Positions 1-64,000 of a DNA stretch of 64,000 nucleotides are shown here, piece by piece. Source of the stretch: Pseudomonadota bacterium. Lineage in GTDB: Bacteria > Pseudomonadota > Gammaproteobacteria > Pseudomonadales > Azotimanducaceae. The translations under genes were made by a program, and so were the position numbers. The notes below the pieces were generated by a model, which saw nothing but the letters and a program-made list of their open reading frames with translations, had not been told where the DNA came from and did not search any database. Position 1 is the first letter of the stretch. Each line of letters opens with the position of its first letter. The DNA is taken from contig JAQBUI010000005.1 of NCBI GenBank assembly GCA_027624035.1, forward strand, positions 46,661-110,660, written 5' to 3'.

Positions 1-343
1 ACCAGAGCATCAGTATGACTGACCCGGCATTGATCGCCCGTTCATGGCTCACGAACCAGACCAGAGCCAGCAGACTGGTCACTGCCATCAATATGGCCAG
101 CCAGGTCTGTCGTCGTTCCTGACCCGACCGGTCAATCAGGCGGCGGTAGGCACTCTCTATCGCCCCATCAGAGACAGATTGACGGGCATGATCAAACAGC
201 GCCGCAGTGACTGCCGCCGTCGAGGCATATTGGGTGCATTCACTACAGGTCCTGACGTGTTCTGCCAAAGCCTCGTGTTCGTCATTGCTGGCGCGGCCCG
301 GGTGGTCGATGAAGGCTCTGAAATATTCGCAGGTGTTCCCCAT
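1..343 (-). CDS. Putative anti-sigma factor-like zinc-finger membrane protein (C-terminus beyond window edge)
   Basis: Manual reverse-strand translation from ATG at 343: MGNTCEYFRAFIDHPGRASNDEHEALAEHVRTCSECTQYA...TWLAILMAVTSLLALVWFV; H-x3-C-x2-C motif (HVRTCSEC) plus one TM helix; open to the edge. Confidence 0.6.
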   Translation of the reverse strand, partial: MGNTCEYFRAFIDHPGRASNDEHEALAEHVRTCSECTQYASTAAVTAALFDHARQSVSDGAIESAYRRLIDRSGQERRQTWLAILMAVTSLLALVWFVSHERAINAGSVILMLW

Positions 344-550
344 GGTGGCACTCTCATGAAGTGGTATTCACTGAGTTAGTGTCAGGGAATACAGAAACCT
401 TCACTTTCCTGGCGAATCTTTTGATGGGCGTACTCGTACTACAATGTCGACTGTACTATTGACGACTCCACTGCGACAGTTCGACCAGCGGTCAGGTCAC
501 GTCTATGCGTGACGTCATCGCACACAGCCAGTCGCACCGCACTTTAACCT

Positions 551-815
551 TTCACAAAAGTTTCGGTCCTGCACTGTGCGAGTCCGTGATGCTTGCCAGC
601 ACGACGATGGTGTGCCTGACACGGACATGCTCATCGTTTTCGTGGACCTTCTGGCCGCACGCCGTGCCGTCCGGAAAACTTCCCTGCATGACTACGGCGC
701 GACAACCCGGTCACGCTCAGGGCTGCTTGGTGGGCTTTCTGGCCGCACGCCGTGCCGTCCGGAAAACTTCCCGGCATGACTACGGCGTGCCAACCGGGCG
801 CCGCTCGGGGCTGCC
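551..815 (-). repeat. Three tandem copies of a ~86-bp repeat (family R86), inverted relative to the 22164-22504 array
   Basis: TTCTGGCCGCACGCCGTGCCGTCCGGAAAACTTCCC(T/G)GCATGACTACGGCG at 649-699 and 737-787 (period 88); a diverged copy 551-637 ends CTTTCACAAAAGTTTC, matching the GAAACTTTTGTGAAAG end. Confidence 0.75.
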
Positions 816-869
816 AATCGACGGTGTGATCACGGAAGGGGCGTTAATCAGACGTCCCTATCTGCCAGT

Positions 870-2354
870 TTATGCTCTGCTGGTACGGACGCGACTCCCG
901 GAGGGGCTCCGGCCGCCGGCGCGATGACCGGAATCGTTGCCGCGAATGTTCGCGCGTCCAGCGTTGCCGTTGTTTCGATTGTCTGAATGGCCACTGTATC
1001 GGTTTCCTGCAGAGGTGTTGCCGATGTTGTCAGGCCGACTGTCGGAGCGGTTGTCACCACCATTGCCAGCGCGATTGCCAGAGGCGCTGTTCCCATTGCC
1101 GCCTCGCCCGCCGGAGCGACGGTTTCGAGCGCCCCTGCCGTTTTCCATGCGGGTCACGCCGCCTGCCGAGGAACGTCGTCGGTTGTTCTGACCACCGGAC
1201 GGCGGGCTCACCGTCGACAGTTGCTGGGTGGGCTCGAAGCCTTCGACTTCTTCACGTCGAATGCTTTTCTTGATCAACCTCTCGATGTCCCGGAGTTGTT
1301 TGATCTCGTCAGCACAGACCAGTGAGAACGCAACGCCCTCGCTGCCCGCTCGACCGGTCCGGCCGATGCGGTGTACATAGTCTTCCGGGACATGTGGCAG
1401 GTCGTAGTTCACCACATGGGGTAACTCGATAATGTCAATGCCCCGGGCTGCAATATCGGTTGCCACGAGTACATCGACTTCACCGCGCTTGAATTCAGCC
1501 AGAGCTCGCGTGCGCTGAGGCTGGCTCTTGTTGCCGTGAATGGCCAACGACTCAATGCCATCTTTGGTCAGTTCCTTCACCAGCTTGTTGGCCCCATGCT
1601 TGGTGCGAGTGAATACCAGCACCTGAGTCCACTGGTTGGTGCGAATGAGATGGCTCAGCAGACGGGTCTTTTGAGACTTGTCCACCGCGTAAAGGTGCTG
1701 AGCGACGGTATCGGCGGCGGCGTTCTTGACTGCCACGTCGACCTCCAGTGGCTGATTGAGCATCGTCCGAGCCAGCGCCCGGATCGGGTCGGAGAACGTG
1801 GCCGAAAACAACAGCGATTGTTTTTTGGCAGGAAGTCTTGCCTGAATCCGTTTGATGTCTGGTATGAAACCCATGTCGAGCATCCGGTCCGCCTCGTCCA
1901 GCACCAGGATTTCGATGTCGTCGAAGTGGACTGCTCCCTGGCCGTGCAGGTCAAGAAGCCGCCCGGGGGTCGCAATCAGGATATCGACACCGGCGCGCAA
2001 TTGTCGAATTTGAGGGCCGATATTGACCCCTCCGAATACCACGGCAGAGCGGATTTTCAGGTGTTTGCCATAGACCAGAACACTGTCCAGGATCTGGGCA
2101 GCGAGTTCACGGGTCGGCGTGATCACCAGCACCCGTGGATTTCTGCCCCGGGTCGGGTGCGCTTCGAGTTGTTGCAGGATCGGTAGTGTAAACGCCGCCG
2201 TCTTGCCGGTACCGGTCTGGGCGGACGCCATCACATCCCGGCCGTCCAGGACCGCAGAGATGGTGCCTGATTGGACGGGTGTGGGGGTTTCGTAGCCTTT
2301 TTCTTTCACTGCACGAAGCAGCGGCTCGATGAGGCCGAGAGAATCAAAATTCAT
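870..2354 (-). CDS. rhlE: DEAD-box ATP-dependent RNA helicase (RhlE-type) with Gly/Arg/Asn-rich C-terminal tail
   Basis: [35 protein letters not shown] motifs; start assigned at MNFDSLGL. Confidence 0.9.
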
Positions 2355-2650
2355 AGTTGTCCTGTTGACGATATCGTATCGTCTGAATAGGTATTTGGCC
2401 GACCGGGCGAACCTCGACGGCAAGAAGTGCAAATGCACGATGCGGCATTTCAGAGAGGGGCTTTCTAGGAGGAGGATTCTGGCTGCTGCCGGAGATCTTC
2501 TCGTAAGGCTGGCTAAGGAACCGGTTTTTGCCGGTACTACAACTCAAGATGACGCGGCTGATCATTGATCAGGTGCGCCCATCCTAGTGGTGATTACGCT
2601 TCAATGCAAGAACAATGCAACCTTTGACAGCTGGTGGAAGCGGCGCAGGC

Positions 2651-2739
2651 TGTCATGGAAGTCACTGATGGGAGGTGTCAGCGTGAGCACGTTTCTGTAC
2701 GACCACTGCGTGCGTGAGGCGGGCACGCTCAAGGCTGCC
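2651..2739 (-). repeat. Single R86-family copy
   Basis: TCATGGAAGT...GCGTGAGCACGTTTCTGTACGACC...GGGCACGCTCAAGG matches the reverse complement of the 22251 unit. Confidence 0.6.
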
Positions 2740-2828
2740 AGGTGTCAGGCGCGATGGCAAACCAAAAGTCTCGCGCCCGATTCGGATCAATCGGGCCGCG
2801 ATCCCGGAGAGTGAGCCACAGAAGTGTC

Positions 2829-3653
2829 CTATGATTCCAGCATGGTCCTCATCCTGGCCTCGATACCAGCCTGGGTATTCGGGTGTGTAAAGACGTAGAA
2901 GCGATCATCGACAATCGCCTGAAGTACAGTGTCACCGACCTGCAACGGGTCCATGCCATCGCGCTGATATCGGGCATCCATCTGCGCCATGAATCTTGCT
3001 GTTTCCGGATGCTCGTCATCGGGTGCGAGCTCCGGTGGGCGGTTGCGGGCGCCGGTGTTGATTCGTGTCGCCGTCAGTGCTGGCAGAAGTAGCGATACAC
3101 CGATATTCGTTTGCTGGCGTTGCAGGTCCCGGGCCAGCCCCTCAGTCAGCGCCGTTACCGCATGTTTGGAGACACTGTAGATGCTGCCATCACCAGGCCA
3201 GACCCCTACGATGGACGACGTGTTGACAATATGGCCCGGTTCTCCGTGGGCGATCATGTCGGGAACGAACGCCTGCAGGCCATGAACGACGCCCTGGAAA
3301 TTGACTCCCATGACCCACTGCCAACTCTTTTGAGGCGCATTCCATATCCCGGGGGCACCACCGGTCGCCCCGCCTACTCCGGCGTTATTGCACAGGATAT
3401 GAACCTTGTCGTATCGGGCCTTTGCAGCGAGGGCGAGTTCAAACACAGAGTCCCGGTCAGAAACGTCAGTACGCACAGCGAGTACGTCGTGCCCGTCTGC
3501 AGCAAACGCCGCCTCTGTTTCGGCCAGGGCACCGGCCTCGATGTCCGCCAGCACCACCTTCATACCTGCCCTTGCAAACGCCGTGGCCATACCGCGCCCG
3601 ATGCCGCTGGCGCTACCCGTGACAACCGCGACCTGATCTTTAAAGAGGTTCAT
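2829..3653 (-). CDS. SDR family NAD(P)-dependent oxidoreductase
   Basis: N-terminal TGSASGIGRGMA, NNAG, YSVSKHAV motifs. Confidence 0.9.
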   Translation of the reverse strand: MNLFKDQVAVVTGSASGIGRGMATAFARAGMKVVLADIEAGALAETEAAFAADGHDVLAVRTDVSDRDSVFELALAAKARYDKVHILCNNAGVGGATGGAPGIWNAPQKSWQWVMGVNFQGVVHGLQAFVPDMIAHGEPGHIVNTSSIVGVWPGDGSIYSVSKHAVTALTEGLARDLQRQQTNIGVSLLLPALTATRINTGARNRPPELAPDDEHPETARFMAQMDARYQRDGMDPLQVGDTVLQAIVDDRFYVFTHPNTQAGIEARMRTMLES

Positions 3654-3732
3654 AGGGTGACGCTATCTGTCCTGGGTTCCATGATGTGTGCGACATTCTA
3701 CCCGGGTAGCTGTGACGTTTCCTGGCAGAAAT

Positions 3733-5463
3733 TCAGGCTGGTTTTCCGTCGCGGTGATGACGACCGGAGTCGCCAAAGCGCCTTGCAAACCATCTGCCAA
3801 TGGTGGTCTGGGGCTCCACTCTACCGGTCACGACATAGTCCAGTACCATCGTGTTCTGAAGGATCCAGCGCATGCTGGACTCGCTGGTACGATTCCCGGC
3901 AAACAGCAGTTGATCGCCGGTGGAAAGTGGCGTGTCCAGGTCCGGCATTGAAAAAGCGCCCCTTGAGTTTGAATGCAGTAAAGGAATGATGGGCAATGTA
4001 TGCTGGCGATCTCTGTGGTCCTTCAATAGATGATAAAGAAGGACCTTCTGATCAGCTCTCAGTCTTTCAGAGACGGCATGTGCCTCGTCGCTATTGATTC
4101 TGATGGCCCACAGGTGAGGAAGGCGATCAGGTGAGATGGTCTTCAGCCGCTGGGTCAGTTCCATGGCCCAGTCGTCGTCGTGGGACCTCGCCAGGCTGAG
4201 GAAGTCGTCCACCAGAGGATTGGTCAGCAACGTTCGGACCTTGTTCACCAGCACCTGGCTCGAGGCCATCAGCAGGTCTGCACTTGAAGCGGCAAAGATG
4301 TCGCGATTGAAGTTTTCTGTTTGTCGAAGCACCACGAAGAGGTCCGGGTTCAGTTCTCTGGCCGTGACCATGATGGACAGATTGTTGGAGTCGTCATTGG
4401 CGCCAGCAATGATGCCAACGGCAGATTCGGCACGGGCTTGCTGCAGGGTAACGGCCTCGGTACCAAGGCCGATGATGGACCCTTCCGGAAGGTCCTGGAT
4501 ACCGGTGTCAGGTTCAATGACGGTGACCTCCAGCCCGTGCCGGACCATCTCCGAGAAGACTGCCCGCCCGAAGCGACCGAAACCGCATAGAATCCACCGC
4601 CCCCGGGGTAGGACCAGCAGTTTGGACAGGGGCGCGCCGGACTCGCTGTGAAACCAGCTGCTGAGCATGTACTGGTGGGGCGAGTGGATAGCCAGGCCCA
4701 ACAATGTGGCGAAGCTGTCATAGGGGTCCACGATGTGATCGGTTCCAAAGGATGCGAGATTGGCTTCTATCTCATGGGAGTCGGCACGGCAGATCACTCG
4801 TAACGACGGGTTCAGGACCCGGGCCGCGATGGCAATGTGAAGGTTTACCGCATTGTCGTTGGTCAGCGCGACGACGGCATCACACAGTGGATGAGTGATG
4901 CCGCCGATGATGAGGTTGTGGGGCTCTCCTGCATTGGCACAGATAGCGGGCGTGAACAGGGGCGAGTCAGTTAATGTCAGGGCATCGATGCGGTCCTGAT
5001 CAATATCAATGACCGTTGCAGCCATTCTGCTGCTGCGCAGTGACCGGAGCAGCTGGCTGCCGGTGTCACCATAGCCGCACACCAGGAAGAATCGCTCGCT
5101 GAGATTCTGGACCTGGCGCGTGAACTGATATTCGGTGATGGCCCGCTTGAGTGACTCTTGCTTAAGCAGGCTGATCAGGGCGCCGATTGCGTAGATCCAT
5201 GTTGCCACCGTGATGTAGATGAAGATGAGCGCCCACATGCGCTGGGCATCGGTAAAGGGATAGGGTATTTCGCCAAAACCGATGGTGGTGCCCATAAAGG
5301 ACACGAAGTAAAAGGCATGGAAGAAGTCCATATGCCAGACGTTGCCTTGATCGTCCATGCCCGGAATGAGCGTCAGGCCGATGGTGGCAACGGCATAGAC
5401 AGTAGAGAGCAGCAGCAGCGGCGCACGCATCTGCCGCAGCAGCAGAAGGATGATGGAGTCCAT
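3733..5463 (-). CDS. Potassium channel protein with two TrkA-N/NAD-binding domains
   Basis: Pore-type segment FVSFMGTTIGFGEIPYPFTDAQR, then VCGYGDTGSQLLR and CGFGRFGRAVF Rossmann motifs. Confidence 0.85.
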   Translation of the reverse strand: MDSIILLLLRQMRAPLLLLSTVYAVATIGLTLIPGMDDQGNVWHMDFFHAFYFVSFMGTTIGFGEIPYPFTDAQRMWALIFIYITVATWIYAIGALISLLKQESLKRAITEYQFTRQVQNLSERFFLVCGYGDTGSQLLRSLRSSRMAATVIDIDQDRIDALTLTDSPLFTPAICANAGEPHNLIIGGITHPLCDAVVALTNDNAVNLHIAIAARVLNPSLRVICRADSHEIEANLASFGTDHIVDPYDSFATLLGLAIHSPHQYMLSSWFHSESGAPLSKLLVLPRGRWILCGFGRFGRAVFSEMVRHGLEVTVIEPDTGIQDLPEGSIIGLGTEAVTLQQARAESAVGIIAGANDDSNNLSIMVTARELNPDLFVVLRQTENFNRDIFAASSADLLMASSQVLVNKVRTLLTNPLVDDFLSLARSHDDDWAMELTQRLKTISPDRLPHLWAIRINSDEAHAVSERLRADQKVLLYHLLKDHRDRQHTLPIIPLLHSNSRGAFSMPDLDTPLSTGDQLLFAGNRTSESSMRWILQNTMVLDYVVTGRVEPQTTIGRWFARRFGDSGRHHRDGKPA

Positions 5464-5470
5464 CAGGCTG

Positions 5471-5854
5471 CTACCGGCGCAGAGACACGGTTTCGATAAC
5501 GAGCAACGTGACCGAGATCAGATTCGCGACCAGGGCGCCACCAGCGAGAGAAACGATACTTGCCATCACGGTTGGTGTTAGCCCGGTCCCCTCAACGTAC
5601 TCGGCATAGCCCCACACGGCAGAGGCCGCAACCAGTTGAATGACCGCTACGAGACTGGTGGCGAGCAGCACTGCCCCCATGTGAGAGCGGTCACCAAATT
5701 TCAGAATGGTCGCGACCGCGTTAACGAAGATGGCAGCATAGAGTTCATAGACGTGATGATGGGCCGGTGTCTCGATGTCCCCGATGAAGAACCCGAAATT
5801 GAGCGTTAACGCCAGTATGATGGTGAAGGCAAAGACTACTTTCTCCAGATTCAT
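5471..5854 (-). CDS. DUF6394-type small integral membrane protein
   Basis: 127 aa, four hydrophobic segments; directly upstream of the K+ channel gene on the same strand. Confidence 0.65.
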   Translation of the reverse strand: MNLEKVVFAFTIILALTLNFGFFIGDIETPAHHHVYELYAAIFVNAVATILKFGDRSHMGAVLLATSLVAVIQLVAASAVWGYAEYVEGTGLTPTVMASIVSLAGGALVANLISVTLLVIETVSLRR

Positions 5855-6083
5855 CGATGAGCTTCCTCTGATTCAGTTCGGGCAGGTCAAACTATACTGC
5901 ATCATTCGAGGTCCGACATGATCGATTGCCCCACGATTATTCGTTGATGTCGGGCTGACGACTCTCCCTTGCGTCAATCCGGAGAATACCGTGAACTGCC
6001 TCGCCGCGACGAAGCTTCTGGGTTCCGGTACATTTGGAATAAGATGTGGTCTGTGCTCTTTGACAATCACCATTGGGGGAATC

Positions 6084-6598
6084 ATGGCTGAAGAATCAAG
6101 TTCGGTATTTGCATTTGCTCTGAAGTACGGCGTCATTGGCGGCGCGCTGTCCGCGGTCGTTACACTTGGATCGTTTGTTGTGGGCATGTCGGAATCCCCT
6201 GTCGGCGGGATTGCCATCTATGTCATCCTGCTGGTAGTCCTGATCTGGGGGCAGATCGGCTATCGGCTCCGCCCCCTGTGGAGTACGGCGAGGCGTTTGT
6301 GGTGGGTTTTGTGATTATTCTGTACTTCGTAGTCATCGGCACCCTTTACAATCTGATCCACTGGAACTTCATCGACCCGGGCATCATGGAGCGTACACTC
6401 GCTGCTGCTGAGGCTGCCATGCGGGGCCAGGGAATACCAGAGGAGCAGATGCAGCAGGCCATGGGCGTTCAGAAAATGATGATTGGCCCCGTGGCAACGC
6501 CATTGATCGGCCTCGTGACCCTGACCATCATGGGTGCGATTCTCTGCCTTATCACCTCTATCTTCATACGAAAGAAGAAGCCTGCCGAAGGCGCTTGA
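6084..6598 (+). pseudogene. DUF4199-type membrane protein gene interrupted by a frameshift at a C5 run (~6272-6276)
   Basis: MAEESSSVFAFALKYGVIGG...IWGQIGYRLRP in one frame, VEYGEAFVVGFVIILYFVVIGTLYNLI...FIRKKKPAEGA in another; adding one C joins them as RLRPPVEYGEAF. Confidence 0.65.
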
Positions 6599-6660
6599 TG
6601 GAGAGCTCACAGGCGAGGCCTCGCTGCCTCTCCGGTCAGGCCAGATGCACCGGCCGCCTG

Positions 6661-6709
6661 GGGAACCTCTTGTTGAGGTCTTTTTCCGTTCACATGATCG
6701 GAGCTTCCC
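6661..6709. repeat. Internally deleted copy of the MITE-like element M143
   Basis: GGGAACCTCTTGTTGAGGTCTTTTTCCG...TGATCGGAGCTTCCC keeps both ends of the 13038-13180 element. Confidence 0.55.
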
Positions 6710-6712
6710 TCC

Positions 6713-7963
6713 CTAATATAAGGAACGGGTGTCGCCCAGTGATGCCCTCAGTTCCTCGGTGAGTTCTGCATCCGTGGTAATGGCATGTCGTCCCATGGGC
6801 CCCGCAATGTAGTGGATCATGAGGCGGCGCAGTTCATCGCGCTCCCTCGTCGTCAGGTCCTGATAGGCCTCACATTTCTTGAATGACTTGTACGAGGCGC
6901 TGGTGTCCATGAACGGAAGCATGTACCCGGGAATCATGGCCTGGAGCATGGCCGAGCGACGCTTGTCAGTCCGGTTCACGCCCGCCCGATGCCAGGTGCG
7001 TGAATCGTACAGAATGATGCTGCCACCGGGCGCTTCAACGATGTCTGCCTCCGGACCACTGTAGGGCAGACCATGCTCTGCCCGGTATCCCGGCCGGCCA
7101 TGATCAGAGCCAGTGCCCCATTCCCTTGGCGGCCCCTGATCCTTTGCATGGGACCCCAGCTTGAAGGCGGTTGCACCACCGACACTGGTAAAAGGAGAAA
7201 TGCAGACATTGCGTTGAATCCCCAGCACGGCGGGGCCGGAGGGCGTCGGGACCCGGCCGTCGACGATGGGATGCCGGTGCTTGTTGATACTGCCTGAAAT
7301 GCCCCACAGATAAGGGAAGTCCGAATGCCATCCCTGAACGTTGCGCTTGCCATCGTCCTGGCTGAGCAGGGCAAGGCTCGGGGTGTGGCCAAGGCGTACC
7401 TCATCGGTCTGCATATACTGGCGCATGAGCCAGAGAGAGACGGGTTCGGCCGCCGTTCGGGCCATGGCTGAGCTCTGGTTGAAGGGTGGCTGACTGCTGT
7501 CGTATTCACGTCCGGCGTGGCGGTCAGTACAGGACACCCGCTCCAGTTCTTCGAGGACATCATCCGCGAGGATGCTGGTCAGGCAGACCCAGCCGTTAGC
7601 GCGGAAAAACTCCAGATATTCGCTGGGTCGCTTCTCCGGTCCGTGCCCCAGCTTAAAGCAAGCAGCGTCGCCTGGCTCGCCATTGCCATCAATGGACTGG
7701 TTGCCGAACCGCAGACTTACACCGCCATTCCCATCGTCGGTCAGGTGCAGCTGGAGGTCACGGCTGCCGTGTTTGATCGTTCCCTGGTTCGGCTGATACC
7801 AGATCGCCAGATCGTCGGCTGTACTGCTGGTGCCGAGCCCATCACCCTGGGGCACCAGGAAATTTCCGTCTGGCGCGACCAGATACGCATAATGAGATGA
7901 CGGCACATCGACCTTGACGATGCGCTCCTGGAACTGTGATTCACTGCTGAGTTGTGCAGACAT
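6713..7963 (-). CDS. Phytanoyl-CoA dioxygenase (PhyH) family protein
   Basis: 416 aa; HSDFPYLW Fe-binding region, C-terminal GGSIILYDSRTWHRAGVN. Confidence 0.8.
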   Translation of the reverse strand: MSAQLSSESQFQERIVKVDVPSSHYAYLVAPDGNFLVPQGDGLGTSSTADDLAIWYQPNQGTIKHGSRDLQLHLTDDGNGGVSLRFGNQSIDGNGEPGDAACFKLGHGPEKRPSEYLEFFRANGWVCLTSILADDVLEELERVSCTDRHAGREYDSSQPPFNQSSAMARTAAEPVSLWLMRQYMQTDEVRLGHTPSLALLSQDDGKRNVQGWHSDFPYLWGISGSINKHRHPIVDGRVPTPSGPAVLGIQRNVCISPFTSVGGATAFKLGSHAKDQGPPREWGTGSDHGRPGYRAEHGLPYSGPEADIVEAPGGSIILYDSRTWHRAGVNRTDKRRSAMLQAMIPGYMLPFMDTSASYKSFKKCEAYQDLTTRERDELRRLMIHYIAGPMGRHAITTDAELTEELRASLGDTRSLY

Positions 7964-7965
7964 GT

Positions 7966-8311
7966 CTATTGGCTCCTGACGATGATGGGCGTGTTCGGAT
8001 TATGGGTTGCCGCAAGTATACGCTTGCGGGCTGCAGGACTGTAGGTGTGCTCCGGTGAGCAGTACATCCGGCGCATCAGTTCGAGTTGTTCCCTGCGGTC
8101 ACCAGCGGGAGGATCGGACATCCCTTTCAGGATCGAGGCCGCAGCAGCCCTGTGTTCATCGCTCTCACTGGTTCGGCGACCGGTTGGTTCAGGGCGAGGG
8201 GCGTCAAAAGGCAGACAGGTCCGGGCTGTCGAAGGCGACCAGGGCAACCATGCATATGACGCCCACCAGGCCAACGACAGCGATTGTGATGACGAGCAGT
8301 GTGTTAGTCAT
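7966..8311 (-). pseudogene. Small single-TM protein, apparently frameshifted at a T4 run near its 35th codon
   Basis: MTNTLLVITIAVVGLVGVICMVALVAFDSPDLSAF* at 8311-8204; the overlapping frame continues DAPRPEPTGRRTSESDEHRAAAASILKGM... to 7966. Removing one T fuses them. Confidence 0.4.
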
Positions 8312-8342
8312 CCTGACCGCCGAAGCGCCTGGGTTGGCACAG

Positions 8343-9311
8343 TCAGAGTGAACCGAGGAATTTCAGCAGTGCGCTGTTCACGGCTTCCGGTGCTTCCTGC
8401 TGGGTCCAGTGCCCCACTCCCGGCAGCATAATGACTTCACGGAGGTCCGTGACGGACTGCCTCATCCTGGCTTCTGCATCGCTGTTAAATGGCACGACAT
8501 CGCGTTCGCCCGCAACAAAGAGCGCAGGCTGGTTGATCTTCTTGCCCTGGAAGGTCGCAGTCAGTTCCCAGTTCCGGTTGATGTTCCGATACCAGTTGAG
8601 GCCACCCCGAAAGCCACTGCCCTCGAATGCCTTGACGTAGAAATCGATGTCGTCCGGGGTGAGCCAGGACGGCAGGTCGTTACCCGGGTCCGGCATCGCT
8701 TCCAGCATGTAGGAGGATGCCGGTGGTGCCCCTGTGGAACGGAAAGAACCACCCGATCTTTCGATTGCGCCGGACGCGCCAAACAGCATCTTGCGCATGG
8801 TCACCGGGATGTTGTGCTGGAGTTCATGCTCCGCAACACCGGGTGTTTGAAAGTAGATCTGGTAGAAGAAGCGATCACCGAACGCGGCTCGCATCGCCGT
8901 CATCGGTGCAACCGGGCCGCGGTCTCCGAACGGCACCGAAAGAGAAGCCACGGCACGGAAGATGTCGGGACGAAACAACGCCGAATTCCAGGCCACCGGA
9001 GAGCCCCAGTCATGCCCGATGATGACGGCCTGCTCTTCCCCGAGTGCAGCGACCAGGCCCACGATGTCGCCAGTCAGATGCAAAATGGTGTAGTCGCCGA
9101 TGGGTTCCGGTGCGTCGCTGCTTCCGTAGCCTCGCTGGTCCGGTGCCACCACATGGTATCCCGCATCGGCAAGTGCATGGATCTGATGGCGCCAGGAATA
9201 CCAGGACTCGGGAAAGCCATGGCACAGCACGACCAGCGGCCCCTTGCCGGCCTCCGCGATGTGCATTTGAATGCCATTGGTCTGGATGCTGCGATGCTGG
9301 ATATCCGCCAC
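8343..9311 (-). CDS. Alpha/beta hydrolase (epoxide hydrolase-like)
   Basis: LCHGFPESWYSWRHQ, GYGSSDAP, GHDWGSPVAW nucleophile elbow, C-terminal GVGHWTQQE. Confidence 0.9.
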   Translation of the reverse strand: MADIQHRSIQTNGIQMHIAEAGKGPLVVLCHGFPESWYSWRHQIHALADAGYHVVAPDQRGYGSSDAPEPIGDYTILHLTGDIVGLVAALGEEQAVIIGHDWGSPVAWNSALFRPDIFRAVASLSVPFGDRGPVAPMTAMRAAFGDRFFYQIYFQTPGVAEHELQHNIPVTMRKMLFGASGAIERSGGSFRSTGAPPASSYMLEAMPDPGNDLPSWLTPDDIDFYVKAFEGSGFRGGLNWYRNINRNWELTATFQGKKINQPALFVAGERDVVPFNSDAEARMRQSVTDLREVIMLPGVGHWTQQEAPEAVNSALLKFLGSL

Positions 9312-9542
9312 GGTGACTCCTGCTGGTGAGCTGTCGGGCTCACTGTATCGCCTTTTTTCAGGTAGGTGAAGTAGGGACTGGGGAGAAGGTTGAAGTGGTC
9401 AGTTGTCGTCGCAGGTCGGGCTGGGCTGGCTGGCGTAGCTCGATCGGTTATGATGGCGAATCGCCTTTGCCGCCATGCATATTCCGTGGCGTGTACTGAC
9501 TTTGCTGTGACCTCTCTTGTGAACCGTCTTGTGAGCTGACCT

Positions 9543-10124
9543 GTGATCGATCTGACTTCATCTCTGGGCCAACGAATCCATGTCATGGGCAACAGTTGTG
9601 CGGGCAAGAGCACCCTGGCCGCGCGCCTGGCAGGTGCATTGGACGTTCCGGTGGTTGAACTGGATGCCCTCAACTGGGAGCCCGACTGGTACGGCCTGAA
9701 TGAGCATGAGCCGGGTCGACTCATGGCGAAATTCGCGGAAGCGACCCGGGGTGATGGCTGGGTCGTTGCCGGTTCCTATACGGCGTTCTCACAAAAGGTC
9801 TTCTGGGACCGGGTGCAAACCGTGATCTGGATCGACCTGCCAATGCCGCTGCTGCTCCGTCGGGTGGTGGCACGGTCGTGGCGAAGATGGCGCCATCATG
9901 AACTGCTCTGGGGCACCAACTATGAAAAGTTCTGGCCCCAGTTCATGGTGTGGCGGAAGCAGGAATCCCTGATCTGGTGGATCGTTACCCAGCACAAGCG
10001 AAAACAGCAACAGATGCTCACCATGCAGGCGGCCCCCGAATGGTCGCACATTCGTTTCATTCGACTGGTGTCTGTCTCCGAGGTCGAGGCACTGGTACAA
10101 CTGGCCGACCCCAGGCCACTGTAA
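9543..10124 (+). CDS. P-loop adenylate kinase-like / topology modulation-type ATPase
   Basis: GTG start; HVMGNSCAGKSTLAARLA Walker A; ELDALNWEPDW; Arg-rich LID-like region. Confidence 0.75.
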   Translation: MIDLTSSLGQRIHVMGNSCAGKSTLAARLAGALDVPVVELDALNWEPDWYGLNEHEPGRLMAKFAEATRGDGWVVAGSYTAFSQKVFWDRVQTVIWIDLPMPLLLRRVVARSWRRWRHHELLWGTNYEKFWPQFMVWRKQESLIWWIVTQHKRKQQQMLTMQAAPEWSHIRFIRLVSVSEVEALVQLADPRPL

Positions 10125-10223
10125 AGCACGCGACTGCGCCACGACAGCACCCTGCGGGCTCGCGGTCGCCTGGCCTCCGAGCAATAAATCGCCGCTGGAT
10201 CTGGCTTCATCCCGTCGGCAGCG

Positions 10224-11987
10224 CTACCTTGCGGCGGTAGCTCGTTCCACAGTTTCGCCTGGTGCCAGGAAACGGAACGACAGAGTGCCGAACTGCATTT
10301 CTTGCCAGGACTGACGCCCCCATCGCACTTCCCTGTCCGGGTCCGGGTTTGCAGGATTCTGGGCCGAGTTGTCCCACGTCATTGTAAAGGTCACCCGGGT
10401 ACCGGCAGGTACACGCCTGGGCTGGGCCATCTTGTAAAACGTTTGCCAGTTGAAGTCGTACGCCGGCACCGACAGCAGCACCTCGTTGGTCCCGTCAGGG
10501 TAGTACGCTGTGTACCGGGCTGCCTTGCCGCGGTAGTGCGCATGGGGCAGCATGCCGTAGATTTCTGCTGCCTGCGGGAAGGTGTATTGCGTGGTTTCAC
10601 TGTGGGCCGGCGCATTGGGAGGAATTTTGAGCTGGACATTGATCAGCACGGTTCCTGCCATACGATGAGTCGGTGGTTTGTCGTAGAAATAAATGCCAAG
10701 GCGTGACTCGTCGGTCGTGGCCTTGCCGTACGGCGTGTAGTGCATCTGAAAGACGAAATTTGACTTCGCAGGCAGTAAAACACCAGCGTCCTCCGGCATC
10801 AGCCACACTGAGCTTCCAGGAACGTAGCCACCAAAACCGCCGCCGGTGGCGCCACCGCGAAATGCCCGTCGCTGGTCAGTGCCGGCGGCGGTGAAGCGCG
10901 TGATGACGTGGTGCACAGCCTGGCGATCACCGGGAACCAGCTCTGCGGCGCGTACCCAGACGTCATGGTCCAGAGGGTTCTGTGCTCGAAGGTATTGATA
11001 GTCGACGACCCCGGTAGCCGGCACTTGATGGGCCGGCAGATCAATGATGAGGTCGGGTTCACCCAGCGCCCACTCAGGTGCAATGGCCACCGTGGCGGCG
11101 AGGGGATCAATGCCCTCACCTCTGGGCGAGCCTGCCTCGATCCAGTGCACCAGCGTCTTCTTTTCCGCTGGCGTCAATGATCGATCGTTCTCCCACTCAC
11201 CGTAGTGGGGATCCGCGTGCCATGGTGGCATCCGCTGCGTTCGAATCACCTCCCGCATCATCGGTGAGAACCCCAGGACCATGTTGTAGCTGCTCATCGC
11301 CCAGGGTGCGATGCCACCCGTCTGGTGGCAGGAAACGCACCTGGCCTGAAGGATTGGGGCGATCTCGGATGCATATGAGATCCCGGCGTGGGATTCTCTG
11401 TCCCTGTCGGTGAAATTGATAATGCATCCCGGGGCTTCGGTCCTGGCGACTTTGATCCGCTGTCCCGATTGCAGCTGCTTGAGGGCGTCGTCTAGATAGT
11501 GAGCGTTCGCCTTAGCCTTTTGCCGTTCGTAGGTGAGGCGGTCATCGATGGCTCCTCGATAGGCGAGCGTCCAGTCCCGTGGATTGATGACGAGAATCTC
11601 ACTCGTTCGGTCCAGTCCGAGAGACTCGCCAATCAGCTGCGTTTCGTCCATCAGAACAGGCATGTCGTAGCCGAATTCCTGCGCCTCGGTCATGATGGTT
11701 TCTCGCGTGTCCTGCAGGTTCGAGTTGATCATCAGGAATCTAACGCCGTTGTCTGCATAGCGGTCTCTGATTTCCCTGAATGCCGGCATGGCGTTCCTGA
11801 CGATCGGGCAGCCGTTGCCGTGCACCATGAGCACCACCGCGGACGCATCGGAATAGTAGTACAGCTCGTGCGCGTCGCCATGGTGATCCAGCAAACGAAA
11901 GTTATCGACCTTGTCTCCGGGCGAGAGGGCGATCACGGGGAAGGTAAGAGACAGGAGCAACAGCTTCAGAACGATGTGTGGCTTCAT
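10224..11987 (-). CDS. Secreted multidomain protein: thioredoxin/redoxin-like domain + c-type heme site + copper type II monooxygenase-like domain
   Basis: Signal peptide; HGNGCPIVRNAMPAF; CVSCHQTGGIAPW; QAVHHVITRF, HYTPYGKATTDESRLGIYF, LPHAHYRGK. Confidence 0.75.
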   Translation of the reverse strand: MKPHIVLKLLLLSLTFPVIALSPGDKVDNFRLLDHHGDAHELYYYSDASAVVLMVHGNGCPIVRNAMPAFREIRDRYADNGVRFLMINSNLQDTRETIMTEAQEFGYDMPVLMDETQLIGESLGLDRTSEILVINPRDWTLAYRGAIDDRLTYERQKAKANAHYLDDALKQLQSGQRIKVARTEAPGCIINFTDRDRESHAGISYASEIAPILQARCVSCHQTGGIAPWAMSSYNMVLGFSPMMREVIRTQRMPPWHADPHYGEWENDRSLTPAEKKTLVHWIEAGSPRGEGIDPLAATVAIAPEWALGEPDLIIDLPAHQVPATGVVDYQYLRAQNPLDHDVWVRAAELVPGDRQAVHHVITRFTAAGTDQRRAFRGGATGGGFGGYVPGSSVWLMPEDAGVLLPAKSNFVFQMHYTPYGKATTDESRLGIYFYDKPPTHRMAGTVLINVQLKIPPNAPAHSETTQYTFPQAAEIYGMLPHAHYRGKAARYTAYYPDGTNEVLLSVPAYDFNWQTFYKMAQPRRVPAGTRVTFTMTWDNSAQNPANPDPDREVRWGRQSWQEMQFGTLSFRFLAPGETVERATAAR

Positions 11988-12281
11988 AACAGGGTCTCCG
12001 CAACAGATTGCCGGGGTTCTGGTCTTCCTGTTGCTGCTAATCGGCAGGATTGTTTCCGGACCATATCATGACATGATACTGATCCACGGGACCCTCCGTC
12101 AGCATTTTTGTACCATGCGGCAACGTTGGTCCGGGCGAGTGATTTGGACTGGATCTGTGACTGCCGACACAGGTCTCAATATCAGAAGCGGGCAGGGACC
12201 ACCTGATCGTCGAAGTTTACAGCGATCGCCGGTGAGAGTAAGACACAAGACACAGAGAGTCATTGAGTCTCTCTGACTTGA

Positions 12282-12962
12282 GTGAGAACAACGTCGACGG
12301 TAACGACTGCAGCTGATACAGAAAATACCAGGTATTTGGAACCGAACGAAAACCAGTGGCAAGTGATGATGAAAACACGGGCAGGGACAAGCGACTTCTC
12401 TTCACCGATGAGACCGGCTGATTTCGGGCAGGTGCTGCTGGCGTTTCTTCGTGCGGAGCTGGATTCGCCGACGGAACGAAGCCGCGTGCTCGCGGCCCTC
12501 TCGCGGCGCGGCCTCGCGGAAGCAACCTTATCAGATGGCGCTCCGGAGACTTCCGCCTTGTGGCGACTCTTTTTAGATTATCGCGGCCGGGAGCGACTCT
12601 TTGACGGGCTGGACCTGTCTTGCCTGACCTGGTTCTGGTTCGATCTCACTCTCGAACAATTGAAATCCACGACCTTGACTTGTCGTCACCACTTCGAATC
12701 AGCCTACGGTACCCGAAACCCGGCAACGGTCGCCTCCGTGTGGGACCGGGAACACCGAGACAACGGTGTTGTGAAGAAGATCCTGGATGGGCGGGTCCTT
12801 GAGCCGCCGATCCTCATTGGAGATGACCGCTTGAGCAAGCTGGTCATTCTGGAAGGTCACAACAGACTGATCTCATACCTGAGAGGACGATCCCTGGTTC
12901 AATTTCCGATCAGGGCCATTGTTGGGACCTCGCCGCGCGTATCCGACTGGTGTCAGTGGTAG
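12282..12962 (+). CDS. Hypothetical protein with ParB/sulfiredoxin-like C-terminal region
   Basis: 226 aa with VILEGHNRLISYLRGR...RAIVGTSPRVSDWCQW; true start may be internal (e.g. MMKTRAG). Confidence 0.5.
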   Translation: MRTTSTVTTAADTENTRYLEPNENQWQVMMKTRAGTSDFSSPMRPADFGQVLLAFLRAELDSPTERSRVLAALSRRGLAEATLSDGAPETSALWRLFLDYRGRERLFDGLDLSCLTWFWFDLTLEQLKSTTLTCRHHFESAYGTRNPATVASVWDREHRDNGVVKKILDGRVLEPPILIGDDRLSKLVILEGHNRLISYLRGRSLVQFPIRAIVGTSPRVSDWCQW

Positions 12963-13037
12963 CAAGCTCAAGGCGAGAGAAGCGAGGTTGATCCCACATG
13001 GCCGGACAGTAGCGCTCGAAATCGCCGGCATGACCCA

Positions 13038-13180
13038 GGGAACCTCTGATCAATGTCTTTTTCCGCGATAGCTGCGTTGGAGTCGTCCTCGAAACATCGC
13101 GAAATTAAAGCGTTTTCGCGATTTTCTGCGGGCGCCTCTGCCTTGCTCTCACGAAAAAATCCAATTGATCAGAGCTTCCC
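13038..13180. mobile_element. 143-bp MITE-like element (M143) with terminal inverted repeats
   Basis: Left GGGAACCTCTGATCA; right TGATCAGAGCTTCCC (14/15 inverted match); internal hairpin TCGCGAAA/TTTCGCGA; second copy at 16364-16500. Confidence 0.65.
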
Positions 13181-13229
13181 CAGAGGGCCACGTGTCGATG
13201 TGCCTGAAGGCATTCGACGATTTCCGCGT

Positions 13230-15149
13230 TCAAGCGGATGCCCCCCGTGCCATGGACGTTCCGTCGCCCGTGGGGCGACTCGTGAAGTGCTCCAGAATCG
13301 GTGTCCGGGTCATTTCCCAGAAGCGCTGCAGGGCCCATGGCTGGTTGGTGACGATACGACCCTCTTCATTGCGATAGCGGCTCCGGACACCCGGCTCGGT
13401 CCAGACCATCCTGGACATGTCCTCATCCAGCTTCCGGTTGTAATCGGCGCAGGCATCGTGCCGCACTTCCAGGGTTGAGATCTGTCGATCGATCATGGTC
13501 GAGATGCACTCGGCGATGTAGTGGGCCTGACACTCCGATATATGCACCGCCGCACCGCCGTGTCCGATACTGGAGTTCGGACCGAAGATGCTGAACAGGT
13601 TGGGGAAGTCCGGCATGGCTATGCCAAGATAGCCTCGTATATCGTCATCCCGCCCGGCAATCTCTGCCGGGGTCCTGCCTGAAGTGCCTCGGACCTGCAT
13701 CGGGTACAGAAACCGGGTGCCGTGGAAGCCGGTGGCGTAGACGATGACATCGAGATCATGATGACGGCCGTCGTCCGTGACGAGGCCATCGGCCGTCCCA
13801 TGGCGGATCGGGGTCGTCACCAGTTCCACGTTGTCTCGCCTGAGCGCTCGATACCAGCCATTATCGACCACCATGCGCTTTGTATACGGCGGATAATCCG
13901 GCAGCAGCTTGTCGATCAGGTCGGGTCTGTCACGCAACTGATCCTGCAGGTAGGCCGTGAGGCGTCGTCGCACTTTCTCGTTGGCCTCGGATATGCCGCC
14001 GCCATCCCAGTCCGGGTCAATTCGCAGGTTCTCGTACCCCGCATCGCCGGAGGACCAGTACATGGCAAAGCGATGCCAGCGGGCGTAGTCGGGAATACGC
14101 GTCAGCAGCCACGCGACCCCGGGCTCAACAGGTTCGGCAACCCGGGGGTTCGGCGCACTCCAGGCTGGCGATCGCTGGAAGGCAGTCAGGTGCCCGGCCG
14201 CTTCAGCGAGGTAGGGTCCTACCTGAAACCCACTGGAACCATTGCCGATCATGGCAATGCGTTTGCCTTTAAGCGAAACATCGTCGCGCCATCGGGCAGT
14301 GTGAAAGACCGGGCCGGAGAATGCTCCGATACCCGGAATGTCCGGGGTCTTGGGCTGATTGAGCGTACCTGCGGCGCTCACCACAACGTCGGCGGAATAT
14401 CGGTGCTCTGAACCATCTGCTGCTGCTGCGACAATCTGCCACGCCGCCCCGGTCCAGTCCATCGTGAGGACCTCCCGGTCAAAGTCGATGCTGCTCGCCA
14501 GATCGAATTCATCGACGGTTCGCTGGAAGTACTCAAGGATCTCATCCCGTCGGGCGAAATAGCGGGACCAACGGGGCCGACCCGCATTGGCTGTCAGCGA
14601 GTACACATGGCTTGGCGAGTCGACGCCGCAGCGGGGATAGGAGTTCTCGAACCAGACCCCGCCGACGCCTTCGTGGCGTTCAAGCAGGCGATACGGAATC
14701 TCACGCCTGGCCAGTTCGATCGCGATGCTGAGCCCGGAAAAGCCGCCACCCACGATCACGATTCCGGGGCAACTGCGTCCTCTCATGGAACTGATTTTTG
14801 CAAGGCCGAAGTCGGACTTCAGTTTCCCGAGATAGGACGGACCAAGGTCGGCGCCGCAGACAAACCGGATGAGCCGAAGCATAACATCATCGTCAGGTAA
14901 GCTCTGAGGCTCCCACAGACGACCCTCGGCTGCGAGGCGCGTTACTTCCTTACACAAGATCTCTCGGAACTGGGATAAGTGTTCCTGGTCTGGCGCGTCA
15001 GGATGGCCGTGTCTCAGGCACATGGCCGCAAACTCGCTGCCTGTCCAACGGAGGTCTGCCGTATGGTGCACCAGCAGTGCGATCAGAAGTCGGGGATCTG
15101 CGTCGGCGAGTGCAGTATTGAGTTCTTCCTGACGGGTATCACTTTCCAT
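13230..15149 (-). CDS. Flavin-containing monooxygenase / Baeyer-Villiger-type monooxygenase
   Basis: IVGGGFSGLSIAIEL; FHTARW (BVMO-like fingerprint region); IGNGSSG second Rossmann; ATGFHGT. Start at MESDTRQEEL. Confidence 0.85.
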   Translation of the reverse strand: MESDTRQEELNTALADADPRLLIALLVHHTADLRWTGSEFAAMCLRHGHPDAPDQEHLSQFREILCKEVTRLAAEGRLWEPQSLPDDDVMLRLIRFVCGADLGPSYLGKLKSDFGLAKISSMRGRSCPGIVIVGGGFSGLSIAIELARREIPYRLLERHEGVGGVWFENSYPRCGVDSPSHVYSLTANAGRPRWSRYFARRDEILEYFQRTVDEFDLASSIDFDREVLTMDWTGAAWQIVAAAADGSEHRYSADVVVSAAGTLNQPKTPDIPGIGAFSGPVFHTARWRDDVSLKGKRIAMIGNGSSGFQVGPYLAEAAGHLTAFQRSPAWSAPNPRVAEPVEPGVAWLLTRIPDYARWHRFAMYWSSGDAGYENLRIDPDWDGGGISEANEKVRRRLTAYLQDQLRDRPDLIDKLLPDYPPYTKRMVVDNGWYRALRRDNVELVTTPIRHGTADGLVTDDGRHHDLDVIVYATGFHGTRFLYPMQVRGTSGRTPAEIAGRDDDIRGYLGIAMPDFPNLFSIFGPNSSIGHGGAAVHISECQAHYIAECISTMIDRQISTLEVRHDACADYNRKLDEDMSRMVWTEPGVRSRYRNEEGRIVTNQPWALQRFWEMTRTPILEHFTSRPTGDGTSMARGASA

Positions 15150-15317
15150 TCCGGGATGATATCCGAATCCGCGCTCGTGGTCGTTCTGACTTGGGAACAT
15201 TACCAGGCCGGCCCGCCCTGTGCGGGAGCTTGCATTAGGCGCCGGGCCGATCTTGAGGATATGATTCGCCATGGACGGCCCGTGCCAATCGGGCCGCCGA
15301 GCAGGGTTGGGGAGGCT

Positions 15318-16250
15318 ATGATGACGGACAAAACGAGCGGGGCATCGGAGACATTCGAACAGATTGAATGGATTGCCACGGCGGATATGGGCATCGGTTA
15401 CGATCGTGCTTTCAAACAGGACACGACATTTCTAACGCCGGCCCAGTCCCAGGATTACAAACCTGCCTTTTCTCCTGATCATTCGCAGATCGCGTTTTTC
15501 AGGGTGTTCTCCTACAACACGCCGGCGAACTTCAACGAATGGGACACGAGAGTGGCCGTCATGAACGCTGACGGGTCGGATGTCCGGTTCATCTCGTCCC
15601 TCGGTGCCAATCATGTGCCCAAGTGGACCCAGGATGGTTCCAACAGGATTGTATTCTCGACCAATTACAAGACTGGTGGCGGCAAGGTGTTCTGGACCTC
15701 GCCCCAGGGATCTCCCGGACAGGAGGAACTGCTGACCAGCTTCACGGGTGCCGGCTATGAGGAGAACGGCAGTGCGCTGCACGACGGACGCATTCTGGTG
15801 CAAAGGTGGGATATGGAAAGTGGTCATGGCCTTTTTGCCATGTCGCCGATCCCCGCCGGACAATCCACCTACCAGGCCCTGGTCTATGCGCCAAAGGGCT
15901 CGCCTGAGGACGTGTCCCGGATATCATTCAACAAGATTACGGTCTCACCTTCCGGTCATCGGATTGCCTACATGAAAATGGTGAATGGCAGGAACTACTA
16001 CACCCAGTCGCAGATTGCCTACGCCGACTGGGACGCGGCGACCCTGACCATCTCTAACGAGGTCGTTGTGGCCCACCCGTGCAAAGAGGGTCCCACATGG
16101 TATCCCTGCTTCACCCCCAATGAAGAGTTCATTGTGTACGCCCAAAACGGACAAGTCATGGCCTGCCATTTTGCCACCGGGGAAACAAAGCAGATTTCAG
16201 CAGCCAACCACGAGTATCGCTACGTCAACGTGGCAGGCGTGATCAAATAG
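15318..16250 (+). CDS. TolB-like beta-propeller (PD40) protein
   Basis: YKPAFSPDHSQIAFFRV, VMNADGSDVRFISS, PKWTQDGSNRIVFSTN repeats; start at MMTDKTSG. Confidence 0.7.
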   Translation: MMTDKTSGASETFEQIEWIATADMGIGYDRAFKQDTTFLTPAQSQDYKPAFSPDHSQIAFFRVFSYNTPANFNEWDTRVAVMNADGSDVRFISSLGANHVPKWTQDGSNRIVFSTNYKTGGGKVFWTSPQGSPGQEELLTSFTGAGYEENGSALHDGRILVQRWDMESGHGLFAMSPIPAGQSTYQALVYAPKGSPEDVSRISFNKITVSPSGHRIAYMKMVNGRNYYTQSQIAYADWDAATLTISNEVVVAHPCKEGPTWYPCFTPNEEFIVYAQNGQVMACHFATGETKQISAANHEYRYVNVAGVIK

Positions 16251-16363
16251 GTAAAACCGATCACGAGGCATCCAGCGGCTTCGTACGAGGGCACAGGGAA
16301 GTAACCAGAAGCTGTTCGTCCTTCTTCTGAGACGGGGCCCGTACCAGGGATGTTCGCTAGCCA

Positions 16364-16500
16364 GGGGACCTCTGAAAAAGTCTTTTTCCGCGACAGCTGC
16401 GTTGGGTCGTCCTCGTAACATCTCGAAATTGAAGCATTTTCGAGATTTTCTGTGGGCGTCTCCGCCTTGTTCTCGCGATAAATCCAATAAATCAGAGACT
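16364..16500. mobile_element. Second MITE-like M143 copy
   Basis: GGGGACCTCTGAAAAAGTCTTTTTCCGCGACAGCTGCGTTGG...AATAAATCAGAGACT; hairpin CTCGAAA/TTTCGAG; abuts the stop codon of the 16499-17395 gene. Confidence 0.6.
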
Positions 16501-17395
16501 AGACGCTGGCGACCTGATGCAGGTTGTTGGTTCGAATGAGCCGCTGGATATCCCGAACGTACTCCTCCCCCCGTTCGGAATAGCGTTCAAGACCCTCAGC
16601 GAGATCGACTCCCCTGATCGGATGGTCCACCCTGCGACGGTCTGCGCGGATGGCGCGCAACTCGCGATAGGCCGGGTGCGTGTTCAGCGTGTGGATGTAG
16701 GCAGAAACGCTATCGGCGACGTTGTCGTACCGCTTCACCTCGTGGGTCATACTGGCAGCACGCCTTTCGGGCTTCAGGCCACAGCCGGGGTTGAAACACC
16801 AGACTCCGAAGAAGTTATTGGCCCTGCGCGCGAAGCGTGAAGTACCCCAGCCGGTTTCGTTAGCTGCCTGGGCCAGTGCCAGTGAGGCAGGGATCACGTC
16901 AACCCGATCCAGCAGCCGCCCCAGTGCCTGTGGGTTGATCTCCTCTGGACTGCCCAGGCGATACAACCGGAACATTTCCTGAGCGAAGCGGATGTCCTGG
17001 TCGGTGGCGGGGATACCATCGTCGAGCCGGCGCTGCAGCCTGGTCAGGCGCTCCCGTCGTTCCATTATGGCCCGGTTGGCAGCGGCGACGTGAGGCAGCA
17101 GGAAGGCAAAGAAGTCGTTCTTCTTGGCAGCAACGTCTGTATAGCTCCTGAAATCGGGCACACGGGACACGACGTCGGGCGTTGGGTGCGCCGGACCAGT
17201 CTCTGTCGCAGCGGATCGCACCGTCTCGGCGGTGACAGTAGCTACTGCCGACGAAGGCGCGCTGTCGACGGGTTCCGGTGCCGGCGGATAACCTAGAACC
17301 ATAACAATCAGCGATGAAAGTATGGAGAGTTTCAAGAATTGGAGACCAAATCTGTATTTGGCTGCGTATTTTATCCAGTTTTCCTCCATTTTCAA
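16499..17395 (-). CDS. Glucosaminidase domain protein (Bax-like)
   Basis: AQAANETGWGTSRFARRANNFFGVWCFNPGCG; N-terminal TM segment. Confidence 0.8.
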   Translation of the reverse strand: MKMEENWIKYAAKYRFGLQFLKLSILSSLIVMVLGYPPAPEPVDSAPSSAVATVTAETVRSAATETGPAHPTPDVVSRVPDFRSYTDVAAKKNDFFAFLLPHVAAANRAIMERRERLTRLQRRLDDGIPATDQDIRFAQEMFRLYRLGSPEEINPQALGRLLDRVDVIPASLALAQAANETGWGTSRFARRANNFFGVWCFNPGCGLKPERRAASMTHEVKRYDNVADSVSAYIHTLNTHPAYRELRAIRADRRRVDHPIRGVDLAEGLERYSERGEEYVRDIQRLIRTNNLHQVASV

Positions 17396-17490
17396 CCCAT
17401 GACCCTGTAGAAGGCGTGGACATGGATGGATGGTGTGGGGTGCAGCGAGGTTCGTGCGCTGGTTGAAACGCTTGCAGAATCTGGATCGGC

Positions 17491-18387
17491 CTATTCAAGG
17501 GCTGCGTTCAAAGCACTGTCCAGGGTGTTGTGCTGGAACTGAAATCCTGTGGCCAGCAGTTTTGCAGGCAATACGCGCTGGCCGTGCAACATCAGGTCTG
17601 ACAGATCACGGAACATCAGCCTAAGGGCAAAAGCAGGGACAGCAAGGATGGCAGGACGATGCAACTGCGTCGCAAGGGTCCGGGTAAATTCGGCGTTGGT
17701 CACCGGTTCCGGTGCCACAGCATTACAGGGGCCCCGGCAGGAATCGTGATCCAGTGCGAACAGCAGTACACTGACCACATCTTTCAGCGAAATCCAGCTC
17801 ATCCATTGTTGACCGTTTCCCAGCCTGCCGCCGAGCCCCAGACTGAATGGCAGTCTCAGAGGTTTGAGGAATCCGCCGCCTGGCCCCATCACAAGACCAA
17901 TGCGCAGTTTGACGACCCTTGCGCCCCAATAGGTAGCCAGGTCTGCAGCTTCTTCCCAGTCCTGGCAGAGTTGCTGGGCGAAATCACTGGAAGCCGGGTC
18001 ACTGTCTTCTGTCAGCGGTGAATCGGCGCCATTCCCGTAGAATCCTGTGGCTGACCCGCTGATGAAAACCGGGGGCGGGTGTGGCGCACGCGCCAGTCGG
18101 CTGCAGAGTTCTTCGGTGAGCCCGACCCGGCTGTCACGTAACAACTGTTTGCGGGATGCCGTCCATAAACCGCCAGCGATGGACTCTCCGGCCAGATTGA
18201 CAACCGCATCTGTCTGAATGTCATCAACCTGGTCAAGCGCCTCGATCGGATTGACGCCGGAACCACAGAGCCTGGTAACCGTTTCTGGTCGCCGTGAATA
18301 CACCGACACATGATCTCCTCTGGCGATCAGAGCCCTGCAGAGGGCGCGGCCGATGAATCCGGTGCCTCCGGTAACAAGAATGTGCAT
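17491..18387 (-). CDS. TIGR01777 family NAD(P)-dependent epimerase-like oxidoreductase
   Basis: ILVTGGTGFIGRALCRALIARG; SGSATGFYGNGADSPLTED; LRIGLVMGPGGGFL. Confidence 0.9.
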   Translation of the reverse strand: MHILVTGGTGFIGRALCRALIARGDHVSVYSRRPETVTRLCGSGVNPIEALDQVDDIQTDAVVNLAGESIAGGLWTASRKQLLRDSRVGLTEELCSRLARAPHPPPVFISGSATGFYGNGADSPLTEDSDPASSDFAQQLCQDWEEAADLATYWGARVVKLRIGLVMGPGGGFLKPLRLPFSLGLGGRLGNGQQWMSWISLKDVVSVLLFALDHDSCRGPCNAVAPEPVTNAEFTRTLATQLHRPAILAVPAFALRLMFRDLSDLMLHGQRVLPAKLLATGFQFQHNTLDSALNAALE

Positions 18388-18447
18388 GAGATGTTTTCCC
18401 TCGTGGCAAAAGTACGACGGTAGCAGGCAAAAGATCAGGGCAGAATG

Positions 18448-19107
18448 CTATATCAGTTCGTATCGTAACCGCCTGCCTCCATGGAGTTCTGACTCCAGCG
18501 CAACCCACTTTCCCTCCGCGGTGTACCACAGATGGATCTGGAGAGTCTCGGCGCTCACCCGATAGCGGTCAGCGGTGACGCTACTGCCCCGGACGTCGAT
18601 CACCTCGGCTGGGAGACTCTCGACAACGACCTCGACCAGTTCTCCGGTCTGACTGTTGAGAAGTCGATTCTGCTGCAGAAAGTCCGGGTTCCAATACGCG
18701 AAGGTCATAACGCAGTCAGGTAGCGATTCGCGCTCGGTGGTCCGTGCGGTCTCACGATAGATCAGCAGACCGTCGTCCTTTAGTTTTCCGTCAACAAGGA
18801 AGCGCTTGCCGTTTACCCGAGTCCGGGATGCGATGTTGGTCAGACAACTGCCACCCCAACGCTCCCGGGTGGAATGCTGGTACTCATAGGCGGTGAAGAA
18901 CAGGACTTTGACTGACATGTCGGCATCTATCTGTACTTCGACTTCATCACCGGATGCGACGATCCTGAACGAGTGGACGCCGATCTTCGAGTCATCCAGA
19001 AAGACGTTGAAGCGCCATTCCTGAAAGTTACGGCCCTCATTGTTGGCAAGCGCTGTGTCGAGCAGACACAGCGAAAGCAGCAGTGCACTAACCCGTCTGG
19101 CGATCAT
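18448..19107 (-). CDS. DUF6134-type secreted protein
   Basis: Signal peptide; FNVFLDDSKIGVHSFRI; FFTAYEYQHSTRERW; FAYWNPDFLQQNRLLNSQTGEL. Confidence 0.7.
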   Translation of the reverse strand: MIARRVSALLLSLCLLDTALANNEGRNFQEWRFNVFLDDSKIGVHSFRIVASGDEVEVQIDADMSVKVLFFTAYEYQHSTRERWGGSCLTNIASRTRVNGKRFLVDGKLKDDGLLIYRETARTTERESLPDCVMTFAYWNPDFLQQNRLLNSQTGELVEVVVESLPAEVIDVRGSSVTADRYRVSAETLQIHLWYTAEGKWVALESELHGGRRLRYELI

Positions 19108-19700
19108 GCCTTCACCTTTTCGTCAAATCCATCATTCGCGGCCGCCAGCCAGACTAGTACGGGCATAAGCACCATCCATCCGGCGCCAAGCGCTGTCAGA
19201 GAGGTCACCGGCTCAACCAGTACTACGCCTCCGAGCCTGGAACCCGCGTAATAGGTCAGGGGACCGGCCATCCCACCCAGTACCGTAGCCAGAATCAGGC
19301 GCCCGTGCAGCCAGCGCATAGATACGTTCAGGGTCGTGGCAAACAATGGCCACATGGCGACAATCCAGTACGGTGCAAGCCCCGGCGCGAACTGTCCGCT
19401 GGGATAGGCAAGCAGGCCAAGGAGGGTCAACACGCTCTCCCAGACCATGCCAATCAGGGCTGCCAGCAGGAGTAGACGAGCCTCGAGGGCAGGCCGCACG
19501 GACCGATGCAGGTGCAGTGTCAGGATCACCAGCACTACGGCGGGCCCCAGCTGAGGTACGTCGTTGGCTGCGCCCAGCACACATGCGAACCAGCCGATCT
19601 GGAAGGCGACAAAGTTTACAAAAGAGTTCACGAAAAAGTGCAGCACACCATTGGCGGTGCTGGCTGTGTGCGATGTGGGGAACTGGTACTCGACTGCCAC
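19104..19700 (-). CDS. DUF2878-type integral membrane protein
   Basis: Multiple TM segments; four-base overlap with the DUF6134-type gene start. Confidence 0.7.
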   Translation of the reverse strand: MAVEYQFPTSHTASTANGVLHFFVNSFVNFVAFQIGWFACVLGAANDVPQLGPAVVLVILTLHLHRSVRPALEARLLLLAALIGMVWESVLTLLGLLAYPSGQFAPGLAPYWIVAMWPLFATTLNVSMRWLHGRLILATVLGGMAGPLTYYAGSRLGGVVLVEPVTSLTALGAGWMVLMPVLVWLAAANDGFDEKVKA

Positions 19701-19969
19701 TGGTGTCTCTATCCGGTTTACCCTTGTTTACGACAGCACAGCCTTTGCGGATTGCGGGGAGACTATCAGTGGCGTCACTGGACTTGACCCATGACCTGAA
19801 AGCCTTCGGAAGCTGATACAAGAGGTACCACTGGCCGCGTCAATTTTGACCAGGTCATTGCCAGGTTTCCTGACTGATTCTCAAAAGGGTGAAAGATTCG
19901 ATGGACTGCTTGCCTTTGAGGTCGCTACCCGGCAGTTCAGTGTTTCAAGAGCCACTGAGTAGGACGCCA

Positions 19970-20032
19970 GGACCATTATTGTTGCGACCTCGCACCGGAT
20001 TTTACAACTGGTGTCAGTCATAGCTGGCGTTC
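19970..20032 (+). pseudogene. Possible 3' remnant of a paralog of the 12282-12962 gene
   Basis: ccattattgttgcgacctcgcaccggattttacaactggtgtcagtcatagc vs ccattgttgggacctcgccgcgcgtatccgactggtgtcagtggtagc. Confidence 0.35.
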
Positions 20033-20049
20033 GCCTGCCAGGGGATGAA

Positions 20050-21804
20050 CTACGGCGCTTTCACGCGAGGCAGTTCCACGACAAAGCTTGCACCGATGTC
20101 AGGCGTGCTGTCCAGGTAGACCCTGCCGCCATGGGAGATAGCAATATTTCGGACAATGGAGAGCCCAAGGCCCGTTCCTCCGAGTTCCCGTGATCGGGCA
20201 GTATCGATTCGGTAGAAGCGTTCGAAGATGCGGTCCCGAAACTCTGGCGGGATACCCGGCCCCTGATCGGATACCACCAACTTCACGATGTCCCCGGTCG
20301 CGGAGAGACTTAACTCAACGGTACTCCCGTCACCCGAGTATTTGATGGCGTTGTCGATCAGATTGATCGTCAACTGAAGCAGTTCCTCCCGATCGCCCAT
20401 GACAATGTATTGACCGACCGCAAGGTTGAGTCTGATGCTGATGTTCCGCTCCTCGGCAATGGATTCGACGGCAATGGCGGACGCCTTGACAACACCGGCG
20501 ACATTCACCGCAACAAATTCGTCCCCACGATCAGCGCGGCTGTCAAACCTTGACAATTCCAGCAGTTCCGCCACAATCTGGCCGAGTCGATTGGCCTGAA
20601 ACTGTATCTTACCCACGAATCGACTCCGGGTGTCTGCTGGCATTTCGGGATGGTCGAGTATCGTTTCTGCAAATCCCCTGATCGCGGTCAACGGCGTCTT
20701 CAGTTCGTGGGATGCGTTGGCAACAAAGTCCGCCCTGACCTTCTCAAGCCTCTGCTGCTCGGTGACATCGTGAAGTACGATGATCACCGCTCCATCGAGC
20801 CTGGCAGGCCGTTCACGGCTTTCGGTCCTGGCTTCAATGGTGCGGCGTCCAATGGACAACAGTCGATTTTGCTCTGCTCCGGTGGGTCTTGTTTTGTCTA
20901 TCAGGTCGATCAACTGGGGGATCTGGGTCACTTGACGAATGGGTTGTCCGATCACATCGTTGTTGACACCAAGGAATTCCTGGGCTGCCCTGTTGATGTG
21001 CAGAATTCTCTGTTCAGGGTTCAGCGCAATGACGCCTTCCTGAAGCGCCGTCAGGATGCCTGCCAACTGGTCACGGCCATCCTCCAGCGTGTTGACCCTT
21101 TCGCCCGTCTGTCTGGAAAGATCGTTCAGGCTTCGCTCCAGCAGTGCGGTGTCGTCAGAACCGAGGCCGGGCAGGCGTGTATCGTAGTTTCCATCGGCAA
21201 TCTCGCGTGCCATCCTTGCGGCCCTCGCGATCGGGCGGTAGACGCGAACAGTAACGGCGTAGCTGATGGTCATGAGCACCAGCAGTGTCAGTGCGATCAC
21301 CGGCAGCATCCTTTTACGGAGTGTTGCCAATCGGTTGTCCAATTGCTCAAGGGGAGTCGCCAGGCGGCTGAATCCCAGCACCTGTCCTTGTACGTCGTCA
21401 ATTCGTTGTGCCGCGTACATGTAATCCATCTTTAGCGTGTCACTGAATCTGGAGGCGGTTGACCTGCCAAGCGTGGTTGCCTCGCGTATCTCTGGACGCG
21501 TTGCGTGGTTTTCCATCAGGGCAGCGTCGTACTCGGTGTCGAAGATGACTACGCCAGCAGCATCGATCACCGTTAACCTGTCGGTCGAGATGTTCTGGTG
21601 TTCAAGTTCGATGCTGCTGCCTTCAAGCAGTTGACGGCCGAAGGTTGCGGCCAGAGGTATCTGGGCTAACAGGCGAGTTCGTGCGGAGGCCTCTAGGTCA
21701 AGCTGAAACTCGTATAGCGACGCGTTGTAGAAAATGACCGCGGTCAGCGCAGTCACCACGGCTGTCATGGACCAGAGTTGGAGAAAGAGCCTGTTTCTGA
21801 TCAT
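20050..21804 (-). CDS. PhoR-type sensor histidine kinase (HAMP, PAS, HisKA, HATPase_c)
   Basis: DFVANASHELKTPLTAIRGFAETIL; NLIDNAIKYS; VSDQGPGIP; GGTGLGLSIVRN. Confidence 0.9.
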   Translation of the reverse strand: MIRNRLFLQLWSMTAVVTALTAVIFYNASLYEFQLDLEASARTRLLAQIPLAATFGRQLLEGSSIELEHQNISTDRLTVIDAAGVVIFDTEYDAALMENHATRPEIREATTLGRSTASRFSDTLKMDYMYAAQRIDDVQGQVLGFSRLATPLEQLDNRLATLRKRMLPVIALTLLVLMTISYAVTVRVYRPIARAARMAREIADGNYDTRLPGLGSDDTALLERSLNDLSRQTGERVNTLEDGRDQLAGILTALQEGVIALNPEQRILHINRAAQEFLGVNNDVIGQPIRQVTQIPQLIDLIDKTRPTGAEQNRLLSIGRRTIEARTESRERPARLDGAVIIVLHDVTEQQRLEKVRADFVANASHELKTPLTAIRGFAETILDHPEMPADTRSRFVGKIQFQANRLGQIVAELLELSRFDSRADRGDEFVAVNVAGVVKASAIAVESIAEERNISIRLNLAVGQYIVMGDREELLQLTINLIDNAIKYSGDGSTVELSLSATGDIVKLVVSDQGPGIPPEFRDRIFERFYRIDTARSRELGGTGLGLSIVRNIAISHGGRVYLDSTPDIGASFVVELPRVKAP

Positions 21805-21879
21805 GAGTTGAATCTTCTCCGGGGCGGCGTTGTGGTTAACCCATGGTGAACATTGCTAGCCGCCATCCGCCTTGCGCTC

Positions 21880-22095
21880 TCAATTTCCCTTGCGGGCCAA
21901 TTCCTCAAGTGCGTGTATTTCTTCCACGAGAGACTGAAAGGTCTTGATGGTGCTGCGGTAACGTTCGTCTTCTTCCAGGTTCTTGCCTTCTTCGTATCCG
22001 GCAGGTACCCGCAGATAGGGGTCCTTCTTCAGCTTATCCAGGTCTCTCATCATTTCGTTGTAGCGTCGTCGCTGCTTCAGTGTCATCTGCCACAT
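21880..22095 (-). CDS. Hypothetical small charged protein
   Basis: 71 aa with start and stop: MWQMTLKQRRRYNEMMRDLDKLKKDPYLRVPAGYEEG; short, no family recognised. Confidence 0.5.
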   Translation of the reverse strand: MWQMTLKQRRRYNEMMRDLDKLKKDPYLRVPAGYEEGKNLEEDERYRSTIKTFQSLVEEIHALEELARKGN

Positions 22096-22163
22096 GGGTT
22101 ATCCAGGCCGTTCCCGTTTCCGACAAGTGTAACCGGAAGGGCAATATCATGCTTGCCTTGCAG

Positions 22164-22504
22164 CCATGAGCGTGCCCGGGTCAGGCGTGCCGTAGTCGTG
22201 TAAGTAAGTGCTCACGGTGGCAACTCCGTAGGGGTGAACTTCCATGAAACCCATGAGCGTGCCGTGTCAGGCGCGCCGAGGTCGTGCAAGAAGGTGCTCA
22301 CGGTGGCAACTCCGTAGGGGTGAACTTCCATGAAACCCATGAGCGTGCCGTGTCAGGTGCGCCGAGGTCGTGCAAGAAGGTACTCACGCTGGCACCTCAT
22401 GGGAGTCGACTTCCATGAAACCCATGAGCGCCGTGTCAGGCGCGTCGAGGTCGTGCAAGAAGGTACTCATGCTGGCACCTCGTCGAAGGGAACTTCCATG
22501 AAAA
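22164..22504 (+). repeat. Tandem array, four copies of the ~86-bp R86 repeat
   Basis: CCATGAGCGTGCC(G)TGTCAGGCGCGCCGAGGTCGTGCAAGAAGGTGCTCACGGTGGCAACTCCGTAGGGGTGAACTTCCATGAAAC units start at 22164, 22251, 22337 and 22422. Confidence 0.9.
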
Positions 22505-22962
22505 TGAGTTGTGGCATGTCTGCCGGAGTCGGTGTTCTTGGCTGATGGCACAGTCGTTCACGGCAATGATCGCCGACTGTGATTGACTCGAGAATTCACC
22601 ACCTTCACCGCCAGGGAGTCTGCCATTTGTGTCCAGCATCAGGTAGAAGACGCTTGACATGGGCCGCTATCGGATTCCAGGGATGATGGAGCACTATTAT
22701 TTCCGCGGCTGGACGCAACAGGCTGTGGATAAGTGGTGGTTGCCTCGTGACGCCGGCGGCCCGTCGTGGTTACATGGAGCTTTCAGCGTGACGAACCGAC
22801 GCGACACCTGGACCCAAAAATGGATAGAGGTGTGTCAGTGCGTTACACACTCGGCACACTCTGGCAAAGTAGCGTCTGGAAAGCCATTGGCGTGCCTCTG
22901 TCGGCACGCTGCCGGGCCTGGAACTCCGAGCGCGAATGAACACTGATGAGGTGACTAACCCA

Positions 22963-23262
22963 ATGAATGAGAACGTTTTTATCGACGGCCTGATCGTCAA
23001 AGAGCCCCACCCCAATGCGCCCGACTTCGTCAAGGCCAAGTTGTCGATCAAGCGGGAGGAGATGATTGCCTGGCTGCAAAGTCAGACCGGCGAGTGGATC
23101 AACGCTGACATCAAAGAATCCAGAGCCGGGAAATGGTACGCAGCAGTGGACAACTGGCAGCCCGACCCAAACCGCAGCGCGCCGCCCGCAGCCGGCCAGA
23201 ATCCACCCCAGGCAATGGATGAGCCACCACCCGGCGACTACGATGACGACATCCCGTTCTAA
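22963..23262 (+). CDS. Small protein with SSB-like acidic C-terminal tail; possible minimal ssDNA-binding / SSB-partner-binding protein
   Basis: MNENVFIDGLIVKEPHPNAPDFVKAKLSIKREEMIAWLQ...INADIKESRAGKWYAAVDNWQPDP...GDYDDDIPF; start may be 22936. Confidence 0.65.
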   Translation: MNENVFIDGLIVKEPHPNAPDFVKAKLSIKREEMIAWLQSQTGEWINADIKESRAGKWYAAVDNWQPDPNRSAPPAAGQNPPQAMDEPPPGDYDDDIPF

Positions 23263-23281
23263 AAATTGGGGTCAAAAATTG

Positions 23282-23323
23282 GGGTCAGAGTCGAATTTAC
23301 AATTGTAAATTCGACTCTGACCC
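23282..23323. repeat. Perfect 42-bp palindrome (REP-like)
   Basis: GGGTCAGAGTCGAATTTACAA|TTGTAAATTCGACTCTGACCC, 21-bp arms with no spacer. Confidence 0.9.
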
Positions 23324-23373
23324 TGATTAATCTGATTACTTGACCCAGATTACTGGGGGAAAGGAGATGAAAT

Positions 23374-24159
23374 ATGCCCTATGCCAACAATCAGTCTGTG
23401 CGTCTCTTCTATCAGACCTGGGGCGAGCAGGCCGGGGATGATCCCATCGTGTTCGCCCATGGCGCCGGCGGCAACGCGGCTTCATGGTGGCAACAGGTCC
23501 CCTGGTTTGCAGACCGGCATCGGGTGCTGGCGTTCGATCATCGTGGCTTTGCCCGGTCAGCCTGCCCGCCAGAGGCGTTCTCCCGCAGGTACTTTGTCGA
23601 AGATCTGGTGGCCATCATGGATGACGCGCAGATTGATCGGGCGGTGCTGGTGTGTCAGTCCATGGGCGGATGGACGGGGCTCGGTATGGCGCTGGAACAT
23701 CCGGAGCGGGTGAGTGCACTGGTGATGAGCCACACCCCTGGCGGCATATCGACACCGGAGATGGACACAATCCGGCGGGACGCGGCAGACCGACGCCCGG
23801 CGCTGACCTCCCCCTTTGCCCACTGGGCAGTGGCGCCGGACTTCCATGAGAAGCATCTGGCGTTGTCTCATCTGTATACCCAGATCAGCGGATTCAACAC
23901 CTCGCTGGACCTCAGCCTGATGGGCCGGGAGCTCCAGACCCCGATTGATCTGGCTCGCTTCAGTGGCTATAGCATCCCCACACTGTTTCTGACGGCAGAA
24001 CAGGACGCGATCTTTCCGCCAGAGATGATTCATCTGGCAGCAGCGCAGGTGCCAGGCGCGGAGGTCAAAATGCTGGGCGATGCCGGCCATTCATCCTATT
24101 TTGAATCGGCAGATCTCTTTAATCGCACTGTGCAGGAATTTCTCGACGGCCTGGAATAA
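23374..24159 (+). CDS. Alpha/beta hydrolase
   Basis: FAHGAGGNAASWWQQ; DHRGFARS; VCQSMGGWTG; GDAGHSSYFE. Confidence 0.9.
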   Translation: MPYANNQSVRLFYQTWGEQAGDDPIVFAHGAGGNAASWWQQVPWFADRHRVLAFDHRGFARSACPPEAFSRRYFVEDLVAIMDDAQIDRAVLVCQSMGGWTGLGMALEHPERVSALVMSHTPGGISTPEMDTIRRDAADRRPALTSPFAHWAVAPDFHEKHLALSHLYTQISGFNTSLDLSLMGRELQTPIDLARFSGYSIPTLFLTAEQDAIFPPEMIHLAAAQVPGAEVKMLGDAGHSSYFESADLFNRTVQEFLDGLE

Positions 24160-24172
24160 TGGCCAGGAGCGG

Positions 24173-24547
24173 ATGATGGCAACCTACAGACCCCACCACA
24201 TTCATTTGATGAGCCATGAAGCGATGTCTGCTGCGGCCTTCTACGAGCGGATGTTTGGTGCCCGCGTGGTCTCCTCGAAGGGGGCCAACGGCCTTCCCAG
24301 GGCAAACATCACGCTGGGTGATCAGTTCATTCTGATTTCTACGGTTGATGAGCGTGTTACGCGGACGGCAACCGGTCCCCATAGCTGTCTGGGGCTGGAT
24401 CATCTTGGTCTCGCCGTCGATGACCTCGCTGCGGCAGTGAGTGAACTCAAGGCCAAGGGCGCCGAGTTCCTGATGGAGCCAAACGGTCATATCGCGTTTG
24501 TGAAAGGCCCCGACGAGGTCAGTATCGAGTTGGTTCAGACCGCGTAG
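24173..24547 (+). CDS. VOC family protein
   Basis: HHIHLMSHEAMSAAAFYERMFGA; GLDHLGLAVDDLAAAVSELKAKGAEF. Confidence 0.8.
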   Translation: MMATYRPHHIHLMSHEAMSAAAFYERMFGARVVSSKGANGLPRANITLGDQFILISTVDERVTRTATGPHSCLGLDHLGLAVDDLAAAVSELKAKGAEFLMEPNGHIAFVKGPDEVSIELVQTA

Positions 24548-24580
24548 CTGCCAGACATCCGCTGGTTGGTGCCGGTCCTG

Positions 24581-25800
24581 TCAGGGTGCAATCAATGGAT
24601 CGCCGGTCGGGCCATGATTGAGGCGAACGGCCCGGCCCTTCCATTCCAGCATCCGGGTGACCCGGGGCGCGCCTTCTCCCTGATGTAATGCCTCTATCCG
24701 GTCGCTGACCTGGGCGTCGGCCTGGGTGGTTCGGCTGTGGAACCGGACGTAGTCGAGCCACGTCGGAACATCAAAGCGCTCGATCCACAGGCGGGGGTTG
24801 GCGAGGTCCTGGGACAGCACCCAGTCGTGTGCGCCATCACGACGCCGGATTCTACGTCGCTCCAGCATGACCTGATGGAAAGCCTGTTGGTCTGCTTCGT
24901 TGATCTGGTATTCGACGGCGATGGCGATGGGGCCGCTTCTTGGCTCGATGGGCACGGCAACCGACGGTTCCCGCCAGCGGTTGAGCGGATCGAGGTTCAG
25001 TACTTCGTTACTCAGCAGCGGTACTCGGACGCCAATCAACGCCCCCAGCAGCATGCCGAATGCCGCGACGATCAAGGAGATGGCCGGTGATGTGGCCTCG
25101 GCGATGGTCCCCCAGAGCCAGCTTCCGGAAGCCATTCCGCCGAAGATCGCCATCTGATACAGAGACAGCGCCCGGCCCACCACCCACCGTGGAGTGGATA
25201 GCTGCACCGTGGTATTGAACAGTGACAAGGTAATGACCCATGCCCCGCCGCCCAGGATGAGCGCGCTGGCGGTGATCATGAGATTTGAGCTGATGGCCGT
25301 GGTGACCGCCACGATGGCGAACGCAACAAACGTACTGCGAACCAGTACTTCGTTGCTGACCCGCTCTCTCAGGGGGCGTGAAACCCCGGCCCCGAAAACC
25401 GCGCCGACGCCAAAGGCGCTCAGCAGGATACCGTAGGTCAGGGCATCTCCGGCGACCAGATGTCTGGCCACCAGGGGCAGAAGGGCAAGCAGCACAATCG
25501 TGGTCATTCCGAATACGAAACCACGCATCAATATCCGCACAATGTTCGGTGACAATGCGACATAACGAACGCCGGTGCCCATGGCGGCACGCAGGGCCTC
25601 CCGGGGAAGGCTCGACGGCACACGTTCCGGCCGCCAGCGCCAGATGACCGCGATCAGGCCGATATAGCTGATGGCATTGACCGCAAAAGCGGCGGCAGCG
25701 CCAGCCGCCGCCACAATGGCGCCGCCCAGCGCCGGTCCGACGCTGCGCGTCACGTTAAAACTGACGCTGTTCGGCATGGGAATTCGGGCCACCCCACCAC
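24581..25800 (-). pseudogene. 5'-truncated MFS transporter with C-terminal cytosolic domain
   Basis: Readable from NSVSFNVTRSVGPALGGAIVAAAG onward with remaining TMs and a soluble tail; expected first TM helices absent, upstream reading (MSGSGRSQPITSLTEGLRPVV) is not TM-like. Confidence 0.65.
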
Positions 25801-25913
25801 GGATTCCAGCGTGTGGACCGCGAAACCGGTCATCACCGACCACCGGCCGCAAGCCCTCGGTCAAGGAAGTGATTGGCTGGCTCCTCCCTGACCCTGACAA
25901 TGGGTTCCCACTG

Positions 25914-26804
25914 TCATGCCGGCAAGGATTGCCCTGATTGACGTTCCGCTGCCGCCGGGGTCAAGTCGATCCCGGTGATATCCACAGCCCCACGCCAGGC
26001 TGAATGCCAGGCGGCATAGAATTCTGAAATGGTCTGAAAGCGTTCGTCCGGTTCCGGGGCGCAGGCGCGTGCAGCGATGGCCAGAACTGACGGCGTGGCG
26101 TCCGCCCGGGTGGCGACGAACTCATGGATGCACCGGCCCATGTTGAAGACCGTGGTGCGTTCATCGATGGTTGCACCAGCCTTGAACTCCTCAGGTGCCA
26201 TAAACCTGCTTGACCCAAACATTCGCCCCATGTCGTTGATGATGGGGCCGTGGCGATAAAGATCGAGGTCCACCAGCGCCATGGTGTGGGTCTGAAAATC
26301 ATAGACCATGGCGCCGTCGTAGAAATCACTGGCGACCCAGCCAGCGGCGCAGATGACGCGGTGGCAGTCGAAGACGCTGTCCAGGGCAGCGAGCAGTTCC
26401 GGGAGCGGCAACAAACGAAAACGCTGGTAGGAAGAGTCCGGGTCGCTGCGCCGCGCAGCCGGGACGCGAATCAGCTCACCGTCAACCCACTTGTATACCA
26501 GCATGGGGCCATGGGGTGACTCGACGGTGCGTTCCAGGGGCACCAGTGCCTCATGTTGCACAGAGTTGGCCAACACCACAGCATTCCGGAGCCACGCCAC
26601 ACGTTCGATATGTGGCAAGAATGCCGTGGCGTCAGGAGCGCCTGCAGTCTTGACGAAGCGACGTTCGTGGTGCACTGCCCAACCATAGGAAACGTTGCCC
26701 GAATCCTGTGTTCGTTCATCGAAAACGGCAAACACCTCACCGTTGCTGTTAAGAAAATCGAGTGGAGACATATCGATACGGTCGATGTTCAACGGGCTTT
26801 CCAT
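25914..26804 (-). CDS. Protein kinase-like / phosphotransferase-like protein
   Basis: FVKTAG; MLVYKWVDGELI; VASDFYDGAMVYDFQTHTMALVDLDLYRHGP; FMAPEEFKAGATIDERTTVFNMGRCIHEF. Start at MESPLNID. Confidence 0.7.
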   Translation of the reverse strand: MESPLNIDRIDMSPLDFLNSNGEVFAVFDERTQDSGNVSYGWAVHHERRFVKTAGAPDATAFLPHIERVAWLRNAVVLANSVQHEALVPLERTVESPHGPMLVYKWVDGELIRVPAARRSDPDSSYQRFRLLPLPELLAALDSVFDCHRVICAAGWVASDFYDGAMVYDFQTHTMALVDLDLYRHGPIINDMGRMFGSSRFMAPEEFKAGATIDERTTVFNMGRCIHEFVATRADATPSVLAIAARACAPEPDERFQTISEFYAAWHSAWRGAVDITGIDLTPAAAERQSGQSLPA

Positions 26805-26901
26805 GTGGCTCTCGCGATGATGAGGAGCGATGCCAGGCATGTTATGCAATCAGGCCCGATCGCGAAACCTTCTAGCCGGCAAGCTCGCCACGGTACATTT
26901 C

Positions 26902-27157
26902 GATCAGGAATCGTACCGATAAAAGTGGCGCACCCAGGGGATGACGCCTGCACCCTACTCCGGACCCTTACTCCGACCCCATTTATTCCATTTATTCCGC
27001 AATCAGGGATCGTATCGAGAAAAGATGGCGAACCTGGGGGAAGGCCCGGTGCCGTCAGCCTATGGGATGGATGCTTGAAAACTGCATCGAAAGCCCGTCG
27101 GTCGCGAAGGTACCTGCGCATTTTTTTCACTCTACTCCGACCCTTTACTCCGACCCC
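26902..27157. repeat. Degenerate REP-like region with two related blocks and GGGGTCGGAGT motifs
   Basis: gatcaggaatcgtaccgataaaagtggcgcacccagggg (26902) vs aatcagggatcgtatcgagaaaagatggcgaacctggggg (27001); TACTCCG(G)ACCC motifs near 26956, 26969, 27133, 27146. Confidence 0.5.
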
Positions 27158-27189
27158 GCCTTTCGGTGTACGATGACGAGACTGAGTCC

Positions 27190-28308
27190 ATGGGAGAGAG
27201 GATCATGAACACGGCCACTGCATCCGGCAAGGAACGATACAACGACATTGCGATCAGAACCGCAGCACAGATCGTCGTATCGCGGACCGACGCTGCGCAC
27301 TCGGCGCAGTCAGAATCAGAAGACAAACCGGTAGCGGATCGGTTCCCCGCCTTCAATCGCACGGGGCTCGGGGTGGCCGTGGAATACGAGCGGATGGGGA
27401 ACCGGCCGGTCTCAGAGACTTTGCAGGCCAGGGCAGAGGCGTTCGGCTTCGAACTCGAACACCTTGGCATCACCATCGGCACGGTGATCCACAACGTCAA
27501 TCTCAAAGGCGGTTTACCCAACGACCTGATCCGGTTTCTGCGGGATGTGCTGAACGAACGCAAGGTGATCTTCTTCCGCGAACAGCACCTGAGTGAGGAC
27601 GAACATGTGGCCTTCGCCCGCTGCTTCGGCGAACTGGACGCCTTCCCGTTCGGCCCGGCGGGCGAGAATCCCTTCATCCTCGAGATCCGTCACAACAGCA
27701 AGCGCCCAGGCAGCATCAACAGCTGGCACACAGACGTGACCTGGATGGAAGAGCCGTCCCTCGGTTCCATCGCCCAGTGCGTGACTGCACCACCAGTGGG
27801 CGGCGACACCCTATTCTCCGACAGCCACGCTGCCTATCTCGGCCTGCCGAAGGGAGTGCGGGAGCAGATCCAGCACATTCACGGCATCAATGACTATCGT
27901 AACTTCATCGCCGACCTGCCCACTGACCTGGCAGAGTCCATCAAACAGGAGATCCCCTTCGGTGTCAGCCATCCGCTCGCCCGCACCCATCCGGAGACCG
28001 GCAAGACCGCACTGTACATCCACGGCGGCTTTCTGCGACACGAATCCCTGTACGACGTGCGCAGCGGCGAGACCATGGACCAGGACGAAGCCAGGGCACT
28101 GGTCCAGCTGTTGTTGCAGCAGCATAATCGGCCGGAGTATCTGTGCCGCTTCCGGTGGACCGAGGGCGCCATGGCCTTCTGGGACAACCGGGCCGTGCAG
28201 CACTATGCTGCCAGCGACTACTACCCGCACTCGAGGTGCCTGCGCCGCGTCACTGTCGCGGGCGATAAGCCCTATTTTGATGAGCAGGCCGCAGCGGCCG
28301 AGGGCTGA
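27190..28308 (+). CDS. TauD/TfdA family Fe(II)/2-oxoglutarate dioxygenase
   Basis: VIFFREQHLSEDEHVAFARCFGEL; SWHTDVTWMEEPS; WDNRAVQHYA. Alternative start 27205. Confidence 0.9.
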   Translation: MGERIMNTATASGKERYNDIAIRTAAQIVVSRTDAAHSAQSESEDKPVADRFPAFNRTGLGVAVEYERMGNRPVSETLQARAEAFGFELEHLGITIGTVIHNVNLKGGLPNDLIRFLRDVLNERKVIFFREQHLSEDEHVAFARCFGELDAFPFGPAGENPFILEIRHNSKRPGSINSWHTDVTWMEEPSLGSIAQCVTAPPVGGDTLFSDSHAAYLGLPKGVREQIQHIHGINDYRNFIADLPTDLAESIKQEIPFGVSHPLARTHPETGKTALYIHGGFLRHESLYDVRSGETMDQDEARALVQLLLQQHNRPEYLCRFRWTEGAMAFWDNRAVQHYAASDYYPHSRCLRRVTVAGDKPYFDEQAAAAEG

Positions 28309-28315
28309 CCTCGCT

Positions 28316-30262
28316 TTATCCAGGTGGTGACATGGGACGCGGAGTTACGATCGGAAAGCGACGTTCGAACTGATCGAACAGTGCGCCAAGCTGCAGCAGC
28401 GCGCTACCGTCGCCTTGCACCTGCAGTGCGCCCTGCGCCATCAGGCTGCCCGCGTCGGTCTGGTCGGTCATGAGCAGCTTGAAGTTGCGCTCTGAAATCC
28501 GAATAGAGACAGTTGCCGATTCAAGGCTCTTTCCGAAGTGGGCATGCAGCACGGACCGTTCGATGCTGAGCAGCACAGGTTCGTGGTCGGTAAAGTGCAG
28601 GTTGATGTGCAACACGAGATCACGGGCCCGTTCCGGATTGAGGCGTACGGCCATGGTCTTGAACAGATTGTCGAGGGGTATGCTTGCTGCCATTCCGGCA
28701 CTGGCACCGAACTTGGCGCCTTTTGGTAAACCGTTTCGCAGCTCCAGTGCGCCGCAGAGGTAGAAGTTTCGCCAGGGTGCCGATTCCGCCTGATAGCCCA
28801 TCTGTTCCATGGCATCTGCCAGCAGGGCCCGTCCTGCTGCATGGTCCGGGTCCGCCATCACGACGTGATAGAGCACCTCGGCAACCCAGCGGTACTCACC
28901 GTCGTCGTATGCTGCTTTTGTCCGTTCTACGACGGCGTCTGCGCCGCCCATGTAGTCCACGTATTTCGCTGCCGCAGCCGACGCGGGCAGGGGGTTCAGA
29001 TGCGCGGGATGACCGTCGAAGAAGCCGAGGTATCGGTTGAACACCGCCTTGGCATTTACCCGCAGGGTGCCGTAGTAGTCTCTGTTATAGAACTCCGAAT
29101 CCAGGTCGTCCGGCAGTGTCAGTTGCTCGGCAATCTCGTCGGCTGTGTAACCGTGGTTCGCCAGGCGCAGGGTCTGATCGTGGATGTACTTGTAAAGGTC
29201 TCGCTGTTTCGAGAGATAGTCGATCGCCGCCTCGCGCCCCCAGGTGGGCCAGTGATGGCTGGCAAATTCCACCTCGAGCCGATCGCCGAACAGTTCTATG
29301 GCCTCGTTCAACTGGCCCGCCCAGGCAAGCGCATCGCGGACCTGGGCGCCGCGAGGGGTATACAGATTGTGCAGATGGTGGGTGGCAATCTCCGACATGC
29401 ACAGTGCCTTGAATTGCGGGAAGTAGAAGACAAACTCGGCGGGTGCCTCGGTGCCCATGGTCATCTGGAATTCGATCTCAATGCCGTCTACGATGCGGGT
29501 CTCGCCCGTCGCCTCGACAATATCGTTGGGTATGATGAAGCCGGTGGTGCCAAGGGACAAGGCCGGTCCAAGGCCACAGGACACGAAACCCGTGGCTGAC
29601 GGCTGGAGCAGATTGCCGTACATATAGGTGGCTCTGCGGCCCATGGCGTTGCCGGCCAATACGTTCTCGGCCAGCGACTCGTCCACATAGTCCCGGGGTG
29701 CGATCACCTGCACCCTTCCGGAGGCGGCGTCTTGCGCTGACACGACGCCCAGCACACCCGCAAAGTGATCTGCATGACTGTGCGTGTGGATCACGCAGAC
29801 CACGGGCCGTTCACCCAGGTGCTGGTTAGCGAGCGTCAGTCCCGCCCGGGACGATTCGCTGGAGGTCAGCGGGTCGATCACGATCCATCCTGTCTCGCCC
29901 CGAATCAGTGTCATGTTGGCGATGTCGAAGCCGCGAATCTGGTAGATCCCGTCTACCACCTCAAACAGGCCATGGTGCAGGGCGTTGAGTTGCGCCTGAC
30001 GCCACAGGCTGGGATTGACGGTATCCGGCGCAGTACCCTCCAGGAACCTGGTGGCGGCGAAGTCATACACCGCCTGGTCGTGGCGGTCGTGATCGTTGGT
30101 CGTTGTGTCCAGGGTGGCAATGAACCCTCTCCGTGCGGCCTCGAAGGCCTTCTGGTTCTCAAAGTCCAGGCGTTCGCGAACCGCAGCATTGGCGTGCAGG
30201 GTCCACCGGGTCGCAGGCTTCGGTGCTCGTTCGGATTCTGGCAGTGGGTCATAGTCGCTCAC
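28316..30262 (-). CDS. Alkyl sulfatase, metallo-beta-lactamase type (SdsA-like)
   Basis: THSHADHFAGVLG; dimerisation-domain region FNRYLGFFDGHPAHLNPLP; C-terminal SCP2-like region; no signal peptide. Confidence 0.9.
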   Translation of the reverse strand: MSDYDPLPESERAPKPATRWTLHANAAVRERLDFENQKAFEAARRGFIATLDTTTNDHDRHDQAVYDFAATRFLEGTAPDTVNPSLWRQAQLNALHHGLFEVVDGIYQIRGFDIANMTLIRGETGWIVIDPLTSSESSRAGLTLANQHLGERPVVCVIHTHSHADHFAGVLGVVSAQDAASGRVQVIAPRDYVDESLAENVLAGNAMGRRATYMYGNLLQPSATGFVSCGLGPALSLGTTGFIIPNDIVEATGETRIVDGIEIEFQMTMGTEAPAEFVFYFPQFKALCMSEIATHHLHNLYTPRGAQVRDALAWAGQLNEAIELFGDRLEVEFASHHWPTWGREAAIDYLSKQRDLYKYIHDQTLRLANHGYTADEIAEQLTLPDDLDSEFYNRDYYGTLRVNAKAVFNRYLGFFDGHPAHLNPLPASAAAAKYVDYMGGADAVVERTKAAYDDGEYRWVAEVLYHVVMADPDHAAGRALLADAMEQMGYQAESAPWRNFYLCGALELRNGLPKGAKFGASAGMAASIPLDNLFKTMAVRLNPERARDLVLHINLHFTDHEPVLLSIERSVLHAHFGKSLESATVSIRISERNFKLLMTDQTDAGSLMAQGALQVQGDGSALLQLGALFDQFERRFPIVTPRPMSPPG

Positions 30263-30750
30263 GGTAATCTCCGGTCAGAAGGGTAGGTAACGGACGTGAT
30301 GGTCCGGCTGGCTTTTTGCCCTTTGCCCAATGCGGGCGGCTTCCACGAGTTCGGCGCAAAAACGATCACTCGTTTGTCGCGCAGTCCCGCGAAGCGGGTC
30401 CGCCGTAGATTTGATACATCGAATCCTCCTTGTCTTGTTCCGATCGCCAGGTCGTGGCGGAGGTAGTCATTCTAAACAGCATCCCTCAACCTCCCAAACC
30501 TGCCACCACGAAATCTGGAGAGTTGTCTGCCTGGCGCAGGCAGGGTGATGCTTGTAGGCGCGGTAATTGCGCAATGTAGCCGTCAGGCCGGAACGCGCAA
30601 GCGGTCAAAGTTTGGTGAGAGGCAAGCCGCTTGCACTGACATCAAGGTCACGATGCCAGCAAGCCCCGTAGCAGCAGGTCACATGCCCCACCGACCCGCC
30701 AAACCGTCGTGGCGCGCCGTGATATATTTCGCGTTTTTCTGGAGAGAATC

Positions 30751-31743
30751 ATGGTCAACGCGAAGCGACCAATGGGCGTCACGTTTGGCAGCCTGGGCGT
30801 TCTGGGTCCGCGGGCGATCATCGACATTGCCCGGCTTGCCGGACAACTTGGGTATCGGTCGATATGGACCGTGGAAGCGAATGGCACCGACGCCTTCTCG
30901 CTTCTGGGTTCAGTATCGGCCGTTGCCCCCGGCCTTGAGCTGGGGACCGGGATTGTGCCGGTTCAACTGCGTACGCCACCGTTGACCGCGATGTCGGCGG
31001 CGACCCTCCAGGCGCTCAGCCCGGATGCTGATATCTGGCTTGGCCTTGGCGTATCGGCCCCCGGTATTCTGCAGCAGCATGGTGTACCGACCACGGACCG
31101 CCCGATCGCCATGATGCGTGAGTACGTTGCGCTCTTAAGAGACTGCCTGTCAGGTGAGAGTGTGACTTTCGAGGGGGATTTCTGGTCCGTTCGCCGCTTC
31201 CGTCTTGGCGTGCGCCTGGGCGATCGGCGACCGAAGATCGTCATGGCGGCACTGAACCCTCAGATGTTGAAGCTCGCCGGGGAAATTGCTGATGGTGTCC
31301 TGCTCAATTACATCCCCGCGAGTCACGTCGGCCCCTCCATTGAACGCGTCCGGGCCGGTGGCGACGCCCGCATCTTCGCCTATGTGCATGCCGCTGTGGG
31401 TGATCTGCAGCAGTCATCGGGTTCGGCGCGACGGGACCTGTTCAATTACGCCATGGCAGACGGCTACGCCAGCATGTTCCGCAAGGCGGGGTTTTCAGAC
31501 GAAGTGGATCTGCTTCGTGAGCGACAGTCTGCAAGGGATCGGGATGGGGCATTGGCCGCCATCTCTGATGAGATGATTCAGGCGATTGACTTTATCGGCA
31601 GTGCCGACGCGGTGACCAATTTTGTGGATGCCTATGTGACTGCCGGAGTGGAGTATCCCATCCTGATGCCCATGCCCTGGGGCGAGGATCGCCGGGCCGT
31701 GACGGAGGCGACGATGCGGGCCGCGATCGGCGCCGCAATCTGA
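30751..31743 (+). CDS. LLM class (F420/FMN-type) oxidoreductase
   Basis: MGVTFGSLGVLGPRAIIDIARLAGQLGYRSIWTVEANG; ELGTGIVPVQLRTPPLTAMSAATLQ. Confidence 0.8.
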   Translation: MVNAKRPMGVTFGSLGVLGPRAIIDIARLAGQLGYRSIWTVEANGTDAFSLLGSVSAVAPGLELGTGIVPVQLRTPPLTAMSAATLQALSPDADIWLGLGVSAPGILQQHGVPTTDRPIAMMREYVALLRDCLSGESVTFEGDFWSVRRFRLGVRLGDRRPKIVMAALNPQMLKLAGEIADGVLLNYIPASHVGPSIERVRAGGDARIFAYVHAAVGDLQQSSGSARRDLFNYAMADGYASMFRKAGFSDEVDLLRERQSARDRDGALAAISDEMIQAIDFIGSADAVTNFVDAYVTAGVEYPILMPMPWGEDRRAVTEATMRAAIGAAI

Positions 31744-31803
31744 AACCCTCACAGAGTCGATCCGGATTGGTCGCGATGGGGAGCGGTGGTAACGATTCGG
31801 CGC

Positions 31804-34311
31804 TCAGCTTGAAGACTCTGCCCGCAACTCCTCGATCACCCCGTTGAATTGATCCCGGTTATGGTCGGACAAGGCGGCTAACTCCTCATGGGCTTTGAGC
31901 AGTCTGCCGTGCTGCCGTCGGGGGTCGGTGTCTATCATCAACAGAGGCTGCTGGCGTTCCGGAACCGCGACGGCGTCCTGGTGGACATGTCTAATGACGT
32001 TATCCATGGACAATTCGTCGAAAGCTTCGAGCAGCGGGGCGCTCACTCCCTGCAGATGGACAGACGTCCCGCGGTCCTCGGCCATTCGTACCAGTTCGTG
32101 CAGCGTGCCCAGCATCGTGCTGTCCAGGTATTCACACTCGGTAAGGTCAATGATCAGTGTCTTGTCAGATTCAATCTGGGCCTGCGCGGCAGCCAGCAGG
32201 GTCTCCCCGTAGGTCCAGCTCACCCGGCCCTTGATGCACAGAAAGTGTGCCGACATTTGACCATCCGACGGGCCATCGACCCAGGTGATCTGGGATGCTT
32301 CCTGGGTGGGCAGCACCGTCAGACGACTATCATCGATGGTCGCATTGAACTCGCTCTGGCGTTCACTCACTTCCAGCAACAGCATGGTCACATCATCCCT
32401 GTCCTCGGGCTCTGTGCCGCCGGATACATCGTAAAATACCTGTTCCAGCAGTTCTGTCTCATTTCGATGGGTCTGAAAGCTGGTGGCCACCACGGTGCTG
32501 TCGGCTCCCCGGTCCACCCCGACGTCGAACAGTCCGTCCGTGTAGAGCAACACCCGGTCACCTCGATTCAATCTGATCACCTCATCGCGATAGTCCACTT
32601 CGTCATAGAGCCCCAGAGCAGGTCCGGTATTGGAAAACTGATCCACAGTGCCATCGTACCGAAGCAGAATGCTGGGTGGGTGCCCTGCCGAGGCCAGCAG
32701 CAGTTCGTTGGTTTTCGCATCCAGCAGGCCATAGACACAGGTGAAGAACACGCCTGGCGTCATCACATCCCCCATCAGCTTGCGATTGAGATTCCGCAAT
32801 GCCTCGGCAGGGCTGAAAGGGCTCCCTGCATGACTATCGCCCAACTGCTGCAGCCGGTGCTTGAACAGTACCGCGAGCATCGCTGCGCTGACACCGTGCC
32901 CGGAGGCGTCAGCCACCACGAGTGCCAGGTATCTCTGGTCGATCGTGATGACGTCATACAGGTCACCCCCAACGCTGTGGCCGGGCCGGTATAGCGTCTG
33001 AATGCAGAAGCCATGCAGCGTGGGTGGCTTCGCCGGCAGCAGTGATCGCTGGATCTGTTCAGCACGCTTCAAGTCCCGTTCGGTAATCTCGGCCTGTTCC
33101 TCCAGCAATCGGACCAGATCTTCGAGCTGGCTGTGGGAACTCGTCAGCTGCGCGGTACGTTCTTCCAGCACCCGGGTACGCTCCTGGACGAGGTCTTCCA
33201 GTTCATTCTGGTGCCGCTGCATGACGCTCGTCATGTTATTAAAGGCGGTGGCCATCAGCCCCACTTCGTCTCCGGAGTCTTCCCGGGCCCGTGCGTTCAG
33301 GTCGCCTGCTGCAACCCGGGTTGCAACCGCAGTCAGGTCGCCGATGGGCCCGGTGAAACCCGTGGCCACGCGCACGCCGATGCCGATGCCGAGCAGTGCA
33401 ACCAGGACGGCGGCCAGAGCCATGACGCCGCGAAGCTCGGCGATGCTGGCATAGGCATCATCCTCGTTCACTTCGGCCACCAGTCCCCAGTTTTGATACC
33501 CGACGTTCTTGTATGCGGCCAGCCACACGGTTCCGGACTCGTCCGTGAGCGCTTCAAACCCGGAAAAGCCCTCGAGTGCGGCGAGCATCACCGGGTCATC
33601 CCCTAGGTCTGCGGTGATGTCTGAGTCATCTTCCCCGATTGGAAACAGATAACGAATCTTGCTGTCCCGCAGGGCGGCGACCCGAACCGTATAGGACTCA
33701 AATTTGCTGGGGATGGAACTGAGCGCGCTCTCAAGGTGAGAGGCATCGGTATCGACCAGCATTACGCCAAGTAAGTGGCCCTCATTGGCGCGAATGGGGG
33801 CACTCAGGCGGCTGCGGAGCCCACCATCTGTTCGACGCGGTAGCCCCAGAGACGGTTCGACCAGTCCGTATTGAAACGCCGGCTGATGGTCGATGCTGTG
33901 ACCGATCAGCCCCGGTTCGGTGGAAGTGATGATCGTTCCGGAAGGGTCAGCAATCGTGATCTCGAAAAAACTGTCTGTGCTGTTGCGGGCGTCACCGAGG
34001 ATTTGCCGCGTCTGTTCCAGAAAGGGCCCGGATGTGATGCTGCCGGCAAGGTATTCCGCCACCAGCATTCGAAGGCGTGTACGGCTGGAGATGAGCACCG
34101 CCCTCTCCTGCTGTTGCTGGACGTAGGCGAGCAGAATGTTGGACAGGCCCTGCACAGACAATGTGAGTTGTTGCTCAATGTTGTTGCGGAGCATATTTCG
34201 AACATAGCGATAGTCGTTGATGCTGAGCAGGAGCGCGGTGAACACCACGAACAGGGTAAACAGAACGGTCAGTTTACCCCGAAGTGAATTCAGTACCGGA
34301 ATGTTGAACAT
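31804..34311 (-). CDS. Cache-type sensor-HAMP-PP2C (SpoIIE) phosphatase with C-terminal STAS domain
   Basis: Extracytoplasmic domain between two TMs; AAGDLNARAREDSGDEVG (HAMP); GGDLYDVITIDQRYLALVVADASGHGVSAAM (PP2C); LIIDLTECEYLDSTMLGTL (STAS). Confidence 0.85.
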   Translation of the reverse strand: MFNIPVLNSLRGKLTVLFTLFVVFTALLLSINDYRYVRNMLRNNIEQQLTLSVQGLSNILLAYVQQQQERAVLISSRTRLRMLVAEYLAGSITSGPFLEQTRQILGDARNSTDSFFEITIADPSGTIITSTEPGLIGHSIDHQPAFQYGLVEPSLGLPRRTDGGLRSRLSAPIRANEGHLLGVMLVDTDASHLESALSSIPSKFESYTVRVAALRDSKIRYLFPIGEDDSDITADLGDDPVMLAALEGFSGFEALTDESGTVWLAAYKNVGYQNWGLVAEVNEDDAYASIAELRGVMALAAVLVALLGIGIGVRVATGFTGPIGDLTAVATRVAAGDLNARAREDSGDEVGLMATAFNNMTSVMQRHQNELEDLVQERTRVLEERTAQLTSSHSQLEDLVRLLEEQAEITERDLKRAEQIQRSLLPAKPPTLHGFCIQTLYRPGHSVGGDLYDVITIDQRYLALVVADASGHGVSAAMLAVLFKHRLQQLGDSHAGSPFSPAEALRNLNRKLMGDVMTPGVFFTCVYGLLDAKTNELLLASAGHPPSILLRYDGTVDQFSNTGPALGLYDEVDYRDEVIRLNRGDRVLLYTDGLFDVGVDRGADSTVVATSFQTHRNETELLEQVFYDVSGGTEPEDRDDVTMLLLEVSERQSEFNATIDDSRLTVLPTQEASQITWVDGPSDGQMSAHFLCIKGRVSWTYGETLLAAAQAQIESDKTLIIDLTECEYLDSTMLGTLHELVRMAEDRGTSVHLQGVSAPLLEAFDELSMDNVIRHVHQDAVAVPERQQPLLMIDTDPRRQHGRLLKAHEELAALSDHNRDQFNGVIEELRAESSS

Positions 34312-34633
34312 TTGACGGCCCCTTTGAGGGTTTGATTATAGGTCATCGAAGTTCAAGACCCTATTCAAATGACCCTGTTAAGGGTGCCGTTAATCAGACG
34401 AACAGGCAGCGGGGCCCGAGCAAAACGGCGGTCATGCCACTTATGACACGATCGGAAGCGGACCGTTCGGTGCGTTTGTTCATATCGACCTCACGTTACC
34501 CTGGTCCCTCGACGGTCTGGATACGCGGCTGGACTCGCCATCATGGTGAGCGATGGCGCGACCAGTTGCACAGGATGGACCACATGGGGCATCGTGTTCA
34601 CAAGAGGCAACAGCGACAGAACGAGGTATCCAG

Positions 34634-36352
34634 ATGCATGATCTTGTTATCCAGGGTGGAAACGTGGTGGATGGTACCGGGCAGCCGATGCGCCGCACCA
34701 GTATCGCGGTGAAGGACGGGTTGATTGTGGCAGTCGGCGACGATGTTGGCGCAGGCCAGCGAGTGATCGATGCCGCGGACCTGCTTGTCACGCCCGGCTT
34801 TGTGGACATCCATACCCACTACGATGGACAGGCAACCTGGGACCCCTATCTCACGCCTTCGTCCTGGCACGGGGTCACCTCTTGTGTGTTCGGAAACTGC
34901 AGCGTTGGTTTTGCTCCGGTTCGGCCTGACAAGACGGATTATCTGATCAATCTGATGGAAGGGGTCGAAGACATACCCGGGACCGTCCTTGCCGAGGGCG
35001 TTTCGTTCGACTGGGAGTCCTTTCCGGAATATCTGGATGCACTGGAGTCCATGCCAAGGGTCATGAACGTGGGCGCCCAGGTTCCCCATGCAGCGCTTCG
35101 CTTCTATGTGATGGGCGACCGTGGGGCCGATCATGAGGCAGTCCCCACCCGGGACGAAATCGAGCAGATGGGCGAGCTCCTTGAATCATCCCTTCGCGCT
35201 GGCGCACTGGGGTTCACGACCTCCAGGACCACCAAACATCGGGCGGCTGACGGCAGGGTGACGCCGTCATTGAGCGCGTCGGAAGCGGAACTTCTGGGGC
35301 TCGCGGCGGCCATGAAACGGGCCGGGTCCGGCGTGATTGAGGTCAATTCCGACTTCGGGCCGGGAGAATTTGAGGCGATGCGCGCGGCGGCGGAACGGTC
35401 TGGTCGGCCGCTGTCCTGCCTGATCGTGCAGGTTCGAAACGCACCGGGCCTGTGGCGGGAGACCATGGCCAATGTCCGGGCTGCGCGGGCAGCCGGGGTT
35501 GACTGCAACAGCCAGGTTCACGTCCGGGGCATTGGCATGGTGATGGGCCTCGAGACCACCCTGAATCCCTTTCGCAGCCACGCGGCATGGCAGGAACTCG
35601 CGGATCTCACACCGGATGCGCGACGCGCAAGGCTCAGACAGGACGAGACCTTGCGGAGTCGACTCGAAAACGTGCATCCGCAAGACCGTCATACCCGCTG
35701 GATTGAAAGCCTGTTCGGGGAACTGTTCCGCCTGGATGAGACGATGAACTACGAGCCGACGCCGGACCAGAGCCTGCTGGCGAACGCCCAGCGGATGGGC
35801 ACCGAGCCCTGGTCGCTGCTCCTGGAATGGCTGCTGGCCGACGACGGCGAAGGGCATGTGATGTATCCATTTGAAAACTATTACGGTGGTGACCTGGAAG
35901 CGATTCGGGAAATGTTGACGGACGAAGCCTCTGTGATCGGCGTGGCGGACGGTGGCGCCCACGTCGGCGTGATCTGCGATGCCGGCGCACCGACTTTCAT
36001 GCTCACCCACTGGGTGCGGGACCGGACCCGTGGCCCCAGGCTTCCGCTGGAATTTCTGGTGGCCAAGCATACCCGCGGTAATGCCAGAGCCTATGGACTT
36101 CATGACCGTGGCGTGCTCTCGCCAGGTTATCGGGCAGACCTCAACATCATCGACTTCGCCTCCCTCCGGCTGAAGCCGCCACGGGTACTGTTTGACCTGC
36201 CGGCGGGAGGACGCCGACTGGTGCAGCAGGCCGAGGGCTATCTACACACCTTTGTCAGTGGTGTTGAGACGTTGCGCGATGATGAGTTCACCGGTGAGCT
36301 GCCGGGCCGTCTGATCCGCGGTGAACAGCGGGCTCCTGATGTTCCCGTATAG
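34634..36352 (+). CDS. Amidohydrolase, D-aminoacylase-like
   Basis: DLVIQGGNVVDGTGQPMRRTSIAVKDGLIVAVG; GFVDIHTHYDGQATWDP; GVADGGAHVGVICDAGAPTF. Confidence 0.9.
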   Translation: MHDLVIQGGNVVDGTGQPMRRTSIAVKDGLIVAVGDDVGAGQRVIDAADLLVTPGFVDIHTHYDGQATWDPYLTPSSWHGVTSCVFGNCSVGFAPVRPDKTDYLINLMEGVEDIPGTVLAEGVSFDWESFPEYLDALESMPRVMNVGAQVPHAALRFYVMGDRGADHEAVPTRDEIEQMGELLESSLRAGALGFTTSRTTKHRAADGRVTPSLSASEAELLGLAAAMKRAGSGVIEVNSDFGPGEFEAMRAAAERSGRPLSCLIVQVRNAPGLWRETMANVRAARAAGVDCNSQVHVRGIGMVMGLETTLNPFRSHAAWQELADLTPDARRARLRQDETLRSRLENVHPQDRHTRWIESLFGELFRLDETMNYEPTPDQSLLANAQRMGTEPWSLLLEWLLADDGEGHVMYPFENYYGGDLEAIREMLTDEASVIGVADGGAHVGVICDAGAPTFMLTHWVRDRTRGPRLPLEFLVAKHTRGNARAYGLHDRGVLSPGYRADLNIIDFASLRLKPPRVLFDLPAGGRRLVQQAEGYLHTFVSGVETLRDDEFTGELPGRLIRGEQRAPDVPV

Positions 36353-36363
36353 GGGGAGCCCTC

Positions 36364-36445
36364 AGCGTGCCCAGGTCGGCCACGCCGTTGTCGTGCCGGG
36401 AAGTTTTCCGGACGGCACAGCGTGCGGCCAGAACTTCCATGAAAG
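36364..36445 (+). repeat. Single R86-family copy
   Basis: CAGCGTGCCCAGGTCGGCCACGCCGTTGTCGTGCCGGGAAGTTTTCCGGACGGCACAGCGTGCGGCCAGAACTTCCATGAAAG; shares the alternative core of the 649/737 copies. Confidence 0.7.
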
Positions 36446-36585
36446 CCCGATCGCCCGACTTGAATTGCCCGAAATGAACTGCAAGGGCGCAGGCGTTTCA
36501 GTAAACTTGGTACTCGCGGAGCTCTTTATGCTCGAATAATGCTCAAAAAGTGCACAAGACATGTGCTTGCAAACAGGTGAACCCA

Positions 36586-36846
36586 ATGGATGAAGTCAAA
36601 AACCAGGAACGTGATGATGTTCATCTGGAGATTGCCCTGCAGACCATCAAAGACGTGCTCTGGAGATACGAGGAGTCATCGGAAGGGCGCCGTTCGGTCT
36701 ATGAGGTGCTGGGCTGCCTGGTGGAGGACCTGGTACGGGAAGGCATTTGTGCGGCCTGCATCAATGACACCATGAAAGACGTCTTTGATGCGGTAGGGGC
36801 TGATGTTGAGAATCATCGGGATGATGAAGGCTCCGTGTATCACTAG
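36586..36846 (+). CDS. Hypothetical protein
   Basis: 86 aa acidic protein MDEVKNQERDDVHLEIALQTIKDVLWRYEES; ATG start. Confidence 0.5.
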   Translation: MDEVKNQERDDVHLEIALQTIKDVLWRYEESSEGRRSVYEVLGCLVEDLVREGICAACINDTMKDVFDAVGADVENHRDDEGSVYH

Positions 36847-37245
36847 ACTTGAACAGCAATCGTCCGCCATTGGTGCTGGTCTTTGGCGGTATCTTCTCCC
36901 ACCGGCCAGACCGGTGTTTTCGTTCAATTCTGCATGGCTAATCCAGGAACCGAACGTTCGAATCTGGTGAAGTCGGGTGGAATCGTCGTTGCCTGGCTCG
37001 CGGCACGGTCGCGCTTGTTATTGATAAGTGTCATCGCGAAGAACCTGTATCTGTTCCATGATCAGGTATTGGCCATGGACCAGCTGTCTGGCGGGTTCCT
37101 GTCGAAAGTACCGTTATGGGCGCAAACGCGGCGACATTCCAATATTGTTGGGCTGGTAATCAACAGGTTGGAAGGGACCAGCCACCACGGGTATAGTTTC
37201 CGGACGAGGACCAGCCAGCTAGCGTGGATCGATTGGGGTATTGAT

Positions 37246-38061
37246 GTGTTGAAAGAGCCAGAAATATTGAGAGACCACGGCAGCCGCAGAGCGTGGTGGC
37301 TGATCATCGTCGTCATATTGAGCCAGGGAGCATCAGCGGAACCCGTCGGCAAGATCATGCTGTTCTCGGGTGAGCACAAGTCGATGGAATGGATGTTGAC
37401 AGATCATGCAGGTGCCTCGGGGACCCGTGGTGGCAAGACCTGTGCGAGCTGTCACATCGCCGGGTTTCGGCTCCCCAGGGAACGGATTTCAGTGGACGTC
37501 AGCATCGAACCAGTGGCAGACGGCGTTGCCATGACGCTCGTCTGGCCGGGGCCCGAGACCACCACGCTTGGCATCATGATGGATGCCGGTGGCGCAAGGG
37601 CCTTTCAGCGAGCCGGATGCTGGGTGGGCTGTCATGACGACGTGCGCGGCATGTCTGCCGATGGTGACCAGACCAAGTATCTGGGCCAGACCAGAGCCAG
37701 GATGACCCGCACCGGTGGTGGCAGCGAGTTGAAGGCAGACGCTGACCTCGCCAGCATGCGTGCGGAGTCGAATCTGATTGAGTTTCTCAAGGTCGACCTG
37801 AAGGCGGGTGCACCTGCTGTGTTGTCCCGGGGTGCCATTCTCGACAAGGAGTATCTTGCCGTGGTGGAAGACGCGCAAGTCAGCGCGGCCCGGGAAGGTG
37901 ACAACTGGCGAGTGAAGCTCACCCTGACGCCAGCCCGCAGTGACACGGTGGTAGGATTCGCCGTGCTGCAGAACGCTGGCGGCAAGGATGGTCCATTACA
38001 CTACATGAGCCTTCCCGGGACATTGAAGTCGGACAAGTCCGGCGCAACACTGGAGTTTTAG
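37246..38061 (+). CDS. Periplasmic heme protein with ethylbenzene-dehydrogenase-like heme-binding domain; first gene of EET locus
   Basis: Signal-peptide-like WWLIIVVILSQGASA; CASCH (CX2CH) and CWVGCH (CX3CH); GTG start assigned, uncertain. Confidence 0.65.
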   Translation: MLKEPEILRDHGSRRAWWLIIVVILSQGASAEPVGKIMLFSGEHKSMEWMLTDHAGASGTRGGKTCASCHIAGFRLPRERISVDVSIEPVADGVAMTLVWPGPETTTLGIMMDAGGARAFQRAGCWVGCHDDVRGMSADGDQTKYLGQTRARMTRTGGGSELKADADLASMRAESNLIEFLKVDLKAGAPAVLSRGAILDKEYLAVVEDAQVSAAREGDNWRVKLTLTPARSDTVVGFAVLQNAGGKDGPLHYMSLPGTLKSDKSGATLEF

Positions 38062-38062
38062 C

Positions 38063-38896
38063 TTGCGAGCCCTGCCACTGTTGCTATTGACGGTTGTCGC
38101 AGCGCTGCCGCTCCAGGCTGCCGAATCGGACTTCTGTCAGGCGTGCCACGATGAACCCCTGGTTGGGGTGACTCACGGCCAGCATGCGGCCGGCAGCGCG
38201 TCCTGCGTAGATTGCCACGGCGATGTCAGCGCCCATCTGGCCAGCCCGGCGAACCCGGTGTCTGTCGGATTTGGCGGCGCCGACCGTGATCCATCCACTG
38301 GCAGTGAGCAGTGTCTTGGCTGTCATGATGATGAACAACGACTGCACTGGATGGCAAGCACACACAATGAGGCAGATGTCGGATGTGTCACTTGTCATGA
38401 GCCCGCCTGGGTGGACCCGCAGCATGCGAGGGAACCTGGCGAGGCGGTCTGCCTGCACTGCCATCGTTCGCTTCAGGCAGAGCTGTCGATGCCCTCCCGG
38501 CATCCTATTAAGGAAGGCAAGACCGGCTGTCTCGACTGCCATTCGAGCCACGGCAGTTCTGCGGATGCCGGTGAGCTCAAGCAGGCGTCGATCAACGAGA
38601 ACTGCCTGTCCTGCCATCGTGACCTGCGCGGCCCTTTTCTGTTTGAACATGAACCCGTGACCGAGGACTGCACGCTCTGTCACCGCCCCCATGGTTCAGC
38701 ACAACCATCATTGCTCAAGACCCGGTCACCGTTCCTGTGCCAGCAGTGCCATCTGACGGCGGACCACCCGAGCCAGCTGGCTGATGGCCGTGCGCTGGTG
38801 TCCCGCGACAGCAACCTGCTGGTCAACGGTTGTACCAATTGTCACAGCTCGGTGCACGGTTCGAATCACCCTTCAGGCGCCAGGTTAACGCGATGA
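38063..38896 (+). CDS. Periplasmic decaheme c-type cytochrome, MtrA/DmsE family
   Basis: Ten CXXCH motifs (CQACH, CVDCH, CLGCH, CVTCH, CLHCH, CLDCH, CLSCH, CTLCH, CQQCH, CTNCH); signal peptide. Confidence 0.9.
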   Translation: MRALPLLLLTVVAALPLQAAESDFCQACHDEPLVGVTHGQHAAGSASCVDCHGDVSAHLASPANPVSVGFGGADRDPSTGSEQCLGCHDDEQRLHWMASTHNEADVGCVTCHEPAWVDPQHAREPGEAVCLHCHRSLQAELSMPSRHPIKEGKTGCLDCHSSHGSSADAGELKQASINENCLSCHRDLRGPFLFEHEPVTEDCTLCHRPHGSAQPSLLKTRSPFLCQQCHLTADHPSQLADGRALVSRDSNLLVNGCTNCHSSVHGSNHPSGARLTR

Positions 38897-41145
38897 GGTG
38901 GCCCCGGATGAACGGTCGCAGGTGGCTGATCTGGGCATTCCTGTTGCCGTCACTGTTGCCTGGACTGATGTCCGCATTCAATGCGAAGGCGGATGAGTTT
39001 GGCTTCGAAATGGTGGAGCCGGAGCCCCCGGCGAAACCTGCCTGGACCCAGCGCATTGACCTGGGCGTACGCATCGTCCCGACGGATAACTTTGCCTTTG
39101 GCCAATACAACGGCCTTGATTCCGAGGGGTTGCAGATGGATGGCGGCTTTGTCCTCGGCGGTGGCGTCTGGTCCCTGCACGGGTCACGGCTGGGAACCGA
39201 TAATCGTGAACTGTCTTTTGACTTCCGTGCGCTGCCGCTTCGAGTGACGATGGACTATGACGAGTCTGCCTACCGCGGTAACGACAGCGGGCGCACACCC
39301 TTTACTCACACCGGGCAGGGAAGACTGAGTCTACCCGCCAACTGGCAGGGGGGGCTGGACAGCGATGAGTTCCCGACCGGACTCATGAACGGGGACGTCC
39401 GCAACGGAATTGATCATCAGGCGTTCAGGGCGTCAGCACAATGGGACATGACGGCCCGCCTGACCGGAAAGGTGAGCCTTGAGAAAGAAGCGGTGGAAGG
39501 GACGCAAATCAAGGGCCTCGCCATCTACAGCGATGCCGCCAATCCCCAGGCGGTGGTGCTGCCGGTGCCGGTGGATGAACAGAGCACGGTGGTCGCGGCT
39601 GAACTCGGCTATACCGGCGACCGGTCTACCGCGGTCCTCGGTTACAGCATCACCGATTTTGACAATCATCATGCCCGGATATCGTGGGACAATCCCTTTG
39701 CCAATGGCCTCGGCCCCGCGGTGGACTTCCCCAATGGCGCGGGGGCGTTTGCCGGGGCGCCGGATTACCAGTACCGTCAGGCGTCTCTGGCATCCGGCCT
39801 GCGTCTTGGCGACAGTGTCCGGCTGGTGCTGGATGGCTTTATCGGTGAATCAGAACGTGAGGGTCACTTCGTCGATTACACCGTCAATCCCGCCCTTGTG
39901 GTGTCCGCTCCGCTGCCAGCCACCGCATTGAATGCGCCGCTGTCGACCAGCCGGCTACATGGCGGAATCTACTGGCGACCGGCGAGGCGTGTACGGGTCA
40001 ACCTCCACTACCGGTACGAAGACCGTGAGGACGAGAACGCCCGGCACCTCTGGCAATATGTTCGAGGCGATGGCGCGGACCAGCCGGATGCCGCCTTCGC
40101 GGTTCATTCCCGACCGCTGCAGCGCGAATCCGATCTCTACGAGGTTGAAGGGATTGTCACGCTCGCCAATCGGGCCAGACTCAGCGTCAGCTGGGAGTAT
40201 GAGAAGGACTATCGTCGCTACTCCGCCGTGACCCGGCAAGAGACGGACCGTGTTTCGGTTGGCTTCCAGTTTCCCCCTGCGCTGTTGCCGGGCAGGCACC
40301 AGGTCACGTTCTCTGGCGCCGATGCAGCCGGGTCTACCTACGAGTGGTCGAATTCTTTCTTTCAGCTGATGTCGGTGCAGATGATCAACCGGATTCCGGA
40401 TGCCCAGCGCTGGACCAATCACCCGCTGCTACGCCAGTACCATGTGGCGAATCGCCAGGAGTTCGGCGGTCTGTGGCGCAGCGAGTTTGACCTTGGGCAG
40501 CATGCTGCAGTACAGCTTCGGGTCGAGACCCGCAAGCAGGACTACGATGGGAGCACGCTGGGGCTCACTGCAAGTCGTGAGCGAGCGGGCAATCTTGCGG
40601 TGAACTACTTTGCCGGTGATGTGGTGCTGAGCGCTTATCTGGACTATCGATGGGTCGAGCGGGCTCAGCGCGGCCGGGCCTTTCGGGGCGGCATCGAGAA
40701 GCCCGCCAACGTGATTGACGGTCCCCTGCCCGAAGGCAGCGACCCCGCCCGGGACTACACCACCCAGCAAGACAACGAGATGGTCGCAGCGGGGGTCAGT
40801 CTTGACTGGACGGTGAATGGCCGCTGGTCTGTATCGGGTCAGCTCGGACGATTGATCATTGATGATGACTATGAGGTGACAACCGGTGGGGCTCGTGACC
40901 TTGGTGCCGGGGCACCGCTGCCGACCATCGACTGGACGACCAATGAAGCGACGCTTGCCGCCGTCTATACCTACTCGGACCAGTTGAGCCTCACCTGGAA
41001 GTACCAGTTTTTTGACTACCGGAATGACGACTGGCGGTTGGCCGGCATTGAAGCCGGCAGCATCAGCAACCTGCTTGCATTGGGGCAGCACAACCCCGAC
41101 GAGAATGTGAGCGTTTTCGAAATGGCGATGACCTATGAATTCTAG
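38893..41145 (+). CDS. MtrB/PioB family outer-membrane beta-barrel
   Basis: Signal peptide; alternating beta-barrel pattern; terminal EMAMTYEF; ATGA overlap with upstream decaheme gene. Confidence 0.85.
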   Translation: MRWPRMNGRRWLIWAFLLPSLLPGLMSAFNAKADEFGFEMVEPEPPAKPAWTQRIDLGVRIVPTDNFAFGQYNGLDSEGLQMDGGFVLGGGVWSLHGSRLGTDNRELSFDFRALPLRVTMDYDESAYRGNDSGRTPFTHTGQGRLSLPANWQGGLDSDEFPTGLMNGDVRNGIDHQAFRASAQWDMTARLTGKVSLEKEAVEGTQIKGLAIYSDAANPQAVVLPVPVDEQSTVVAAELGYTGDRSTAVLGYSITDFDNHHARISWDNPFANGLGPAVDFPNGAGAFAGAPDYQYRQASLASGLRLGDSVRLVLDGFIGESEREGHFVDYTVNPALVVSAPLPATALNAPLSTSRLHGGIYWRPARRVRVNLHYRYEDREDENARHLWQYVRGDGADQPDAAFAVHSRPLQRESDLYEVEGIVTLANRARLSVSWEYEKDYRRYSAVTRQETDRVSVGFQFPPALLPGRHQVTFSGADAAGSTYEWSNSFFQLMSVQMINRIPDAQRWTNHPLLRQYHVANRQEFGGLWRSEFDLGQHAAVQLRVETRKQDYDGSTLGLTASRERAGNLAVNYFAGDVVLSAYLDYRWVERAQRGRAFRGGIEKPANVIDGPLPEGSDPARDYTTQQDNEMVAAGVSLDWTVNGRWSVSGQLGRLIIDDDYEVTTGGARDLGAGAPLPTIDWTTNEATLAAVYTYSDQLSLTWKYQFFDYRNDDWRLAGIEAGSISNLLALGQHNPDENVSVFEMAMTYEF

Positions 41146-43387
41146 ACAGAGATATGGCCTGAACCGGATCTGGATTCAGGCAGCATTGGCCTGCTGTATT
41201 GCACTGCTTGTGGGCTGTGGCGGTGGCGGTGGCACGGCTGCTCCGGATGTTGCGCCCGGGCCCGCACCATCCAACGGCAACCCGCCCGCACCGGATCCGG
41301 TTCAGTTGCCGGCGGGTCCGAATACCTATGAGACGGCCAGCGAGATCATCGCGACCATCACCGACGTCACTGTGGCATCGCCGCCGGTACTCACCATGAC
41401 CGTGGTAGACGGTGACGGCGTCGCGATCACCGGGCTCCGGTCTTCCAATGTTCGCTTCACTATCGCCAAGTTGATTCCTGCCAGCAACGGGGACAGCAGT
41501 CACTGGCAGTCCTATATCAATCGCCTGAAGACACCGAACGTTCATCCGGAGAATGATGCGGCGATTCAGGCGACGTCTGAAAGCGGTGGCACGCTGACCG
41601 ACAATGGAGACGGAACCTATAGCTACCAGTTTGTTACAGACATCACCAACGTGACCGCACCGATGGCGGTACCCTATGAACCCCTGTTGACCCATCGTGT
41701 GGCGATACAGTTCAGTGGGGGCCCGATTGCCAATCCGGTATTCGACTGGATCCCCGCAACGGGTCAGACGATGGGTATTGCCAACAAGGATGTGGTGGCG
41801 ACGGCAAGCTGCAATCGGTGCCATGATCCGATTGCCCTGCACGGGGGAGGTCGGGTCGAGGTGGAGTACTGTGTGACCTGTCACAATCCCGGCACCACGG
41901 AGCCCAACTCGGAAACCGAGATGGATCTTGCTGTACTGGTGCACAAGATACACATGGGCGCCAGTCTCCCCAGTGTCCAGGCAGGCGGTGAGTATGTGGT
42001 CTATGGTTTTCGGGATAGCCGACACGACTATTCACACGTGGTGTATCCCCAGAACCCTGCGAACTGCACGAAGTGTCATGCCGGCACCGCAACCGCCGGG
42101 CTGACCGGGATCGGCACGAACGTGGTGACCCAGAATGGCGACAACTGGACAGAGGTGCCGACCATTGCCGCGTGTGGTTCCTGCCATGATGACGTTGACT
42201 TCGCCAGCCACAGGGGAGGTCAGAGCGACAACAGTGGCTGCCGGTCCTGCCATTCGGTTTCCGGGATTGCCGGGTCCCCGGCCGAGTCCCATCGGGATCC
42301 GATTCTCGAAGCGATGGCAGAGTTCAACGTCAGCATCGAGTCCGTGTCCAATACGGCGCCGGGTGAAAATCCGCTGGTGACCTTTTCAGTGACCGACGAA
42401 AACGGCTCGCCCTATGACCTCGCGACGGACCCGGGCTGGTCCGGCGCCAGCCTGAATCTGGGGCTGGCCTGGAATACTCAGGAATTCGTTAACACAGGAA
42501 ATGGCCAAGCCCTCCCCAGTTATGCCCGCACCAACCTGCTGTCGGGGGCCACTTCCAATGGTGATGGTACCTACTCTGTAGTGGCGGGCGTTGCGATCCC
42601 CGATGGCACCGGACCTCTCGGTTATCTCGCAACCGGAAGCGGCATGGCCACCATAGAAGGCAGAGCGAGAAAAGACATCGGTGAGGAGGGTGCGAGCAAT
42701 GTTCAGAATATCCCGTTCGTGCAGCCGCAGCGGTTCTTCTCCATCGACGAACCGAACGGCCAGGCCCTCGCCAGGCGCGAGATCGTGGATATTGCGAGGT
42801 GCAACGCCTGTCACGGCGTGAAGGTGAACCATGGCAGCAATCGCAGCAACAACATCAACGGCTGCGCCGGGTGCCACAATCCCAGGAATACGGATCTTGC
42901 CGTTCGGCCGGGGCAGGCCCAGTCTGTCGACGGCAAGCGTGAGGAATCGATTCATTTCAAGACCCTGATTCATGGACTGCATGCCTCCGGGGTGCGGGAG
43001 TCTCCGCTGGTGGTGTATGGCTTTCGCGGCTCTGTCCACGTCTTTGATGAGGAACATGTCCAGTACCCTGGCACCATATCCAACTGCCTTGGCTGCCATG
43101 TGAATGATTCCTACGAACTGCCGTTACCGGCAACGGCGCTTGCGACGACCGTTGACACCGGAGCCGACGGGGCAGATCCTTCCGATGACATCATGGTGAC
43201 GCCAGTCGCGGCCACCTGCTCATCCTGCCATGACGGTTCGCTTGCGATTGCGCACATGGAACAAAACGGCGGGGATTTCTCGGCAACCCAGGCTACGATT
43301 TCAAGCGGCGCCAGTACGGAGACCTGTACGGTGTGTCACGGCCCTGGAAGAACGGCCAGCGTCAGCGCTGCCCACGGACTGGAGTGA
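41135..43387 (+). CDS. OmcA/MtrC family decaheme c-type cytochrome lipoprotein
   Basis: Lipobox IALLVGCGGG; ten CXXCH motifs (CNRCH, CVTCH, CTKCH, CGSCH, CRSCH, CNACH, CAGCH, CLGCH, CSSCH, CTVCH); overlaps mtrB-like stop. Confidence 0.9.
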   Translation: MNSRQRYGLNRIWIQAALACCIALLVGCGGGGGTAAPDVAPGPAPSNGNPPAPDPVQLPAGPNTYETASEIIATITDVTVASPPVLTMTVVDGDGVAITGLRSSNVRFTIAKLIPASNGDSSHWQSYINRLKTPNVHPENDAAIQATSESGGTLTDNGDGTYSYQFVTDITNVTAPMAVPYEPLLTHRVAIQFSGGPIANPVFDWIPATGQTMGIANKDVVATASCNRCHDPIALHGGGRVEVEYCVTCHNPGTTEPNSETEMDLAVLVHKIHMGASLPSVQAGGEYVVYGFRDSRHDYSHVVYPQNPANCTKCHAGTATAGLTGIGTNVVTQNGDNWTEVPTIAACGSCHDDVDFASHRGGQSDNSGCRSCHSVSGIAGSPAESHRDPILEAMAEFNVSIESVSNTAPGENPLVTFSVTDENGSPYDLATDPGWSGASLNLGLAWNTQEFVNTGNGQALPSYARTNLLSGATSNGDGTYSVVAGVAIPDGTGPLGYLATGSGMATIEGRARKDIGEEGASNVQNIPFVQPQRFFSIDEPNGQALARREIVDIARCNACHGVKVNHGSNRSNNINGCAGCHNPRNTDLAVRPGQAQSVDGKREESIHFKTLIHGLHASGVRESPLVVYGFRGSVHVFDEEHVQYPGTISNCLGCHVNDSYELPLPATALATTVDTGADGADPSDDIMVTPVAATCSSCHDGSLAIAHMEQNGGDFSATQATISSGASTETCTVCHGPGRTASVSAAHGLE

Positions 43388-43389
43388 CG

Positions 43390-43926
43390 ATGAAATATTG
43401 GTTGATCGGTGTCGGCGTTGTGCTGGGCGTGGTTGGGTCACTGGCCTTCAATGTCACCATGTCTGTGACCAGCCATGAGCAGTTCTGCGTATCCTGCCAC
43501 GAAATGACCATACCGGAGCAGCGTCTGGCCCAGACCACCCATGGCAAAAACACCCACGGTATCGTCGTGGAGTGTGGGGACTGTCATATTCCAAAGGAAA
43601 TGGTGCCCAAGCTGTGGCGCAAGATCAGTGCTTCAAGAGAGGTGGTGGGGCATCTGATGGGAACGCTGGATACGCCCGAGAAATACGCGGCGCACCGTGA
43701 CGCCATGCATGAACGGGAATGGACGAGGATGAAAGCCTCAGACTCGGCCGAGTGCCGCCACTGCCACTCACCGGAACGATGGATCGCCGAGTCCCACAGC
43801 CGGGCGGCACAACTCGATCATGCGAGGATGGGCCAGGAGGATGTCACCTGCATCGATTGTCACAAGGGCATCGGGCACCCCATAGAGGTCGCAGCCGAAT
43901 CCTCAGAGGATCTGTTCGAATTCTAG
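43390..43926 (+). CDS. NapC/NirT/CymA-type tetraheme quinol dehydrogenase cytochrome
   Basis: N-terminal TM MKYWLIGVGVVLGVVGSLAF; CVSCH, CGDCH, CRHCH, CIDCH. Confidence 0.9.
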   Translation: MKYWLIGVGVVLGVVGSLAFNVTMSVTSHEQFCVSCHEMTIPEQRLAQTTHGKNTHGIVVECGDCHIPKEMVPKLWRKISASREVVGHLMGTLDTPEKYAAHRDAMHEREWTRMKASDSAECRHCHSPERWIAESHSRAAQLDHARMGQEDVTCIDCHKGIGHPIEVAAESSEDLFEF

Positions 43927-43940
43927 CCCCCCACCCAGGA

Positions 43941-44046
43941 AATTAGGGTCAGAGTCGAATTAGTCAGCAAAGAATTAGGGTCAGTGTCGAATTAGTCGGT
44001 GTAAGCGCCCCCAATTGTTACACTGACCCTATTTGTTTCTGACCCT
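43941..44046. repeat. REP-like cluster with direct and inverted AGGGTCAG(A/T)GTCGAATTAGTC units
   Basis: aattagggtcagagtcgaattagtc at 43941 and aattagggtcagtgtcgaattagtc at 43973; inverted acactgaccct at 44020-44030 pairs with agggtcagtgt at 43977-43987. Confidence 0.75.
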
Positions 44047-44224
44047 GTTTATTTGCCCCTGTTTATTGGTCACCAGGCAGCATCGGTCCAGGAATCACAC
44101 ACTGCGACGGTTTGCGAACTGGCTGACCTACCAGCATTTCATTCCTGATCCTTGTCAGGAACCATCGAAACCAGGATTGACCTCCTGCAAGAATCAGGTA
44201 TGTTCTGACTGTTGAGAACAGATA

Positions 44225-44659
44225 ATGCGCGGTATGCGTCAAACAATCAGATTGTGCGTGGCGGTGTTTGCATTACTGGCCTATGTAAACCAGTCCTTCG
44301 CCTATGTGATCGTCCATTGTAGCGGGATGGGTGATCAGCCGATGTCCATGATGTCGATGAAGATGGCCGACGCCGAACAAGACAATGTGCCTGCCAAAGT
44401 GTTGGACATGGCGCATGAGGAATCGTCCGGGCACCATGGTCACCATGTGCAGCCATCCGAATCAGCTGAAACCGACGCTTCGGATTGCTGTAGCCACCCG
44501 CAATGCGGCCAGACAGACTGCGTTACCGTGAACGCTGTCCTCGTTGGCAGCCTTACGCCATTTGCCGTACAGCGCTTACAAACACCAGACCCGGAATACG
44601 CGGGCACCTGGCTGACCGCCGAAATCTCCTCACTATTTCGCCCTCCCATTTCCCGCTGA
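44225..44659 (+). CDS. Small exported His/Met/Cys-rich putative metal-binding protein
   Basis: Signal peptide; MGDQPMSMMSMKMADAEQ, SSGHHGHHVQ, DCCSHPQCGQTDC; upstream of a Cus-type efflux operon. Confidence 0.65.
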   Translation: MRGMRQTIRLCVAVFALLAYVNQSFAYVIVHCSGMGDQPMSMMSMKMADAEQDNVPAKVLDMAHEESSGHHGHHVQPSESAETDASDCCSHPQCGQTDCVTVNAVLVGSLTPFAVQRLQTPDPEYAGTWLTAEISSLFRPPISR

Positions 44660-44789
44660 CAGGGGTCATTTCGTCCGAAATTCGGGACGCATGACTGCTC
44701 TGCAGGCGGGAGTTTGCACTCCCTTCAAATCTCAAATCGCGGCACTCGCACCAAGGCGGGCTGCCTGAAAGGTTGACCTGGGAGTCATC

Positions 44790-46124
44790 ATGAAATTGTT
44801 TCTGTTTTCTCTACATTTGGTTGTACCACTGTTGCTCTTTGGGTTTTCCGCCAGCGCCCAGGATTGGCCAAAGCCGCTGACCCTGGATGATGCCGTTACA
44901 CTGGCCGTCACCACTGACCCCTGGCTCAGTGGCAGTCAGCACCGGGAGGATGCGCTGTTCAGCGAATCGGTGGCAGCAAAGGTCCTGCCTGACCCAAGGG
45001 TGAGCCTGATGCTGGCCAACATTCCGACTGACAGTTTTGAGATGGGCCAGGAAGCCATGACCCAGCTTACCCTGGGCGTTAGTCAGGCGTTCCCGCGTGG
45101 TAACACCCGGGCCCTGTCCGGCCGTCAAAAACTTGAGCAGGCCGCACAGGAACCATTACTGAGGGAGGATCGGAAAGCCAGGCTGGCAGCGACGGTCCGG
45201 CAACTGTGGCTGGACGCATTTCAGGCCGAGGAGAGCATCCGCCTGATCGAACTGGACCGCTCGTTGTTTGAGTATCTGGTGGATGCGACCCGAGCCAGCT
45301 ACTCATCGGCCGTAGGCCGCGCGCGGCAGCATGACATCATCCGGGCCCAGTTGGAATTGACCCGGCTGGAAGACCGGCTGACCGTGTTGCGACAGCAGCT
45401 TGAGTCCTCCCGGCGGGTTCTGTCTGAATGGATCGGTGGTCACGCTCTGTTACCGTTGGCCGACACCTGGCCCCGGTTGGAGGTCTCGACGCGCCTGGCG
45501 GGCCAGTTGGAGAGTGAGCAGGAACTTTTTGACGAGATCAGCCAGCACCCCGGATTGCTGGCTGTTGATCTGCGCATCGCGGCCATGCAAACCAGCGTCG
45601 AACTGGCGCGCCAGCAGTATGCGCCCCAGTGGGGTCTGAGTGCTCAATATGGCCATCGTCGGGATGACCTGATGGGCCGTGAGCGCGCCGATCTGCTGTC
45701 TGTTGGGGTGACCTTTGATTTGCCGGTGTTTACCGGTAACCGGCAGGACAAGAACGTCAGTGCGGCTGTCTCCCGGGTGGCCGCACTCCGGACTGACAAA
45801 ACGATCATGGTGCGAAAGATGCTGGCTGAGCTGAAGACGGCCCTGTCCCGAGTTGAGCGCCTGAACGAACGCAAGGCCCTGTATGCCCAACAACTGCTGC
45901 CCCAGATGGCGGAACAGGCCGAGGCCGCGCTCGCTGCCTATAACAACGACGACGGAGATTTCGCCGAGGCGGTGCGTGCCCGCATCGCGGAACTCAATGG
46001 CAAGATCGAGGCATTGGTGATCGAGGTGCAGTGCCAGCAAACCCTCTCGAGCATTCACTATCTGCTGACGCGAAGCAGCACGGGCGCCGGGCACGCTCAA
46101 AACAGATCTATGGAGGCACAATGA
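44790..46124 (+). CDS. TolC family outer-membrane efflux protein (CusC-like)
   Basis: Signal peptide, TolC-type helical repeats, first gene of a CusCBA-order operon. Confidence 0.85.
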   Translation: MKLFLFSLHLVVPLLLFGFSASAQDWPKPLTLDDAVTLAVTTDPWLSGSQHREDALFSESVAAKVLPDPRVSLMLANIPTDSFEMGQEAMTQLTLGVSQAFPRGNTRALSGRQKLEQAAQEPLLREDRKARLAATVRQLWLDAFQAEESIRLIELDRSLFEYLVDATRASYSSAVGRARQHDIIRAQLELTRLEDRLTVLRQQLESSRRVLSEWIGGHALLPLADTWPRLEVSTRLAGQLESEQELFDEISQHPGLLAVDLRIAAMQTSVELARQQYAPQWGLSAQYGHRRDDLMGRERADLLSVGVTFDLPVFTGNRQDKNVSAAVSRVAALRTDKTIMVRKMLAELKTALSRVERLNERKALYAQQLLPQMAEQAEAALAAYNNDDGDFAEAVRARIAELNGKIEALVIEVQCQQTLSSIHYLLTRSSTGAGHAQNRSMEAQ

Positions 46125-47464
46125 TGGAAGTTCTGAACAGATCAGGCATCACGCTGGCTGCAGTGGCATTGGCTGGTGCATTGCTTGGCGCAACGGCGGG
46201 CGCTGCGCTGACATGGTGGTGGAACGATGGCGCGATGGATCATCAGCCGGCTACTGATACGGGCGAGGCAGGCAAGGAGCCCCTCTACTGGGTTGCACCA
46301 ATGGACGCCAATTACCGTCGTGACAAACCTGGAAAGTCCCCAATGGGGATGGACCTGATTCCGGTTTACGAAACATCGGGCGGCGACAACGATCCGGGTT
46401 CGATCACGATCTCGCCCGATGTGATGAACAACCTGGGTGTGCGTACGGCGGCAGTGACTCGGGGGCGTCTTGTCGACACGGTCAACACCGTGGGCCATGT
46501 GCAATATGACGAGGATCGATTGGTTCATATCCATCCCAGGGTAGAGGGCTGGATTGAAACCCTCCATGTCAAAGCCACGGGCGATCCTGTGGAACAGGGT
46601 GCGCCGTTGTATGCGCTGTATTCGCCCACCCTGGTCAATGCCCAGGAGGAGTTGCTGCTGGCATTGAGGCGGGGTAGCCCCTCGCTGATCTCTGCTGCGA
46701 TGGAGCGGCTGTCTGCGCTGAAAGTGCCAGAGTCCGACATCGACCAGATAAAGAGCAGCGGCAAAGTGAGCCAGACCATTACGATCACAGCGCCCCAGTC
46801 GGGCGTGCTGGATAACCTGAACGTCCGTGAAGGCATGTACGTTCGGCCTGGTATGGAGGTGATGAGTATCGGTCAGCTGGAACACATCTGGGTCATTGGA
46901 GAGGTGTTCGAGCGGCAGGCGGCCAGTGTCAGCGAAGGCGATGCCGTCCGCATGCGGCTGGATTATCTGCCTGGTCGTGAGTGGTTGGGCAAAGTGGACT
47001 ACATCTATCCATCGCTCAATATCAAAACCCGCACGGCCCAGGTGCGGGTACGCTTTGACAATCCAGATGTGTTCCTGAAGCCTGGCATGTTCGCGCAAAT
47101 GGCCATTGCCGCCAGCCCTTCGAAGCCGAGCCTGCTGATACCCAGTGAGGCCCTCATTCGCACCGGCAGCCAGACCCGGGTGGTACTGGCAAAGGGCGAG
47201 GGGCGCTTCAAATCCATCGCGGTCACGGTGGGCAGAATCGGTGAGCACCAGGTGCAGGTCCTGTCTGGCCTTGCAGAGGGTGAGCAGATTGTGACATCAG
47301 CCCAGTTTCTGATTGATTCTGAATCCAGCAAGACCTCTGACTTCACCCGCATGGCGCATGATGGAGAGGCTCCGCCCATGGATCACAGCCAGCATCAGGG
47401 CATGCAGCACCGCCCTGAATCGGGTCCGGTCGATGGTGATCAACCGGAGCATAAACATGATTGA
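46121..47464 (+). CDS. Efflux RND periplasmic adaptor (CusB-like)
   Basis: YWVAPMDANYRRDKPGKSPMGMDLIPVYE heavy-metal-binding region; barrel-sandwich and adaptor motifs; overlaps upstream stop. Confidence 0.9.
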   Translation: MMEVLNRSGITLAAVALAGALLGATAGAALTWWWNDGAMDHQPATDTGEAGKEPLYWVAPMDANYRRDKPGKSPMGMDLIPVYETSGGDNDPGSITISPDVMNNLGVRTAAVTRGRLVDTVNTVGHVQYDEDRLVHIHPRVEGWIETLHVKATGDPVEQGAPLYALYSPTLVNAQEELLLALRRGSPSLISAAMERLSALKVPESDIDQIKSSGKVSQTITITAPQSGVLDNLNVREGMYVRPGMEVMSIGQLEHIWVIGEVFERQAASVSEGDAVRMRLDYLPGREWLGKVDYIYPSLNIKTRTAQVRVRFDNPDVFLKPGMFAQMAIAASPSKPSLLIPSEALIRTGSQTRVVLAKGEGRFKSIAVTVGRIGEHQVQVLSGLAEGEQIVTSAQFLIDSESSKTSDFTRMAHDGEAPPMDHSQHQGMQHRPESGPVDGDQPEHKHD

Positions 47465-50400
47465 GGCCATTATTGTTTGGTCCGTCCGCAACCGCCTGCT
47501 TGTGTTGCTGGCTACCGTGATTCTGGTGGGGGTGGGTATCTGGTCGCTGCGAAACACGCCGGTGGATGCCATCCCGGACCTGTCCGACGTGCAGGTGATC
47601 ATCAAGACCAGCTATCCCGGGCAGGCACCCCAGGTGGTGGAAGACCAGGTCACCTATCCTCTGACAACCGCCATGTTGTCGGTGCCCGGCGCGGTGACAG
47701 TACGCGGCTATTCCTTCTTCGGCGACTCCTATGTTTATGTGATCTTCAATGAAGAGACCGATACTTACTGGGCGCGCTCGCGAGTGCTGGAATACCTGTC
47801 CCAGATCGCGCCCACCCTGCCCGCCAGTGCCCGGCCACAACTGGGGCCGGATGCCACCGGCGTGGGCTGGGTGTATCTGTATGCGCTGGTAGACAGAACC
47901 GGCCAGCACGATATCAGCCAGTTGCGCAGTCTGCAGGACTGGTTCCTGAAGTATGAATTGCAGACCGTGCCGGGCGTATCCGAAGTATCCACCCTGGGCG
48001 GCATGGTCAGGCAGTATCAGGTCAAAGTGAACCCGGATAAGCTGCGCGCCTTCAACATGCCGCTGTCTCACATTCAGCAGGCCATCCAGCGGGGTAATCA
48101 GGAAGTGGGCGCATCGGTCGTCGAGATGGCGGAGGCGGAATACATGGTGCGCGCCAGCGGTTATATCGAGGGGGTAGAGGACCTCGCCACGATCCCGCTC
48201 GGTCTCGATGTCAACGGCACACCGTTGCTGCTCAAGGATGTGGCCGATATCGGGATCGGTCCACAAATGCGCCGCGGCATCGCGGAACTGAACGGTGAGG
48301 GCGAAGTGGTGGGCGGCATCGTGGTGATGCGGATTGGTGAAAATGCCCAGCGGACTATCGCTGGCGTCAAGGCCAGGCTCGAGTCCCTGAAGGCCGGACT
48401 GCCGCCCGGGGTCGAGGTCGTCACGGTCTACGATCGGTCCGGCCTGATTGAACGGGCGGTGGACAATCTCTGGCACAAACTGCTGGAGGAGTTGATCGTG
48501 GTGGCACTGGTCTGCATGGTGTTTCTGTTCCATGTTCGCTCCAGTCTGGTGGCCATTGTCAGCCTGCCGGTGGGCATTCTCGCGGCGTTCGTTGTAATGC
48601 ATCTGCAGGGGCTCAATGCCAACATCATGTCGCTCGGTGGCATCGCCATTGCGATCGGCGCGATGATTGATGGTGCCATCGTGATGATCGAGAACATGCA
48701 CAAACACATGGAACACACCGAGCTAACGGACCAGAACCGGTGGCAGGTCGTGACACAGGCGGCGACCGAGGTGGGGCCGGCCCTGTTTTTCAGCCTGCTG
48801 ATCATCACCGTCAGCTTTGTGCCGGTGTTCACGCTGGAGGCCCAGGAGGGGCGGATGTTCAGCCCGCTCGCTTTCACGAAGACCTACGCGATGGCCGCCA
48901 GTGCCGCATTGGCGGTGACCCTGGTACCCGTACTCATGGGTTACTTCATTCGTGGCAGGATCCTGCCTGAAAACCGAAACCCCCTCAATCGGGCGCTCAT
49001 TGCTGTTTACCTGCCGACGCTGAAGATCGCGCTGAACCACCCGCGGAGCACGCTGGTCATTGCCGTGCTCATCACTGCCGCGGGTGTCTGGCCGATGTCA
49101 AAGATCGGCAGTGAGTTCATCCCGCCACTGGACGAGGGGGACCTCATGTACATGCCCACCACCTATCCTGGCCTGTCAATCGGTAAGGCCAGGGAACTCC
49201 TGCAGCAGACCGACAAGCTGATCGCCACCGTGCCCGAAGTGAAAACCGTGTTCGGTAAAATCGGCCGGGCAGAGACCGCGACAGACCCCGCACCGCTGAC
49301 GATGATCGAGACCTTCATCCAGCTCAAACCAAGGGAGCAATGGCGCGAGGGAATGACCACCGAGGCGCTGACACAGGAACTGGATGCACTGGTCAGGTTT
49401 CCCGGCCTGACCAACGCCTGGGTGATGCCGATCAAGACCCGCATCGACATGCTGGCCACAGGTATCAAAACGCCGGTCGGCATCAAGGTGGCGGGCCCGG
49501 ACCTGCGGGAAATAGAAACAATCGGCAAGCGTCTTGAACAGGTGCTGGCGCAAGTGCCCGGGACTGCATCGGTCTATTCCGAGCGGGTGGCGGGGGGGCG
49601 CTATATCACGGTCGACATTCGCCGGGAGCAAGCTGCCCGCTATGGTTTGAACATTGCCGATGTACAGCAGGTGGTCGCCACGGCGATTGGTGGCATGAAC
49701 GTCACCCAGACCGTTGAAGGACTGGAACGGTATCCTGTGAATCTGCGCTATCCTCAGGATTATCGCAACTCGCCGGAACAATTGTCGCTGTTGCCGATCG
49801 TGACCGTCAGCGGCCAGCGAATTGCCCTCGGCGATGTGGCGGATGTGACGGTGGAAGACGGCCCGCCAGCCATCAAGAGTGAGAATGCTCGCCCGAATGG
49901 CTGGACCTTTGTGGACATCGAAGGCGTGGATATCGGTAGTTATGTCAAGCAGGCGCAGACAGCAGTCGCGATGCAGGTGCAATTGCCAGCGGGTTACTCT
50001 CTGAACTGGTCGGGGCAGTACGAGTACATGCTGCGTGCCGGGGAAAAGCTGACCTATGTGGTGCCGCTGACGCTGGGCATTATTGTGCTGCTGTTGTTTC
50101 TGAACTTTCGCAGCCTTGCCGAAGTGGCGATGATCATGGGTACCTTACCCCTCGCGCTGGTGGGGTCAGTCTGGCTGATGTACATACTCGGCTATAACTT
50201 TTCGGTTGCAGTGGGTGTGGGCTTTATCGCGCTGGCGGGCGTTGCGGTGGAGATTGGCGTCATCATGCTGGTGTATCTTAATCAGGCGTACGACCAGATG
50301 CTGGTCCGATGCCAGCAGGAGGGTGAGTCACCCGGGCAGGAGGCCCTGCGCCAGGCTGTGCTCCGGGGCGCCGGGTTGAGGGCACGACCTGTCATGATGA

Positions 50401-50585
50401 CGGCGGCCGCCACTATCGTCGGTCTGTTGCCTGTCATGTATGGCACCGGTACCGGTTCGGAGGCGATGAGCCGGATCGCCGCTCCTATGGTCGGTGGAAT
50501 GATGAGTGCGATGATATTGACCCTGGTCGTTCTGCCAACGGTGTACTTTCTGTGGCACTCATGGGCAATTCGCCGTGCGGGGTAG
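47457..50585 (+). CDS. Heavy-metal RND efflux permease (CusA/CzcA family)
   Basis: [80 protein letters not shown]. Confidence 0.95.
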   Translation: [1042 protein letters not shown]

Positions 50586-50615
50586 GGCCAAAGCGGTAGA
50601 TACCTGTGGCCAGAA

Positions 50616-51326
50616 TCATCCCCGCAGGAGCGGTTTCGATGGTATGGCAATGGTGTTTTGCAGCCCGGACTGGCGGTGGGTGCTGTCGGCCTCCCGCCAG
50701 GTCGGGGTAGAAGTCATTTCCATCAACGTCTGAAGCGAAGGGTAGCGAACCAGTATCAGCCGTTGCCAGTCGTCATCAGTCACCATGGCCTGCTCAGCGT
50801 CGAGCAACAACGCAATGCTGCCACCGCGCTCTGCGATCAATTTGCCTGCGACATTGCCATACTTGCCGTATTCCGCTGCGCCGCCATCTTTTTTGAATTG
50901 CAGCAGATTGACGACGTAGATCTCGTCATCGTCCGCCTTGATGATTGGATCATATTTCTGCGGCATGGGGGCTTCCTTGAAGGCGAACAGGAGGCGTCGG
51001 GTCAGGCCCGCGGTGCGATCGGGGATGGCGGCCTGATAGGCGGCGCTCTCCTGCAGGTCCAGGTAGGCGCCTCGTGACGGGTAGTACACCAGGGCAACGG
51101 TGTCCCAGTCTGTGGCGTGCAGGAACTGACCACTGTAGATGACGTGCCCCCCACGACTTGCGATTTCCCGGCTGGAGACACGGGAATATTCCCGGTAACG
51201 GTCGCGCCCATCGGGTTCTGCGAACTTCAGCAGGTTGGCCATGACGATGGGGCCCTTGTCATCGAGTGCGGCCAGCGCTTGCAGTGATTCGCGGGATGGG
51301 TTGACCGCAGTGGTCGGATTCGTCAT
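50616..51326 (-). CDS. Protein with two tandem DUF1330-like ferredoxin-fold domains
   Basis: PIVMANLLKF...YREYSR...GGHVIYSGQF and EIYVVNLLQFKKDG...YGKYGNVAGKLIAERGGSIALLLDAEQ. Confidence 0.7.
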   Translation of the reverse strand: MTNPTTAVNPSRESLQALAALDDKGPIVMANLLKFAEPDGRDRYREYSRVSSREIASRGGHVIYSGQFLHATDWDTVALVYYPSRGAYLDLQESAAYQAAIPDRTAGLTRRLLFAFKEAPMPQKYDPIIKADDDEIYVVNLLQFKKDGGAAEYGKYGNVAGKLIAERGGSIALLLDAEQAMVTDDDWQRLILVRYPSLQTLMEMTSTPTWREADSTHRQSGLQNTIAIPSKPLLRG

Positions 51327-51541
51327 GTTCAATCTCCAGAGGGTCCAGTCCGTCAGGTGCCGGGAGTAAATCACATCGCTGCGGGCGTCGCCAGGGAAGG
51401 TCAGGGCCTTAGGTGTGCCGGTCAGACACCACTGCGTCGTCGTCCGGAAAGTGCGTGCCGGCACCCTGGATCAAGTGAACTTGCATGAATGCCCGCGCCG
51501 ATGTTGCGTTCAGTGCTGCAATCGCGAACCGTTCCGTATCC

Positions 51542-52384
51542 TTACGGCAGACCGGTGCCCGGTATCGCCACATCGACGAACTCCACCTTTCCGGACTTCG
51601 AATTTCGGCATTCTTCAGGATCTGAGGATTCTGCAGTGAGGATGAACAGGCGTTGCCGGGTGTCACCACCCAGCATACAGGCATAGGCCTGGTTCTCTAC
51701 AGTCACCCGGTCTGTGACCTGCCCACCTTCAACCACTCTCAGGACTTCATGGCTGATGGGCGAGGCGACCCAGATCCCACCCGCTTCATCCAGGCAGATA
51801 CCGTCAGGGACCGCACCGGTTAACCGGGCGAACTCCCGACGGTCGCTGAGTGAGCCATCGTCGTTGATCGTAAAGGCAGTCAGGCGTCCCGCCATGGATT
51901 CACCGACAATCAGGGTGCCGCCGTCCGGCGTGATGACCGTACCATTCGGGAAAGACAATTCATCGGCAACAATCTTCACCTCGCCATTCGGTTGTACCAG
52001 GACGATCTCGGCCATTTTGGGAGGCGCTTTGTTCACGAGGTCGAAGCCGAAATTCCCAACGTAGGCGCGGCCGGACTTGTCCACCACCATGTCGTTACAG
52101 CTAAAGGACGCGAGGCCAGACAGGTCTGCATATTCTTTGCCCTCCCCATCGGAGAAACTGAGCAATTTTCGGTCCAGCATGGAAACAACGAGCAAGCGGC
52201 CGTCCGGTAACCAGCCGAGCCCTGAGGGCTGGCCATCCAACTCTGCGACTGTTTCGCAATGACCGGCAGCGTCCACAGCGTATACCTTATGGGCGTGCAT
52301 GTCCGAGAACCACAGGCGTCCCTCGTGCCATCGGGGCCCCTCGCCGAAGCACAGTCCATCTATCAGTGTGGTCGTTTGCATCAT
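51542..52384 (-). CDS. SMP-30/gluconolactonase/LRE family protein
   Basis: GLCFGEGPRWHEGRLWFSDMHAHKVYAVD; FPNGTVITPDGGTLIVGESMAGRLTAF; PDGICLDEAGGIWVAS. Confidence 0.9.
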   Translation of the reverse strand: MMQTTTLIDGLCFGEGPRWHEGRLWFSDMHAHKVYAVDAAGHCETVAELDGQPSGLGWLPDGRLLVVSMLDRKLLSFSDGEGKEYADLSGLASFSCNDMVVDKSGRAYVGNFGFDLVNKAPPKMAEIVLVQPNGEVKIVADELSFPNGTVITPDGGTLIVGESMAGRLTAFTINDDGSLSDRREFARLTGAVPDGICLDEAGGIWVASPISHEVLRVVEGGQVTDRVTVENQAYACMLGGDTRQRLFILTAESSDPEECRNSKSGKVEFVDVAIPGTGLP

Positions 52385-52393
52385 TTGGTCGCC

Positions 52394-52470
52394 CTTGTCT
52401 TGTCGAGTGTCTTATCGAGTGTCTTGTCGAGTGCCTTGTATCGAGTGCCTTGTATCGAGTGTTTTGTACC
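52394..52470. repeat. Imperfect minisatellite, 12-14 bp unit (CTTGT(AT)CGAGTGY)
   Basis: cttgtcgagtgt/cttatcgagtgt/cttgtcgagtgc/cttgtatcgagtgc/cttgtatcgagtgt/tttgtaccgtgt, just upstream of the SMP-30 gene start. Confidence 0.8.
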
Positions 52471-52649
52471 GTGTTCCATATCGGTTTTACATCGTGCTCG
52501 GAGTGGGCCTCGTCAGTGTCTGGCGAGACATCCATCATCAGCCCTGTCCGATGGTACTGTCGGCCTGTTCACCGAATCAACCCACGCTGACAGATTTGTG
52601 ACCGTTGCGTTCTTTCGAACATATCGCTGAAGTGATTTACGACGTTCAG

Positions 52650-53078
52650 CTACAATCTGACGAGGTGTCGGCTGGAAGCGCCATGCACCATATCCATCGA
52701 TACTTTCGTGTCAAAGGTTACGAATCTGCCGTTGTTCTGTACCGCTAATGACAGCAGATAGATGGCAGTCAGTTGCCGGGGACCAATCAGCAGGTCCCAG
52801 TTGACGGTGTCGCGGGAGAGAATGCTCGAGTCGTCGGCCCAGAACTGGTGAAATGGCTGATCCATTGCCTGTCGGAGTCTTGCTGCGATTTCCCTGGTGG
52901 TGTGGTGATTCGGGTAGCCCGGTTGGGACATGATACGAAGGCAGCCATTCTGGGTGATTGGACAGGTTGCCCACCCCATCTCAATGTTGGATTCCATCCA
53001 CCGCCATGCAGCGTCATGAGCTATATGGTTCTGATCCAATAGAGCAATCAGTACATTAACGTCCAGCAGGGCATGCAC
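52650..53078 (-). CDS. PIN-domain VapC-type toxin
   Basis: HALLDVNVLIALLDQNHIAHDAAWRWM; ITQNGCLRIMSQPGYPN; FWADDSSILSRDTVNW; FVTFDTKVS. GTG start overlapping upstream TAG. Confidence 0.85.
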   Translation of the reverse strand: MHALLDVNVLIALLDQNHIAHDAAWRWMESNIEMGWATCPITQNGCLRIMSQPGYPNHHTTREIAARLRQAMDQPFHQFWADDSSILSRDTVNWDLLIGPRQLTAIYLLSLAVQNNGRFVTFDTKVSMDMVHGASSRHLVRL

Positions 53079-53275
53079 TAATCACCTGCCTCTTCGCGCA
53101 GTTGATCAATGATGGTGTTGGTGACGATATCAGCGGATCTTGGGAATGGCCGAAAACCATATCGGGCGGACTTCTCGTGGATTCCCTCGTCCTCGCCGCT
53201 CTTGTCTCCACTTCCCTCCTCCCGACCACAGAGAGCGTTACGCAGCAACTTTGATGCTATCTCGCCTATTGGTCG
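53078..53275 (-). pseudogene. VapB-type antitoxin lacking its expected N-terminus
   Basis: Manual reverse translation ...RRRQQARPIGEIASKLLRNALCGREEG...SARYGFRPFPRSADIVTNTIIDQLREEAGD*; no ATG/GTG start upstream before it runs into the PhyH gene. Confidence 0.55.
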
Positions 53276-53994
53276 GGCCTGTTGCCGGCGTCTGTTTCTA
53301 GTGACACCAATTGGTCGGTTCGCATCAGGTAATAATCTTTGTCTGTGCCATCTGAGTAGGCGATTTTCATGGCGAGTCGTGGTGTAGTGGTCTGATTGGG
53401 CCCTGTGGTATGGGCCTCGAAACTGTCAAACGCCAGTGCCTCTCCCTTTGCCAGGCTGATGAACTCCATGGATTGCTTCATTTCAGTTGCAGCAGCCACC
53501 GGGACCGTGATCGGAAAGCCGCCGGCCTGTTTGTAGTCCTGGGTATGTTCAATGATTGAGCCTGTATTGAATGCGGACATCCCATCGACACTGACCTGAT
53601 TGGCGGGCGTGAGAATCAGACCACCTTTTTCTTCCGTCAGGTCTTCAAGTGCGATCCACACAGAAAAAATCGTAGGTTCCGGGTCACGGCTCACCCAGTA
53701 TGCCCGATCCTGATGCAGTGCCGTTCCCGGTGCACCCGCACCCTTGATCAGCAGGCTTGTGTGATCAACCACCGGCAGTTTCAAATTCACAATGTCAGCG
53801 ATCTCGGGCCAGAAATCCTGATGGAGCCGCTGCAGCAGGTCCAGGTTGTTGTTCTGCGAGTCAATACGTCCAAAGAAATCCTTGCCGAAGGTGATGGAAT
53901 TATCCTGTTGGGCGTTCGAAATCAGGTCAGCCGCCCGCTCCAGCAGCGCGTCAATCGTGCCGGCCGAGATTCGGGATTTCAGTCTGCACCACAT
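53266..53994 (-). CDS. Phytanoyl-CoA dioxygenase (PhyH) family protein
   Basis: LLIKGAGAPGTALHQDRAYWVSRDPEPTIFSVWIALED; LAFDSFEAHTTGPNQTT. Start at MWCRLKSR. Confidence 0.8.
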   Translation of the reverse strand: MWCRLKSRISAGTIDALLERAADLISNAQQDNSITFGKDFFGRIDSQNNNLDLLQRLHQDFWPEIADIVNLKLPVVDHTSLLIKGAGAPGTALHQDRAYWVSRDPEPTIFSVWIALEDLTEEKGGLILTPANQVSVDGMSAFNTGSIIEHTQDYKQAGGFPITVPVAAATEMKQSMEFISLAKGEALAFDSFEAHTTGPNQTTTPRLAMKIAYSDGTDKDYYLMRTDQLVSLETDAGNRPDQ

Positions 53995-54100
53995 GTGTGT
54001 ACTCCTGTGTTCCTGAAGTTGGTCTATACCCCCGCGCGAGAAGGCTTGACGCCACAGCACCGTTGTTGGGCCATCTACAATCCTGTTTCGTGAATGATGG

Positions 54101-54895
54101 CTAGATGACGGGTGGACTGTTTTCGGTTTCTGTCCACTGGCTTCCTGCATCATCTTCGGGCACATAGCCCAGCAGGGTCTTGCCTCCTTGCTGGTCGTAG
54201 ACGCCGAGCCGATTGCCGGACTCGGCGTTGACCACAGCATAGCCGACACTGTCTGACGCCTCTATGCTCTTTCTGATGATCTGGGCAGCGTCACGATGAC
54301 TCAGCCACAATGATACCGAAGGGGCTGAGAAGGTCGGGTCGTCAGGCCGCATCACCCAGCCGATTCTGAGACAGATCACCGAAATGCCATAGTGGTCATG
54401 ATAATAGCGACCCAGTGATTCCCCGAAAACCTTGCTGACACCATACAGGCTGGTGGGTCTGCACACATCGGTGGTCAATGGTTCAAAGGAATCTGGCAGT
54501 TCCTTTACCCGACCATCGAACACTGATTTGTAGGGGTCTTCCTTAAAGACATGATAGCTGGATGCATGGTGACTGCTGGCAAAAACAATTCGTCGGACGC
54601 CGGCCCGTCTCGCTGCCTCAAAGACGTTACGCGTTCCAATGATGTTGTCCTGAAGAACCGATTCCCAGGACGCGCGAGGGCTCGGATTGGCCGCCAGGTG
54701 AACAACGGTGTCGATGCCTTCAAACGCGGAGACGATGGTATCGAGTTCGGAAATATCAGTCTGCAGAGCAGGCACATCCTCTACAGGCTTCTGATCAATG
54801 CCGCTGAGTTCATAGTCAGCGGCAAGATGCTCGCGCATTAATCTGCCGATGCTGCCTGATATGCCCGTGATCAGCACTTTTCTTTTTTCCGTCAT
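54101..54895 (-). CDS. NAD-dependent epimerase/dehydratase
   Basis: VLITGISGSIGRLMREHL; VVHLAANPSP; FASSHHAS; YGVSKVFGESLGRYY. Confidence 0.9.
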   Translation of the reverse strand: MTEKRKVLITGISGSIGRLMREHLAADYELSGIDQKPVEDVPALQTDISELDTIVSAFEGIDTVVHLAANPSPRASWESVLQDNIIGTRNVFEAARRAGVRRIVFASSHHASSYHVFKEDPYKSVFDGRVKELPDSFEPLTTDVCRPTSLYGVSKVFGESLGRYYHDHYGISVICLRIGWVMRPDDPTFSAPSVSLWLSHRDAAQIIRKSIEASDSVGYAVVNAESGNRLGVYDQQGGKTLLGYVPEDDAGSQWTETENSPPVI

Positions 54896-55071
54896 CTCGA
54901 TTACCTGGTCCTGAATAGGTCTGGTTTGATTTTCTCATACTTCAGGACATCACGGGGCGGATGCGCCAGCAGAGCCAGCCGGCCGGTCCTGCTGGCGCCG
55001 CGATGGTCTTTTTAAAGCTGCTCATGTCAGCTAGTCTCTACAGTCACAAAAACTCCCAACAGAGGTTCCCC

Positions 55072-55875
55072 ATGTCTGAGCCTGGCTGGCACCATGTACA
55101 CGTTGTCAATCCCGAGTGGCACGAGGCGGCGAATTGGCACGGTGAGTTCTCGCCGGTCCGCAATGAGTCATGGGATCACCCGGGCCACCAGGGCTACAAG
55201 GCAGAAGTGCTCCGTAGCGGCGCCAATCTCGTGTTGATGCAGAAGATGCAACATGCGGACCCACCGGCGACTGCATGGATTGACAGCCTGGGTTTCATCG
55301 TCCCGGATCTTGATGCGGCACTGTTCAGATGGCAGCAGGGCGCAGGCGCGCTGCTGTACAGGAATCCAGCGGACGCCATGGCCACGGATCCCTGGGGAAT
55401 GCGCTGTGAATTTATTCAGGGGGAGGGCCACGGCTCCGCCCTCCATCACGTCAACATCATTGCCCAGGACCCCGACTTGTTGCTGGCCTGGTATCAGAAA
55501 CATCTCGGTGGTTCTCGAGCGGCCTGGGCCTGGGACGACCGACGTCGTGCTCTGATCTATGACTCCTGTCAATTGGTGTTTTCAGCTGCCAGTGATCATT
55601 CAGGGCCGGACGAAGGTCAGCCGTTTCGACATTTCGACCATCTAGGCTGGTTCGTGGAGGATGTTTACCAGACCAGCGCGGCCATGATGGCTAATGGGGT
55701 CAGGTTTCCAGAACACGGGCTGAACGGAAGTCCTAACCCGCCTACACCCCAGGGGCCCCGTACGCCAGCCTTTGCGGTCGACCCGGCAGGTATCTGGTTT
55801 GAGCTTGTTCACTGCGGCAAGGGCGGCATGCAGTTCGCCAAACTCGGTCGGTGGCAGTCACAGGACCAGGGCTGA
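55072..55875 (+). CDS. VOC family protein (two glyoxalase-like halves)
   Basis: GWHHVHVVNPE; SALHHVNIIAQDPDLLLAWYQKHLGG; FDHLGWFVEDVYQTSAAMMANGVRF. Confidence 0.75.
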   Translation: MSEPGWHHVHVVNPEWHEAANWHGEFSPVRNESWDHPGHQGYKAEVLRSGANLVLMQKMQHADPPATAWIDSLGFIVPDLDAALFRWQQGAGALLYRNPADAMATDPWGMRCEFIQGEGHGSALHHVNIIAQDPDLLLAWYQKHLGGSRAAWAWDDRRRALIYDSCQLVFSAASDHSGPDEGQPFRHFDHLGWFVEDVYQTSAAMMANGVRFPEHGLNGSPNPPTPQGPRTPAFAVDPAGIWFELVHCGKGGMQFAKLGRWQSQDQG

Positions 55876-55902
55876 TGATTCGCCGCCCGCACGTGGCAGT
55901 GG

Positions 55903-56439
55903 CTAATATCCCTTCTGCCTGGCGCGCTCGATCGCATCGGTAATCAGGCCTCGGGCAACGTCGGCACCTTCCCATCGGTCGAGCTTGACCCACTTGTTGG
56001 TTTCCAGATCCTTGTAGTGTTCGAAGAAATGCTGGATCTGTTGCACCGTGATTTCCGGGAGCTCACTGACGTCCCGGACCTTCTCATAGCGGCGGGTCAG
56101 TCGGGTACTGGGGACGGCAATCACCTTTTCATCATGACCGGCTTCGTCCCGCATGATCAGCACACCGATGGGCCGGCAGTTCAGCACGGCGCCAGGGATG
56201 ATGGCACGGGTGCTGGCACAGAGCACGTCGATAGGGTCGCCGTCGTCAGACAGGGTGTGGGGTACAAATCCATAGTTGCCCGGGTAGCGCATTGGCGTAT
56301 ACAGGTAACGGTCCACGAACAGTGCGCCTGACGCCTTGTCCATCTCGTATTTGATGGGTTCGCCCCCGACCGGGACTTCGATCACCACATTGATGTCGTT
56401 CGGGGGCGAATCCCCGATGGGGATCTCGTCGAGTCTCAT
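55903..56439 (-). CDS. ppa: Inorganic pyrophosphatase
   Basis: [51 protein letters not shown]. Confidence 0.95.
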
Positions 56440-56508
56440 TCAGTCTGCCTTGAGAAAACGGGGCGGGTAGTATACCAGTCTGGTGCAGTTAATCGGTGAC
56501 TTGTAGCG

Positions 56509-56835
56509 CTATCTGACCGCGATCAGGTTCGCCTTCAAGTCCGCTTTCATCTCGGCTTTCAGGTTGGCTTCGAGGTTGGCTTCGCCCATAGCCCTGGTCA
56601 CAGCCCGGGGCACCATGGGAACGTCGATTCCGGGCAGTCCACTGGCGGATGTTTCGTATTGATCGACCAGACCATATTGATAGTAGTGTGGAATCTCAGC
56701 CAGGGGCGCCGTCAGAATACCCCTGGTAACGCTGTCGAAATCCACCGGCGTGACGACGGGGCCGTGGATGACCGCCCTGGTGCTGAATCCGACGATCAAC
56801 AGAATCACCAAATAACCCGTAATGATCTTATACAT
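56509..56835 (-). CDS. Hypothetical membrane-anchored small protein with C-terminal tetrapeptide-like repeats
   Basis: MYKIITGYLVILLIVGFSTRAVIHGP...GEANLEANLKAEMKADLKANLIAVR. Confidence 0.5.
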   Translation of the reverse strand: MYKIITGYLVILLIVGFSTRAVIHGPVVTPVDFDSVTRGILTAPLAEIPHYYQYGLVDQYETSASGLPGIDVPMVPRAVTRAMGEANLEANLKAEMKADLKANLIAVR

Positions 56836-56955
56836 GCTCTTAGTCCCCCTGGTTGATGGGACCATAATAGTGGACCCCTGCGAGGGTACAATGGAGCAGG
56901 TTACCTATGTTTATACATACAGTATGTATCACGCTGAGCCGGTCGCTGGTCGAGA

Positions 56956-57675
56956 CTAGGGCAGCAGTTCTTCCCGCCGGTTGCCCCTGACGAAGGCAAG
57001 GCCAAGGATGGCGGCCATGACGAGGGCCATTGCGATACGGTTCTGTACCGTCCAGGCAAGCAGTTCTTCGTCGGAAGTGAACTGCTGGCTGCCCTCGGCG
57101 AGGGTATAGGGATTGAAAAATGGCGTAAAGCGAAGCTGGTTGTCGCCGAACCCCGTCAGGATGCCGTTGGCTGCCAGGACCACCAGGGTGGTGATGACGG
57201 CGCTCGCCTCGGACTTGAAGAGGGCGCCCATGGCCATCGCAATGATCATATAGAAGCAGGCTGCCTGCAGCGAGCCGTACAGCATTCCGGGCGGAAATGG
57301 CGTAAACAGCGCCCAGACGCATAGCGCCAGCAGGCATTCAGCGGCAATCAGCGTCAGCAGGCTGGCCGCGAGCTTGATCCACCAGAGCCGTTCCACACCA
57401 CCGGGAACGGTATAGGCAATCTCCAGGCTCCGGTCGTCGATTTCGCCCGCGATGATGCGCATCCCCAGGAAGACGCCGAGCGCCGTTAACGGTACGGCGA
57501 TCATTCCCTGAACATCGCCGGGAGAGACCGCGCCCGCATCACCATTGATGAAGAATCTGACCCCCGCCTGAAACAATGGCCAGGCGAGAGGCAGCAGCGG
57601 CAGCACCCAGAACCGGTGGCCTGCCAGCACCAGCATGGCAAGACGTAGAAACGGCAGATCTACAACAGGCTTCAT
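56956..57675 (-). CDS. ABC-2-type transporter permease
   Basis: About six TM segments; MRIIAGEIDDRSLEIAYTVPGG typical of ABC-2 permeases; start overlaps upstream stop (ATGA). Confidence 0.75.
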   Translation of the reverse strand: MKPVVDLPFLRLAMLVLAGHRFWVLPLLPLAWPLFQAGVRFFINGDAGAVSPGDVQGMIAVPLTALGVFLGMRIIAGEIDDRSLEIAYTVPGGVERLWWIKLAASLLTLIAAECLLALCVWALFTPFPPGMLYGSLQAACFYMIIAMAMGALFKSEASAVITTLVVLAANGILTGFGDNQLRFTPFFNPYTLAEGSQQFTSDEELLAWTVQNRIAMALVMAAILGLAFVRGNRREELLP

Positions 57676-60600
57676 GCGAATGCCTCCGTCTGGGACAGCA
57701 GCCACATGTATCCGTCCTCGAGCGTCGCGGGCAGCGGTGTTGCCGTGGTGGCCGGTTTGTCGGCGTGAATCAGTCTGTGAATGACGGCGCCGTCGGCAGC
57801 GGGTGTCTCCTGGGACCGGATCACCCCGTCCGGCAATGAGACCTCGTTAGACGGGGAACGCAATTCCCACACGCGACCATTTGCCACTCTGGCAAGGGCC
57901 CCGGTTTCGCCGTCATAGACCAGGTGTCCCCTGGCGATCACCAGCACCCGATCACAGGCAACTGCCACGTCTTCCACGACATGAGTGGACATCAGCACGA
58001 TTCGGTCCCGGGCCAGTCGGGACAGCAGATTCCGGAACCGGATTCGCTCCCTGGGATCGAGCCCCACCGTGGGTTCATCGACGATGATGATGGGGGGCAG
58101 GCGCAGCAGGGCTCGGGCCACGGCCACCCGTTGCCGCATGCCTCCGGACAGCGAGGCGATTCGTTCGTCTACCTTGTCGGTGAGCCCCACTTCCGTCAGC
58201 AGGCCATCCACCCGCTGCTGACGTTCGGCAGGCGGGATGTTATACAGGGCGGCGTACCAGGACAGGTACTCCCTGGGTGACATGCCGCCAGGCATTCCGG
58301 CATCCTGTGGCAGGTAGCCGACCCATTCGGCCAGATGGCGCTGAATCTTTGGCATGGGAACGCCGCCAACACGGATGGTGCCGCGTGTAGGGTCCATCAC
58401 GCCCGCCAGCTGGCGCAAGAGTGTCGTTTTACCGGCACCGTTAGGCCCGAGAATTCCAATCATGCCCCGGTCGATGTTGAAATGAATGCCAGCCAGGGCC
58501 TCGATGGGCCGGACTGGCAGGTCGGGTCCGGCCAGTCGAATGGACCAGTCGCGCCAGATGGAGGTCAGCCTGCCAGCCGGTCGGCGGCTATTGTTGTTCA
58601 CTGAGGCTTGTTTCGCCGTGCGACGCAGGCTCTGTGCGAGCAGTAACACCAGCGCGGCAATACCACAGACGAAGTACACTCCAGGCAGGACGAGCCCATT
58701 GACGTAGGGCACGATGGCTTCGTGTGACGTGAAGGCGGCCAGTGCCAGCCAGGGCAGTGCGAGGGTAATGGCAGGTTCGAATCGCCCGGCGGAATCGCCC
58801 CGGAATCGTCGAACGGCGATCAGCAGTCGCCCCAGCATCAGGCTCGCGACCAACCAGAAAAAGACCTGCCAGAAAGCGGACTGCACCATGAGGGCCAGGG
58901 TAGCGCCACCTGTAACGCCCAGTCCCAGTGGAATCAGGCTGTCGCGGGCATCCTCCTTGAGGCTGGTGGAGCCGCCCCGGGCGCTGACTGCGCTCCTGAA
59001 GACCGATGGGGCCATGAGTCCCCGCCGGATGGCGCCCGGCATGCCATAGGTCTTGTGCAGAAATCTGACTACCAGAGACGGTGGGCCGCCGGCCGTGTCA
59101 GGCACGGGAATATCCGATGGCCTGAATATCATCACGACGATGGCCAGAAGTGCCGACGCGGTCAGTATTGTCAGCACCGACTGCCACAGCATCGACGTAA
59201 CGGTATCGGACAGGATCAGCGTGCCCATGATCAGCACGGTACCCAGCATCCAGGCCAGCACCAGCCAGGGGCCAACCCTGCTGAAGATGTCATCGACCCG
59301 GCGCAACAGGATGTATCCGACGGGCATCACCAGCAGCGTCAGAAGACCGGACGTAATCAATCCGCCAATGACAATGATGGCGAACGGTGGCCAGATCTCA
59401 TTTTCCCGACCTGATGTGATGGCGAGGGGCCAGAGGCCCGCGATGGTCGTGGCGGTGGTCATGAGTACCGGGCGGGTTCGTTCCCGCACCGCGCCGTAAG
59501 CTGCCGAACCCAGTTTCCAGCCGCCTTCACGGGTCAGTTGCTGCATCCGGTCGACCAGCAGGATGGCGGGGTTTACGGTCAGACCCACCAGCACCAGGGC
59601 ACCAAGTGCCGCCATCATGCTGAACGCCGTGCCAGACAGCGCCAGCGCCCATACGGCGCCCAGCAGCGTGATCGGCAGTGCCAGCAGCACCAGTATCGGC
59701 AGCGTCAGCGATTCAAAGGTCATTGCCAGAACCAGAAACAGCAGCCCCAGCGCGGGAAATCCCACCCGCCGTGTCCAGGAAGTTGTGGTGTCTTCTTCCT
59801 GGGTTTCGACCGCGGTGCCCCGGGGGCGTGGAATGGCACTGATGGCCTCGGCGATCTGTTCCTCGATGGCAATGCGTGACGGCCCTGTCTGGGGTATGTC
59901 GCCGCGCAGTCGATACCGCACAGTGAGTTCCCGGCGGCCGTTGTGATGGGCAATCACAGGAGGAGCCGGCATCTTGCGAATATCCGCCAGATGGTCGATG
60001 GGGTGCACGCCCGAGGGGGTCTGCACCCGCAGGCGGCCCAATTCCTGCAGGCCGATGTTCTCTTCCCTGGCGCTGCGGCGCTCTACCACCAGGGGCAGCT
60101 CGCGGCCGTTATCCAGCACGAAGCCGGTGTCCATTCGCTGGCCCTCGCGGCCGGCGAGAGACAGTATGGGAGTGACCTGGCTGAAGCTGAGGCCCAGGGC
60201 CTCAAAGGTTGACCTGACTGGTGAGAGCCAGTATTCGCTCATCCCGGGACGGACGCTCGTCCAGGCATCTTCAACCTGGGGCAGGGACTCAAGCCGGGCC
60301 TCCACGCTGCTTGCCAGATCGGTCAGTACCCGGGTATCGGGCCCCGACAGAATGATTTCCGCCGGAGCGCCACGAAAGGCTTCACCGGGGGACTGGTTGC
60401 CGCCTGCGGAACCGTTCCTGCGTTCGTCTCCCGGGCGAAGGATTTCCAGACCCTGGACAGATTTCGCAGCCTTACGGACCAGGCTCCAGATCTGCTGCAC
60501 TTCAAAGTCGGCAGGCAGATCATCGTGGTCGATAAAGCTGATGGTCAGCCCTGCGCCATCTGGCTCAATCAACGCTTCGACGGTCTCGACAGCCGGATGC

Positions 60601-62402
60601 CCGGTCAGCGCCCGTTCGAGGTGGGCAATGGCATCACTGGCGATGTCGATGGTGCGGTCGCTGGGGAAGCGGGCGGCAATCTGGATCTGTTCCGGTCGTG
60701 TGGCCTCCGAGGCATCGCTGTTGGACACCACCCACGGCAGCGCGATGATCACCGTAATCAGAATGGCACCCACAGTACTCGCCAGCAGTGTCGCTGGCTG
60801 GCGCAGCGCGGCGGCCACGATGCCGGTGAAGATGATCCGGGCGGGGTCCGGTTTGCGCAGGTTGCCCCGCAGTTGGCGTCGGCGTCGATTTTCAAGCAGG
60901 CGCCTGGCGGCGGCGGGAGCGGCCAGCCGATGCGCCAGCAGCGGCACCAGGCCTACTGCCACCAGCAGCGATGCCAGCAGCGGCAACAGGATCGCCAGAC
61001 TGACGACAGCAATCAGGCTGCGCATCATTTCATCATCCATCTCTACCACGGCGGCAGGCAGGAATACGACGGCCGTGGTGGCGCTGGCCGCGGCAATGGC
61101 GCGCACGGTGCGCCGCAACCCCTCACGGGTGGCGGCTTCGATGGGTTGGTCACGTTCAAGGCCACGGGAGATGGCTTCAAATACCACCACGCTGTTGTCG
61201 ACAACGAGGCCAATCGCCATCATCAGGCCAAACAGGGAAACCAGGTTCAACGACTGCCCGCTGATGTACAGCAGCGACAGCGCCGCCATCAGACTGACCG
61301 GAACGGCAATCGCGACCACAGCAACGGCCCGCCACTCGCGCAGGAAGAAAAACAGCACCACCAATGCAATCAGAAAGCCCGATGCGCCCAGCCGGGAGAG
61401 CCTCGATATCTGTTCTTCCACGGCTTCGGCGGCATCGAAGTTAATGACCAGATCGAGCCCCTGGGCGGCCGTTTCATTGCGCACTTCTTCCACCCGTTCA
61501 CGAAGCGTGCGGCCGAGACGAACCAGGTTGGAGCCCTGTTCCTGGAACACCACCAGGCCCACGGCGGGTCTGCCGTTGACCCGGAGCAGCCGTTCTTCCT
61601 CCCCGGTGCCGAGCTCGACCTCCCCGACATGGCGCAGCAAGCCAGGGCTGTTCCAGGCGACCCTGGAATCTGCCAGCGCATCAACCCCGATCGGGCGGCC
61701 GTCCAGCACCACGGCAGTGCGGCCGCTTTCATCTTCCAGCGCGCCCACATAGCGCATCCGACCGACTGCTCGCTGAACCATGCTGACGATGCTATCGAGG
61801 GTCAGGCCGATGGAGGTTGCCCTCATCGGGTCTACCGTCACGTTAACCTGCTTGCGGGCGCCACCGGACGCCTGGGCCTGGCTGACGCCGGATATCACGG
61901 CGAATCTCGGTGCGATGATCTGCTCGGTCAGGTCATACAGGGCATCCCGGTCACTTTCGTCTGCGCCCAGGATGTGGATCATCATGGCAAGGTCCGAGAT
62001 GGCGCCTGTGCCGGCGGCCCTGACGTTCATCCAGGCGCCACGGGGCTGTTCCCGCTGCATTTCGGTCACCACCCGCTGCAGTTCGAGTTCCCGGATCTTG
62101 ATGTTGACGCCCGGGTCGAAGCGGACCGTAAAGTTGCCAGAAGGTCCCTGGACCTGCCCCCAGGTCTCCGAGACACCCGACATGGCGGAAACCTTTGCCT
62201 GCAGGGGCAGCAGGATGTCCCGTTCGATCACCTCAGGTTCGCTGCCCGGCCGGTAGAACTGAACGTTGATCCGGTTGCCGACCAGTGTGGGAAACAGCTC
62301 AACGGGCATCTTGAGCCACGCGACCATTCCCAGCAGCAGAATGCCGAGAAAGAACATCGACACCGCCACAGGTCGATGGATCGGCAGCATGAGGAATCCC
62401 AC
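57672..62402 (-). CDS. RND efflux permease fused to additional TM region and C-terminal ABC ATPase domain (1576 aa)
   Basis: N-terminal RND features (PVELFPTLVGNRINVQFYRPGSEPEVIERDI, GLVVDNSVVVFEAISRG, VGLTVNPAILLVDRM, RTRPVLMTTATTIAGLWPLA); C-terminal GPNGAGKTTLL (Walker A), LSGGMRQRVAVARALL (signature), IIIVDEPTVGLD (Walker B), STHVVED (H-loop) in the same frame without a stop. Confidence 0.85.
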   Translation of the reverse strand: MGFLMLPIHRPVAVSMFFLGILLLGMVAWLKMPVELFPTLVGNRINVQFYRPGSEPEVIERDILLPLQAKVSAMSGVSETWGQVQGPSGNFTVRFDPGVNIKIRELELQRVVTEMQREQPRGAWMNVRAAGTGAISDLAMMIHILGADESDRDALYDLTEQIIAPRFAVISGVSQAQASGGARKQVNVTVDPMRATSIGLTLDSIVSMVQRAVGRMRYVGALEDESGRTAVVLDGRPIGVDALADSRVAWNSPGLLRHVGEVELGTGEEERLLRVNGRPAVGLVVFQEQGSNLVRLGRTLRERVEEVRNETAAQGLDLVINFDAAEAVEEQISRLSRLGASGFLIALVVLFFFLREWRAVAVVAIAVPVSLMAALSLLYISGQSLNLVSLFGLMMAIGLVVDNSVVVFEAISRGLERDQPIEAATREGLRRTVRAIAAASATTAVVFLPAAVVEMDDEMMRSLIAVVSLAILLPLLASLLVAVGLVPLLAHRLAAPAAARRLLENRRRRQLRGNLRKPDPARIIFTGIVAAALRQPATLLASTVGAILITVIIALPWVVSNSDASEATRPEQIQIAARFPSDRTIDIASDAIAHLERALTGHPAVETVEALIEPDGAGLTISFIDHDDLPADFEVQQIWSLVRKAAKSVQGLEILRPGDERRNGSAGGNQSPGEAFRGAPAEIILSGPDTRVLTDLASSVEARLESLPQVEDAWTSVRPGMSEYWLSPVRSTFEALGLSFSQVTPILSLAGREGQRMDTGFVLDNGRELPLVVERRSAREENIGLQELGRLRVQTPSGVHPIDHLADIRKMPAPPVIAHHNGRRELTVRYRLRGDIPQTGPSRIAIEEQIAEAISAIPRPRGTAVETQEEDTTTSWTRRVGFPALGLLFLVLAMTFESLTLPILVLLALPITLLGAVWALALSGTAFSMMAALGALVLVGLTVNPAILLVDRMQQLTREGGWKLGSAAYGAVRERTRPVLMTTATTIAGLWPLAITSGRENEIWPPFAIIVIGGLITSGLLTLLVMPVGYILLRRVDDIFSRVGPWLVLAWMLGTVLIMGTLILSDTVTSMLWQSVLTILTASALLAIVVMIFRPSDIPVPDTAGGPPSLVVRFLHKTYGMPGAIRRGLMAPSVFRSAVSARGGSTSLKEDARDSLIPLGLGVTGGATLALMVQSAFWQVFFWLVASLMLGRLLIAVRRFRGDSAGRFEPAITLALPWLALAAFTSHEAIVPYVNGLVLPGVYFVCGIAALVLLLAQSLRRTAKQASVNNNSRRPAGRLTSIWRDWSIRLAGPDLPVRPIEALAGIHFNIDRGMIGILGPNGAGKTTLLRQLAGVMDPTRGTIRVGGVPMPKIQRHLAEWVGYLPQDAGMPGGMSPREYLSWYAALYNIPPAERQQRVDGLLTEVGLTDKVDERIASLSGGMRQRVAVARALLRLPPIIIVDEPTVGLDPRERIRFRNLLSRLARDRIVLMSTHVVEDVAVACDRVLVIARGHLVYDGETGALARVANGRVWELRSPSNEVSLPDGVIRSQETPAADGAVIHRLIHADKPATTATPLPATLEDGYMWLLSQTEAFA

Positions 62403-62403
62403 G

Positions 62404-64000
62404 TCAGCGGCCCGGGCTGGATGCCGGACGGTGGCGGATGCTGTCCAGGATCAGATACAGGCAGGGCAGCACCACAATCGAGCCAACGGTCGAGGCAATG
62501 ATCCCGCTGATGATCGTCATAGCCATCGGGGCACGTAATGCCGCGCCTTCACCGGAACCATACAGCAGCGGCGCCAGCACCAGGACGGTGGTCAGGGTGG
62601 TCATGATAATCGGCCGCAGGCGGATGCCGGCGGCGGCCACCAGCGCGTCGACGCGTTCCTGGCCGTCGGCCATCAACTGCCTGGCGGTTGAGATCAGCAG
62701 CACCGCATCGTTGACTGCGACTCCGGCGAGAACAATCAACCCCATCATGGCCATCACGCCGATGGGCTCACCGAGTGGTGTCAGCGCCAGCGCGACCCCA
62801 ATCATCGCAATCGGGATGGCTGCCAGTACGGTAATGGGATGGATGAAGGATTCGAATGACCCGGCGAGCACCATCAATACCAGCACAAGAGCCAGGATAC
62901 CGGCCAGCTTGAGTTCGCCGAAGGTTCTGGCGCGTTCTGCCTCATCGCCACGAAGCTGGGCGTGGAGCCCTGGGGACAGGGCCTCGTCAGCCAGCAGCTT
63001 GTTGACCGCGGCGATCGCCTCAGGATAGGAGACGCCATCGGCGATCTCTGCGGTGACCTGGGCGGTTCTTCGCTGGTCCCGCCGGAAGATCTCCCGGGCA
63101 CCTTCTGTCTGCACGAAGGTGGCGATCTCTCCTACCGCCACCTTCTGCCCTTGTGCGCCCCGGAACACGATCTGGCTCAATGACTCCCGGGTGGCTGGGG
63201 TGCCTCGGAGATTGACCGGTCTGTCCTCGTCACCCATGGACAATGTGGTGACATCACGGCCATTGAGGCTGGCTTCGAGCACCAGTGACAGGGTTCGCAG
63301 GTCGATGCCCAGACCATCGGCCATGGTTCGATTCAGCACGATGCGAAGCTCAGGTGGCCCCCCTTCGAAGGACGAACGAACGTTCCACAGTTCCGGCAAG
63401 GCCGCCATCCGGGTTTGAATCTGGTCCGTTCCCCGGCGCAGGTCCGGTAAAGCCTGGCCCGAAATTTCCACCATTACCGGCGGGCCGCCACTGCCGAGGG
63501 CACTTGCCAGCGCGCCTGATCCTACCTCCCAGTCCACCGTGGTCGTGGGGAGCGATGTCAGTTCTGGCGTCACGGCTTCCGCGATCTGCCTGCCCGTAGG
63601 GCCACCTGCGCCGACCCGCACTGTAATCCGTGCGGTGTTTTCCTCGGTCAGTTCGGTTCGGATCAACCGGCTGTCTTCCGGCAGCCGTCCGATCTCGGAG
63701 AGCATGGCTTCGAGGTGCTCGCCCGTTGCCTGCTCGACCAGGGATTCAATGCTCTGGACCACGCGGCTGGTGGATTCAACCCGTTGCCCGGACGGACCCA
63801 CGATTCGTATCGAAAACTGCCTGGGGTCCGAGGCGGGTAACAGCTCGGTACCCAGATTCAATAGTGAGAAACCGGCCAGGCCTGCCAGCACTGTTGCCAC
63901 GAGGACAGTGATCAGGGGCCTTGCCAGCAGGCGGCGAACCAGTTGCTCTACTGCCAGGCGATATCGGGGCGTGACGCTCCGGGCTTCGGGATTGTATCCA
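62404..64000 (-). CDS. RND efflux permease (N-terminus beyond window edge)
   Basis: FGELKLAGILALVLVLMVLAGSFESFIHPITVLAAIPIAMIGVALAL; GLIVLAGVAVNDAVLLIS; RLRPIIMTTLTTVLVLAPLL. Frame stays open to 64000 (EARSVTPRYRLAVEQLVRRLLARPLITVLV). Confidence 0.85.
   Translation of the reverse strand, partial: GYNPEARSVTPRYRLAVEQLVRRLLARPLITVLVATVLAGLAGFSLLNLGTELLPASDPRQFSIRIVGPSGQRVESTSRVVQSIESLVEQATGEHLEAMLSEIGRLPEDSRLIRTELTEENTARITVRVGAGGPTGRQIAEAVTPELTSLPTTTVDWEVGSGALASALGSGGPPVMVEISGQALPDLRRGTDQIQTRMAALPELWNVRSSFEGGPPELRIVLNRTMADGLGIDLRTLSLVLEASLNGRDVTTLSMGDEDRPVNLRGTPATRESLSQIVFRGAQGQKVAVGEIATFVQTEGAREIFRRDQRRTAQVTAEIADGVSYPEAIAAVNKLLADEALSPGLHAQLRGDEAERARTFGELKLAGILALVLVLMVLAGSFESFIHPITVLAAIPIAMIGVALALTPLGEPIGVMAMMGLIVLAGVAVNDAVLLISTARQLMADGQERVDALVAAAGIRLRPIIMTTLTTVLVLAPLLYGSGEGAALRAPMAMTIISGIIASTVGSIVVLPCLYLILDSIRHRPASSPGR

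Follow-up and report, generated by a model that had tools for sequence, protein, structure and literature searches.

RND and ABC exporters are regarded as separate classes with different energy sources. In the heterotrimer MdtBC (B2C), proton coupling falls to one subunit and substrate binding to the other (PMC4338810). SecDF belongs to the RND superfamily and is a proton-driven machine that aids an ATP-driven translocase (PMC8277102), and MacB is an ABC protein that acts with an adaptor and TolC and has a periplasmic domain similar to those of RND proteins (PMC5595328; PMC5985334). The locus described here lies in a stretch of 64,000 nucleotides from a gammaproteobacterial genome, which is referred to as the window, and is built around a gene that encodes an RND permease and an ABC ATPase in one polypeptide (RND2::ABC). 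Like MdtABC and MuxABC (HAE-1), it has two different AcrB-type permeases and one adaptor per operon; however, those systems have neither an ABC domain nor ABC-2 permeases, and the two RND permeases here (RND1 and RND2) are about 30% identical, whereas MdtB and MdtC are about 50% identical. With MacAB-TolC and VarABCDEF it would share an ATP-driven inner-membrane unit that works with an adaptor and an outer-membrane channel, but in these systems the permease is of the MacB type (type VII) and not of the ABC-2 type, and the complex lacks an RND permease. NosDFY and other ABC-2 (type V) transporters (NosF/NosY, PmtCD, DrrAB, and GldA) are similar in ATPase sequence and fold, with NosY as the nearest permease fold, but their own ATPases are free soluble subunits, and we know of no ABC-2 (type V) ATPase that is split by transmembrane (TM) helices or fused to an RND protein. 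SecDF with SecYEG and SecA differs in consisting of separate proteins, in having a protein substrate, and in having no ABC component.

No description of an RND-ABC fusion was found in the open-licence literature, an absence that is weak evidence, and fusion sequences may already be recorded with generic RND names. As far as checked, the parts are known, and the covalent RND-ABC combination and the split ATPase are not described. The joined gene and its gene set are shared by at least four phyla, and this suggests an export machine that has not been described, perhaps one that uses two energy sources at once.

The fusion gene starts with GTG and runs uninterrupted for 1576 codons on the minus strand. 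Pfam assigns ACR_tran to residues 6-1033 (E 3e-152; profile positions 4-1020 of 1021) and ABC_tran to residues 1305-1445 (E 3e-29), which bears out an earlier sequence-only reading of a single minus-strand frame that passes from an RND permease into an ABC ATPase. The features of the fusion and of its neighbors in the window are as follows.

56956-57675, minus strand: small ABC-2-type permease (likely ATG start at 57675; alternative GTG at 57705)
57672-62402, minus strand: RND2::ABC fusion, 1576 aa (ORF list, Pfam, and alignment of 31 homologues)
59298-62402, minus strand: RND permease domain, residues 1-1035 (Pfam ACR_tran 6-1033 and conserved motifs)
59127-59273, minus strand: two additional predicted TM helices that follow the RND domain, residues about 1044-1092 (AlphaFold2 and hydropathy)
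59046-59075, minus strand: putative A-loop strand (LxKxYG) that opens the ABC ATPase, residues about 1110-1119 (invariance and predicted strand)
58599-58958, minus strand: predicted four-TM insert within the ATPase, residues about 1149-1268 (AlphaFold2)
57675-58505, minus strand: remainder of the ABC ATPase (Pfam, alignment, and Foldseek matches to ABC ATPases)
58425-58448, minus strand: Walker A of the fused ATPase, GPNGAGKT
58128-58151, minus strand: signature of the fused ATPase, LSGGMRQR
58059-58091, minus strand: Walker B of the fused ATPase, IIIVDEP
57975-57992, minus strand: H-loop of the fused ATPase, STH
62404-63999, minus strand: RND1, C-terminal 531 aa (gene cut by the contig end)

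At the sequence level, the ORF was confirmed to comprise a complete AcrB-type RND permease, six additional TM helices, and a complete ABC ATPase. Walker A, the Q-loop, the signature, Walker B with the catalytic E, and the H-loop are all present in the window's fused ATPase, and Walker A, the signature, Walker B, and the H-loop were found in all aligned full-length homologues, with conservative changes in a few. The body of the fused ATPase matches ABCA4, NosF, and LptB in sequence and ABC ATPases in fold (Foldseek), and it is nearest to the ABC-2/DrrA/GldA type. Two long ORFs lie antisense to the fusion gene (59974-61752 and 60525-62501, both on the plus strand; 592 and 658 aa). They are probably GC-rich shadow frames, which a gene caller could choose mistakenly. 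No Rfam or tRNA feature was found in the 64-kb window.

The membrane-rich middle of the protein is real, but it is organized differently from what had been proposed. An AlphaFold2 model built from 26 aligned homologues (mean pLDDT of 82) predicts two TM helices (about 1044-1092), a strand (1110-1119), a helix, four TM helices (1149-1268), and then the ATPase body. The L, K, and Y of the LxKxYG strand, including Y1119, are invariant in the alignment, and the pattern resembles the A-loop strand of ABC ATPases. The spacing between this tyrosine and Walker A is 200 residues in the window's fusion and 23 residues in the free ATPase of its own operon type, so that the nucleotide-binding domain appears not to be contiguous. 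The corresponding spacing is 200 to 219 residues in the fusions of Proteobacteria and Acidobacteria and 200, about 189, and 131 residues in three Bacteroidota proteins. In addition, a profile of the first 40 columns of the free ATPase matches most linkers at the A-loop position, in the same register, with scores that are each weak and close to the best of shuffled controls. The A-loop assignment was made because recurrence, invariance, and the predicted strand agree, and the nucleotide-binding domain appears in this model to be split by a membrane insert with four predicted TM helices. This apparent split, with the A-loop strand ahead of the TM insert, had been overlooked in the sequence-only reading of a full C-terminal ABC ATPase; the segment that had been placed in front of the ATPase is rich in TM helices but is not an ABC transmembrane domain, and four of its helices are predicted to sit inside the ATPase. 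For the ABC fold, an A-loop separated from Walker A by TM helices would be unusual.

The closest solved relatives of the RND domain are AcrB/MdtB-type pumps. Its TM4 contains VVDNSVV (D402) and its TM10 contains VNPAILLVD (N944, P945, and D951), and these motifs are kept in the 31 homologues. The single TM4 aspartate (VDN or IDN) is invariant, and TM10 reads VNP or INP, with N replacing AcrB K940 in 31 of 31 aligned homologues. In the Bacteroidota fusions, these residues are DN and NN. The AcrB-type relay, consisting of D407/D408 in TM4 and K940 in TM10, is therefore not found as such in the fusion (DN/N). However, ordinary RND permeases of the window's genome and its relatives carry DN/N too, which indicates that it marks an RND subtype and not a loss of function; an RND half that has no proton relay and is driven by ATP instead is unsupported for the same reason. 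Judged by these residues, the RND half gives no sign of lost proton coupling. A further complete RND permease of the window (47313-50585, plus strand) is of the CusA/CzcA heavy-metal type by its TM4 and TM10 motifs (IDGAIV and VEIGVIM) and is unrelated to the fusion set.

A scan of GTDB genomes retrieved 35 loci that match the fusion with identities of 43% to 65%, most of them full-length in one frame, from Gammaproteobacteria, one deltaproteobacterial genome (placed in Myxococcota), and several Acidobacteriota lineages. The full-length single-frame homologues of Pseudomonadota, Myxococcota, and Acidobacteriota are 42% to 65% identical to the fusion. In total, 31 distinct full-length homologues were aligned. 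More distant fusions were found in Bacteroidota, including a Bacteroidales example of 1532 aa with both Pfam domains, and the fusion and its conserved gene set occur in at least four phyla. A junction profile (residues 1040-1300), which requires the linker region, matched 54 of 207 genomes and 8 of 37 genera of the window's family, and no complete match in the family has a frame shorter than 1592 aa. The same profile matched 22 of 297 Acidobacteriota genomes. In 396 Bacteroidota genomes, a strict threshold gave six fused proteins (frames of 1536 to 1640 aa), with the Bacteroidales example counted among them. Among 399 genomes sampled evenly across the window's phylum, only the window's genome and one doubtful partial match were recovered, which indicates that the system is rare overall. 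A linker match in genome G218 was weak and partial and lay in a 1022-aa frame, and no match was found in plasmids.

The window's genome is a draft of 171 contigs, and the joined frame could accordingly be suspected to be an artefact of assembly or gene calling, in which two genes are run together by a missing stop. The probability of such an error is negligible, and it is ruled out, as is chance, by the 31 distinct full-length homologues, by the single-contig chromosomes among the junction carriers (G616, G617, and G599), and by the dN/dS values over the junction (residues 1000-1125), which are well below 1. These values were about 0.05 to 0.18 in most pairs of close relatives with measurable change, indicating that purifying selection acts on the junction as coding sequence. 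It had also been considered that the homologues might always occur as two genes, but none of those found with the linker profile is split at the junction, and the short frames have other causes: those inspected are contig ends (G556, G1239, G1185, G1312, G1248, and G1098), and others sit at the edges of contigs, as judged by their coordinates (G012, G487, G1021, and G1240). One locus (L100, genome G507) has an in-frame stop inside the RND domain, away from the junction (3917-3930), in an otherwise complete fusion, which represents either a sequencing error or a decayed copy. Another candidate, a 1317-aa RND frame (L021), was rejected as an N-terminal over-extension of a plain RND permease.

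In loci with enough flanking sequence, the fusion belongs to a set of six genes in the order ABC ATPase (about 320 aa), large ABC-2 permease (about 1170 aa), RND adaptor (a lipoprotein of about 360 aa), RND1 (about 1025 aa), RND2::ABC (about 1595 aa), and small ABC-2 permease (about 247 aa). The inner-membrane modules are therefore doubled, with two ATPases, two ABC-2 permeases, and two RND permeases. The sequence-only reading had proposed an unusual system with RND and ABC joined in one protein, which is well supported, but it had overlooked the additional ATPase, the ABC-2 permeases, and the second RND permease. In the window, the TGA of the fusion overlaps the ATG of the small permease as ATGA, and the stop of RND1 lies 1 base ahead of the fusion start. 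The window's contig (C81) ends within RND1. A second contig of the same genome (C130) starts with the missing first half of RND1 (residues 1-497 of the protein of a relative, versus 503-1021 on C81), followed by the adaptor, large ABC-2 permease, and ABC ATPase genes (L010, 1-7156). Joined, C130 and C81 give the exact gene order of the relatives, and the two contigs most likely adjoin inside RND1. Since the set lies on two contigs, its linkage in the window's genome was deduced from the order in the relatives and the complementary RND1 halves. Just downstream of the set, a gene resembling inorganic pyrophosphatase (55903-56439, minus strand) is probably an unrelated neighbor. In genome G005, two near-identical copies of the set (L025 and L030, contigs C6 and C10; dN of about 0.002 in the RND part of the fusion) represent a recent duplication or an assembly duplicate.

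The locus may encode a composite trans-envelope exporter, in which an ABC-2-type transporter and a heteromeric RND pump share one subunit, and we consider the chances of this reading to be about even. The fused and free ATPases would form a heterodimer bound to the two ABC-2 permeases, and RND1 and RND2 would form a mixed trimer like that of MdtB and MdtC. Using ATP, the ABC unit would flip or extract a substrate, probably lipophilic or envelope derived, from the cytoplasm or the inner membrane. The RND trimer would then use the proton gradient to pass this substrate on through the adaptor and the outer-membrane channel. Through the fusion, the ABC unit would be held next to the RND entrance. 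A pump in which ABC feeds RND would fit the conserved operon. The composite exporter is supported by the conserved gene order, including that of Bacteroidota with a TolC-like gene in the operon, by the presence of two of each inner-membrane module in the set, and by the two-RND heterotrimers established for MdtBC (PMC4338810). Tentatively, and with a probability somewhat short of even, the fusion may define a hybrid transporter class that combines in one polypeptide an RND engine powered by protons with a split ABC ATPase embedded in the membrane, where ATP hydrolysis and the proton gradient would drive successive steps of export over both membranes within a single complex. A conserved covalent RND-ABC link with fixed partners would allow a direct test of the handover from an ATP step to a proton step, and the exported substrate could be an envelope lipid or a natural product.

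A homologue of the small permease lies directly downstream of the fusion in most loci; its best Foldseek match is NosY (E 0.03, probability 1.0), and a homologue has a weak Pfam match to ABC2_membrane_2, below the cut-off. The adaptor of a relative belongs to the RND_mfp family (TIGR01730, 199.6 bits versus a cut-off of 94.9), and the window genome's own adaptor on C130 matches HlyD_D23. An OEP-family gene for an outer-membrane channel lies beside the set in L032, and a TolC-like gene, recognized by size, place, and sequence only, lies within the set in the Bacteroidota loci L058 and L105/L106; no outer-membrane factor gene was seen in the window genome's own set. The large permease has weak N-terminal matches to ABC-2 proteins and weakly matches the sandwich of an M1 metalloprotease, and each of the 16 members has a Golvesin C-terminal domain. 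No conserved HExxH is present in its M1-like domain, and an active M1 peptidase was rejected for this reason. Its length and N-terminal ABC-2 match imply a periplasmic region of 800 to 900 residues. Instead of moving substrate across the membrane, ATP could serve mechanical coupling as in MacB or NosDFY, with ATP cycling that changes periplasmic parts, opens the RND/adaptor complex, or extracts a periplasmic or membrane substrate. This alternative is unlikely, since transporters of the ABC-2 fold are mostly classical exporters and the MacB periplasmic core was not found here, with no Pfam match to MacB_PCD or FtsX in the fusion or its neighboring genes. It draws on the NosFY folds among those nearest to the small permease, on the implied periplasmic region of the large permease, and on the precedent of MacB as an ABC protein working with an adaptor and TolC (PMC5595328; PMC5985334).

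RND1 is inherited together with the fusion. Of the 54 fusion-bearing genomes in the window's family, 53 have an RND1 orthologue (at least 53% identity), whereas none of the 153 fusion-lacking genomes has one. This pattern would fit two RND permeases that function only together, as in an MdtBC-type heterotrimer. The exception, G556, is an 85% complete genome that has the fusion only as a contig-end fragment, and six more genomes of the family have only an RND1 paralogue of 32% to 33% identity. In genus g8, the fusion and the small permease lie at one locus, and the ATPase, large permease, adaptor, and RND1 lie at a distant locus. RND1 is kept in 18 of 18 fusion-bearing genomes of this genus, and the adaptor, large permease, and free ATPase were alongside it at all four RND1 loci read (L116 to L119). 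Retention after division of the operon is good evidence that both halves serve one function, and the co-inheritance of RND1 and the fusion, including the divided g8 sets, supports the composite exporter. The operons that are split over two distant loci with all genes kept (L036, L038, L049, and L019) represent a natural experiment on subunit membership. The RND and ABC parts of the fusion both look complete, as they would if the fusion were a mere tether for co-assembly or equal dosage and the two pumps worked independently on different substrates. Such a tether is very improbable, since at least four phyla retain the split-ATPase fusion, no split-gene version was found, and RND1 and the fusion were not seen apart in the family except in that one fragmentary genome.

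In a tree of ATPase domains, with 20 other ATPases of the window's genome as the outgroup (its sampling thus coming from one genome), the fused ATPases, the free ATPases, and two Anaerolineales ATPases form one clade (support 100/98). The free-ATPase group is well supported (100/98), and the fused group including Bacteroidota is less well supported (68/78). In this tree, the fused and free ATPases show a common origin relative to the other ATPases tested, and the simplest reading would be that an ancestral ATPase was duplicated and one copy was then fused. The clade of fused and free ATPases supports the composite exporter, together with the conserved ATPase motifs, the NosY-like permease fold, and the invariant TM4 aspartate. 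However, both ATPases keep all canonical catalytic motifs, which weakens it, because homodimers are equally possible. The set may accordingly contain two separate ABC units, in which the fused ATPase would homodimerize on two copies of the small permease and the free ATPase and large permease would form a homodimer of their own, with only the first unit tethered to RND. The fusion and small permease, which overlap by ATGA and stay together when the rest of the set lies elsewhere, are consistent with this arrangement. It is nevertheless rather unlikely, since neither half was seen alone in the family and the two ATPases form sister paralogues among the ATPases tested, a pattern that a duplicated heterodimer pair would produce. 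The two Anaerolineales loci (L059 and L060) encode free ABC ATPases with no evident RND genes beside them, and these ATPases are possible relatives of the pre-fusion ATPase.
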